In this document: positions 1 through 42,353 of the stretch, in pieces | How positions within the stretch are numbered: the stretch's first letter is position 1 | Layout of the letters: each line of letters starts with the position of its first letter | Assembly (NCBI GenBank): GCA_949292245.1 | Contig: CASEYV010000007.1 | Span: forward strand, 1-42,353 | Reading direction: 5' to 3' | Source: an uncultured bacterium | Lineage (GTDB): Bacteria > Bacillota_I > Bacilli_A > RF39 > UBA660 | DNA length: 42,353 nt | Position numbers and translations under genes: made by a program | Notes under the pieces: model-generated | What the model was told of the DNA's origin: nothing | Databases searched by the model: none | The model's input: the letters and a program-made list of their open reading frames with translations, nothing else

Positions 1-168
1 AGTTTAAAAAACGGAAATAAGTCCGTTATTTTCAGTATGCAATAATTTATCTATTTCGTGTAATATTTTCATATTATTTACAACCTTATTGCCGTTTTTA
101 TTATAAATTACTGCATTTAAACTGGTAAATTAAAAATCCGTTTAAAAAACGGACTTTAGTCTAAAAAT
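1..168 (-). other. Window edge: two terminators and a possible tiny ORF
   Basis: No convincing gene lies here. Two related hairpins occur: AACGGA/TCCGTT at 10-27 and TCCGTTT/AAACGGA at 137-153. Both are followed by T runs when read on the minus strand, so both look like minus-strand rho-independent terminators. Between them a minus-strand reading frame with an ATG at 72 and stop at 4 encodes 22 residues, and the frame stays open upstream of that ATG for about 20 more codons. It could be the tail of a lost gene or chance; confidence in it as a gene is low. Confidence 0.35.
132..153 (-). terminator. Rho-independent terminator after the DUF1292-like gene
   Basis: A perfect 7-bp stem TCCGTTT/AAACGGA with a 3-nt loop is followed on the minus strand by TTTTT. 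It begins 16 nt past the stop of the 93-residue gene and likely ends the long operon that begins with the YitT-type gene. Confidence 0.8.
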
Positions 169-450
169 TTACGCATTTTCTTCAAAATCTGGTAAATTTT
201 TTAAAAATTCATCTAATAAATGAGATTCTTTTATACTTTTATAAAACTCCGGTAGCAAAGTTTTGATTAATTCATGATTATTAACTTCTGTTAATTTATC
301 ATTTTCTTTTCTTTGACATATTATAATATCATCGTTTATTTCTTTGTTTAATAAACAATAATACGTATTGTTATCTTTTTTAGCAATTGATCCTACTATG
401 TATTCTTGATTGTTATCTAACGTTAATACATCTAATAGTTCTATTTCCAT
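169..450 (-). CDS. Small DUF1292-like protein
   Basis: A 93-residue soluble, acidic protein. Its N-terminal half has the look of the DUF1292 (YrzB-like) family: a beta-rich LTLDNNQEYIVGSI start, then YYCLLN and ICQRKEND strands, followed by a short helical tail. The function of this family is unknown. The start ATG overlaps the stop of the upstream membrane protein by one base, so the two are probably translationally coupled. A second pair with the same architecture (membrane protein then small DUF1292-like protein) lies at 37073-37626 inside the integrated element. The family assignment is by eye. Confidence 0.6.
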   Translation of the reverse strand: MEIELLDVLTLDNNQEYIVGSIAKKDNNTYYCLLNKEINDDIIICQRKENDKLTEVNNHELIKTLLPEFYKSIKESHLLDEFLKNLPDFEENA

Positions 451-1091
451 TATCTACTTTCTCCTCTTTCTTCTAAGTCCATACTTTTTAAAGTCCTATC
501 TATTTTTTCACTTAATTCTTTTAAATTGGCTCTATCTAATAAACATATTATCATACTGCTTAAACTTATATACTTACCAGCATTCCCAAATGCTGTAACT
601 ATCCCAACTAAATATTTTTCTACACTTCCATAATCAAGTGTTTCACCAAATGGAATAACTAATAATCGAGTTATTAAATGTAAAGCAATTGCTAATAAAC
701 CTGATTTTATTGCTACTTCTTTGCGATCTTCTGTATTTTTACTATATCCAACTTTTTTCGTTATCAAATAACTTTTTGCCTCTTCTTCATCATTTATTTC
801 TAATAATCTTAAATCTGTGTTTAATTTTTCAATATTAAATTTTACATCACTCATCTCAGATAATGCTTTTACTAAGTATAAAATACTACCTAATGTAACT
901 CCAACTATGCCTATGCTTAATAAACTAATTACAAATTCTCTAATATTGCCCATTGAAAAACCTAAATTTGCATAGTTCATTATTGTTACTAATGCTGACG
1001 TTAAGATAATCATTTTACTAATTGCTACATTATCTTCTTGTAATTTCTGTTTGTTTTTTTCTAATTTTGTTATTTTATATTCTCTTTCCAT
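450..1091 (-). CDS. Membrane protein with coiled-coil N-terminus, unknown function
   Basis: 213 residues. A charged helical N-terminus (residues 1-25, rich in E/K) is followed by two close hydrophobic segments (about 27-50 and 55-75), a long charged cytoplasmic-type helix region (about 80-125), and a further hydrophobic pair (about 128-150 and 165-190). The ATG at 1091 is preceded by a GAGGGAG ribosome site. It sits directly behind truA and is coupled to the DUF1292-like gene that follows. I do not recognise the family; nothing catalytic is visible. Confidence 0.6.
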   Translation of the reverse strand: MEREYKITKLEKNKQKLQEDNVAISKMIILTSALVTIMNYANLGFSMGNIREFVISLLSIGIVGVTLGSILYLVKALSEMSDVKFNIEKLNTDLRLLEINDEEEAKSYLITKKVGYSKNTEDRKEVAIKSGLLAIALHLITRLLVIPFGETLDYGSVEKYLVGIVTAFGNAGKYISLSSMIICLLDRANLKELSEKIDRTLKSMDLEERGESR

Positions 1092-1112
1092 AACTCCCTC
1101 ACCTAAATTATA

Positions 1113-1835
1113 TCAAAAACTATACTTAATATCAATTAAATATAAACCTTCTGCTGGGGCTACATTTAATTTTTTATCTATTTTAGGATTATTTAGCATA
1201 CTAATTAATACTTCTTTTTCAACTTTGCCTTTTCCTATGTCTATTAAAGCTCCAACTAAATGCCTTACCATGTATCTATAAAAACCTATACCTTTAAATG
1301 TAAATATTACTATATTTTTTGCTTTTCTTATTTTTATGCTATTAATTGTTGTTATGTAGTCATCTCGATTTCCACTTACAAAATTTTGAAAGTCATGTGT
1401 TCCTATAAAAATTTCTGCTGCAGACCGCATTTTATTAATGTCTAAATCATAATTTATTTGATAAAAATAACCCTCTTTACTTTTATCCTTACCTATATAA
1501 ATTTTGTATTGATAAGTTTTTTCTATTACATTATACCTAGCATGAAAATCATCTTTTACTTGTCTAATACTATTTATTTTTATCTCATGATTAAATAATT
1601 TATTTATTTCTTTAATTTCTTTGTTAGTAACTTTTTTAGTTATATCAAAGTGGGCTCCTTGATTTAAAGCATGAACTTTAGCATCTGTTCTACCACTGCC
1701 TTTAATAATTATTTCTTCTTTAAAATAATTACTTAATACTTTTTCAATTGTCCCTTGAACATTTTTATATTCTTTTTGTCTTTGAAATCCTTTAAATTTT
1801 GTCCCATCATAGGAAAACTTTATTAAGTATCTCAT
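1113..1835 (-). CDS. truA: tRNA pseudouridine(38-40) synthase TruA
   Basis: Isomerises uridines 38-40 in the anticodon arm of tRNAs. The 240-residue length is normal for the family. The N-terminus MRYLIKFSYDGTKFKGFQRQ is the family start, and the catalytic aspartate lies in GSGRTDAKVHA (about residues 46-56). The C-terminal RHLVGALIDIGKG block is also typical. The start overlaps the preceding EcfA-like gene by 4 nt. In many Bacillota truA follows the ECF transporter genes ecfA1-ecfA2-ecfT; here the two upstream genes are decayed EcfA relatives and ecfT is missing. The stop codon is TGA, which shows that TGA is not read as Trp in this genome. Confidence 0.97.
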   Translation of the reverse strand: MRYLIKFSYDGTKFKGFQRQKEYKNVQGTIEKVLSNYFKEEIIIKGSGRTDAKVHALNQGAHFDITKKVTNKEIKEINKLFNHEIKINSIRQVKDDFHARYNVIEKTYQYKIYIGKDKSKEGYFYQINYDLDINKMRSAAEIFIGTHDFQNFVSGNRDDYITTINSIKIRKAKNIVIFTFKGIGFYRYMVRHLVGALIDIGKGKVEKEVLISMLNNPKIDKKLNVAPAEGLYLIDIKYSF

Positions 1836-2377
1836 GACTTTATCCTATAAATTGCTTTTAATAATTCATCTAATTCCGTGTATTGATCTAATCTTATTCC
1901 TTGTTCTTCACTTCTATTTATAAATTCCACTATTTTGGGTAAATCTATGTATTTTTCTAAATATTTATCAAATATTGTAGTTGTTTCATATATTATTTTA
2001 TCTTCATCAAATACATATATGTGATCTACACAATTTAAAAATATGTCACCGCTTTTGTCAATTAATATTACTTTTCTTCCATAATTAGTTATTTTTTTAA
2101 ATAAATTTTGAAAGTATTCAATATCCTTTTTTAACATACCTTTTGAAAAATTAACTAATTTTATTTCTTTGTCATGTAGTTTTTTCGCTAATATAACTTT
2201 ATTTTTGTCTTTGCTTGATAATTCTTCAAATAATGTATTTTCTTTTTCAATATCAAATTTAACCATTTTTAAGGCTTCTTCTTTTTTATAAGTTACTATT
2301 TCATTTACTCTTAAACCATCATAGTTTTCTTCTTTTTCTTCTTTTATTATTCCAATAATGTTGCCATCTAATTCCAT
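1832..2377 (-). CDS. Degenerate EcfA2-like ABC ATPase remnant
   Basis: 181 residues that align by eye with the C-terminal half of energy-coupling-factor ATPases. LSSKDKNKVILAKKL stands where the LSGGQ signature helix belongs, VILIDKSGDIFLNCVDHIYV where the H-loop strand belongs, and LPKIVEFINRSEEQGI matches the EcfA C-terminal domain (LPxxxxLxxxLxxxG). There is no Walker A, the signature is lost, and the Walker B position (LVNFSKG) has no DE. It therefore cannot be a normal ATPase. It overlaps its neighbours by 10 and 4 nt and keeps an intact frame, which suggests it is still expressed and perhaps structural rather than a dead gene. Confidence 0.7.
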   Translation of the reverse strand: MELDGNIIGIIKEEKEENYDGLRVNEIVTYKKEEALKMVKFDIEKENTLFEELSSKDKNKVILAKKLHDKEIKLVNFSKGMLKKDIEYFQNLFKKITNYGRKVILIDKSGDIFLNCVDHIYVFDEDKIIYETTTIFDKYLEKYIDLPKIVEFINRSEEQGIRLDQYTELDELLKAIYRIKS

Positions 2378-2841
2378 AAATCCTCCACTAAAGTAGAAAT
2401 ATCATAATATACTTTTTGAAATATGTCATAATAGTTTAATTGAGTTGATAAGTCTACCGCAAATGGTAAACCATATCCTAACTTTTTTAAATCCTTTTCT
2501 TTTTTTAATACTTCTTTTGTACTTCCTTCTAGAACTATATTTGAATCTTTATATACCACTAAATTGTTTGCATATAAAACATCTTCTATATTGCTTGTTA
2601 TTATAATGTAATTAATCTTTTGTCTAATTAATAATTCTAATATTTCTTCTTTTTCTTCTTTTTTTAAATAATAAAATGTTTCCCTAAAAATAATTGTTTT
2701 TGATGAAAAAAATTCTATTTTCTTCTTTAAATCAATATATCTTAAATTTTCTATTATTGGATATTCTTTAAATTGTTCCATAAAGGCATTATCTATATTA
2801 TCATTTAATATTACATAGTTTTTATCACTTTCTATTTTCAT
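2368..2841 (-). CDS. Degenerate EcfA1-like ABC ATPase remnant
   Basis: 157 residues. TIIFRETFYYLKKEEKEEILELL sits where an EcfA protein has its Walker B and D-loop (normally LDEPTxxLDP). INYIIITSNIEDVLYANNLVV matches the switch-His strand (normally ITHDMxE), with Ser-Asn replacing the His. GYGLPFAVDLSTQL matches the characteristic EcfA C-terminal domain. Walker A and the ABC signature are missing. It overlaps whiA by 17 nt and the next EcfA-like gene by 10 nt. Gene order (two EcfA-like genes then truA) matches the normal ecfA1-ecfA2-ecfT-truA order with ecfT deleted. Relationship seen by eye; present role unknown. Confidence 0.7.
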   Translation of the reverse strand: MKIESDKNYVILNDNIDNAFMEQFKEYPIIENLRYIDLKKKIEFFSSKTIIFRETFYYLKKEEKEEILELLIRQKINYIIITSNIEDVLYANNLVVYKDSNIVLEGSTKEVLKKEKDLKKLGYGLPFAVDLSTQLNYYDIFQKVYYDISTLVEDLWN

Positions 2842-3757
2842 GATTTTTCCTACTTTCTTTGTGTCTATTAACTAATTCATTAATCTTTATAAAATGATGA
2901 TTTATTCCGGATTTACCAATTTTATAATCCATTTCATTACTTATTATTTCCGCTAGTTCTTGATAACTTAACTCTGGATATTTTAATCTAGCATTGGCTA
3001 CTATTTTTGTCTTGTCATCAAGCAAATTAAATAAATCTTCCTTTTGTAAATATTTAATGTTTTCAACTTGCTTTTGTCCTGTTTTAAAAGTTTTTTCTTG
3101 ATTGGCTATTTCACAGTTATTAAGCCTGTTTACCATATTTTTATGATCTTTGTATATTCTTATGTCTTCAAAATAAAATAGGGAATTTGTTGCTTTAAAT
3201 AATTTTATTAAATCACTAATACTTTCACTGGCTTTTATATAAATGACTATTCTATATCCTCTTTTTATACTCTTTGCATTTAACTTAAAGTAATTTAAAA
3301 GATTTAATACTTGTTGAGCTAATTTTTCTTTGGTAAATATAAATTCTAAATGATATCCACTTGTACTTGGATTAGATACGTTTCCAACTGCTAAGAAGGC
3401 TCCGGATAGAAAAGAAATTTTTTCTTCATCACTTACTAAAAATTCAATGTTTTTTTTGTTTCCTATATCTATTGAATCTTTTATCTTTTCTATGTCGTCT
3501 TTTATGTTTAAAATATATATTTGTTTGGTTTTAAATCTTTTTTGTAATCTAATTGTTATTGCTGGTGTAACATTATATATCATTTTTATTTCTTGATATA
3601 GTCTTCTTGCTATACTTGCATTTTCTAATGTTATTGTTAATTCCTTTTTACTAAATTTTCCTAAACAATTTAAAAAAGAGATTAATTCATATTGTGCTTC
3701 AATTATATTTATCTCATTTTTAGCCATTTCTTCTTTTAATGATGTTGTAAATGTCAT
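2825..3757 (-). CDS. whiA: WhiA family DNA-binding/cell-cycle regulator
   Basis: 310 residues, normal for WhiA, which combines a LAGLIDADG homing-endonuclease-like fold with a C-terminal helix-turn-helix. The opening MTFTTSLKEEMA and the FLSGAFLAVGNVSNPSTSGYHLEF block (about residues 113-136) are family hallmarks. The C-terminal ELSYQELAEIISNEM...GKSGINHHFIKINEL region is the HTH. In Bacillota WhiA influences cell division and chromosome segregation. It overlaps the yvcK stop by 4 nt. The usual third partner, rapZ, is not seen in front of yvcK; a YitT-type gene stands there instead. Confidence 0.96.
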   Translation of the reverse strand: MTFTTSLKEEMAKNEINIIEAQYELISFLNCLGKFSKKELTITLENASIARRLYQEIKMIYNVTPAITIRLQKRFKTKQIYILNIKDDIEKIKDSIDIGNKKNIEFLVSDEEKISFLSGAFLAVGNVSNPSTSGYHLEFIFTKEKLAQQVLNLLNYFKLNAKSIKRGYRIVIYIKASESISDLIKLFKATNSLFYFEDIRIYKDHKNMVNRLNNCEIANQEKTFKTGQKQVENIKYLQKEDLFNLLDDKTKIVANARLKYPELSYQELAEIISNEMDYKIGKSGINHHFIKINELVNRHKESRKNHENRK

Positions 3758-4716
3758 TTCTTGTAGCCATCCATTAAATAAGAGAATATTAAATATGCTG
3801 TTTTAAGTGAATCATGTCTGTAATATCCATCTTCTACTGTAAATAGTTTATCAGCTATAATGTGTATCTTGCTATTTTCAAATTCTTTTAAATCAAAAAT
3901 TACTGGATCTTTTAATTCTTCATTGGCATATTTTGCTGCTAATTTACTACTCATTATTGTATTGTTGGCAATTACTATATCTATTTTATCTTTTCCTAAA
4001 TATTTTTCTAAATATTTTACATGATCAAATACTGTAAAGTCATCAGTTTCACCTGGTTGAGTAAATAAATTACATACATACATTTTTGGTGCTTTAGCCT
4101 CATTTATAGCTTTAACTAGTGTTTTATCTATTAAATGTGGTATTATGCTTGTTAGTAATGACCCAGATGAAAATATAATTAAATCTGCACTTTTAATAGC
4201 ACTAAATACTTTAGGATTTACTGTAAAATCTTTATCGTATTTTACATATTCAATTTTGTGAGCACATTTAGTAATTTGTTCTTCACCATATATGCTTTTA
4301 CCATCTTCCGTAATTCCTACAAGATTTATGCTATCTTCGGTTAATGGTAAAACTGTACCCTTAATATCTAATATATCTGCAAGTATTGGTATAGCACTAT
4401 CAAAAGACCCTTTTAAATCAAGTAAAGCAGTAAGCAAAAGATTTTTAACAGAGTGATTTCCTAAAGTTTTAGATTTTGTAAAACGATAGTTCATTAAATC
4501 CATTACGTCTTGATCTATGTTTGCCATACTAAGCATAACTTTTGATACATCACCAACTGCTGGAATGTTTAGTTCTTTTCTAAGCCTTCCTGTACTAGCT
4601 CCATTATCAGCAACAGTTACTACTGCTGTAATTTCTATGGGAAATAATTTTAAACCTTTAAGTAGTTGAGAAAGTCCACTTCCTCCACCAAAAATAACTA
4701 TTTTTTTCATATACAT
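3754..4716 (-). CDS. yvcK: YvcK/GlmR (CofD-like) regulator of carbon flux to cell wall
   Basis: About 320 residues. The nucleotide-binding N-terminus KKIVIFGGGSGLSQLLKGLK, VTVADNGASTGRLR (about residues 35-48) and HSVKNLLLTAL are diagnostic of the YvcK/CofD-like family. In Bacillus it binds UDP-GlcNAc and steers carbon into peptidoglycan precursors. Possible starts are GTG at 4719, ATG at 4716 and ATG at 4710. The GAG five bases ahead of 4716 favours that one weakly, and the family core begins at the 4710 ATG. It follows the YitT-type gene by 25 nt and overlaps whiA. Confidence 0.93.
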   Translation of the reverse strand: MYMKKIVIFGGGSGLSQLLKGLKLFPIEITAVVTVADNGASTGRLRKELNIPAVGDVSKVMLSMANIDQDVMDLMNYRFTKSKTLGNHSVKNLLLTALLDLKGSFDSAIPILADILDIKGTVLPLTEDSINLVGITEDGKSIYGEEQITKCAHKIEYVKYDKDFTVNPKVFSAIKSADLIIFSSGSLLTSIIPHLIDKTLVKAINEAKAPKMYVCNLFTQPGETDDFTVFDHVKYLEKYLGKDKIDIVIANNTIMSSKLAAKYANEELKDPVIFDLKEFENSKIHIIADKLFTVEDGYYRHDSLKTAYLIFSYLMDGYKK

Positions 4717-4744
4717 CACATCTCAAGTATAGCATATTTTTCTT

Positions 4745-5623
4745 TTAAAGAAAATGAAAATTGGCTCTTTTTACTCCTCCATTTACTTCATAACACTTGT
4801 TTATAATTAAAAATGCTTTGGAATCTATTTCGAGTAATCTTTCTTTAAATTTGTAGTAATCTTGATTGCTTACTACACACATTATCATGTGTCCCTTTTT
4901 TAAAGAATATCCTCCACGGCTAGGTATTATTGTAAGTCCAGTTTTAAATTCATCTAATATTAATTTCTTAACTTTGCGTACCTTTTTAGTATATATGTAA
5001 AATACTTTGCTGTCTGATACTCCGAACATTATTTTATCTATAAAATATGTTGATGTGACTAAAATGATAAATGAATATACTCCTTTGTTAAAGCCAAATA
5101 CTAGCATTCCTATAAATATTATTATGCTGTTGGCAACTATCATGGCTTTTGATTCTCCAACTTTTACATATTTGTTTATTATTTGCATTATAATGTCACT
5201 ACCACCAGTTGAAAAACCACTGCGATAAATAAGTCCACTGCTTACTCCATATAGTATAATTGAAAATAATAAAATAATTAAAAAATCATCACCAATTAAC
5301 TTTTCATTTAAAAAATTAGCCATTGGTAAAGTTAATGTTATCATTAAGGGAAACATTATTGAACCTACTATGTTCTTTTTTGTTGTCTTTAAATCTAAAA
5401 ATATAAAACTAAATCCTAATAATATAAAATTTGTTATGTATATAAATACTTGATTGTTCCATCCAAATAACTTTTGAGTTACTATTGCTACTCCACTAAA
5501 GCCTGATACTACTAATTCATTAGGTATTAAAAATAAATTGAAACATAATGCATATAAAAATATTCCAAAAACAAAAGATAAGCCTTCGAATATTGTTTCT
5601 TTTTCTTCTCTTATGAACTTCAT
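4745..5623 (-). CDS. YitT family membrane protein
   Basis: 292 residues with five or six membrane segments in the first about 200 residues. These include the family motif VVSGFSGVAIV near residues 38-48 and YRSGFSTGGSDIIMQIINKY near 132-152. A C-terminal soluble DUF2179-like domain follows (TGLTIIPSRGGYSLKKGHMI, then YYKFKERLLEIDSKAFLII). The function of YitT proteins is unsettled. It is probably the first gene of the minus-strand run reaching to about 169. Confidence 0.92.
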   Translation of the reverse strand: MKFIREEKETIFEGLSFVFGIFLYALCFNLFLIPNELVVSGFSGVAIVTQKLFGWNNQVFIYITNFILLGFSFIFLDLKTTKKNIVGSIMFPLMITLTLPMANFLNEKLIGDDFLIILLFSIILYGVSSGLIYRSGFSTGGSDIIMQIINKYVKVGESKAMIVANSIIIFIGMLVFGFNKGVYSFIILVTSTYFIDKIMFGVSDSKVFYIYTKKVRKVKKLILDEFKTGLTIIPSRGGYSLKKGHMIMCVVSNQDYYKFKERLLEIDSKAFLIINKCYEVNGGVKRANFHFL

Positions 5624-5736
5624 ATAATCACCTATTATATTAATTATAATGCATTAATCTGTTTTTAGCAATTTTAAAAAGATATTAAAGTTATTTTTTT
5701 TAATTGTTTTTCATATATATAATTGAGGTGACTTAA

Positions 5737-6087
5737 TTGAACGGAAATTATTATCAAAATCCAACTTTTCCAACTAATAATTATCAAACTCCACCAGGTA
5801 ATATTTCAGTTAATGAAACAAATTTGCCAATGGAACAAAGTTATATTGAAAACATCCTACGCTTAAATAAAGGAAGAAAAGTTAAAGCCTATGTATCGTA
5901 TCCTGATAGTAGTGCTTGGCAAAATAAAATTTATGAAGGTATTATTGAAGAAGCTGGAAAAGATCATTTAATTATTAGAGATAATACAAATAATTTGTGG
6001 TATCTAATTAGAATAATTTATTTAAATTATGTAGAATTCATGGAACCAATTATCTATTCTCATTCATTTTCTGATAAAACATATTAA
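5737..6087 (+). CDS. gerQ: GerQ-like spore coat protein
   Basis: 116 residues. A Pro/Asn/Tyr-rich N-terminus leads into EQSYIENILRLNKGRKVKAY (about residues 33-52). IYEGIIEEAGKDHLIIRDN follows, then WYLIRIIYLNYVEFMEPIIY. This is the GerQ core; in Bacillus subtilis GerQ is an inner spore-coat protein needed for the lytic enzyme CwlJ and is cross-linked by transglutaminase. The start is TTG at 5737, placed 7 nt behind a TGAGGTGA ribosome site. The AT-rich upstream block contains CATATATATA about 20 nt ahead of the start, which is compatible with a sporulation sigma-factor -10 but is weak evidence. It implies the lineage sporulates or recently did. Confidence 0.85.
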   Translation: MNGNYYQNPTFPTNNYQTPPGNISVNETNLPMEQSYIENILRLNKGRKVKAYVSYPDSSAWQNKIYEGIIEEAGKDHLIIRDNTNNLWYLIRIIYLNYVEFMEPIIYSHSFSDKTY

Positions 6088-6117
6088 AACAGAGATTTAA
6101 ATCTCTGTTTAAATTTT
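6087..6117. terminator. Bidirectional terminator between convergent genes
   Basis: 6087-6110 is a perfect 24-nt palindrome (AAACAGAGATTT and its complement) flanked by A/T runs. It overlaps the gerQ-like stop and lies just beyond the end of the surface-protein gene from the other side, serving both. Confidence 0.85.
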
Positions 6118-6666
6118 ATATAATTTGCTTTTTTTTCTACCAATTATTATTAAGGTTGCAGATATAATAGTTCCTGTTGCTATTAAAATTATATTTAATT
6201 TAGCTCCCGTTGATGGGTTTTGTAACTCTCCATTGTTTGTAGTTGTAGTATTTGCCTTTAATACATTAGTAATTTTACCATTCATCTCTAATTGGGCAGC
6301 ATAATCTGTATAATAATTATTTAATTTTAATTTTAAGGTTCCTATTACAAAGCTTGATGAATTAATAGCGGTGTCTCTAGTAAAATTCATTGTTATTTTA
6401 TTTCCTTCTCGTGTCGCAGTTGCTGTCCAGCCATCTGTTCCTTCTACATTTATTAATTCAATTTCATCAGCATCACCTGTTAAAGTTAAACTTGGATTAA
6501 GATTATTTAAATATTCATTTGAAGAATTATCTATTTTTAATGTATATGTTTGTTCACAAGTTCCACTGCACCACCTTTCCCATGAATACTTAATACTTGC
6601 TGCTTTAGTACTAATTGGAAAAACTAGTATTAAAAATAGTAATAATCTTAATGCTCTTGTTTTCAT
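6109..6666 (-). CDS. Secreted protein with NPSTG cell-wall sorting signal
   Basis: 185 residues. A signal peptide (about residues 1-22, ending TKAAS) precedes a beta-rich domain of about 120 residues with a cohesin-like feel (LKIDNSS.., ITMNFTRD, SFVIGTLKLKL). A threonine-rich linker follows, then NPSTG, a hydrophobic helix and a short basic tail GRKKSKLYKI. This is the layout of a sortase-anchored surface protein with an NPxTG variant of LPXTG. No sortase gene lies in the window. A CSGTCEQ pair of cysteines near residue 33 could form a disulphide. Its binding role is unknown. Confidence 0.7.
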   Translation of the reverse strand: MKTRALRLLLFLILVFPISTKAASIKYSWERWCSGTCEQTYTLKIDNSSNEYLNNLNPSLTLTGDADEIELINVEGTDGWTATATREGNKITMNFTRDTAINSSSFVIGTLKLKLNNYYTDYAAQLEMNGKITNVLKANTTTTNNGELQNPSTGAKLNIILIATGTIISATLIIIGRKKSKLYKI

Positions 6667-6763
6667 TATCTCACTACTCCTTTTTTATATTTTTATTTTA
6701 TCACAAAAGTTTACTTATTGTAAATTTTTGTGATATTTTTACAATATATATGTAAAATTTGAC

Positions 6764-6792
6764 AAAAAAAAACACTATTTTTGTGTTTTTTA
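6764..6792. terminator. Bidirectional rho-independent terminator
   Basis: Stem AAAAACAC/GTGTTTTT with a 7-nt loop and A/T runs on both sides. On the minus strand it ends the TetR/hydrogenase/thioredoxin operon. Confidence 0.8.
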
Positions 6793-6805
6793 TCATTTTC
6801 CTAAA

Positions 6806-7420
6806 TTATTTAGTTTTTTGTTGTCTTGAAGATAAAACTAATGCTCCAAATCCAACAATAACTACTGTAAATATAATAGCAACTATTGCTCCATCACTAA
6901 GTTTACCTTCTTCTGTATTTTTAGAATTTGCTCCGTATTTAATTCCTTTAGCAGCACAGGCTTCTTCTAAAGTTTCAGTTTTTAAACCATCATAATCGCC
7001 TTTTTCTATAAATTCAGCAACAAAGTCTTTGTAATCATCTGATTGATATTGTTTTAATGCTTCTTCAACTATTTCAGTTGTTGCATAACCTAAATTATCA
7101 AAATTTTCACCAATTACAAAGTAAGGTATTGAGCCCACTCCATCAACATCAAAATATTCTTGCAAATCAACCATTAAATTACCATTTTCTGAAACACCAT
7201 TTACTTCATATATTATAAGATCAAAGTAATCTTTGTAAGTATCATAGTTTTCTGCAAAATATTCAAGCGTTTGAGTGCACCAACCACAATTGTTACTTCT
7301 AAAAAAATAAACTTTTACTTTTTCGTGATCTGTTACTTCCGGTAAATCTTCTGTTGCTTTTGCTACAGGTATAAATATTAAACTAAATGCTATAAATAAA
7401 CTAAATAAAATCTTTTTCAT
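6806..7420 (-). CDS. Membrane-anchored thioredoxin-fold protein
   Basis: 204 residues. A signal peptide (1-22) precedes a thioredoxin-like domain with the redox motif CGWC in VYFFRSNNCGWCTQTLEYF (about residues 37-55) and the cis-proline region VGSIPYFVIG (about 95-104). A C-terminal membrane helix (about 178-198) ends in RQQKTK, so the domain faces outside. The gene overlaps the end of the hydrogenase-like gene by 20 nt and carries a GGAGG ribosome site inside it. Such tight coupling suggests the redox protein and the hydrogenase-like protein share a job or a regulator; the substrate is unknown. Confidence 0.85.
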   Translation of the reverse strand: MKKILFSLFIAFSLIFIPVAKATEDLPEVTDHEKVKVYFFRSNNCGWCTQTLEYFAENYDTYKDYFDLIIYEVNGVSENGNLMVDLQEYFDVDGVGSIPYFVIGENFDNLGYATTEIVEEALKQYQSDDYKDFVAEFIEKGDYDGLKTETLEEACAAKGIKYGANSKNTEEGKLSDGAIVAIIFTVVIVGFGALVLSSRQQKTK

Positions 7421-8702
7421 TTTTTTCCTCCCTATCGTTCATTATACTTTTTTTGTCGACATTTGTAAAGTTTTTTGCTAATATTATATGATTTGTATGC
7501 AAATTTACTTTTCCTTTATTAATAAAATAATTATAAGCTTCTATTATTTCAGGATTTAGGTAACTTTCTTTAATTTTTTGTTCTTTATCTTCAACATACA
7601 AACTCTTAATTCTTTCTTTTCTAATGTTTTCTAAATCCTTTATTGCTACAAGGGGCTGGCCACCTCCACCAATACAACCACCTGGACAACTCATTACTTC
7701 TATAAAATCATAATCTTTTAATTTTTCATATTTTTCTATTACCGTTTTAATTTTGTTAATTGCTGCAATTTTTAATTTGTATTTTTTCATATCAACTATT
7801 GTTTCTTTAAATTCACTATCCCCTCGAATACTTTCTAATTGATAAAATTCTTGTGGGGCCTTTTCTTTATTTAACATAAAATAAGCAGTTCTTAATACCG
7901 ATTCCATTACTCCCCCAGATGAACCAAAAATTAGTCCTCCACTAGAGCCCTTTCCTAAAAGCCTATCAAATTCTTTATCCTCTAAAGATTTAAAATTTAT
8001 TCCTAATTCTTTAATCATTAAAATTAATTCACTTGTTGTTATAACTATGTCAGTGTCCGGATATAACTCTCTTTCACTCTTTTTGGAAACACAAGGTGTA
8101 AGAGCAACAGATATTATATCTTCACTATCTAATTCATAATTTTGAGCAAAATACGTTTTTATCATTGCTCCCTGCATTGCTATGGGACTTTTACATGTAC
8201 TTAATTTATATACATCTTCTTGATAATTTTTATACATGTATAATACCCATGATGGGCAACAACTTGTAAACATTGGAGTGTTTTTATTATTTATTCTTTC
8301 AATAAGTTCTTGAGCTTCCTCCATTATTGTTAAATCAGCTCCAAATGTTGTATCAAATACATAATTAAAACCTATTTCTTTTAATACACTTACTAGTTTT
8401 TCTTCTAAAAATTCTCCTGGATTAAATCCAAATGCATCCCCAATAGCAACTCTTACCGCCGGAGCAACAAATACTACTACCGTTTTATTGGTATCTTTTA
8501 TGTAGTTTAATACTGCTTTGTAATTGTATTTTGGTGTTAATGCTCCTGTTGGACACGTCAAAATGCATTGGCCACAATTTAGACAATCATTGCCAATGTT
8601 GTTGATACTTTCACAAGTTTTTTTACACATTCCACAATTTATACACCGTTCTTCTATTCTATTAATACTTACATTATCTTCTTTTATTTCTATTCTACTC
8701 AT
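7401..8702 (-). CDS. [FeFe]-hydrogenase-type iron-sulfur protein
   Basis: 433 residues. Two 4Fe-4S motifs open the protein (CINCGMCKKTC and CLNCGQCILTC, about residues 15-50). The three H-cluster motifs follow: TSCCPSWV, LTPCVSKKSER and VMSCPGGCIGGGGQP. A small-subunit-like tail (LYVEDKEQKIKESYLNPEI) is fused at the C-terminus. These are the cluster ligands of [FeFe]-hydrogenases, which make or sense H2 in anaerobes. It is shorter than the classic clostridial enzyme and lacks the extra N-terminal ferredoxin domains, so a regulatory or sensory group is possible. Maturases HydE/F/G are not in the window. It lies directly behind a TetR gene with a 4-nt overlap. Confidence 0.9.
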   Translation of the reverse strand: MSRIEIKEDNVSINRIEERCINCGMCKKTCESINNIGNDCLNCGQCILTCPTGALTPKYNYKAVLNYIKDTNKTVVVFVAPAVRVAIGDAFGFNPGEFLEEKLVSVLKEIGFNYVFDTTFGADLTIMEEAQELIERINNKNTPMFTSCCPSWVLYMYKNYQEDVYKLSTCKSPIAMQGAMIKTYFAQNYELDSEDIISVALTPCVSKKSERELYPDTDIVITTSELILMIKELGINFKSLEDKEFDRLLGKGSSGGLIFGSSGGVMESVLRTAYFMLNKEKAPQEFYQLESIRGDSEFKETIVDMKKYKLKIAAINKIKTVIEKYEKLKDYDFIEVMSCPGGCIGGGGQPLVAIKDLENIRKERIKSLYVEDKEQKIKESYLNPEIIEAYNYFINKGKVNLHTNHIILAKNFTNVDKKSIMNDREEKNEKDFI

Positions 8703-9256
8703 TTTTCATTTTTAGCAAAGGCTTTATATGTTTTTACAAGTCTTACTAATATCTCCTCTTCATCTATTACTAATTCATTGGTTGCTATTAATGTTGCTAA
8801 GCCATTAGCATATAACCAAAGATTCATAAATAAATTTTTAGCCTCTTCAAAACTATATCCGTGTTTGTTTACTAAATTTATTATTGTTGATTGATTCCAT
8901 TTTTCATCTAAAACATTTTCAAAATTTTGCCATTTTAAATTATTACTCAAAAATAAACTTATAAATAAATTTTTGTATTCTTGAGCAAATTCTACATAAG
9001 CAATACATAAAGTTATTAAAGCTTTTTTATTGTCTATTCTACTATTAATAAATTCATCATATTGTCTTGATATTTCTTTGTATATATCCTCTTTGATCTC
9101 ATCCATGTTTTTATAAATGCGATATAATGGTTTGGTTGATACATTTAATTTTTTTGCCAAACTTCTTGCATTTATACTATCCCAACCAGTATCATTTACC
9201 ATTTTTACTGCAACCTTAACAATGTGTTCTTTACTTAACTCTTTAATAGCAGGCAT
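8699..9256 (-). CDS. TetR family transcriptional regulator
   Basis: 185 residues. The N-terminal helix-turn-helix (about residues 10-55: IVKVAVKMVNDTGWDSINARSLAKKLNVSTKPLYRIYKNMDEI, seen in two adjoining halves) is typical of TetR. The remaining helical part is the ligand and dimer domain. It is the first gene of a three-gene operon with the hydrogenase-like protein (ATGA overlap) and the membrane thioredoxin, and probably represses it. A TATAAT box lies at about 9296-9301 with a GGAGAG ribosome site behind it. Confidence 0.88.
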   Translation of the reverse strand: MPAIKELSKEHIVKVAVKMVNDTGWDSINARSLAKKLNVSTKPLYRIYKNMDEIKEDIYKEISRQYDEFINSRIDNKKALITLCIAYVEFAQEYKNLFISLFLSNNLKWQNFENVLDEKWNQSTIINLVNKHGYSFEEAKNLFMNLWLYANGLATLIATNELVIDEEEILVRLVKTYKAFAKNEK

Positions 9257-9336
9257 ACAATCACTCTCCTATCATATGGTAACTTATGTTTCTATTATAA
9301 CACAATTTTTGGTGTTGGGAAAGTATTTACTTAAAA

Positions 9337-10137
9337 TTATTTATCATATTCATCATAATAGCTGTATCTTTTATCAAAATCATAATATCCCATAATTTGA
9401 TTAATATTGACGTTTTCTACACTTTTAAAAATATTGTATTCTATGTATTTATTAGTTTTTTTCATTTCTTTAATTAATTCTTTTATCTCATTTCTCTTAG
9501 AATCTTCTTTTTTTAATGGACAAGCACAATTAATAAATTTTAATTTATTATAATTCATCCAGTTATAGATACTAGATTCTCTAACTAAATATAATGGCCT
9601 TATTAATTCCATTCCTAGAAAGTTTTTACTTTTTATTTTTGGTAACATGCTTACTATTTCACCATTATAAAACATTCCAAGTAATATTGTTTCTATTACA
9701 TCATTATAATGATGACCTAATGCTATTTTATTGCACCCTAAATCTTTGGCAATTTTATATAAATGACCTCTACGCATTCTAGCACACATATAACAAGGGG
9801 ATTTTAAATCCATGTTTTGTAATGCCAAAAATATAAGACTATCATATACTTTGATTGGTACTTCAAGTAATTTAGCATTTTCTTCAATAATTTTAATGTT
9901 TTCTTTATTATATCCTGGATCCATTACTATAAATTCTAATTCAAAATTTATTTTGCCATGTTTTTTTAATTCTTGAAAACATTTTGCCATTAAAAACGAA
10001 TCTTTACCACCACTGATACATACCGCTATTTTATCATTATCTTTAATTAAATCATATTCCGTAATAGCTTTAGTAAATTTACGCCATATATCTTTTCTAT
10101 AGGTCTTAATAATGCTTTTTTCAATGTCACTTTGCAT
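9337..10137 (-). CDS. TtcA-like PP-loop tRNA thiolation enzyme
   Basis: 266 residues. The ATP-binding PP-loop CISGGKDSFLMA is near residues 40-51. The CYMCARMRRGHLYKIAKDLG block (about 115-134) carries the CxxC typical of TtcA/TtuA-type enzymes, followed by KIALGHHYNDVIETIL. A third cysteine pair CAC lies near 203. TtcA uses an iron-sulfur cluster to thiolate cytidine 32 in tRNA; relatives thiolate other positions, so the exact target is open. The gene appears to stand alone: it ends 80 nt before the TetR start on the same strand. Confidence 0.85.
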   Translation of the reverse strand: MQSDIEKSIIKTYRKDIWRKFTKAITEYDLIKDNDKIAVCISGGKDSFLMAKCFQELKKHGKINFELEFIVMDPGYNKENIKIIEENAKLLEVPIKVYDSLIFLALQNMDLKSPCYMCARMRRGHLYKIAKDLGCNKIALGHHYNDVIETILLGMFYNGEIVSMLPKIKSKNFLGMELIRPLYLVRESSIYNWMNYNKLKFINCACPLKKEDSKRNEIKELIKEMKKTNKYIEYNIFKSVENVNINQIMGYYDFDKRYSYYDEYDK

Positions 10138-10182
10138 AAAATCACCATAGTTATTATCCTATAATGTTTTATATTTTGTCAA

Positions 10183-10638
10183 TTAATTTAATATTACTAT
10201 ACCTAAATTTAATATACTAGCAAATATTAACCATAATAAATAAAATATGTTTAATATTCCTGTTATTATTTTTATTTTGTAAAATTTAATTATCATAATT
10301 ATTACTAATATAATTAATAAAATTATCCATATATAACTAAATAAATATAAGTTAAATTTAAAAAAGAATAGTGTCCATAATGAATTAACTAATAATTGAA
10401 TAAAATATATTCTTATTGCTTGATATTTTAATTCATTATTACTTTTTAATATCAAGAATAATGTTATACCCATAATTAAATAAAGTATACTCCATACTAT
10501 AGGAAATATATATCCTGGTACATTTATAATTTTGTTTAATCCACTATATGAACTAGTATCAATAAATATAGCAAATAAATTGCCAATTAAAAATGTTATA
10601 ACTATACAAATTATTAATAATATAATATTTCTTTTCAT
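10183..10638 (-). CDS. tspO: TspO/MBR family membrane protein
   Basis: 151 residues with five membrane helices. Family signatures are present: PGYIFPIVWSILYLIMGI (about residues 40-57), LLVNSLWTLFFFKFNL (about 84-99) and a C-terminal LLWLIFASILN. TspO proteins bind porphyrins, cholesterol-like ligands or tetrapyrroles in membranes; their role in low-GC anaerobes is unclear. Nothing in the neighbourhood points to tetrapyrrole metabolism. Confidence 0.9.
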   Translation of the reverse strand: MKRNIILLIICIVITFLIGNLFAIFIDTSSYSGLNKIINVPGYIFPIVWSILYLIMGITLFLILKSNNELKYQAIRIYFIQLLVNSLWTLFFFKFNLYLFSYIWIILLIILVIIMIIKFYKIKIITGILNIFYLLWLIFASILNLGIVILN

Positions 10639-10686
10639 ATTTATAATATATGCTAAAGTTTAATAATTAAAATAAAAAAGCAGTAA

Positions 10687-11444
10687 TTATTTTTTATCAC
10701 TTTTTTTAGGTTTTTCTCTTTTTAAAAAATCATTTTGTTTTTTTAACATTATTTGAATCTCTTCATTCTTTCGAGAAATAAAGTCTGCTTTTTCTTCTTC
10801 TATTTGTGCAATATAAGTTTCTGTATTTTCGCTTGCTTTTTCCATTGCAGTTTCTATTAAATACCTAAGTTGCTCTATTAATTTTAATGTGGGATTCATT
10901 AAAGTGCTATTTCTAACCCCTAAATTTTTTTCTAAAATAGTTGCAATTGTTTTTATAATATTATCAGGTTCATTTGATGTTAATAAAGTGTTTCTAGCAT
11001 TTGCTCGATTTTTTTCTATGTATGTAATTAATGCTGTTATGCTTGAAATTGCTATAAATGCAATGCATTCATTACTGTCATATATTTCTATGCTTAATAT
11101 TTCTTTATAGTTTCGATCATCAAAATATAGTTTAAATGTAAGACTTTCAGTACTATTTGTTTTAGAAATATCTATTTCTTCAGCACTCTGATGTTCATTA
11201 ATTACATGAGATATAAATTTATATATTGTGTTTCTATTAATTACTGTAGCATAACTTAACTCTTCATCAGAATAAAGTTGAATATATATTTTTTTAAATC
11301 TACTCTAATATATTTACCATCTAAAATTAAATATATATTATCATCAAAGCCTTTGACACTTTTAGAATCAACCGTGCTTTTAAAATAATCTTCTTCACAT
11401 TTAACATTAAATAAACTTAAAAACTGTGATATTTTTTCTTCCAA
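10687..11444 (-). CDS. Unknown protein split by a one-base frameshift
   Basis: The ATG at 11444 opens a frame that ends after 62 residues just past a run of seven A (minus strand; 11289-11295). If one A is added, the frame runs on unbroken to 10687 and gives about 252 residues. The continued part reads sensibly: an alpha/beta domain (LTFKLYFDDRNYKEILSIE), then a long charged coiled coil (ETAMEKASENTETYIAQIEEE) and a basic tail KREKPKKSDKK. The C-terminal 70 residues have their own ATG at 10899 but no good ribosome site. Real mutation, slippage or sequencing undercall are all possible. It lies 21 nt behind pheT. Family unknown. Confidence 0.55.
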
Positions 11445-11465
11445 CCTAAAAACCTCATTATAAAA

Positions 11466-13790
11466 TTAAATTAAATCTAAGCCATTTTCTTTTAAATGAT
11501 TCATAAATCTATCTTTAAAATTTTGAATATCTTTTTGTTCTAATGTCTTATTATTGCTTCCTAAAATATATCTAATTGTATATTTGTTTTCATAAATGCT
11601 TACTAAATAGTATTTTTTTACTAAGTTGCTTTTAAAGTTATTTAGTATATCTAGTAAATCACTATATTTTTTATCGTTTGTTAAAGGTATTGTATAATCT
11701 AATTCTACTGTTGGATATTTGCTTATTTCTTCTGATAATATTGTTTCTTTTTCTAAGGTTACATATTTATCAAAATCAATATCAATACATACTATAGATT
11801 TTTTCTTAGATAATTTATTAGTTATACCCTTAACCAATATGTTAATTTCTCCAAGTTTTGTGTTATCAACATTTATAACTTTGCCGTAAGTTTTATCATA
11901 ATATTCTTTTTCATTAACATTGTCTGTAAATGTAACATTTTTATTTTTAAATATTTTAAATATGTATTTAACTATTTCTTTAGCTTTATTATAATTTGTT
12001 TCTAACATCTTTTCTTCATCTGCAAGAATTATACTTAATACTCTTTTATTTTCATTGTTTAATATAATTGTTCCTATTTCAAATATTTTGAATTTAGAAT
12101 AATTTTTGAAATTTAAATTAACTATGTTTAATAATGAAAAGCTTAAATCATCTCTTAATATGTTGTTTTCTGTTTTACCTAATAGTTTTACACCTGTTTT
12201 TTCAATGCCAAATTCTTTTAACATTTCAGTATCATACCATAAATAACTATTTACTTCATGCATGTTGTATTTTGTTGCAAGCATTTCTTTAACATCATAC
12301 TCTTGATTAAATATCGTTTCATGTTCTATGCCATCAGATTCTATTTTTAAAGGTGTAGCACTAAAGTTTTCTAAACCATACATTCTTGCTACTTCTTCAA
12401 TTATGTCTTCTTCAATGCTTATATCTTTACTATGTCTAAATGTTGGAACTACAACTTCATATGTATCTTCAGTTGTTTTTACATTAAAGCCTAATAATGA
12501 TAGCATTTCTTCAACTACATTGTCATCTAATGTTTTACCCATATATGTACTTAATAATTTTTTTCTTAATGTTACATGACCAACATCTAATTTTGTTGGA
12601 TATACATCTGTTAAATTTGATGCTATTTCTAAATTTGGATTTTCTTTATGTATTAAATATAATGCTCTTTTTAAACCAATAATGGTAATGTTTGGATCAA
12701 GTGATTTTTCATATCTAGCACTAGCTTCTGTTCTTAATCCTAACGCTACGGCAGTTTTTCTAATTGAACCAGCATTAAATGTTGCACTTTCTAAAAATAC
12801 TCCAGTTGTATCACTTAATATTTCACTGTCAAGTCCACCCATTACTCCAGCAATTCCAAAATATTTGTCACCATTTTTAATCATTAACATATCACTTGTA
12901 AGATTTCTAGTCGTTCCATCTAATGTTTGATATGTATCTTTATCTTTTGCTCTTCCTACCTCAATGCTTTTTACTACCCTTGAATCAAAAGCATGCATTG
13001 GTTGACCTATTTCTAACATTATGTAGTTTGTTATATCTACTAATAGAGAAATTGAACGCATTCCAACGTAGTATAAAAATATTTGCATGTCATATGGGGT
13101 TTTATTGTTTAATATGTTTTCTAGTTTTAATGCTGAATATCGATAGCATAAGTCCGGATCTTTAATGGTTACATCTAAATCATTTTTATCATTTGGTACT
13201 TCTTCTAAATCTAGTGGTAATAAATCATGTTTAGTTATGGCTGCTATTTCACGTGCTATTCCATAATGTCCCCATAAATCAGGGCGATTTGTTAATGACT
13301 TGTTGTCAATTTCTACAATAATATCATTTATTGGCAAATATTTTTTTATGTCTAATCCTACTGGAGCATCTTCTGGTAGTTCAATAATTCCTGAGTGATC
13401 ATCACTAATACCTAGTTCTCTTCCACTACAACACATTCCGTTGGATAATACTCCTCTGAGTGGTTTGGCTTTGATTTCAAAACCATCAATGTGTCCTCCG
13501 ACCTTAATATAAGCTGTTTTTAACCCAACTCGAACATTTGGTGCCCCACATACTACTTGTATTAGTTCTTTTTCTCCACAATCAACTTGTAATATGTGCA
13601 TGTGATCGCTATCAGGGTGCATTACACATTCTTTTATTTCAGCAACTACTACATTGTCAATTTGATCTCCTACTTTTTTGACATTTTCTACTTCTGCTGT
13701 TCTTAATGTAAATGTGTCCCATATATTTAGGAAATCTATATCTTCACTATTTTTAATGTGACTTTTTAATTTATTACAAGATATTAACAT
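11466..13790 (-). CDS. pheT: Phenylalanyl-tRNA synthetase beta subunit
   Basis: 774 residues, the usual bacterial length. An EMAP-type tRNA-binding domain lies near 40-150 (VVVAEIKECVMHPDSDHMHI, VVCGAPNVRVGLKTAY). The B3/B4 editing domain, the B5 domain, the catalytic-like core and a C-terminal anticodon-binding FDX-ACB domain follow (YPTVELDYTIPLTNDKKY onward). It forms an alpha2-beta2 enzyme with PheS, whose gene ends 11 nt upstream. The ribosome site is GGGAGG. Confidence 0.97.
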   Translation of the reverse strand: MLISCNKLKSHIKNSEDIDFLNIWDTFTLRTAEVENVKKVGDQIDNVVVAEIKECVMHPDSDHMHILQVDCGEKELIQVVCGAPNVRVGLKTAYIKVGGHIDGFEIKAKPLRGVLSNGMCCSGRELGISDDHSGIIELPEDAPVGLDIKKYLPINDIIVEIDNKSLTNRPDLWGHYGIAREIAAITKHDLLPLDLEEVPNDKNDLDVTIKDPDLCYRYSALKLENILNNKTPYDMQIFLYYVGMRSISLLVDITNYIMLEIGQPMHAFDSRVVKSIEVGRAKDKDTYQTLDGTTRNLTSDMLMIKNGDKYFGIAGVMGGLDSEILSDTTGVFLESATFNAGSIRKTAVALGLRTEASARYEKSLDPNITIIGLKRALYLIHKENPNLEIASNLTDVYPTKLDVGHVTLRKKLLSTYMGKTLDDNVVEEMLSLLGFNVKTTEDTYEVVVPTFRHSKDISIEEDIIEEVARMYGLENFSATPLKIESDGIEHETIFNQEYDVKEMLATKYNMHEVNSYLWYDTEMLKEFGIEKTGVKLLGKTENNILRDDLSFSLLNIVNLNFKNYSKFKIFEIGTIILNNENKRVLSIILADEEKMLETNYNKAKEIVKYIFKIFKNKNVTFTDNVNEKEYYDKTYGKVINVDNTKLGEINILVKGITNKLSKKKSIVCIDIDFDKYVTLEKETILSEEISKYPTVELDYTIPLTNDKKYSDLLDILNNFKSNLVKKYYLVSIYENKYTIRYILGSNNKTLEQKDIQNFKDRFMNHLKENGLDLI

Positions 13791-13801
13791 TTTTACCTCC
13801 C

Positions 13802-14809
13802 TTAATGTATATCAAAGTTTTCTAAAGATCTTAAATCCCCAGAATTTAAAACTCTAATATCATTTATTTTGTATTTCATCATCGCAAGACGAGTTAGTCC
13901 TAAACCAAAAGCAAAGCCATTATATACTTCATGGTCAACTCCACCATATTTGTAAACCATTGGATGAGTCATACCACAACCAATTAATTCTATCCAACCA
14001 GAATTTTTACATGTTGGGCATCCCTTTCCTCCACAAATTAGGCAACTCATGTCTACTTCATAACTTGGCTCTGTAAATGGGAAAAATCCAGGCCTTAATC
14101 TTATCTTTACATCTCTTTTAAATATTTCTCTTAATACATTTTCCATTACATATATTAGATTACCTATCGTTACCCCTTTGTCTATTACCATACCTTCAAT
14201 TTGAAAAAATGTGTTTTCATGGTTGGCATCTAAATCTTCATTTCTAAATGTCCTTCCTGGTGCTGCAATGCGAAGTGGAGCTCCGTAATTTTCCATACTT
14301 CTTATTTCCATCGGACTTGTATGAGTTCTAAGTAACATTCCATTGTCAAGATAATATGTGTCTTGCATATCCCTTGCTGGATGATCTTTAGGTATGTTTA
14401 AACCTTCAAAATTGTAATATTCTGATTCCATTTCTGGTCCCATTACTACTGTAAATCCCATTCTTTTTAATATGTCTGTTACTTCTTTTGCTACAATTGT
14501 TACTGGATGTAATGAGCCTTTTTCAATTTCATAATCAACAGTATCATCAAATAAAATGTCACTCTTATTAAATATTTTTTCTAAATAACTATTAATTATT
14601 TGTTCCATTTCCTTTTTGGTATTGTTAATTAAACTACCATATTTTTTCTTGTCTTCACTACTCATATCTTTTAAACCAGATAGTATTTCCATAATACGAC
14701 TTTTTTTACCTACATATTTTGATTTTACATTAAGTACATCCGCTTCCTTTTGACAAGTGTTTAATTCTTCATTTAAACTTGTCACTAATCTTGTTAATTC
14801 TTCTTCCAT
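13802..14809 (-). CDS. pheS: Phenylalanyl-tRNA synthetase alpha subunit
   Basis: 335 residues. An N-terminal coiled coil (1-90) precedes the class II synthetase core with motif 2 LRTHTSPMEIRSM...GRTFRNEDLDANHENTFFQIEG and motif 3 GFAFGLGLTRLAMMKY. An insert with CLICGGKGCPTCKNSGW (about residues 256-272) has four cysteines spaced to bind zinc, as in many Gram-positive PheS. Expression is controlled by the Phe T-box leader upstream. Confidence 0.98.
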   Translation of the reverse strand: MEEELTRLVTSLNEELNTCQKEADVLNVKSKYVGKKSRIMEILSGLKDMSSEDKKKYGSLINNTKKEMEQIINSYLEKIFNKSDILFDDTVDYEIEKGSLHPVTIVAKEVTDILKRMGFTVVMGPEMESEYYNFEGLNIPKDHPARDMQDTYYLDNGMLLRTHTSPMEIRSMENYGAPLRIAAPGRTFRNEDLDANHENTFFQIEGMVIDKGVTIGNLIYVMENVLREIFKRDVKIRLRPGFFPFTEPSYEVDMSCLICGGKGCPTCKNSGWIELIGCGMTHPMVYKYGGVDHEVYNGFAFGLGLTRLAMMKYKINDIRVLNSGDLRSLENFDIH

Positions 14810-14825
14810 AATTCCTTCCTTCCTA

Positions 14826-14893
14826 AAAAAATAAGTTCATAAACTAATTAAGGACGAGTTTTTACCCGCGGTACCACCTTAGTTTATGAACTT
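14826..14893 (-). terminator. T-box terminator
   Basis: A perfect 15-bp stem followed on the minus strand by ATTTTTTT. It is mutually exclusive with the T-box antiterminator, which uses part of the same upstream arm. Confidence 0.93.
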
Positions 14894-15000
14894 TTCATAC
14901 ACTTTAAATTATAAGGGATTTGTCCCAAAAAGCATTCATCAAGTGAAATTCATTTTATTATATCTTTTAAAATATTCTCAGCTATATATTTTATCTCTGT
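14826..15000 (-). promoter_or_regulatory. T-box riboswitch leader of pheST
   Basis: The minus strand holds the T-box core GGTGGTACCGCGGG (14865-14880), whose TGGT bulge pairs with the NCCA end of tRNA with A73. The terminator arms are AAGTTCATAAACTAA at 14833-14847 and its complement at 14879-14893, 15 bp, followed by a T run. Upstream in stem I the specifier loop reads GAATTTCAC, and TTC at 14945-14947 is the Phe codon. Uncharged tRNA-Phe should stabilise the antiterminator and switch on pheST. Confidence 0.96.
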
Positions 15001-15034
15001 AAAAGTAACTAATAAAACTACTAAATTTGAATCA

Positions 15035-16279
15035 CTATGCTTTTTTTAACCAATTCTTACCTTCAACTCTTCTTGTTACTACCATTGCACATGACGTGTC
15101 ACCTATAACATTAAGCAAAGTTGCTGGTGCATCTATTATTGTAGCAATAATTGTTAGAATTGGCAAGGCCTCAATTGGATAATTTAATAAAGTTATTATT
15201 AACATTTCTGAAATTGTTCCTCCACCAATAGGTACTGCTGTTACTAATAGAGTTGCAATAAGTGCTATACCTAATACTTGAAATATGCTTCCTGCACTAT
15301 TTAAAGATGTACCAAATAAGGATACTAAAAACATTATTTTAAATACACTTCCTATTGATGAACCATCTTTGTGAAAACTTGTTCCTAGTGATATTGTTGT
15401 TTCAGCAACATCATTAGGTATTCCTATTTTTTTAGCACATTCAATATTTACTGGTACACTTGCAGCAGATGAACATGTTCCTAAAGATGTTAATATCGCT
15501 GGGATAATGTTTTTCCAAAATGCAGTTATTCCTTTTTTGCCTCCGGAATAAAATGCATATAATGTATAGAATATAAACATAAATAGTAAACTGACTATTA
15601 AATACATGATAAATGTCTTTAAAAATCCTACCGCTATTATGCTTCCTAGCGTTCCAATTAATGCCGCGAAGTAACAGCCAAGCCCAATCGGAGCATAATA
15701 CATAATTATCCCAATTAATTTATACATCACTTCACTAAAAGAGTCAAGTAATTCCGCAACTTTTTTCCCTTTTTCGCCACTTTTGTTTACTGCTATACCA
15801 AAAAGTATTGATATAACTATTAATGCTATTAAATTGTCTGTTGTAAGTAAATTAACAAATTGATTAGTTGATAAAACATTAACTGTTCTTTCTAATAAGT
15901 TTAAGTCTGCTGCTTCTTCACTTGATTCAGCAAATATCTCTCTAATTTGTTCGGTATCCCTGTCTTTAACTAAATCTGTTATATTAGTTGATATAAATGC
16001 AAAGACTACAGCAATAATTGAACTTATTAAAAACATTATTATTATGTTTATTAATATCTTGCTTAATCTTTTTGGTTCCCGCATTTTAGATATCGATGAT
16101 GCTATTGTAAAAAATATTAATGGTACTATTATTACTAATAATAAGTTTAAAAATAAGTCTCCAAGAGGTTTTACTACTGTGGCTTTTTCTTTAAATATAA
16201 GACCGCATATACCCCCGATGATTACAAATGTTAACAATATTATTGTGTTTTTGTAATTCTTTAAATACTTTTTCACCAA
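15035..16279 (-). CDS. Dicarboxylate/amino acid:cation symporter (DAACS family)
   Basis: 414 residues with about eight membrane helices and two re-entrant loops. Family signatures: PLGDLFLNLLLVIIVPLIFF (about 37-56), the serine-rich loop LGTCSSAASVPVNIECAKK (about 266-284), TSFHKDGSSIG, and the C-terminal DAPATLLNVIGDTSCAMVV with the substrate-binding Asp and Asn. The substrate is probably glutamate, aspartate or a C4-dicarboxylate taken up with Na+ or H+. The start is GTG at 16279 behind a perfect AGGAGG site. No partner enzyme lies next to it. Confidence 0.93.
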   Translation of the reverse strand: MVKKYLKNYKNTIILLTFVIIGGICGLIFKEKATVVKPLGDLFLNLLLVIIVPLIFFTIASSISKMREPKRLSKILINIIIMFLISSIIAVVFAFISTNITDLVKDRDTEQIREIFAESSEEAADLNLLERTVNVLSTNQFVNLLTTDNLIALIVISILFGIAVNKSGEKGKKVAELLDSFSEVMYKLIGIIMYYAPIGLGCYFAALIGTLGSIIAVGFLKTFIMYLIVSLLFMFIFYTLYAFYSGGKKGITAFWKNIIPAILTSLGTCSSAASVPVNIECAKKIGIPNDVAETTISLGTSFHKDGSSIGSVFKIMFLVSLFGTSLNSAGSIFQVLGIALIATLLVTAVPIGGGTISEMLIITLLNYPIEALPILTIIATIIDAPATLLNVIGDTSCAMVVTRRVEGKNWLKKA

Positions 16280-16338
16280 ATTCCTCCTTTATTAAGTAAA
16301 TCATACCATATTATATTTTTTTATTTAAATATTTATTC

Positions 16339-17112
16339 TTATTTTAATTTTGGTAGTTCATAGTCTAAATTATCATCATCAAATATTGATTTTGGTGTCT
16401 CTGTAACTTTTTTTTCTTCTATATCGCTCGTATACTCTGGAGTGTATGGCAATAATTTAACCTTTTTCTTAAATAAAGGCATGTATAAGATTTCTTTTAA
16501 TTTTGTATCTTTATTCTTTTCTTTTGGTGGATGATTTAGAAGATATATTTTCTTTAAACTATTATATATGATATATAATGCGATTAAGAATATAATTGAT
16601 AACCATCCCATACTACTTGCTAAAAAGAATTGCACTCTTCCTAATTGAGGTATTCTTAATGCTACTTTTCCTACTATTTTATTAAATGGTACTACTCCAT
16701 TATCTTCAATTAAATTTTTATCTCCCTTGGTTTGGTAACTATAGTTACCTTGTTCATCTTTGATTACAGATATTACTCTATGAGTTATTGTTCCACCATT
16801 TACTTGAGGTTCATCTGAATAAAATGTTATTACATCACCTATTTCTATATCTGATGGATCATCTACTTTTACATCTACTACGACGTCATATACATTTATG
16901 TTGGGAGTCATACTTGGACTAATTATAGTATATAATGAAAATTTGGGTTCATATTTACTTCCTTTAACTGCATAAATCTTTGTGGCTATAAAATAATATA
17001 ATAGTAGTGCTGCAATAATTAAAAGTAAAACAAAAATTGTCCAACTGATAATTGTTGAAATTGTCTTTATTACTTCTCGAAATGTTACCTTTGGCTTTAC
17101 TTCAGCACTCAT
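16339..17112 (-). CDS. SipW-like signal peptidase I (S26, Ser/His type)
   Basis: 257 residues. A membrane helix (about 20-45) precedes the catalytic block SPSMTPNINVYDVV with the nucleophile serine near residue 68. IEIGDVITFYSD and GGTITHRVISV follow; the latter carries His where most bacterial enzymes have Lys. This is the ER/archaeal-type arrangement, as in Bacillus SipW, which matures TasA and TapA. A second membrane helix lies near 165-190, followed by a cytoplasmic tail rich in Lys. A TATAAT at about 17147-17152 is a candidate -10. No TasA-like substrate is seen nearby. Confidence 0.88.
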   Translation of the reverse strand: MSAEVKPKVTFREVIKTISTIISWTIFVLLLIIAALLLYYFIATKIYAVKGSKYEPKFSLYTIISPSMTPNINVYDVVVDVKVDDPSDIEIGDVITFYSDEPQVNGGTITHRVISVIKDEQGNYSYQTKGDKNLIEDNGVVPFNKIVGKVALRIPQLGRVQFFLASSMGWLSIIFLIALYIIYNSLKKIYLLNHPPKEKNKDTKLKEILYMPLFKKKVKLLPYTPEYTSDIEEKKVTETPKSIFDDDNLDYELPKLK

Positions 17113-17217
17113 TCACACTTCCCCATTCTTTATTTATTATATCCAAATATTCGACAAATAGCAACATTTGATGACAAATTATATGTCAAAATAAAGACAA
17201 TTATTACCTGTATATTT

Positions 17218-18654
17218 TTACCTTTTTCTTTTTCTTACTGCTTCTTCTATTAGGCTTTGTTTTAAATTTAATAATCTTTTTGAAAGGTCTACATAATAAA
17301 TGTGAGGATTATTCATTCTTTTAATTTCTGGATACATTGTTGCAAATTCTTTTTCACAATATTTTTGGCTTTCATATATGCTAGGTACTTTATAAACAAG
17401 ATTGCCATTTATAAATATTGGTAATTGTAATTCCCTAACATAATAATTTTTTAACGCTTTTTGGCGAAATTCATCTATTGGATTTATTAATGTGTAAGTA
17501 TCTTCCGGTATTTCTTCATCATAAATAACTATTACGTCTCCTAGAGCAAAACCAGTATCTTTGTCATAAAAGCGATATACTTTTTTATAATGAGGATTTG
17601 TCGTTTTTATTTTAGAATCACTTATTTTAATTTTGGGAATTATTATACCATTTTCTTCAATTGCACATAGCTTATATACTCCACCTATTATGTCATTTGC
17701 TGCAGCAATATTATCTCCTACACCAATAGAATCAAAACATGCTTTTTCTTCTATTAAATTTTTTATCTTTTTTTCATCAAGACCATTACTTAAACATATT
17801 TTGGCATCAAAATATCCTGCCTCATCTAGCATCTTTCTAGCTTCTTTCGATAAATATGCTAAATCTCCACTATCTATTCTTATTCCTTTAAATTCTAAAT
17901 TGTTTGGTTTTAAATATTCATTCGCTACCTTAATTGCATTAGGTATGCCACTTCTTAAGGTATCATAAGTATCTACTAAAAACATGCAATTATTAGGATT
18001 GCTTTTCGCAAAATTTAGAAATGCTTGATATTCGTTATTAGAATCAGATACTAAACTATGTGCCATTGTTCCAAGAGCAGGTATTTGATATTTCATGGCC
18101 GCTAAGGTGTTACTTGTACCAATACAACCACTTATAAATGCACATTTCGCTGCTTCTAAACTTGATATATCTCCTCTTGCTCTTCTTGCTCCAAATTCCA
18201 TAACTTTTTTACCATCTGCGGCATTAACTATTCTTTTACTTGCTGTTGTGTATAATGTATTAGAATTAAAATATAAAAGTAAAGCAGTTTCTATTAACTG
18301 AGCTTCAATTATTGGAGCTTTAACTGTAATAATTGGTTCATTGGGAAATACTACTGTACCATCTGGTACAGCATAAATATCCCCATTAAATCTTAAATTA
18401 TGTAAATATTCTAAATATTCATCACTGAAACAATTAGTACTTTTTAAATATGCAATATCTTCTTTAGTTAATTTAAAATTTTGAATATAATTTATTATAC
18501 TATCTAATCCTCCAGATATAGCATAACCTCCGTTAAAAGGATTTTTTCTAAAAAATACATCAAAATATGCAACTTTATTTATTTCCCCTTTATCAAAATA
18601 GGTTTGTCCCATCGTAAATTCATAAAAGTCAATAATCATTGTTAAATTTTCCAT
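17218..18654 (-). CDS. pncB: Nicotinate phosphoribosyltransferase
   Basis: 478 residues, the length of the bacterial form. MIDFYEFTMGQTYFDKG opens the enzyme. VMEFGARRARGDISS, CIGTSNTLAA, GTMAHSLVSD and IRIDSGDLAYLSKEARKMLD give the phosphoribosyl- and nicotinate-binding core. It converts nicotinate and PRPP to nicotinate mononucleotide in the Preiss-Handler pathway. The gene starts 3 nt beyond the nicotinamidase stop, so nicotinamide is deamidated and then ribosylated by one transcription unit. Confidence 0.97.
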   Translation of the reverse strand: MENLTMIIDFYEFTMGQTYFDKGEINKVAYFDVFFRKNPFNGGYAISGGLDSIINYIQNFKLTKEDIAYLKSTNCFSDEYLEYLHNLRFNGDIYAVPDGTVVFPNEPIITVKAPIIEAQLIETALLLYFNSNTLYTTASKRIVNAADGKKVMEFGARRARGDISSLEAAKCAFISGCIGTSNTLAAMKYQIPALGTMAHSLVSDSNNEYQAFLNFAKSNPNNCMFLVDTYDTLRSGIPNAIKVANEYLKPNNLEFKGIRIDSGDLAYLSKEARKMLDEAGYFDAKICLSNGLDEKKIKNLIEEKACFDSIGVGDNIAAANDIIGGVYKLCAIEENGIIIPKIKISDSKIKTTNPHYKKVYRFYDKDTGFALGDVIVIYDEEIPEDTYTLINPIDEFRQKALKNYYVRELQLPIFINGNLVYKVPSIYESQKYCEKEFATMYPEIKRMNNPHIYYVDLSKRLLNLKQSLIEEAVRKRKR

Positions 18655-18657
18655 ATT

Positions 18658-19248
18658 TTACCTTCTTTCATATCTTCTAACTAGTTTTATTCCTGCTTGT
18701 TCCATTAATTTAAAAGCCATTTCATTATATTCATTTTTGTTATGATTAAAAGAATCATATGTGTCTACTGCATTTGTAGGAATAATTATATCTACTCTTT
18801 TGTCCGTTTCATCAAAATAATTTTGTAATGGTATAGCTAAATTCATGTCACAAATATCTGTACACCAACCCGCTATAATTATTTGTTCTATTTGTCTTAA
18901 TCTTTTAATGTCTTTCATAAATCCCTTGGCAAAAATTGCACTAGTGGAGTTTTTTTGATAAACTAAAGCATCTTTTTCATATGGCTTTAATTCTTCAATA
19001 ACTTCTGATTCTATTGTATCTGCTAAACTATGCACTGGATATCTATCAAACTCACGACATCCTAAAGTGTGCCAATCTTTAATAAATCCGATTTGCCCTT
19101 CTTCATCTTTTATGGCTGTATTTATTAATGTTAATAAATTTGGTAGTGTTTCTAATACTTTAGCATCAGCCATTGCTCCAACTCGACAAAAAGCATTAAT
19201 AGTGTCAACAAATAAATATAATCTTTTAATTTTCTCTAATTCTTTCAT
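18658..19248 (-). CDS. pncA: Nicotinamidase (isochorismatase-like hydrolase)
   Basis: 196 residues from the ATG at 19248, chosen because AGGAG lies 7 nt ahead of it; an upstream in-frame ATG at 19272 lacks a site. LFVDTINAFCRVGAMA has the catalytic Asp. DWHTLGCREFDRYPVH holds the metal-binding Asp/His residues. IIAGWCTDICDMNLAIPLQ holds the nucleophile Cys. It hydrolyses nicotinamide to nicotinate for PncB just downstream. Insertion of VGAMAD after the catalytic Asp region is typical of the Gram-positive subgroup. Confidence 0.9.
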   Translation of the reverse strand: MKELEKIKRLYLFVDTINAFCRVGAMADAKVLETLPNLLTLINTAIKDEEGQIGFIKDWHTLGCREFDRYPVHSLADTIESEVIEELKPYEKDALVYQKNSTSAIFAKGFMKDIKRLRQIEQIIIAGWCTDICDMNLAIPLQNYFDETDKRVDIIIPTNAVDTYDSFNHNKNEYNEMAFKLMEQAGIKLVRRYERR

Positions 19249-19313
19249 AATTTTCTCCTTTCTTATTAACATTTTGTTAATATCAATAATTAAAAAATAT
19301 AATTGTTATTAAC

Positions 19314-19342
19314 ATTATATTAAAAACAATATTTTTTGTCAA
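19314..19342 (-). promoter_or_regulatory. Promoter of pncA-pncB
   Basis: On the minus strand TTGACA (19337-19342) and TATAAT (19314-19319) are 17 bp apart, a perfect consensus. A GTTAATAAC/GATATTAAC inverted repeat spans about 19273-19312 next to the start point and could be an operator for an NAD-responsive repressor; that part is inference. Confidence 0.85.
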
Positions 19343-19350
19343 TACTTTTA

Positions 19351-19380
19351 TTTACATTTACATATTAAATGTGCTATAAT
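19351..19380 (+). promoter_or_regulatory. Promoter of the 79-residue gene
   Basis: TTTACA (19351-19356) and TATAAT (19375-19380) are 18 bp apart, followed by a GAGG ribosome site and ATG at 19401. It lies back to back with the pncA promoter. Confidence 0.7.
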
Positions 19381-19400
19381 TTTTTAATCGAGGTTATATT

Positions 19401-19640
19401 ATGTTTAATAATAATGATAATAATGAAGTTTTTGATGATCTAAGTTACCTAGCAGATGATGAAGCTTATGCTAGTCTTTATTATGATCTATTATTTAATT
19501 GGCATAAATACTATCAATATTATTTAGATGGTACTTTAGAAGAAAAATTAAAAAAAATTTATAACCCTGAAGATATAAAATTAGCTTCACTTTTTTTAGA
19601 AGAAAAAGGTCAATCATTAACAAGAAGTAAAAACAATTAA
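19401..19640 (+). CDS. Small acidic protein, unknown function
   Basis: 79 residues, no membrane helix or signal. The N-terminus is Asn/Asp-rich; the middle is aromatic (YYDLLFNWHKYYQYYLDG, about residues 28-45) and is followed by an amphipathic helix. A real promoter and ribosome site lie upstream and a terminator downstream, so it is likely expressed. No family recognised. Confidence 0.65.
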   Translation: MFNNNDNNEVFDDLSYLADDEAYASLYYDLLFNWHKYYQYYLDGTLEEKLKKIYNPEDIKLASLFLEEKGQSLTRSKNN

Positions 19641-19653
19641 TTTTTATGTAACT

Positions 19654-19685
19654 AAAAAGCACCACCTTACGTTGGTACTTTTGTT
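19654..19685. terminator. Bidirectional terminator
   Basis: Stem AAAAGcACCA/TGGTaCTTTT with T runs on both sides. It closes the 79-residue gene from the left and the tRNA-Cys gene from the right. Confidence 0.75.
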
Positions 19686-19693
19686 TTTCTTTG

Positions 19694-19767
19694 TGGAGGG
19701 CCTAGTCGGATTTGAACCAACGATCAGGGATTTGCAATCCCGTGCCTTACCACTTGGCTATAGACCC
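19694..19767 (-). tRNA. tRNA-Cys (GCA)
   Basis: 74 nt with encoded CCA. The acceptor GGGTCTA pairs with TAGGCCC, and the anticodon stem GGGATT/AATCCC encloses GCA. The T loop reads TTCAAAT. The promoter is TTGACA (19806-19811), 17 bp, TAAAAT (19783-19788). Confidence 0.97.
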
Positions 19768-19782
19768 AGCACTTGTATTAAT

Positions 19783-19811
19783 ATTTTACAATATTAACAT
19801 TCCTTTGTCAA
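19783..19811 (-). promoter_or_regulatory. Promoter of tRNA-Cys
   Basis: Minus-strand TTGACA and TAAAAT boxes with a 17-bp spacer, ending 16 nt before the tRNA 5' end. Confidence 0.8.
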
Positions 19812-19874
19812 TTAATAATAATTATGTATATTAATAATAATTTAGAACAATACTAGTTATAAAGGAGATGAATT

Positions 19875-20306
19875 ATGCAAGAAAATATTAATGCTCTAGA
19901 TGAAGTGAATAAAGGAGCAACTATGGGTTGTGATGCTATTAGCTTTATTATTGATAAAGTCGAAGATAAGAAATTTAAAGAGTTGTTAGAAAAACAATAT
20001 GACTTGTATGATAATATTAAAAAAAAGGTTGAAAAAATATATAATAAATATAATGATGAAAAAGAACCACACAAAACAAATGTTGTAAATAAGATGATGA
20101 CCTGGTATGGTATTAATTTAAAAACTATAACTGACCATAGTAATTCTAAAATTGCTGAAATTTTATCCCAAGGTACAAATATGGGAATTATTGAAGGAAA
20201 AAAAATATTAAATAATAAAAATATCAACGAAGATGTTTCAAAAATTGTTGAAGATTTTGTTGATAGTCAAGAAAAACTAATAGAAGATTTAAAAGATTAT
20301 CTATAA
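19875..20306 (+). CDS. Four-helix-bundle protein, unknown function
   Basis: 143 residues, entirely helical by composition: four long amphipathic stretches with breaks near residues 28, 62 and 110. Notable blocks are KGATMGCDAISFIIDKVEDK and HSNSKIAEILSQGTNMGIIEG. It resembles ferritin-like or DUF2383-type bundles in outline, but no metal-binding ExxH motif is visible. AAAGGAG precedes the ATG. Its terminator overlaps the last codons. Confidence 0.6.
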   Translation: MQENINALDEVNKGATMGCDAISFIIDKVEDKKFKELLEKQYDLYDNIKKKVEKIYNKYNDEKEPHKTNVVNKMMTWYGINLKTITDHSNSKIAEILSQGTNMGIIEGKKILNNKNINEDVSKIVEDFVDSQEKLIEDLKDYL

Positions 20307-20325
20307 ATTTCTATTAGTTTTTTTC
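20275..20325 (+). terminator. Terminator overlapping the end of the helical-bundle gene
   Basis: Stem CTAATAGAA (20277-20285) and TTCTATTAG (20309-20317) followed by seven T. The upstream arm lies within the coding sequence. Confidence 0.75.
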
Positions 20326-21924
20326 TATCAATTTTATGACATAACATCTGTTTCTAATCGTTATACGTAAGTTTAAATAATCGGCATTTGATGCTTCTTC
20401 TGGAATTTTTAATACAAGTTTTTTTTCGGTTATTTCACTTGGAGTGACATTAGTTATACTTTTTGTATAAGTTTTACCATTAATAAGATATTCAATAGAT
20501 CCAAATGTATTTATAAATGTTTTTATATTTTGAATACTTTTATATGCTTCAGTAGTTTTATCTATTGTAAAATCATAGTCTAATATCATTAATGTTTCTT
20601 GCTGTGAAGATGTACCTTGAATTAATACTAAGCCATCATATTCTTTGCATTCTTCTTTAATACAACTTTCATATTTGTAAGCATATCTTTTGGTAAATTC
20701 AACACTTTTTATATTTAATGTCGTATCTTTAAGCATACTACTTGAAAATGATACATTTTCATTTAAGTTAGCAGTCCTTACTTCTTCTACACCCATTAAT
20801 TTTGTTGGTTTTAATTTTACTGTTATTATTTTTGCTAAGAACTTATCTGTCTTTTGTGCTTCTCCATAATATAATTTTATATTGTATTTGTTTTTAACTT
20901 GATTTTTATTTAAAATATATGCCATTACATATGTTTTATTTGCTCTTGCATCTATTTCATAATTCATATATGGATAACCATAATCAATAAAATAATTGCC
21001 TATGTCTAATGTGGGATATATAATATTAGAGCCTATGTATAATTTAAAACTTGTGTAATCTAATTTTTTTCTTTCATGTGTATTGTTTGTTATATTCATC
21101 TTTATTACTAAATAATATTTATCTTCATATATCTTTTTTCCTGCCATGTCAATATCAGTTAAGATGCTCTCTTCAATATTTATACTTAATCCATTGTAAG
21201 AAAATGTTTGATTTTCATTATAATTATATTTTAATTTTTCATATCCTTTTATAAAACTAAATATTAATACTACTCCTAAAATTCCACCAATTATACATAT
21301 TATTAGTTTATTTTCTAAAAAATAGTAATATAATTCTCTTATTGTTCGGTGAATCGTTCTTTTGGCTTTGTATGTTTCAAAATTGATGTTTAATTCTACT
21401 TCTTCACTATCACTATCACTTATTTCTAAAATATCTTGTTTAAAATCAAATTGTTTAACATTAAAACCTAATGCTCTTATTCCTAAAATTACTACAAATA
21501 TTAATTGGGGATAGTATATTATCTGAGCAATATCCCTAAATGTTCTTGCTGATGCCGTTTCCCATAATGCTTCATTTAAACTATTTATCAAAAAGTATGA
21601 AATAAATAATGCTACTAATAATAAAACATAATATAGTATTGCCATCAAATAAAATTTATTTGGTTTCTTTTTTACTTTTAATAATACATACATTGCTATT
21701 AATACTAAAATTGTTAGTATTAATATTAAAAATAAAAAGGGCTTTACTGTGTCTCTAGCTATTGTTTCATAAACAGATACTGTATAGCCATTGCGGATAA
21801 AATCACGAAAAAAAGTTAAGACTGTTCCACTGCGTACTGCTATAAAAATTGTTGCTAATGTTAAAATAATATGAATTAGTTTAAAATGTTTAATTAAAAA
21901 TCCATATGGTTTTTTTAATATCAT
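20314..21924 (-). CDS. Large membrane protein with external Ig-like (DUF4352-type) domain
   Basis: 536 residues. About five hydrophobic segments lie in the first 160 residues, a charged linker rich in DSDSEE follows, and another helix lies near 208-228. The rest is an extracytoplasmic beta-rich region: SYNGLSINIEESILTD and KYYLVIKMNITNNTHE resemble DUF4352-like folds that sit on the outside of Gram-positive cells. The last about 130 residues form a second beta domain. No enzyme motif is seen. Probably an envelope or stress-related protein; exact family not recognised. Confidence 0.55.
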   Translation of the reverse strand: MILKKPYGFLIKHFKLIHIILTLATIFIAVRSGTVLTFFRDFIRNGYTVSVYETIARDTVKPFLFLILILTILVLIAMYVLLKVKKKPNKFYLMAILYYVLLLVALFISYFLINSLNEALWETASARTFRDIAQIIYYPQLIFVVILGIRALGFNVKQFDFKQDILEISDSDSEEVELNINFETYKAKRTIHRTIRELYYYFLENKLIICIIGGILGVVLIFSFIKGYEKLKYNYNENQTFSYNGLSINIEESILTDIDMAGKKIYEDKYYLVIKMNITNNTHERKKLDYTSFKLYIGSNIIYPTLDIGNYFIDYGYPYMNYEIDARANKTYVMAYILNKNQVKNKYNIKLYYGEAQKTDKFLAKIITVKLKPTKLMGVEEVRTANLNENVSFSSSMLKDTTLNIKSVEFTKRYAYKYESCIKEECKEYDGLVLIQGTSSQQETLMILDYDFTIDKTTEAYKSIQNIKTFINTFGSIEYLINGKTYTKSITNVTPSEITEKKLVLKIPEEASNADYLNLRITIRNRCYVIKLIEKN

Positions 21925-22027
21925 ACTATTGCACCCGTTTCTTACTATACTCCATTATTATTATAAACGATTTATTAATTTTTTTAAATATTATTTAATT
22001 AATTTAAAAGTTATTGACATAAAAATA

Positions 22028-22050
22028 AAAATATGACTATTTGTCATATT
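22028..22050 (-). terminator. Terminator after the LysM gene
   Basis: Stem AATATGAC/GTCATATT with a 5-nt loop; on the minus strand it runs into T/A-rich sequence. It closes the cluster that begins with the holin gene at 25300. Confidence 0.75.
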
Positions 22051-22500
22051 TTATCTCTTAGTTACTAATATTTGATCTTTTAATAAATATATTGTCGGAT
22101 TTTGTCTTAATAAACTTTCTTCAGATATTTTAAACATTTCTGCTACATTTTTTAATGTGTCTCCTTCTGCTGTTATGTAATAACTATATCCACTTTTAGG
22201 TATTAATATTTCTTGATTAGGATATATGTAATCATCCATATTTAAACCATTTAAACTTGCAAGTAAGGTTGGATTAATATTGTATTTTTGAGCTATCTTA
22301 TATAAAGAATCTCCTTTTTCAATAGTATAATAATTAAAATATTGTTCTTTTTCTTTAGGTACTATTATATCCATTCCTGTTCGTAAATCTTCCCCATAAT
22401 ATATATTGTTAATTTCCATTAATACTTCTGGTTTAGTATTAAATTTATTTGCTATTTTTGTTAATGTATCCCCCGGTTTTATAGTGTATTTATCAAACAT
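22051..22500 (-). CDS. Protein of three LysM repeats
   Basis: 149 residues made of three LysM peptidoglycan-binding repeats: YTIKPGDTLTKIANKF (about 5-20), YTIEKGDSLYKIAQKYN (about 54-70) and YYITAEGDTLKNVAEMF (about 107-123). There is no signal peptide and no catalytic domain. Proteins of this build (SafA-like) sit on spore or cell-wall peptidoglycan. It ends a run of wall-related genes. Confidence 0.85.
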   Translation of the reverse strand: MFDKYTIKPGDTLTKIANKFNTKPEVLMEINNIYYGEDLRTGMDIIVPKEKEQYFNYYTIEKGDSLYKIAQKYNINPTLLASLNGLNMDDYIYPNQEILIPKSGYSYYITAEGDTLKNVAEMFKISEESLLRQNPTIYLLKDQILVTKR

Positions 22501-22543
22501 TTTATCACATCCTAATATAGAATATGAAATAATTTTAAATTGG

Positions 22544-23614
22544 TTAAAATATAAATACCATGTTTTTATAGTTAAAATTCCATTCTGAGTATCTTAATAA
22601 CGCTTTTTCACCATCTATTGGATTATATTTATATAATGTATCATTAGATATGTAATAAACATCTAAATTATCTATTTTTACTATTTGTTTAACTTCTCTA
22701 TTACTTACTAAATATAAATTGTTACAATCATTTATTTTTTCATATAACTTATTATTATCAATAATATATGTTATTGCTGTATCTTTTTTAAATGTTGGTT
22801 TTTCTTTTTGAAATGTTTGATTGCTTATTTTTTGCCATTCGTCATTAATTAATACTTTATTTTCTGTTTTGTATAATTTTTCTTTTTTCATATCAATGTA
22901 GTATTCTTGATTGTTTTTTAGATCATAAATATATACATCGTTTTTGTTATTTCCTAAAAAATAACTATCAAAATATATTTCAAATCTTAAGTTAATTGTG
23001 CTCTTTTGAGCTTTGTCTGTATTAATAACATATAATTTATTAAATATGTAGTCTTGTTCATAATCAGGTATTAATAAATAATTATTATACTGATATATTA
23101 AATTTAAATTATATATGTCTTTAGAAAATAAACTAAATTTCTTTTCTTTGTCTTTACTTATATAAATAAAATCATGATAATTCCATAATAAATAAGTATT
23201 TCCCTCTAATTCAGTAATTTCTATGTTTTCATAACTTGATGTTTTATTAAACTCATCATTATCTTTAATATTTTTTATATAGTAATTTTCTTCTTCATTA
23301 CATACACTATATAAATTTATATTGGTTGTTTTAAAACTTAAACAATTGTCCTCTTCATCAATACTGTTTATTAATTTCCTTTTTGTTGTGTAATTATCTA
23401 ATGATACTAAATTGTATTCTTTTTTATCTTTGGTTATAGTAAAAAAATAAGCTTTCATTTCTTTATTATATTCTTCTACAATATCAAAATCATTTATTTT
23501 ATATTCTAGTTTATAACTAGTTTTGCGAAAATAAATGTAACTAAATATTGTAAATAATACTATAATAACTATTACTAATATGAAATGCTTATTTTTTTTC
23601 ATTATTACTCTCAT
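22544..23614 (-). CDS. Membrane-anchored protein, unknown function
   Basis: 356 residues. One N-terminal membrane helix (about 10-28) precedes a large external, Tyr/Asn/Lys-rich domain made of repeated short beta strands (LVSLDNYTTKR, NLYLVSNREVKQIVKI, VYYISNDTLYKYNP). This suggests a propeller or similar fold. Its start overlaps the end of the PH-domain gene by 26 nt; the second in-frame ATG, four residues in, is an alternative. No known family recognised. Confidence 0.5.
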   Translation of the reverse strand: MRVIMKKNKHFILVIVIIVLFTIFSYIYFRKTSYKLEYKINDFDIVEEYNKEMKAYFFTITKDKKEYNLVSLDNYTTKRKLINSIDEEDNCLSFKTTNINLYSVCNEEENYYIKNIKDNDEFNKTSSYENIEITELEGNTYLLWNYHDFIYISKDKEKKFSLFSKDIYNLNLIYQYNNYLLIPDYEQDYIFNKLYVINTDKAQKSTINLRFEIYFDSYFLGNNKNDVYIYDLKNNQEYYIDMKKEKLYKTENKVLINDEWQKISNQTFQKEKPTFKKDTAITYIIDNNKLYEKINDCNNLYLVSNREVKQIVKIDNLDVYYISNDTLYKYNPIDGEKALLRYSEWNFNYKNMVFIF

Positions 23615-24041
23615 TTGTTTTATATAATTTTTTTTCTTGCATCATGAACTCTGTTATATTTGTTTCTATTTCATCCAATCCACTTTTTGATAAATTTGAT
23701 AAAACTACTTCTTCTTTTACTGTATCAATCGTTATCTTACCCCAAATTAATCCTTGATATACCCATAAGTCATTGTATAAATCTGGAGTAATTGAACTTA
23801 AGAAATAGCCCCAAACTACCCTTTTTTGTCCTATTAGTATTCTTTTATTTGTTAATACAACTACACAACTAGTAAATATATCATAAAAATTGGAGTTTTT
23901 TTGACCTGCGAAAACAAAAGTTGGCTCTTCTCCAGGGTTTAAATGTTTTTCAATAACATCACAGTGTTTCTTTAATCGCCATGCTATCCCGCCGGGATGT
24001 CTTTTTTTAAAATCTAATGCTAATTTATATACACTATTCAT
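23589..24041 (-). CDS. Bacterial PH-domain protein
   Basis: 150 residues from the ATG at 24041, chosen for the AGGTGG site five bases ahead; an in-frame ATG 15 codons upstream has no site. The core reads LNPGEEPTFVFAGQ, VVLTNKRILIGQK and ITIDTVKEEVVLSNLSKSG, the strand order of bacterial PH (YokE/bPH) domains. The usual C-terminal helix follows (ETNITEFMMQEK). Role unknown; it sits between an endolysin-like gene and a membrane protein gene. Confidence 0.7.
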   Translation of the reverse strand: MNSVYKLALDFKKRHPGGIAWRLKKHCDVIEKHLNPGEEPTFVFAGQKNSNFYDIFTSCVVVLTNKRILIGQKRVVWGYFLSSITPDLYNDLWVYQGLIWGKITIDTVKEEVVLSNLSKSGLDEIETNITEFMMQEKKLYKTNESNNEKK

Positions 24042-24086
24042 GATACCACCTAAAATTATTTTATAATAATTTTTATGTTTGTGCAA

Positions 24087-25028
24087 CTAGTTTAAAAACT
24101 TTGTACTTACGTAACGATTGTTGCCAATCTTTGTCCAAGTGCCTTGTTCTAAAATGCTTGCTACAGTTGTTCCTTTAGGCAATGGGGCTAAAGTACTAAT
24201 AATTTGTCCATTTGGCTTTTTTCTTACATTTAAATAATCTGCAGTTACATTTTTAGTATCATAATATATTTTAGGTTTATTTTTACTTAAAAAGTTTCCT
24301 GATATGTATTCTTTATTGCTTATTCTAGCCCAATTTGAAGAAAATTCTAATACTTTAACTTTGGTATTTTTAGGTAATGCATTTATACTACTGTAACTTG
24401 TTCCAGGTCCTAACCTAACATTTAAATCACTCGTTGTATAATAATAATCACTGTTATTTTCTGAATATAAATTTACAAAATTTAGGCCATTACTAGATTT
24501 TATTTTAGTAAAACTATTGTCTATAAAAAATGCTTCCTCTGGTTTTATTGATCCACCAGTGGTATCTAATACATATATTCCATTAGAGTTTTTTTTAAGC
24601 CCAGAGCCCTTCATTTTTCCTCGCCCTACAACTATATGAAAATGATCTCCGGTTGCTAAACCATCTTTTCCTTCTAAAGCAATTTTTTCTTTACGGCTAA
24701 AAGTTTGACCAATACGAAGCTTGTTTAATTCTGAATCTTCTATGTGAGCTATCATTATTGTTACATAATCATTAAATGTTGGTGTTACAACCTTTGTTAA
24801 AGATTCAAGCCATAATGCATTTGTTGATGTTGTTCCTACTCCAAATATTCTTTTTACTACCATGTTATCACATGGACAGTAAAAATATCCATTCGGGCCT
24901 GTTGCTCCACAATTATCATCTATTGGATAATCTTTTGGTGTTCCTATCGTGTGTCTAGAATGAGTAAAATTATTTTTATAAGTTTGAGTAATATTCATTA
25001 TTTGTAGAGGATATATTAAATAATTCAT
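24087..25028 (-). CDS. M23-type peptidoglycan endopeptidase with two SH3b domains
   Basis: 313 residues without a signal peptide. The metallopeptidase part (1-175) has FTHSRHTIGTPKDYPID (His and Asp ligands, about 22-38) and GDHFHIVVGRG with the HxH ligand pair (about 131-141). Two bacterial SH3 wall-binding domains follow (TSDLNVRLGPGTSYSSINAL and TADYLNVRKKPNGQIISTL). It overlaps the holin gene by 4 nt, so it is the endolysin of a phage-type lysis cassette. Confidence 0.82.
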   Translation of the reverse strand: MNYLIYPLQIMNITQTYKNNFTHSRHTIGTPKDYPIDDNCGATGPNGYFYCPCDNMVVKRIFGVGTTSTNALWLESLTKVVTPTFNDYVTIMIAHIEDSELNKLRIGQTFSRKEKIALEGKDGLATGDHFHIVVGRGKMKGSGLKKNSNGIYVLDTTGGSIKPEEAFFIDNSFTKIKSSNGLNFVNLYSENNSDYYYTTSDLNVRLGPGTSYSSINALPKNTKVKVLEFSSNWARISNKEYISGNFLSKNKPKIYYDTKNVTADYLNVRKKPNGQIISTLAPLPKGTTVASILEQGTWTKIGNNRYVSTKFLN

Positions 25029-25300
25029 TCTGTAATCACCTCATTTTCTTTCTTTTTGCTTATTAATTCATTTATATTTTTTATTAAATCATAGGCTCCT
25101 CCAACCAACAAACCTGCACTTGCTACTGCTATAGATATGTTCTTTGTCATAACGTAATAAATAATTGACATTATTATTCCTATTATTAAATTTTGTAGCG
25201 GAATTATATTATTAGATATCCAACTAACTTTTTTTGCTATCACACTTAAAATTGTCGATACTATTATTGTAACTAAACCCATAATAACTTCTATGTCCAT
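25025..25300 (-). CDS. Phage-type holin
   Basis: 91 residues with an N-terminal helix (about 5-22), a second (about 33-50) and a glycine-rich third (about 55-73), and a charged C-terminal tail KKKENEVITE. Size, topology and the 4-nt overlap with an endolysin-like gene fit a phage lysis holin. No other phage genes lie around it. Confidence 0.7.
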   Translation of the reverse strand: MDIEVIMGLVTIIVSTILSVIAKKVSWISNNIIPLQNLIIGIIMSIIYYVMTKNISIAVASAGLLVGGAYDLIKNINELISKKKENEVITE

Positions 25301-25336
25301 TTTTCACCTCCATTATAAATTATTCCATAATAAAAA

Positions 25337-25372
25337 AAAGGAAGCTATGTTTGTCCATATTTTCCTAACTTA
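25337..25372 (-). terminator. Terminator of the ABC exporter operon
   Basis: On the minus strand AGGAAAATATG and CATAGCTTCCT form an interrupted stem followed by eight T. It overlaps the stop of the second exporter gene. Confidence 0.75.
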
Positions 25373-27341
25373 TTTTTTCAAATTGAGAATTGTAGAGATT
25401 TGCATAAAAACCGTTTTGTTGTATTAGTTGTTCATGATTACCTTGTTCAATTATATTTCCTTCATTCATTACTAATATTAAATCGGCATTTTTTATTGTT
25501 GATAGTCTGTGAGCAATTATAAATGATGTTCTTCCTTCCATAAGTTTGTCCATGGCTTTTTGAACTAATTCTTCTGTTCTTGTATCAACATTACTTGTTG
25601 CCTCATCTAATATCAAAAATGGTGCATTGTCTAACATTCCTCTAGCTATTGTAATTAATTGCTTTTGACCAGTTGATATTGACTCGTTATCTTCAATTAC
25701 GGTGTTATATGAATTTGGTAGGGATTTAATGAAATGGTCAACTCCAACAATTTTACAAACTTTTTTAACAGTTTCATCACTTATATCTTTTTGATTGTAT
25801 ACTATATTTTCTTTTATAGTGCCATTAAATAGCCATGTGTCCTGTAATACCATTGTAAATAGTTCATGAACATTTTTCCTTTTTAATTCGTTTATTGATA
25901 TGTCATCAATTTTAATATCCCCAGAATTTATTTCATAAAATTTCATAAGCAAGTTAACCATTGTCGTTTTTCCTGCTCCAGTTGGGCCTACAATTGCTAT
26001 TTTTTGACCTGGTTTAACTTTTGCACTAAAATCTTTTATTATAATTCGGTCTTTGTCATAACCAAATTTAACATGATCAAATGTTACATAACCTTTTACT
26101 TCGTCTCTATCAAGATGTTTTGTTAGTTTGCTTTCATCTGGCATTTCTTCTTCTTCAACAAATTCAAAAATTCTTTCACTTGCTGCAGCTGCCGATTGCA
26201 GCGATGTCATTGCTTGTGCTATTTGGGATAGTGGGTTTGTAAATAATCTTATGTATACCATAAATGCTACAATAACACCAAATGTTATGTGATTGTTCAT
26301 AACAAGTAAGGCTCCAACTACACAAACTATTACATAACTAAAGTTACCTATAAACATCATTATAGGTTGCATTAGCCCAGATAAAAATTGACTTTTTCTT
26401 ATTGCATCAAATACCTTATTGTTTAATTTATCAAATTTTTCATCTGATATGCTTTTGCCATTATAAACTTTTACTACATTATGTCCCGAATATACTTCTT
26501 CTATGTGTCCATTCATATTTCCTAATTCAACTTGTCTTTGAACAAAGTACTTTTGAGATTTTTTTAGTATTATTGACATTAATGAAAAACCAATTAAACT
26601 AGATATAATAGCACATAGTGCCATAGTTATGTTGGTGATAAACATCATTAATACACTACCAATAACAAGTGTTATTGCACCAACTAGCGAGCCAATACTT
26701 TGAGACATTGTTTGAGCAACTGTGTCTATGTCGTTGGTTACCCTTGATAATATGTCTCCGGTTTGATTTTTATCAAAAAATTTTAATGGTAGTTTGTTAA
26801 TCTTATTTATTATTTTACTTCTTAAATCTTTAGCAAAAAAATTGGATACTGTTGCCATAATGTAATGTTGGAAAAAACTAAATATGGCACTTATTATATA
26901 AATTATTCCTAATATAATTGCTAGTTTTTTTATTGCTGCAAAGTCAATTTGTGGTGCTATTCTTTCTTGTATACCTACTGGTTGGCTAGCTATAAATTTG
27001 TCTAAATCACTATTTTCGTTTAAATCTTTTAAATTATTGGCAAATATTTGTTTATCTTCATAACTAATACTTTCATCACTCATTATATTTTGAATGTCTG
27101 TTTCAGTCATTCTTGGATATAATCCTTCAGATATTAAATCAGCAAGATCACTTAGTCTGTTCGGAGCGATTATTGATAAAATAGAACTCGTCGCAGCTAA
27201 GATAAATGCTATTACTATTAATGTATGAAATTTGTTTAAATACTTTATTAGTTTCTTCATTGCACTTTTGAAGTCTGTTGGGGCTTCTATCTTGCCGTTT
27301 GGATTTCCCATTGGTCTAGGCATTGTTAAGTTCCTCCTCAC
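25365..27341 (-). CDS. ABC exporter, second half (catalytic-Walker-B subunit)
   Basis: 658 residues: a long N-terminal extension, six membrane helices (about 30-350) and an ATPase domain. Walker A is GPTGAGKTT and Walker B is LILDEATSNVD with the catalytic Glu. The signature is ISTGQKQ rather than SGGQ, so its signature half-site is altered. Together with the upstream gene, whose Walker B is degenerate, it forms a typical asymmetric heterodimeric exporter (BmrCD/LmrCD type). A large external insertion of about 90 residues lies between helices 1 and 2. The start overlaps the upstream gene by 26 nt. Confidence 0.93.
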   Translation of the reverse strand: MRRNLTMPRPMGNPNGKIEAPTDFKSAMKKLIKYLNKFHTLIVIAFILAATSSILSIIAPNRLSDLADLISEGLYPRMTETDIQNIMSDESISYEDKQIFANNLKDLNENSDLDKFIASQPVGIQERIAPQIDFAAIKKLAIILGIIYIISAIFSFFQHYIMATVSNFFAKDLRSKIINKINKLPLKFFDKNQTGDILSRVTNDIDTVAQTMSQSIGSLVGAITLVIGSVLMMFITNITMALCAIISSLIGFSLMSIILKKSQKYFVQRQVELGNMNGHIEEVYSGHNVVKVYNGKSISDEKFDKLNNKVFDAIRKSQFLSGLMQPIMMFIGNFSYVIVCVVGALLVMNNHITFGVIVAFMVYIRLFTNPLSQIAQAMTSLQSAAAASERIFEFVEEEEMPDESKLTKHLDRDEVKGYVTFDHVKFGYDKDRIIIKDFSAKVKPGQKIAIVGPTGAGKTTMVNLLMKFYEINSGDIKIDDISINELKRKNVHELFTMVLQDTWLFNGTIKENIVYNQKDISDETVKKVCKIVGVDHFIKSLPNSYNTVIEDNESISTGQKQLITIARGMLDNAPFLILDEATSNVDTRTEELVQKAMDKLMEGRTSFIIAHRLSTIKNADLILVMNEGNIIEQGNHEQLIQQNGFYANLYNSQFEKIS

Positions 27342-29076
27342 TTAATTGTGATAATGCTATTTCTTTGTAAACACCACAGTTTTTTAATAGTTCTTTATGT
27401 GTTCCTATTCCAACACATGTTCCTTCATCTAATACAATTATTTTATCAGCATTCATAATTGTTCCTATTCTTTGTGCAACTATGAAAGTTGTTGCTTCTT
27501 TTGTATATTTTTTTAATTCTTTTCTTAATTTGTAATCAGTCTTGTAATCTAGTGCTGAAAATGAATCATCAAATATGTATATTTCCGGATTTCTTGCTAT
27601 GGCCCTAGCTATTGATATTCTTTGCTTTTGTCCACCAGAAATGTTTGTTCCTCTTTGGGCTAAGTATGAATCATATTTTTCAGGCATTTTTTCAACAAAT
27701 TCTTTACCTTGAGCAATTTCTATTGCCTTGTGAATGTCTTCTTTGGTTATCTTGCTCTTGCCCTTACCATATGATACATTTTCACTAACTGTCCCACTGA
27801 ATATTACTGCTTTTTGTGGTATGTATCCAATGTAGTTGTATAAACTTTCTAGTTTATAATCTTTTACATTTACACCATTTACTAGTACTTCTCCTTCAGT
27901 TACATCATAAAATCTTGGTATTAAATTAATTAATGTTGATTTACCAGATCCTGTTGAACCAATAAATGCTATGGTTTCTCCCCGATTTGCTTTAAAGTTT
28001 ATGTTTTTTAATACATATTCATCTGCATCCGGATATTTAAATGATACATTCTTAAATTCTACATTACCAATATCTTCCTTTTTTCCTTTTTCTATAGTGC
28101 CATCTTTTATTGATAATTCTTCATCTAATACTTCATTAATTCTATCTGCTGATATTGCTGCTCTTGGATACATAATGAAAATCATAGCTAACATTAAAAA
28201 TGACATTATTACTTGCATTCCATATGATGAAAATACTACCATGTCTCCAAAAATAGCTATTTTTCCAGCTATTACTGCATCATTAATCATGTATGCACCT
28301 AAGAAATATATTATTAAGGTTGAAAAATACATGATTAGATACATTATTGGTTGCATAATTCCAAATGTTGTTTGGTTAAATACTTGAATTCTTGTTAATT
28401 CATTGTTGGTCTTTTGAAACTTTTCTTCTTGATATTTTTCAGCATTAAATGCCCTAACTACCCTAATTCCTGTTAAGTTTTCTCTAGTAATGCCATTAAT
28501 CTTATCAATTAACTTTTGAACAACTTTGAATTTTGGTATTACTACTATCATTAAAAATGTTAATGTCATTAGTAATACTAATACTCCTCCACCTACTACA
28601 GCACTCCATTTCCAACTCTTGTTAAGTATTTTGGTTACTGCCCATATTGCTGTAATTGGTGATTTAATTAATAATTGTAAGCCCATAGCAACAAGCATTT
28701 CTATCTGAGTAACATCATTGGTTGTTCTTGTTATTAAGCTACTGGTAGAAAACTTCTTGACTTCTCCTTCACTAAAGTTTTCTACTTTTTCAAATAAATC
28801 TTTTCTTAATATTCTTGAAAATGATGCCGCGATGTATGAAGCAAAAAAACCAACTAAAACTGCCGCAGCTAAACTACCTAGAGCACAAAGCATCATTTTG
28901 CCACCCTCAATTAATATGTCATTCATTGAACTACCTTCACTTTGAACAAGTTGTGTAATTTGTGACATGTAATCTGGTAATTTTAAATCTAACCATACTT
29001 GAAATATTATTAATATAGAACATATAAGTATTAATAATACATCTTTTTTTCGTAATCTTTTTAGTATTTTAAACAT
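27316..29076 (-). CDS. ABC exporter, first half (degenerate-site subunit)
   Basis: 586 residues: six membrane helices followed by an ATPase domain with Walker A GSTGSGKST, signature ISGGQKQR and Walker B IFDDSFSALD. The residue after the Walker B Asp is Asp instead of Glu, the mark of the non-hydrolysing site in heterodimeric multidrug exporters. It starts 4 nt after the MarR gene, which probably controls it. The substrate cannot be read from sequence; drugs or antimicrobial peptides are typical. Confidence 0.93.
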   Translation of the reverse strand: MFKILKRLRKKDVLLILICSILIIFQVWLDLKLPDYMSQITQLVQSEGSSMNDILIEGGKMMLCALGSLAAAVLVGFFASYIAASFSRILRKDLFEKVENFSEGEVKKFSTSSLITRTTNDVTQIEMLVAMGLQLLIKSPITAIWAVTKILNKSWKWSAVVGGGVLVLLMTLTFLMIVVIPKFKVVQKLIDKINGITRENLTGIRVVRAFNAEKYQEEKFQKTNNELTRIQVFNQTTFGIMQPIMYLIMYFSTLIIYFLGAYMINDAVIAGKIAIFGDMVVFSSYGMQVIMSFLMLAMIFIMYPRAAISADRINEVLDEELSIKDGTIEKGKKEDIGNVEFKNVSFKYPDADEYVLKNINFKANRGETIAFIGSTGSGKSTLINLIPRFYDVTEGEVLVNGVNVKDYKLESLYNYIGYIPQKAVIFSGTVSENVSYGKGKSKITKEDIHKAIEIAQGKEFVEKMPEKYDSYLAQRGTNISGGQKQRISIARAIARNPEIYIFDDSFSALDYKTDYKLRKELKKYTKEATTFIVAQRIGTIMNADKIIVLDEGTCVGIGTHKELLKNCGVYKEIALSQLSEEELNNA

Positions 29077-29080
29077 AATT

Positions 29081-29518
29081 TTATTTCCTTTCTAAATTAT
29101 TGGTTATCTTATTAATAACTGTTTTGAAATTAGTAAGTTCTTCTTCACTAATGCCATCAAACATTTTGTTTATTATAATTTGTTGATTGTTATTTAATGT
29201 TTCTACTATTTTTTTGGCTTTAGCATTTATTATTATATGCTGATACCTTTTATCTTTTTCATCTTTTATATAGGATATATATCCCCTATTAACTAGTTTT
29301 TTTACTGCTTTAGAAACATAAGCCTTGGAAAAGCCACGAAAATCTACTATATCACAACATTTGTTCTGATTTTCATTGTTGATTAAATATATTAATACAT
29401 CCGCTTCTGGCTTAGTTATTCCTATTTCTTTAGCAACTTCTGCTACTTCTTTATCACAACAATCTTTTACTTTCTTAAAATAAAAAAATACTTTGTTAAT
29501 ATTTTTCATAATTTTCAC
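29081..29518 (-). CDS. MarR family regulator
   Basis: 145 residues. The winged helix-turn-helix includes DFRGFSKAYVSKAVKKLVNRGYI (about 60-82, in two parts) and the wing YIKDEKDKRYQHIIIN. A three-cysteine start region (KDCCDKEV) and CCDIVD could be redox or metal sensitive, but this is only suggestive. It heads the exporter operon and sits just behind a promoter with an overlapping inverted repeat, so autorepression is likely. Confidence 0.9.
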   Translation of the reverse strand: MKIMKNINKVFFYFKKVKDCCDKEVAEVAKEIGITKPEADVLIYLINNENQNKCCDIVDFRGFSKAYVSKAVKKLVNRGYISYIKDEKDKRYQHIIINAKAKKIVETLNNNQQIIINKMFDGISEEELTNFKTVINKITNNLERK

Positions 29519-29526
29519 CCAAAATT

Positions 29527-29572
29527 AGTTTCCGCATAAACTATTATACTTTTTATTAACAAAAAAAGTCAA
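29527..29572 (-). promoter_or_regulatory. Promoter and likely MarR operator
   Basis: TTGACT (29567-29572) and TATAAT (29543-29548) are 18 bp apart on the minus strand. Directly downstream AGTTT and AAACT arms (29527-29542) form an inverted repeat around the start point, the expected place for a MarR operator. Confidence 0.75.
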
Positions 29573-29577
29573 TAAAA

Positions 29578-29605
29578 AATATGAATTTCACAAAACATTC
29601 ATATT
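29578..29605 (-). terminator. Terminator after the two-helix membrane protein gene
   Basis: Stem AATATGAAT/ATTCATATT, 9 bp, loop 10 nt, followed on the minus strand by a T run. It separates the 29614-30210 gene from the MarR promoter. Confidence 0.8.
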
Positions 29606-29613
29606 CTTTTATT

Positions 29614-30210
29614 TTATTTGTCTTTGTTATCTGAATCTTTAATGTTCTTAGCAATCTCTCCAGCTACTTTTCCTATCGAAGGTGCCATCTTTTCAATTCC
29701 TTCTTGGGCTACTGGCATTACTTGTTGGGCTGTATATGCAAGTATTTCTCTTCTTTTAACTAAATTTAAATATAATCCACCACATAATATGCATGAGGCA
29801 ATTATTACAAAACCTCCAAACATTAAATAACTCATTTTTGAAAAATTGCTTGTTGCACTATTTGCACTACAATATTCTTTTGTTAAATCATTATTTTTAT
29901 ATTCATCAAAACTACAATTATTAAAGCTAGGATCTAGGGCTTCTGTTATTATTTTTAAATCATATTCTTCTTTATCAGTGTATGTAGCAAAAGGATTATA
30001 TACTATTCCTTTTTCTTCTAATTCAGCTTTTTTTTCTTCAAGTTCTGCTTTTAATTCAGCCTTACTACTAATATTAGTACTGCTTACACCTTTATATATT
30101 AAAAATCCACCAAGTGCTAAGCCAATAATAAATATTACTAATATAATATATTTTATTTTTCCTTTTGTCTTTTGATATCTTTCTTCATTTAAATACTCTT
30201 TCTTATCCAT
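29614..30210 (-). CDS. Two-helix membrane protein, unknown function
   Basis: 198 residues. A membrane helix (about 22-43) is followed by a charged coiled coil (KAELKAELEEKKAELEEKG) and an external loop with two cysteines (NNCSFDEY, KEYCSAN) that may form a disulphide. A second helix lies near 126-150. The tail is cytoplasmic and ends in KDSDNKDK. No family recognised. Confidence 0.55.
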   Translation of the reverse strand: MDKKEYLNEERYQKTKGKIKYIILVIFIIGLALGGFLIYKGVSSTNISSKAELKAELEEKKAELEEKGIVYNPFATYTDKEEYDLKIITEALDPSFNNCSFDEYKNNDLTKEYCSANSATSNFSKMSYLMFGGFVIIASCILCGGLYLNLVKRREILAYTAQQVMPVAQEGIEKMAPSIGKVAGEIAKNIKDSDNKDK

Positions 30211-30281
30211 TTTTTCAAACCTACTTTCTTATTAATTTAATTATATCATATATTTTTATTTTTGCTAGTTAATTTGTTATT

Positions 30282-31258
30282 TTATCTTTGATCACTTATT
30301 GTTGCATCACTGTTGCTTGCTATTAAAGCAGTAATTGGGTCATATGGTGCTCCGGTGGTTGTTCCAGATAGTAGTGCTATGTCAATAGCATTTTCAGGAA
30401 TTCCCCATGAATTACCAGAAAATATGAAATTCGCTTGGTCCACTACATAACCTCTAGTGTTGTATGCTACGTTGTAAATTATAAAACCGATTGAATTAGG
30501 ATTTAGATAAGCCGGTTGACGAAGTGTATGAAAAATGTTGTTTCTTACTAATAAATTTGTGATACTAGGTTGAGTAACAAATCCTCTATTTACTACCCAT
30601 GTTGAGGAATCTCCCGATTGCTCTGGACCATAAATATTGCAATTTATTATTTGATCATTATTTCCTGCAATCTGAATAAATTCTACTGGATAAGGTACAT
30701 TACTAGTTATTGTTAATCCATCTATTGTAGTATTATCACTCTTGATTAAAAAAGGAATAATCGCTGCTTCTAATAAAATAATTGCTCCAGCTGTTCCTTT
30801 AATTGTTAAACCTTGTTCATTTAATACCATTTGCTGAGTAATTTGATAGATTCCACTTAAAACATTAATCGTACTGTTTGGCTTTGCTACTGCCAAGGCT
30901 TCGTCGATTGTTTGAAAAGGATTAGCTTGACTACCATCTCCACCAGGATTAGCATTTGCTTCTACAAATAAATTGTAGGGATTACCTTCAATACTACTAG
31001 TGGCTCCAGTTGTCCCTGTTGGGCCAGTTGCACCAGTTGCTCCAGTAGGTTTCGTTGTCCCAATTGGACCTGTTACACCTTCAGCACCACTTGGCCCAGT
31101 GGCTCCAGTTGGTCCTGTTGGACCTGTTGAACTTTCTGGGCCGGTTGGACCTGTTGGACAGTTATACTTCCTAAATTTGTTGGCAAAACATAGCAATAAT
31201 TAATTTGTTTTTTATTAGAATTTTTTATTTTTTTTATTGCTTTTTTATAATTATTCAA
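30282..31258 (-). CDS. Collagen-like/beta-helix surface protein with frame problem near its start
   Basis: The main frame (30282-31196) has about 15 Gly-x-Thr/Pro triplets ([15 protein letters not shown] and similar), then a right-handed beta-helix domain of about 230 residues ([40 protein letters not shown]). This build is seen in exosporium and other surface filaments. Its first codon is TTG at 31196 with no ribosome site. A strong GAGGAG site stands before a TTG at 31258 instead, opening another frame with a basic N-terminus. One extra base in a T run around 31170-31185 would join the two. A point deletion, slippage-based switching or a read error could explain it. Confidence 0.7.
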
Positions 31259-31500
31259 TAAAACTCCTCTATTTTTATACTTTTTAATATTATATATTCA
31301 AAAAATTATTTTATATTATTAATTAATTATTAATTAATTTATTAATTTTTTAAGTTTCGGTGTAAAAAAATGTTGACAAAATAAAACATAGATGCTGTTG
31401 ATAAGTATCTATGTTTTTTAACATAAAAAAGTTGTAAGAACGACCAAATTTTTGTTATAATCAGTATGTAAAGTAAAATAATTACTGAACAAAAAATAAG
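31259..31500. other. Intergenic, AT-rich
   Basis: Contains no gene. Seen are a TTAATTAA-rich tract (31315-31350), a terminator hairpin (31385-31419) and a promoter (TTGTAA 31432-31437, 18 bp, TATAAT 31456-31461) for the transposase fragment. Confidence 0.6.
31385..31419 (+). terminator. Rho-independent terminator-like hairpin
   Basis: Stem AACATAGAT/ATCTATGTT with a 13-nt loop and a following T run on the plus strand. No plus-strand gene precedes it closely, so it may insulate the neighbouring insertion sequence remnant. Confidence 0.6.
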
Positions 31501-31683
31501 GTGTCTTACATGTATTATTTTACACTAAATCCGAACGAAATGAAACGGGAAATTAAAAAATTTGATGAAAAAATCACTTGTAATGTAAAAAATAAGTCAA
31601 TTAGAAAGTTTTCTTTTGAAATGTTATATGGAATTGGAGCATCAGGAAGTTGTAGATTAGCAGATATAGCAATATTAATTTAA
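31501..31683 (+). pseudogene. N-terminal fragment of a transposase
   Basis: A 60-codon frame; the better start is the ATG at 31510 with AAGG eight bases ahead. The sequence KREIKKFDEKITCNVKNKSI and SFEMLYGIGASGSCRLADIA resembles the N-terminal helix-turn-helix of DDE transposases found in clostridial insertion sequences. It stops abruptly, with no catalytic domain following. Recognised by eye, so the IS family is uncertain. Confidence 0.5.
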
Positions 31684-31732
31684 ATTTATTTTTATTTAAA
31701 TTTATAGTATAATTGATTATAAAGAGGTAATT

Positions 31733-32293
31733 ATGAAAAATAGTACAAAACCACCATTTTTAACTGAATTTAATTTTTTAAAATTATTATTAGCAATTTA
31801 TGTAATTAATAAATATAATAATATTATAGATAAAAGTGAATTAGAACATGAATTATATTGGTTTTACGATAAATCCGAATTTCATTTTTTGTTTATAGAC
31901 ATTTGTAAAAAAGAAAGTGTTGATAATAGTTATTATGTTGATTTATCATGTGCATTTCAAACCGCTAATGAACTAGGATTAATAAATATAATTAATGATA
32001 CTGGAAATAATATAAAATTTACAATTAATATGTCTGAAGAGGAAGCAAAAATTATATTGAAAAATTATTCTTTAAAAGTACGATTTTATATGTTAAAATT
32101 ATTTAAAAAATTAAAACAAGAAGCTGAAAAAAACAAATTTGATTATATTCCTTCCAATGATAGTGAAAATATTGCCGAATTATTAAAAAATTTTGTTTAT
32201 GATCCAAGCAAAACTGAAGAAATATTATTGCATTATGATGAATTAATTAAAAGTGAGTCGGCCTCAAGAATATTAAAGCCTAAAGACAAATAA
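31733..32293 (+). CDS. Unknown soluble protein
   Basis: 186 residues, helical and charged, no membrane segment or signal. The N-terminal part (FNFLKLLLAIYVINKYNNII...LEHELYWFY) looks like a winged-helix fold of the kind found in small antitoxin or phage proteins. LGLINIINDTGNNIKFTINM fits a beta wing. AAAGAGG precedes the ATG. It lies among accessory genes; function not recognised. Confidence 0.45.
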   Translation: MKNSTKPPFLTEFNFLKLLLAIYVINKYNNIIDKSELEHELYWFYDKSEFHFLFIDICKKESVDNSYYVDLSCAFQTANELGLINIINDTGNNIKFTINMSEEEAKIILKNYSLKVRFYMLKLFKKLKQEAEKNKFDYIPSNDSENIAELLKNFVYDPSKTEEILLHYDELIKSESASRILKPKDK

Positions 32294-32417
32294 GTATACC
32301 TACAATTATGTTAAAAAACTTGATAATATAATTATTTTAGAAGTGTGTTATGAAAAATATTAATATTTTGTTTATTAAATAATAGTAGTAAAATACATAG
32401 ACAAAAATATTACATTT

Positions 32418-32441
32418 TATTAAAATATAATTTTAATAAAC
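32418..32441 (-). terminator. Weak terminator after the transglutaminase-like gene
   Basis: An AT-only palindrome TTATTAAAAT/ATTTTAATAA, 35 nt past the stop codon. Stability is low because it has no GC pairs. Confidence 0.4.
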
Positions 32442-32475
32442 CTATATTTTTTTGCAAATTTTTAGCACATTCAAG

Positions 32476-33312
32476 TTATTTACGTGGATTAGAGTTTTTA
32501 TATTTTTTAGCATTTTCTAATCCATATACATAAATAGGGTTTTCATTTTCAAATTTATAATTGTCTAAACTACCGTCATAACCATATAGTTTGCGGTAGT
32601 TTTCCTCAGTTTTAGATAAATCTATTTGCATCGGAATACCATTTTTTAATGCTTCGTAATCTTGTCTATGAAATGCTTTAAAAAAGCCAAAAGATAGTTT
32701 ATCATTTCCATTAACAAAATTTACAAAATATGATGGATCATATAAAACCATTGGTTCATTTCCGTATCCATTTGGATAGATAAAATTATATGAATGCATT
32801 TCTGTTTCTCTGGCTCCACAAACAACTTCTGAATCAATACCCAAAAATTTAAATAAATTATGTGCCATTCCCGATTTTTCCGAACAAAATGCAATACAGT
32901 TTTCTCTAACTGTTTTAATTGATAGTCTTTTACCTTTATGCGATGCATATGCCATATATCTGCCTATACCTATATCTTCACTAGGCAAATAATTGCATAC
33001 CAAAAAATATATAGTAGTTAATAAAGTTAACTCATTATACCAAGTTCCTGTTTTTAGTTCCTTAACTAAATTAACATAAGGAGTTATGTCGTCATATACC
33101 AAATCTGGGCATTCAAAATCATCAATTTTTTCTGCGGCTTTGTAATGTGTTTTTTGTGATATATAACCTTTAAAACTATCTGTATAATTTTGACCAACAG
33201 TCTCTTCTACACTACTTTCTTCAAGCTCATTTAATCTTTCTTTAACAAAATTAATAATGTCTTCTTCTGTTTGCAATTCAAATATTTTTTTGTTTATTTG
33301 GGCTTTTGTCAT
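32476..33312 (-). CDS. Transglutaminase-like cysteine hydrolase
   Basis: 278 residues, no signal peptide. The catalytic triad of the transglutaminase-like superfamily appears in order: Cys in ENCIAFCSEKSGMAHNLFKFLG (about residues 136-157; the Cys before SEKSG), His in EMHSYNFIYPNG, and Asp in MVLYDPSY. Bacterial members act as proteases, peptide N-glycanases or crosslinkers. It lies just beyond the outermost junction module, at the chromosomal side of the tmRNA-linked element array, and may be accessory cargo. GerQ at 5.7 kb is a transglutaminase substrate in Bacillus, but a link here is speculation. Confidence 0.65.
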   Translation of the reverse strand: MTKAQINKKIFELQTEEDIINFVKERLNELEESSVEETVGQNYTDSFKGYISQKTHYKAAEKIDDFECPDLVYDDITPYVNLVKELKTGTWYNELTLLTTIYFLVCNYLPSEDIGIGRYMAYASHKGKRLSIKTVRENCIAFCSEKSGMAHNLFKFLGIDSEVVCGARETEMHSYNFIYPNGYGNEPMVLYDPSYFVNFVNGNDKLSFGFFKAFHRQDYEALKNGIPMQIDLSKTEENYRKLYGYDGSLDNYKFENENPIYVYGLENAKKYKNSNPRK

Positions 33313-33374
33313 TTTATTTACCTCTTACTTTCATTTATAATTATAACATAATTTTATAATTTGGATTTATAAAC

Positions 33375-33490
33375 AAAAAACAATCATTTCTGATTGATAT
33401 CTATCTAAAAGTTCGAATAGTTCGAACAGATTTCCCAATGGTGCGTGAGATAACCACGTTTAGAAATCGCAATCAAGGTTAATTTCTAAA
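33375..33490 (-). repeat. Junction module C (left end of element E2)
   Basis: Read on the minus strand: a hairpin TTTAGAAAT/ATTTCTAAA (33459-33490), a second CGTG/CACG hairpin, CACCA (33439-33443), 11 nt, the palindrome GTTCGAATAGTTCGAAC (33411-33427), and a terminator CAATCA/TGATTG with six T (33375-33396). The part after CACCA closely matches the tail of the tmRNA at 41.95 kb, so this is most likely the original flank of tmRNA, displaced by the inserted elements. Confidence 0.75.
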
Positions 33491-33636
33491 ACAATTGTAA
33501 CATATTTAATTAGATATTAAAAGTTAATTGTCATAAAATTTAAACTATTAATTTTTTTATAAAAATATCTTATTGTGTTTTTAAAATATAGAAATTTTTA
33601 TCGTTTTATTGTATAATATATTTAGGATGTGAACTT

Positions 33637-35403
33637 ATGACTTTTGATGAAAAAGCTTTAAATGCAATTATAGATTGCTTTGTATCAGTTTACGGAGAAA
33701 AACATCGAAAAATAATTGCAGAAAAAATAAACAATTGCTTGATATTGTTATGCGGTTATAAATCTTCGGAAGAAAGAAAAGTAATCAAGAATAGAATCAA
33801 TCAAAAATATTTAATTATTTTTACTGAAAAAATTAAAAAGATTATAAACTTATCTTATAAAGAATTTATATTTTTATTTGGGGATAATCTTTTTGAAAGC
33901 AATGATATGATTGGAGCATTTAGCTCTACATCTCAAAAAATAATGGATATGGAAGCTAAAAGTAGAGCTGCACAATTTAATAAAAGACAAATATTACAAA
34001 CAAGAAATGAATTTTATAGTCTTTTTTCTAAAACTATTAGTCCTGATATTGCTGATAAATTGATAAAATTATATGATGAAACTATAAATCAGGCAAAAAA
34101 AGAATTTTTTAATGAAGCAATTAATTATGAAGAAAATAAGACCAAATTGGATAATTATGCTTTTTTAGAAAAACCTTTATTTAATCGAAATTTTTATGAT
34201 TTTGAAAATCAGCAACATAATGGAGTCCAACCTAATTTTATAAAAGACCAAAATGGAAATATTAAGCTTTTTCCAATTATAAATTTTTCAATTGTAAAAA
34301 ATAGTATGGCAAATATTTTTGGCTCTCCAGATTATTTCGATGTATTATTAATACACGAAATTAATCATATAATTGGGATGCATTTATTAAGTTATGAAAA
34401 TTCTGATAATTATACTATTCAAATGGGATTAATTGAAAGTTGTAAAGGCGATAATAAAACAAAATATCATTATATGGATTATATTGATGAAGTATTTAAT
34501 CAAAGTGTAGCAAAAAAAGTAACAAAATTACTACACAGTAAAGGAATATATTTGATAGATGATCCTAATAAATCTCAAATAGAAGATTCTTCTTTATATG
34601 AAATGGGCGAATTTTTATTAAAAGGCTTTTTTGAATTATTCTATAACGATATATTGGAATTGTATAATTCACCTGGTGGGTTAGATAAATTTTATTCTAA
34701 AATAGATGTAACAGAACTTACGTTTTTAGGTAAATTATTGCATGAGTATTTAAAACATTCTGATATTTTAGATATAAAAGATTCAGAAAATTTAGAATAT
34801 GAAAAACGCGCTAAAGAGATTATGGATAGAATAAAACATAATTCTAAAAAAGATAAAATATACGAAGTTGTATCTTTATTAGATTTAAATGATTTAAATG
34901 ATATAACTCCTGAAAAGATAAAATTTGCTTATGAAGAAACTTTAAATATTTTTAATGAACTTGATAATTTAGAATTAAAAAATAAAATACATTTTGTTTT
35001 ATTAGAATCATTAAAATATGCTTTGGAAAACATAGAAGAAGTAAAATCTATACAAGGAATTACTACAAATAAAACTAATGCTGAAATGTATGGCATACAA
35101 AAGATAGAAATATTTAAAACTTTAAATAAAAAGAATCCGTTAATTTTAAATACAATTGTCACAAATTTAGAAGCATCAGGAATTAGTGTTAATAATATAA
35201 TTAAAACAATACACTCTTTAGAATATGGTTTAGTTATTCCTGGTGTTATGCGAAAATTAATAGAATTATTTGGAGAAAACACCTATCTAACTTTGATGAA
35301 ATTTAATGAAACTGAACAAAATGATTACGAAACAAGAGAAACATTGTGTAGTCAACTTGAAAATAGTATTGTAAGTATTCTTAATAGTCAAATTAGAAAA
35401 TAA
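33637..35403 (+). CDS. Large HExxH putative metallopeptidase (element cargo)
   Basis: 588 residues without signal peptide or membrane helices. LLIHEINHIIGMH at about residues 237-249 contains the zincin motif HEINH. About 40 residues later YIDEVFNQSVAKKV offers a third-ligand Glu, as in gluzincins. The N-terminal about 200 residues are helical and charged; the C-terminal about 250 residues are also helical. No larger family is recognised. It has its own TATAAT (33612-33617) and ribosome site, and a terminator just downstream, so it is a self-contained cassette within E2. A defence, toxin or host-modifying role is only a guess. Confidence 0.6.
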   Translation: MTFDEKALNAIIDCFVSVYGEKHRKIIAEKINNCLILLCGYKSSEERKVIKNRINQKYLIIFTEKIKKIINLSYKEFIFLFGDNLFESNDMIGAFSSTSQKIMDMEAKSRAAQFNKRQILQTRNEFYSLFSKTISPDIADKLIKLYDETINQAKKEFFNEAINYEENKTKLDNYAFLEKPLFNRNFYDFENQQHNGVQPNFIKDQNGNIKLFPIINFSIVKNSMANIFGSPDYFDVLLIHEINHIIGMHLLSYENSDNYTIQMGLIESCKGDNKTKYHYMDYIDEVFNQSVAKKVTKLLHSKGIYLIDDPNKSQIEDSSLYEMGEFLLKGFFELFYNDILELYNSPGGLDKFYSKIDVTELTFLGKLLHEYLKHSDILDIKDSENLEYEKRAKEIMDRIKHNSKKDKIYEVVSLLDLNDLNDITPEKIKFAYEETLNIFNELDNLELKNKIHFVLLESLKYALENIEEVKSIQGITTNKTNAEMYGIQKIEIFKTLNKKNPLILNTIVTNLEASGISVNNIIKTIHSLEYGLVIPGVMRKLIELFGENTYLTLMKFNETEQNDYETRETLCSQLENSIVSILNSQIRK

Positions 35404-35521
35404 ATTTTTTATATACTTCATTTACTATGTTGTTAGATATAGTAAAAATAAAATTAATAATATATTTTAGATTATTAAAACTAAAAATATAATGAAAATG
35501 AATTTTGCAAACAATAGCTAT

Positions 35522-35553
35522 AAGATTATCAAAAAATACGATAATCTTTTTTG
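35522..35553 (+). terminator. Terminator of the metallopeptidase-like gene
   Basis: Stem AAGATTATC/GATAATCTT with a 9-nt loop followed by TTTTTT. Confidence 0.85.
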
Positions 35554-35595
35554 TATAAGAAAAATTGTTGTATTATCTAGTATATTTTTAGGCTT

Positions 35596-35962
35596 TTAAT
35601 GTACATTTTTGTGTACACGATATTTTGATTTTTTTAAATTTATGTACATACTTAAGAAATCAAAAAAAACAGGATAAGTATGTCTGACAAAACAACTCCC
35701 CAGTGGGGAGTTAGCCCTATTTATAAGGGGTTGTAATCTTTTTTATTGTCTGACAATTTTATTATTGTCTGACTTATGTCATACTATATTTTTAATAAAA
35801 ATGCCTAAAAAAGGCTATTTGTCAGACAAAAGTATAACAAATTTGGATATTTTTTATAGTAAAAATACCCCCAAATATACATCATTTTTCAATTTTAAAT
35901 TTCATTTTTTTGATTTTAATGTACATTATTTTCAAAAAAAATTTAAAATTTGTGTACATCAT
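35596..35962. repeat. Repeat cluster: GTACA boxes, TGTCTGAC repeats and competing hairpins
   Basis: No gene lies here. Five GTAC boxes (35601, 35613, 35644, 35921, 35953) flank a core in which TGTCTGAC occurs at 35680, 35747 and 35766 and its inverse GTCAGACA at 35821. The core also holds a perfect hairpin AACTCCCC/GGGGAGTT (loop AGT) near 35693-35711. ACAACTCC there can pair instead with GGGGTTGT near 35727-35734, so two structures compete. A replication or transfer origin, or an end of an IS200/IS605-type element, are possible readings. Confidence 0.5.
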
Positions 35963-36528
35963 TTAATATTAAAATTAGGTATCATTACAGGTATAGGATG
36001 TACTGGAATTTCTATAACTCCATATTTTGTTATCGTTTTAAAGTTATTATTATTAATTATTGGAATTATTTTTAATGGTTCATTAAATCGATTACTTCTA
36101 GTATATTTTAATTGAAATTGATTATTACTAATTTGTTTTTTTTCTACTTCTTGATAATCAATTGGATAATATAATTGTAATTTTTTAATATATTTTTTTA
36201 TCTCATCTTTAGTCATAGGTGCACAAGTTTCTATTTGAATATTATTATCATTAGCAGAAATATCTTTATAACAATTAATTGCATTTTTGTTAAATAGATT
36301 AGCATATTCTTCAATAAATGTTTTTCTAAAATTTATTTACTTTATTTCTAAGTCGTTATTATCTTTTTTTAAAACTTCTATTGATTCAATATAATCCATC
36401 ATCAGATTTTGCTTTTCACTAATCGAAAGATCATTCCATTTAATCTTAAACTTGTCTTGATAAAAAAGAATAGTCATAGATTTAATGCTTTCTAAATCTC
36501 TTTTTAACATTATATCTTCAAAAGTAAA
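35959..36528 (-). pseudogene. C-terminal remnant of a large serine recombinase
   Basis: The minus strand reads FTFEDIMLKRDLESIKS...WNDLSISEKQNLMMDYIE, which matches [20 protein letters not shown]...[18 protein letters not shown] of the E1 recombinase. After DNNDLEIK there is an in-frame TAA (36337-36339), and INFRKTFIEEY continues in the same frame, again matching the intact enzyme ([10 protein letters not shown]). Everything N-terminal, including the catalytic domain, is deleted: the preceding gene ends only about 35 nt away. The last about 80 residues align poorly. Confidence 0.75.
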
Positions 36529-36562
36529 CTAAATAGTATTTTAAAAGTGTTTTTAAAATATA

Positions 36563-36826
36563 TTAATTAATTTTATTTGCTTTAATATGCCTTTCCAATT
36601 CATTTAAAGATATAGTAATATAAGCATTTTCACAATTATTAAAGAATAAATAAGTTATTTCATTAATAATTAATTTATGTGGTTCAATATAAGCAAGATT
36701 AGTTTTTGAGATATGAATGATATTACCTTTAATAATTTTAGATTTAATATTAAGAAATTTAAGTATATTTTTTATCCGTCTTTCTAATATCTCAACAATA
36801 TCTAATTGTTCCTTTATTATCTGCAT
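36563..36826 (-). CDS. E2 junction-proximal small protein
   Basis: 87 residues, paralogue of the 41589-41864 product. Both share a helical start, an IIKGNI or IINGSI strand, KTNLxYIEPHKxII and a closing L-E-x-hydrophobic-I helix. Each lies just inside the right end of its element and upstream of the recombinase (here a remnant). That position fits a recombination directionality factor or a regulator of integration, but the fold is not recognised. GGAG lies 10 nt ahead of the ATG. Confidence 0.65.
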   Translation of the reverse strand: MQIIKEQLDIVEILERRIKNILKFLNIKSKIIKGNIIHISKTNLAYIEPHKLIINEITYLFFNNCENAYITISLNELERHIKANKIN

Positions 36827-36852
36827 GACTAATCAACTCCTTTCGAGCAAAC

Positions 36853-36978
36853 AAAAAAAGTTAACCGAAATTAACCCTTCATATATAAAAGTCGATTAGT
36901 TCGACTAATTTCCCTCTGGTGCGAGTGTCGTAGTAATTTACAACTTTCTCTCAAAGACGATTGATATAAAAATCAATC
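36853..36978 (-). repeat. Junction module B (between E1 and E2)
   Basis: On the minus strand: hairpin GATTGAT/ATCAATC (36959-36978), CACCA (36917-36921), 11 nt, palindrome GTCGATTAGTTCGAC (36891-36905), then terminator GTTAA/TTAAC with seven T (36853-36875). Same order and same 11-nt spacing as modules A and C, with a diverged palindrome. Confidence 0.75.
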
Positions 36979-37009
36979 ACTATAACAATAATACCATCAA
37001 AAGACAAAA

Positions 37010-37029
37010 GTAGCAATATATCTTGCTAC
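37010..37029 (-). terminator. Terminator closing the E1 gene set
   Basis: Stem GTAGCAA/TTGCTAC, 7 bp, loop 6 nt, followed on the minus strand by TTTTGTCTTTT. It lies 44 nt past the last E1 gene. Confidence 0.8.
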
Positions 37030-37072
37030 AATTATTTTTTAACAATTATTTAGTAGAATATAAATTAATATG

Positions 37073-37291
37073 TTAATCAAGTTTTGAAAATTCTATTATT
37101 AATTGTCCTAATAAATTTTGATCTTCAACTTGTATAACTTCATCGTTCAAAATTTCTCCAATAATATAATTATTAAAGTCATCAAGTTCTGCTAAATAAA
37201 CGTATTTTTTTTCATTAAATGTTAACATATTAACCATAGCATACTTTTTATTATCATCTAAAGTCAAAATATAGTCTTTATTATTTTTCAT
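37073..37291 (-). CDS. Small DUF1292-like protein of E1
   Basis: 72 residues, acidic: DYILTLDDNKKYAMVNMLTF then KYVYLAELDD and IIGEILND strands. It resembles the N-terminal half of the 93-residue product at 169-450 (LTLDNNQEYIVGSI). It overlaps the preceding membrane gene by 4 nt. Function unknown; the recurrence of the gene pair is the informative point. Confidence 0.6.
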   Translation of the reverse strand: MKNNKDYILTLDDNKKYAMVNMLTFNEKKYVYLAELDDFNNYIIGEILNDEVIQVEDQNLLGQLIIEFSKLD

Positions 37292-37626
37292 CTTTTCTTG
37301 CCTCCGGATAATGTGTCACTTATTTCTGTTTCATTTCCTTTTTTGTTATAAAGTTCTTGTAAGTGATTAATTAACTTTGGCGTTACAATTCCGTGTGATA
37401 CTATTTGAGTTACTAGTCCTAAGGAAACAGGAACAATAGAAAAATCACCACTAGATAAAATTGAACTATAGGTTGCCATTCCAACAAAACCAATAGAGGT
37501 TGAAGCAACAATTCCAATTATACCTCTACTAAAACTTTTTGCATCCTTAACTTTTTGTAACTCTAAATCATTAGTGGGTTCAGTTACATTTGTTATTTTA
37601 TGTTTCATAATAATATCTCCTGACAC
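37288..37626 (-). CDS. Small membrane protein of E1
   Basis: 112 residues with two hydrophobic segments (about 35-56 and 62-84) between a charged N-terminus and a polar tail DTLSGGKKR. The true start is probably the second ATG (MKHKITN, six codons in), which has the better spacing to the GGAG upstream. It is the membrane half of the pair with the DUF1292-like gene. Not recognisably a holin. Confidence 0.6.
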   Translation of the reverse strand: MSGDIIMKHKITNVTEPTNDLELQKVKDAKSFSRGIIGIVASTSIGFVGMATYSSILSSGDFSIVPVSLGLVTQIVSHGIVTPKLINHLQELYNKKGNETEISDTLSGGKKR

Positions 37627-37669
37627 AAATTATTATACCATACTTTTTTTAAATTTTTACTTTTTTTAA

Positions 37670-39058
37670 TTAAATTTCCATTTCAAAATCATCTTTTTCT
37701 TTTTCATAATCGTGATTTTTGCTATATTCATAAGTATCTTGTAAATCTTCAAAGGTATCTTTCTCAATAATTTTCTTTGAATATAAATCTTCTGCAACGT
37801 CCATATATTGTTCTCGTTCTTTTTCCTTTCCAAATAGTTTATTTTTTATAAAAGATATTACTTTTAAGAATTTATCTTTCCAAAATGATAGTGATTGTCT
37901 TAAAGAAAGATTTTCCTCTTTTAAATCTTTGATTTGTTTATCTTTGACTTTACTATTTCTAGTTAATGTATCTGCTCTTAATTGTAATGCCTCGTTATTT
38001 TCAGTAAGAGTTTGTATTTGTTTATGATTTTCTTTTATTTCATCATCTACGTTATTGAGAGTTATAGAAAGTGTTTGAATATTTTTATATTCATCATTTG
38101 TTTTATCAACATGATTGATATACTTTTCAATTTTGTCTTTATCTTCTTGTTTTAAAATATAGTTATCTTTCTTAATTAGTGTTGGTTTTAAATCACTTAT
38201 TATTTCTTTAACTTCTTTTGATTTATTATCAAGTTCAAAAGATTTTTTATTGGCTTTATTTAAGTTTTCTTGATTCTTTTCTAGTTGTTCTTTCATTTCC
38301 ATATAATTATCCATTTCAGCTATATGATAATCTCTATTTCTACCTTTTTGTTTTTTCTTCAAGGAGTTAGTAAGATTATATTCTTTATTAAAAGATTCAA
38401 TACATAAAATTCTCATTTTATCTTGTAATTTACGAAGTGATTCTTTTGTAAAAACATCACTTTTACCAACTTGTTTACTCATGCCATTTTTACCACCAAC
38501 TTTAATTGGTACACCTACGATATGAAGATGAGGGCTTGTTTCATCATAATGAATAATTGCACTTGCTATTTTAAAGTTTGGTAGCATTGTTTCTAAATCA
38601 ATAACTTGTTCTTTAAAAACATTCGTCATTTTTTTCTTAAATTTCAAATCTTTAGTATCCCAATATTTTTTATTTCCTAGCTCAATAATAATTTCACAAG
38701 CTAAATCGTTTTTAGAGTTATTACTAACGTGAGTAAAGTAATCTTTTATTTTTCTATTTTCTCTTGTTTGTTTAGAATTATATTCTTCTTTTGCTTCTTC
38801 AAATTCTTCAATATATAATTTTTTAACATCATCAACTAGAGAAGAACTACCACGTATTATTTCAATATCTTCTTGTTTATTATCATATTTTCTATAATTA
38901 TGATTATCTACCTTTGTTAGTCCACCTGCATTTTGTATTGCATTATTGCTTTTAGAGGTTGTGCCACTTACATTTGATTTTGCACTTGCTTTACTACTAT
39001 TTTTCTTGTTTTTATCACTACCTAAATGAAATGAATATGCTAATTCTATAATAATCAC
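37670..39058 (-). CDS. mobV: MobV/Pre family relaxase
   Basis: 462 residues. HNYRKYDN (about residues 53-60) matches the HNxR motif I of MobV relaxases, and ASAIIHYDETSPHLHIVGVP (about 163-182) is the metal-binding motif III HxDExxPHxH. The C-terminal half is a long coiled coil. It would nick oriT and lead a DNA strand during mobilization. The annotated GTG start lies only one base from AAAGGAG, so translation may begin a little later; the exact start is unresolved. Confidence 0.88.
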   Translation of the reverse strand: MIIIELAYSFHLGSDKNKKNSSKASAKSNVSGTTSKSNNAIQNAGGLTKVDNHNYRKYDNKQEDIEIIRGSSSLVDDVKKLYIEEFEEAKEEYNSKQTRENRKIKDYFTHVSNNSKNDLACEIIIELGNKKYWDTKDLKFKKKMTNVFKEQVIDLETMLPNFKIASAIIHYDETSPHLHIVGVPIKVGGKNGMSKQVGKSDVFTKESLRKLQDKMRILCIESFNKEYNLTNSLKKKQKGRNRDYHIAEMDNYMEMKEQLEKNQENLNKANKKSFELDNKSKEVKEIISDLKPTLIKKDNYILKQEDKDKIEKYINHVDKTNDEYKNIQTLSITLNNVDDEIKENHKQIQTLTENNEALQLRADTLTRNSKVKDKQIKDLKEENLSLRQSLSFWKDKFLKVISFIKNKLFGKEKEREQYMDVAEDLYSKKIIEKDTFEDLQDTYEYSKNHDYEKEKDDFEMEI

Positions 39059-39384
39059 GCTCCTTTATTTTTTATACTTTGGTTATTAGTTAAAACTTGG
39101 TTTTTGAGAGTATATTTTGTTATGACAAAATATTTAACCCCCTAGGTATTTTGACGCAAGCATCAAAATAACCTCGTGGGCTAGGAGTACCTAGAACCCT
39201 TTCCTTTATTCCATATTGTTTTAAAACTTCGTAATAAAACAAAATTACATAAAGCATTGATGAAAATATTTTATATTCATCAAACATTTTCTTGTATTAG
39301 TCTAATCACTTTCATTGAAACTTTGTTTCAACAAAACGTGCGTTAGACATATTAACTTTTTGAAAAAAGTTAGCAAAAACTTTT
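39059..39384. other. Intergenic region with oriT-like inverted repeats
   Basis: No gene. 39145-39173 is a strong hairpin: TATTTTGA/TCAAAATA, 8 bp, inside GGT/ACC. It is nested in CTAGGTA (39142-39148) and TACCTAG (39188-39194). Position directly upstream of the relaxase gene makes it a candidate origin of transfer. Farther right TTGAAAC/GTTTCAA (near 39313-39329) and AACTTTTT/AAAAAGTT (near 39353-39370) hairpins follow the recombinase and may terminate it. Confidence 0.55.
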
Positions 39385-41348
<1,964 letters not shown>

Positions 41349-41384
41349 TTTTATCATCTCCCTTTTTCTAATTTTTCAAAAAAA

Positions 41385-41429
41385 GAGGGGTCAAAACTAC
41401 TAGCACCAAAACTAATATTTTGACTCCTC
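41385..41429 (-). terminator. Terminator between leader peptide and recombinase
   Basis: Stem GAGGAGTCAAAA/TTTTGACCCCTC followed by TTTTTTT on the minus strand, ending about 30 nt before the recombinase start. Confidence 0.85.
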
Positions 41430-41480
41430 AAATAAGACATTTAATTCATTTGATAATTCGTATATAAATTGTTTAATCAT
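41412..41480 (-). CDS. Putative 22-residue leader peptide
   Basis: MIKQFIYELSNELNVLFEES followed by KY. Good ribosome site (GAAAGAAAGG, 6-7 nt spacing). No codon run points to one amino acid, though it is rich in Glu, Leu and Asn. It probably acts through its translation rather than its product. Confidence 0.5.
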   Translation of the reverse strand: MIKQFIYELSNELNVLFEESKY

Positions 41481-41588
41481 AGAAGTACCTTTCTTTCCCC
41501 TAAATAAAGACGATACTGCTTGTCATTTATTGACGAATATGATACATCATTTTATTTGATCTGTCTAGTATTTAAGGACTAAATGCCC

Positions 41589-41864
41589 TTAATTTTGGCT
41601 TTTAATGTAGTTTTCAAGTTCATTTATCTTAATTTTTCTACTTAAATTATTGATATAGATTTCATTAGAATAGTTAAAAGCAAGAAATACATTATTTTTG
41701 ATTATTATTTTATGTGGCTCAATATAACTTAAATTAGTTTTATCTACTTTTCTAATACTACCATTTATAATAGTTGGAGTAGTATTACAAAAATCACATA
41801 TTATTTCTAATCTCTTTCTTAACGATTCTTCTACATCAATTTCTTTCTTGGTAATATTTATCAT
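41589..41864 (-). CDS. E1 junction-proximal small protein
   Basis: 91 residues from the ATG at 41864, chosen for AAAGG nine bases ahead. A helical start (EESLRKRLEIICDFC) is followed by beta strands and KTNLSYIEPHKIIIK, then a final helix INELENYIKSQ. Paralogue of the E2 gene at 36563-36826, in the same place next to the junction. It could control excision direction or recombinase expression; no known excisionase motif is visible. Confidence 0.65.
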   Translation of the reverse strand: MINITKKEIDVEESLRKRLEIICDFCNTTPTIINGSIRKVDKTNLSYIEPHKIIIKNNVFLAFNYSNEIYINNLSRKIKINELENYIKSQN

Positions 41865-41899
41865 AGACACCAACCTTTCTTATGATTTTTTTCTATACG

Positions 41900-41971
41900 A
41901 AAAAAATCAATCATTTCGATTGATTTCTATATATCAAAGTTCGAATAGTTCGAACAGATTCGTCAATGGTG
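41900..41971 (-). repeat. Junction module A (tmRNA/E1 border)
   Basis: After the tmRNA CACCA end (41967-41971) come 11 nt, palindrome GTTCGAATAGTTCGAAC (41939-41955), and terminator AAATCAATC/GATTGATTT (41904-41926) with seven T. The 17-nt palindrome is identical to that of module C, 8.5 kb away. Confidence 0.8.
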
Positions 41972-42324
41972 GAGTAGAGGAGAGTCGAACTCCTGTCCAA
42001 TATGTCCTATTATACAATATCTACAAGTTTAGGTAGATTTGTATTGTCCTAATTAAATGGCTCTACACTAACCTAATAATTAGTAAGTTTAGTAAAATTC
42101 GATATATTAACCTAAACAATTAATATATTATATCTTATATTTATGAACCCCTATCTTAACCTATAAGAAAAATTAAGTAGAAGTGCTCCCATTATCCTAT
42201 AAATTAGGCAAAAGCAGGAGCGAAACTATAATTAGTTTCGTCATTTAATTTTAATTTGCATTTTAGGTATGCCTACCACTTGCAATCATATCTAGTAACA
42301 TATGTCGAAACCATGTGCTACCCC
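41967..42324 (-). ncRNA. ssrA: tmRNA (ssrA)
   Basis: 358 nt, full length. 5' GGGGTAG pairs with CTACTCC ahead of ACCA, with the hallmark GGTTTCGAC after the 5' stem and a TTCGACT T-loop near the 3' end. The tag frame ends GCTCCTGCTTTTGCC-TAA (stop 42206-42208). Read back it gives KLKLNDETNYSFAPAFA after a TGC or alanine-type resume codon near 42257-42262. The -10 TATAAT is at 42333-42338. It rescues stalled ribosomes and tags their products for proteolysis. Its 3' end is the integration site of E1. Confidence 0.97.
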
Positions 42325-42353
42325 ATGCAATAATTATACCAAAAAAAAGGCTA

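Follow-up and report, generated by a model that had tools for sequence, protein, structure and literature searches.

The window is the whole of contig G000:C7 (42353 bp) from the 1.69 Mb draft genome of an uncultured, gut-type bacterium. On its minus strand it carries, in 5' to 3' order, the tmRNA gene ssrA, an ORF of 94 amino acids, a promoter-like site, a short leader, a terminator, a serine recombinase gene and a Mob_Pre relaxase gene. The features at the locus are the following.

42324-41967, minus strand: ssrA (tmRNA).
41589-41873, minus strand: orphan ORF of 94 aa between the tDNA and the recombinase promoter, found in most related elements.
41539-41567, minus strand: promoter-like site TAGACA-17-TATCAT (10 of 12 matches), with the transcription start predicted at about 41532.
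41503-41531, minus strand: hairpin P1 (AAUAAAUGAC / GUCUUUAUU, loop AAGCAGUAUC), expected to form first in the nascent RNA and exclusive with P2.
41485-41516, minus strand: hairpin P2 (GUAUC..UCUU / AAG..GGUAC), which pairs the ribosome-binding site of the leader.
41488-41492, minus strand: ribosome-binding site of the leader, AAAGG (GAGAGG in the nearest relatives, L107 and L102).
41412-41480, minus strand: leader ORF of 22 codons, MIKQFIYELSNELNVLFEESKY and stop.
41378-41429, minus strand: intrinsic terminator, comprising a hairpin (41429-41385) and a U run (41384-41378).
39385-41348, minus strand: serine recombinase gene, putatively leader-controlled (ATG at 41348; frame broken at the A-run 41333-41328; PF00239 and PF07508).
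41241-39385, minus strand: remaining recombinase ORF of 618 aa.
39058-37670, minus strand: MobV-like relaxase gene (Mob_Pre, PF01076).
36917-41966, minus strand: the whole element of about 5.05 kb, with the 94-aa ORF, the recombinase, the relaxase and two small ORFs.

Elsewhere in the window, an ORF at 30282-31196 has an N-terminus with collagen-like GPTGPT repeats.

The recombinase contains both a Resolvase and a Recombinase domain. The Mob_Pre domain of the relaxase is accompanied by a match to the NCBIfam MobV family that is weak and below the cut-off, and no tyrosine integrase occurs among the ORFs of the window element. In terms of gene content the element fits an integrative mobilizable element (IME) with a serine recombinase, a kind of element for which excision and transfer would be expected. 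It is bounded by the ssrA CCA (41967) and by a second CCA at 36917, at which the tandem relic of an older, similar element begins (36103-36826); within the relic are a paralogue, 46% identical, of the 94-aa ORF and a piece of a broken recombinase. At 41900-41926, just within the element end, a terminator-like stem (AATCAATC/GATTGATT) precedes a run of seven U; comparable stems occur behind the tDNA in other elements, as if the element supplied a new terminator to the tRNA gene.

The relatives in the collection are metagenome-assembled genomes which we refer to as RF39-like Bacilli; the collection lists them under names such as Candidatus Onthousia, Scybalousia and Coprosoma. Comparison of 67 non-redundant relatives in which a tDNA lies 400-700 bp upstream indicated that the element sequence begins after the CCA of a tRNA or tmRNA gene, such that similar ends (e.g., TTGACGAATCTGTTCGAAC) occur behind quite different tDNAs. 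The targets, of 15 kinds by anticodon, are tmRNA and the tRNAs for Thr, Gly, Leu, His, Cys, Met and Arg; some few relatives among the 67 (e.g., L023) lack the common end and may represent other arrangements. As of 2014, tRNA genes were stated not to be among the known targets of serine recombinases (PMC4383910), and in a review the sites of serine-recombinase IMEs are located within genes (PMC5704250). No description of serine recombinases at tRNA genes was found in the open-access library searched. The targeting of CCA ends is a separate finding that deserves a study of its own.

The 94-aa protein is kept beside nearly all of these recombinases. It matches no Pfam, PHROG or NCBIfam family above the cut-off and no PDB sequence. 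Its predicted structure is a confident alpha-beta model (pLDDT 87.5, pTM 0.72), for which a Foldseek search of PDB and BFVD gave nothing at E <= 0.001 and the VIA-align hits, among unrelated proteins, did not exceed a Z of 6.5; on account of these results no fold relative is claimed. The protein is a candidate regulator or directionality factor. For serine-recombinase IMEs no directionality factor had been proposed, according to the review cited above (PMC5704250).

The leader begins with an ATG at 41480 and ends with a TAG at 41414-41412. The terminator hairpin, GAGGAGTCAAAATATTAGTTTTGGTGCTAGTAGTTTTGACCCCTC, is followed by seven U; its minimum free energy is -20.1 kcal/mol (z = -4.3), and none of 200 shuffled sequences was equally stable. 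The last codons of the leader, GAG GAG TCA AAA TAT, constitute the 5' arm of the terminator, and the stop codon begins 15 nt into the 45-nt hairpin. This is the arrangement described in the first-pass annotation, and both the open frame and the position of the stop exceed chance expectation across the relatives, as detailed below. The same annotation placed the stop on the loop side of the terminator; the stop is indeed inside the hairpin, but since RNAfold adds pairs in the upper hairpin, it falls where the 5' arm ends or the loop is entered, and not deep in an open loop. The nucleotides of the leader are identical in the window and in L107, and the leader of L102 differs at a single codon.

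The first-pass reading also implied a transcript start upstream of 41480. The promoter-like site is situated there, and although such sites are frequent by chance in AT-rich DNA, the relatives carry a counterpart at the corresponding place, a TTGACA/TTGACT/TAGACA - 16/17 - TATTAT-like pair. Above threshold, Rfam 15 recognized only tmRNA and tRNA in the window, and the leader had no match in 11 loci at E values up to 5.

Relatives of the recombinase were drawn from 99 genomes plus a contig collection. A computer search of the 134 regions upstream of these genes returned 106 in which a candidate hairpin is joined to a U run; some of the calls are poor, and about 90 appear good by eye. Dozens of related elements from RF39-like Bacilli share the attenuator arrangement. 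The leader is present in class A1 (which includes the window), in classes A2 and A' (L010, L018, L084, L086) and in part of class B. Classes C, E and F of the same recombinase family carry a terminator before the recombinase without a recognisable leader, so that leader control is not universal.

The start ATG is invariant in both aligned main classes, A1 and A2, and since the alignment fixes the start codon there, the frames in these two classes were not selected for openness. All 47 scored leaders are open from the start codon to the terminator, with the stop codon located 10-35 nt into the hairpin, while stops occur in frame +1 in all 47 and in frame +2 in 44. One A1 member, L080, whose leader is open, was left out of the 47 because its hairpin contains no stop. 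The product of the chance probabilities over 11 leader clusters is about 10^-7.6, an upper bound on the strength of the evidence because, in leaders not belonging to A1 or A2, openness was itself the criterion by which the frame was chosen.

A simpler explanation would be a plain terminator, which ends the transcripts of the 94-aa gene or limits basal expression of the recombinase, the leader ORF being incidental. Classes C, E and F, with a terminator and no clear leader, are in line with this explanation, as is the probability of about 7-30%, estimated by dinucleotide shuffling, that any single leader is open by chance. However, the terminator is separated from the 94-aa gene by a recombinase promoter, and chance would rarely produce a complete set of open leaders with a fixed ATG and ribosome-binding site, in which the other frames are full of stops. 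We therefore consider the plain terminator unlikely. The leader frame is kept in relatives, which was a check proposed in the first-pass annotation, and the comparison supports a conserved attenuator before the recombinase as well as the claim of that annotation that translation of the leader would open the terminator.

A covariance model of class A1 was built and used to search genomes. Matches were found in 73 of the 243 genomes of the family, and the window leader scored 108 bits in this whole-genome search; the same search confined to the window gave only weak places on the plus strand, and the whole-genome result was relied upon. The recombinase follows 30 of the 32 distinct places, some of which are training sequences under another handle; the exceptions are L142, with the first part of a recombinase only, and L173, with none. 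L142 (G000:C5, 1501-1720) is a second A1 attenuator in the same genome as the window, with a score (144.6 bits) higher than that of the window copy, and its recombinase is cut off after about 19 codons. In the plasmid collection the leader had no DNA match, and the recombinases there were only distant ones (<60% identity).

In the best-sampled subgroup, A2, nonsynonymous and synonymous single changes number 559 and 108, a ratio of 5.18 versus the 5.14 expected without selection once stops are excluded; the ratio is descriptive, since the sequence pairs are not independent. The three codon positions vary alike (0.72, 0.65 and 0.76 bits for positions 1, 2 and 3). Moreover, the same 5' arm is crossed in three different reading frames among the classes (..EES.., ..RGV.. 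and ..RCQ..). By these counts, amino-acid change in A2 is neutral. As the open frame is maintained while the amino acids drift, the passage of the ribosome, and not the peptide, appears to be what is kept.

These observations bear on a classical attenuator that responds to an amino acid or a nascent peptide, of the trp/his or TnaC/ErmC type. Such a system would likewise place a short leader, equipped with a ribosome-binding site of its own, ahead of a terminator. The leaders, however, contain no run of codons for one amino acid and encode no conserved peptide, class A lacks an antiterminator, and three frames are used; this explanation is accordingly regarded as very improbable. A nascent-peptide signal in particular was rejected, given the neutral amino-acid change in A2, the use of other frames in other classes and the lack of a conserved stalling peptide.

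One feature overlooked by the first-pass annotation is that the ribosome-binding site of the leader is itself sequestered. In nearly all A1 and A2 members this site is mostly paired by P2. Among 18 relatives, 3 of the 9 pairs of P2 show change on both sides, and 94% of the alignment cells pair, versus 51-60% for slid structures. Covariation is moderate: six pairs are changed on both sides in A1 and none in A2, where only one-sided changes occur. P1 is weaker and earlier than P2 and shares a strand with it, so that the two are mutually exclusive, and both recur in A1 and A2 with differing stem sequences. A small upstream ORF in P1 was considered and rejected, being absent from some relatives. 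Comparison of the sequences shows the leader, the promoter, the terminator and the sequestered ribosome-binding site, together with their conservation.

In class A no RNA antiterminator was detected, the duplex energies of the 5' leader with the 5' half of the hairpin being no better than those of shuffled sequences. In the sister class B, the 5' leader pairs over about 14 bp with the 5' half of the terminator and outperforms nearly all shuffles in 21 of 22 members. Class B thus appears, from its predicted pairing, to use an RNA antiterminator before the same gene. In class B loci (L014, L012, L065, L074 and others), an upstream GUUUUAUGUUUUUG can pair over 14 bp with the 5' arm and loop of the terminator.

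The two hairpins may constitute a ligand- or protein-responsive RNA switch, in which P1/P2 would be the sensor and the leader the read-out. Such a switch would extend the translation-dependent explanation and not exclude it. Its attractions are the mutual exclusivity of P1 and P2 in two classes with different stems, the P1 loop motif GCAGUAUC, which is given as invariant in A1 and also in A3, and the use of an RNA antiterminator by the sister class. Part of the loop conservation is explained by its GUAUC, which is also required for pairing with GGUAC in P2, and the absence of an Rfam match likewise weighs against a switch; we know of no ligand for P1/P2. On balance, a switch is possible but clearly short of an even chance.

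The state of the window copy is a separate matter. Near the start of the recombinase it has six A residues (41328-41333), compared with seven in its closest relatives, L107 and L102; its frame consequently stops after MYDNIKK (seven codons), and the 618-aa ORF starts past the RVSTEDQ motif, which holds the presumed catalytic serine. With the start frameshifted, the copy is probably decaying, although the A6 may reflect either decay or a homopolymer error in the assembly. The recombinase of L008 is likewise frameshifted near its start. Whether the window attenuator is a decaying, non-functional relic, a question that concerns this copy and not the family, we regard as evenly balanced. Apart from the frameshift, the terminator stem has an A-C mismatch (-20.1 versus -24.9 kcal/mol in L107) and the ribosome-binding site is altered relative to L107. 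On the other side stand the leader nucleotides shared with L107, the possibility of a homopolymer error in a draft assembly, and transcript slippage on the A-run, which could restore some product. Control of element excision by the attenuator, as originally suggested, is doubtful for the window copy owing to the A6 frameshift.

The best explanation is, in our judgement, a likely one, to which the comparison of relatives lends good support: translation-dependent antitermination resembling that of pyrBI and ampC, with a gated leader. RNA polymerase would start near 41532, and the RNA would fold into P1 first and then into P2. By default, P2 would pair the ribosome-binding site, few ribosomes would enter the leader, the terminator would form and the recombinase would remain off. 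Ribosomes translating the leader to its stop would cover the 5' arm, such that no hairpin forms and transcription continues into the recombinase gene; the ribosome itself would be the antiterminator, and the peptide would have no role. We infer that the leader is translated, that the ribosome masks the arm, that the default state is off and that P1/P2 act as the gate; the recombinase would then probably be made only when the leader is translated. The ribosome-binding site might be opened by the overall translation or growth state, or by a ligand or protein that binds P1. As the stop precedes the release point, terminated RNAs would retain the stop codon and would give rise to no non-stop ribosome complexes.

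The predicted effect of the ribosome on the terminator is large. In 39 leaders the mean terminator energy was -23.6 kcal/mol when free, versus 0.0 when a ribosome at the stop was masked out, with the ribosome footprint, as is general, taken to end 13 nt downstream of the first nucleotide of the stop codon. In E. coli, when a translated stop was relocated to a position 5 bp ahead of a terminator, termination efficiency fell from about 90% to <10% (PMC4824070). The same study cautions that, over the first 100 bp, ribosomes may fail to reach a polymerase that does not pause (PMC4824070). The need for such a pause counts against the model, which is built from sequence; also counted against it are the L080 hairpin without a stop, the moderate covariation, the leaderless classes C, E and F, and the partly decayed window copy.

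Several known systems can be compared with this arrangement. The E. coli pyrBI attenuator has a 44-codon leader that reads past the terminator, and senses UTP via polymerase pausing. As in pyrBI (mentioned in PMC4824070), a translated leader overlaps an intrinsic terminator, and ribosome progress, not the peptide, is predicted to block the hairpin. The present system departs from pyrBI in that its leader ends within the hairpin, in that its ribosome-binding site is sequestered and in that it would control a recombinase gene. The growth-rate attenuator of E. coli ampC consists of a start-stop codon pair, at which ribosome loading near the terminator raises read-through. Here too, more translation is predicted to give more expression, but from an ORF of 20-27 codons that runs into the stem. 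The trp/his attenuators share the short leader and the terminator but employ regulatory codons and an antiterminator; here both are lacking, and translation to the stop is predicted to open the gene, not to close it. In Tn916, attenuation before the resistance gene tet(M) is reported to be relieved by translation-inhibiting drugs (Su et al. 1992, cited in PMC9632896). Both cases involve a mobile element of Firmicutes activated, in the present case by prediction, via transcription attenuation tied to translation; in contrast to Tn916, the gene immediately behind the present attenuator is the recombinase, which inhibitors should leave shut. A literature search returned no paper on an attenuator before a serine recombinase.

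The first-pass annotation had further tied the attenuator to stress that tmRNA also senses. This part is not supported: the same leader-terminator units are also found in elements behind tRNA-Thr, Leu, Gly, Met, His, Cys and Arg, which makes ssrA one among many insertion targets, and a special role of tmRNA was rejected on this basis.

Taken as a whole, a bistable P1/P2 that gates a sequence-neutral leader, with the ribosome as antiterminator, in tDNA-specific mobile elements that would carry the first family of serine recombinases found at the CCA ends of numerous tRNA and tmRNA genes, is a tentative proposal that we place a little below even. How elements with serine recombinases hold the recombinase off is poorly known, and if the proposal is true, the recombinase would be governed by ribosome traffic. 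A frame that is strictly kept while its amino acids are free would be a clean example from nature of selection that acts on ribosome passage alone, and the two apparent attenuator designs before the same gene would render the family a natural comparison between them.
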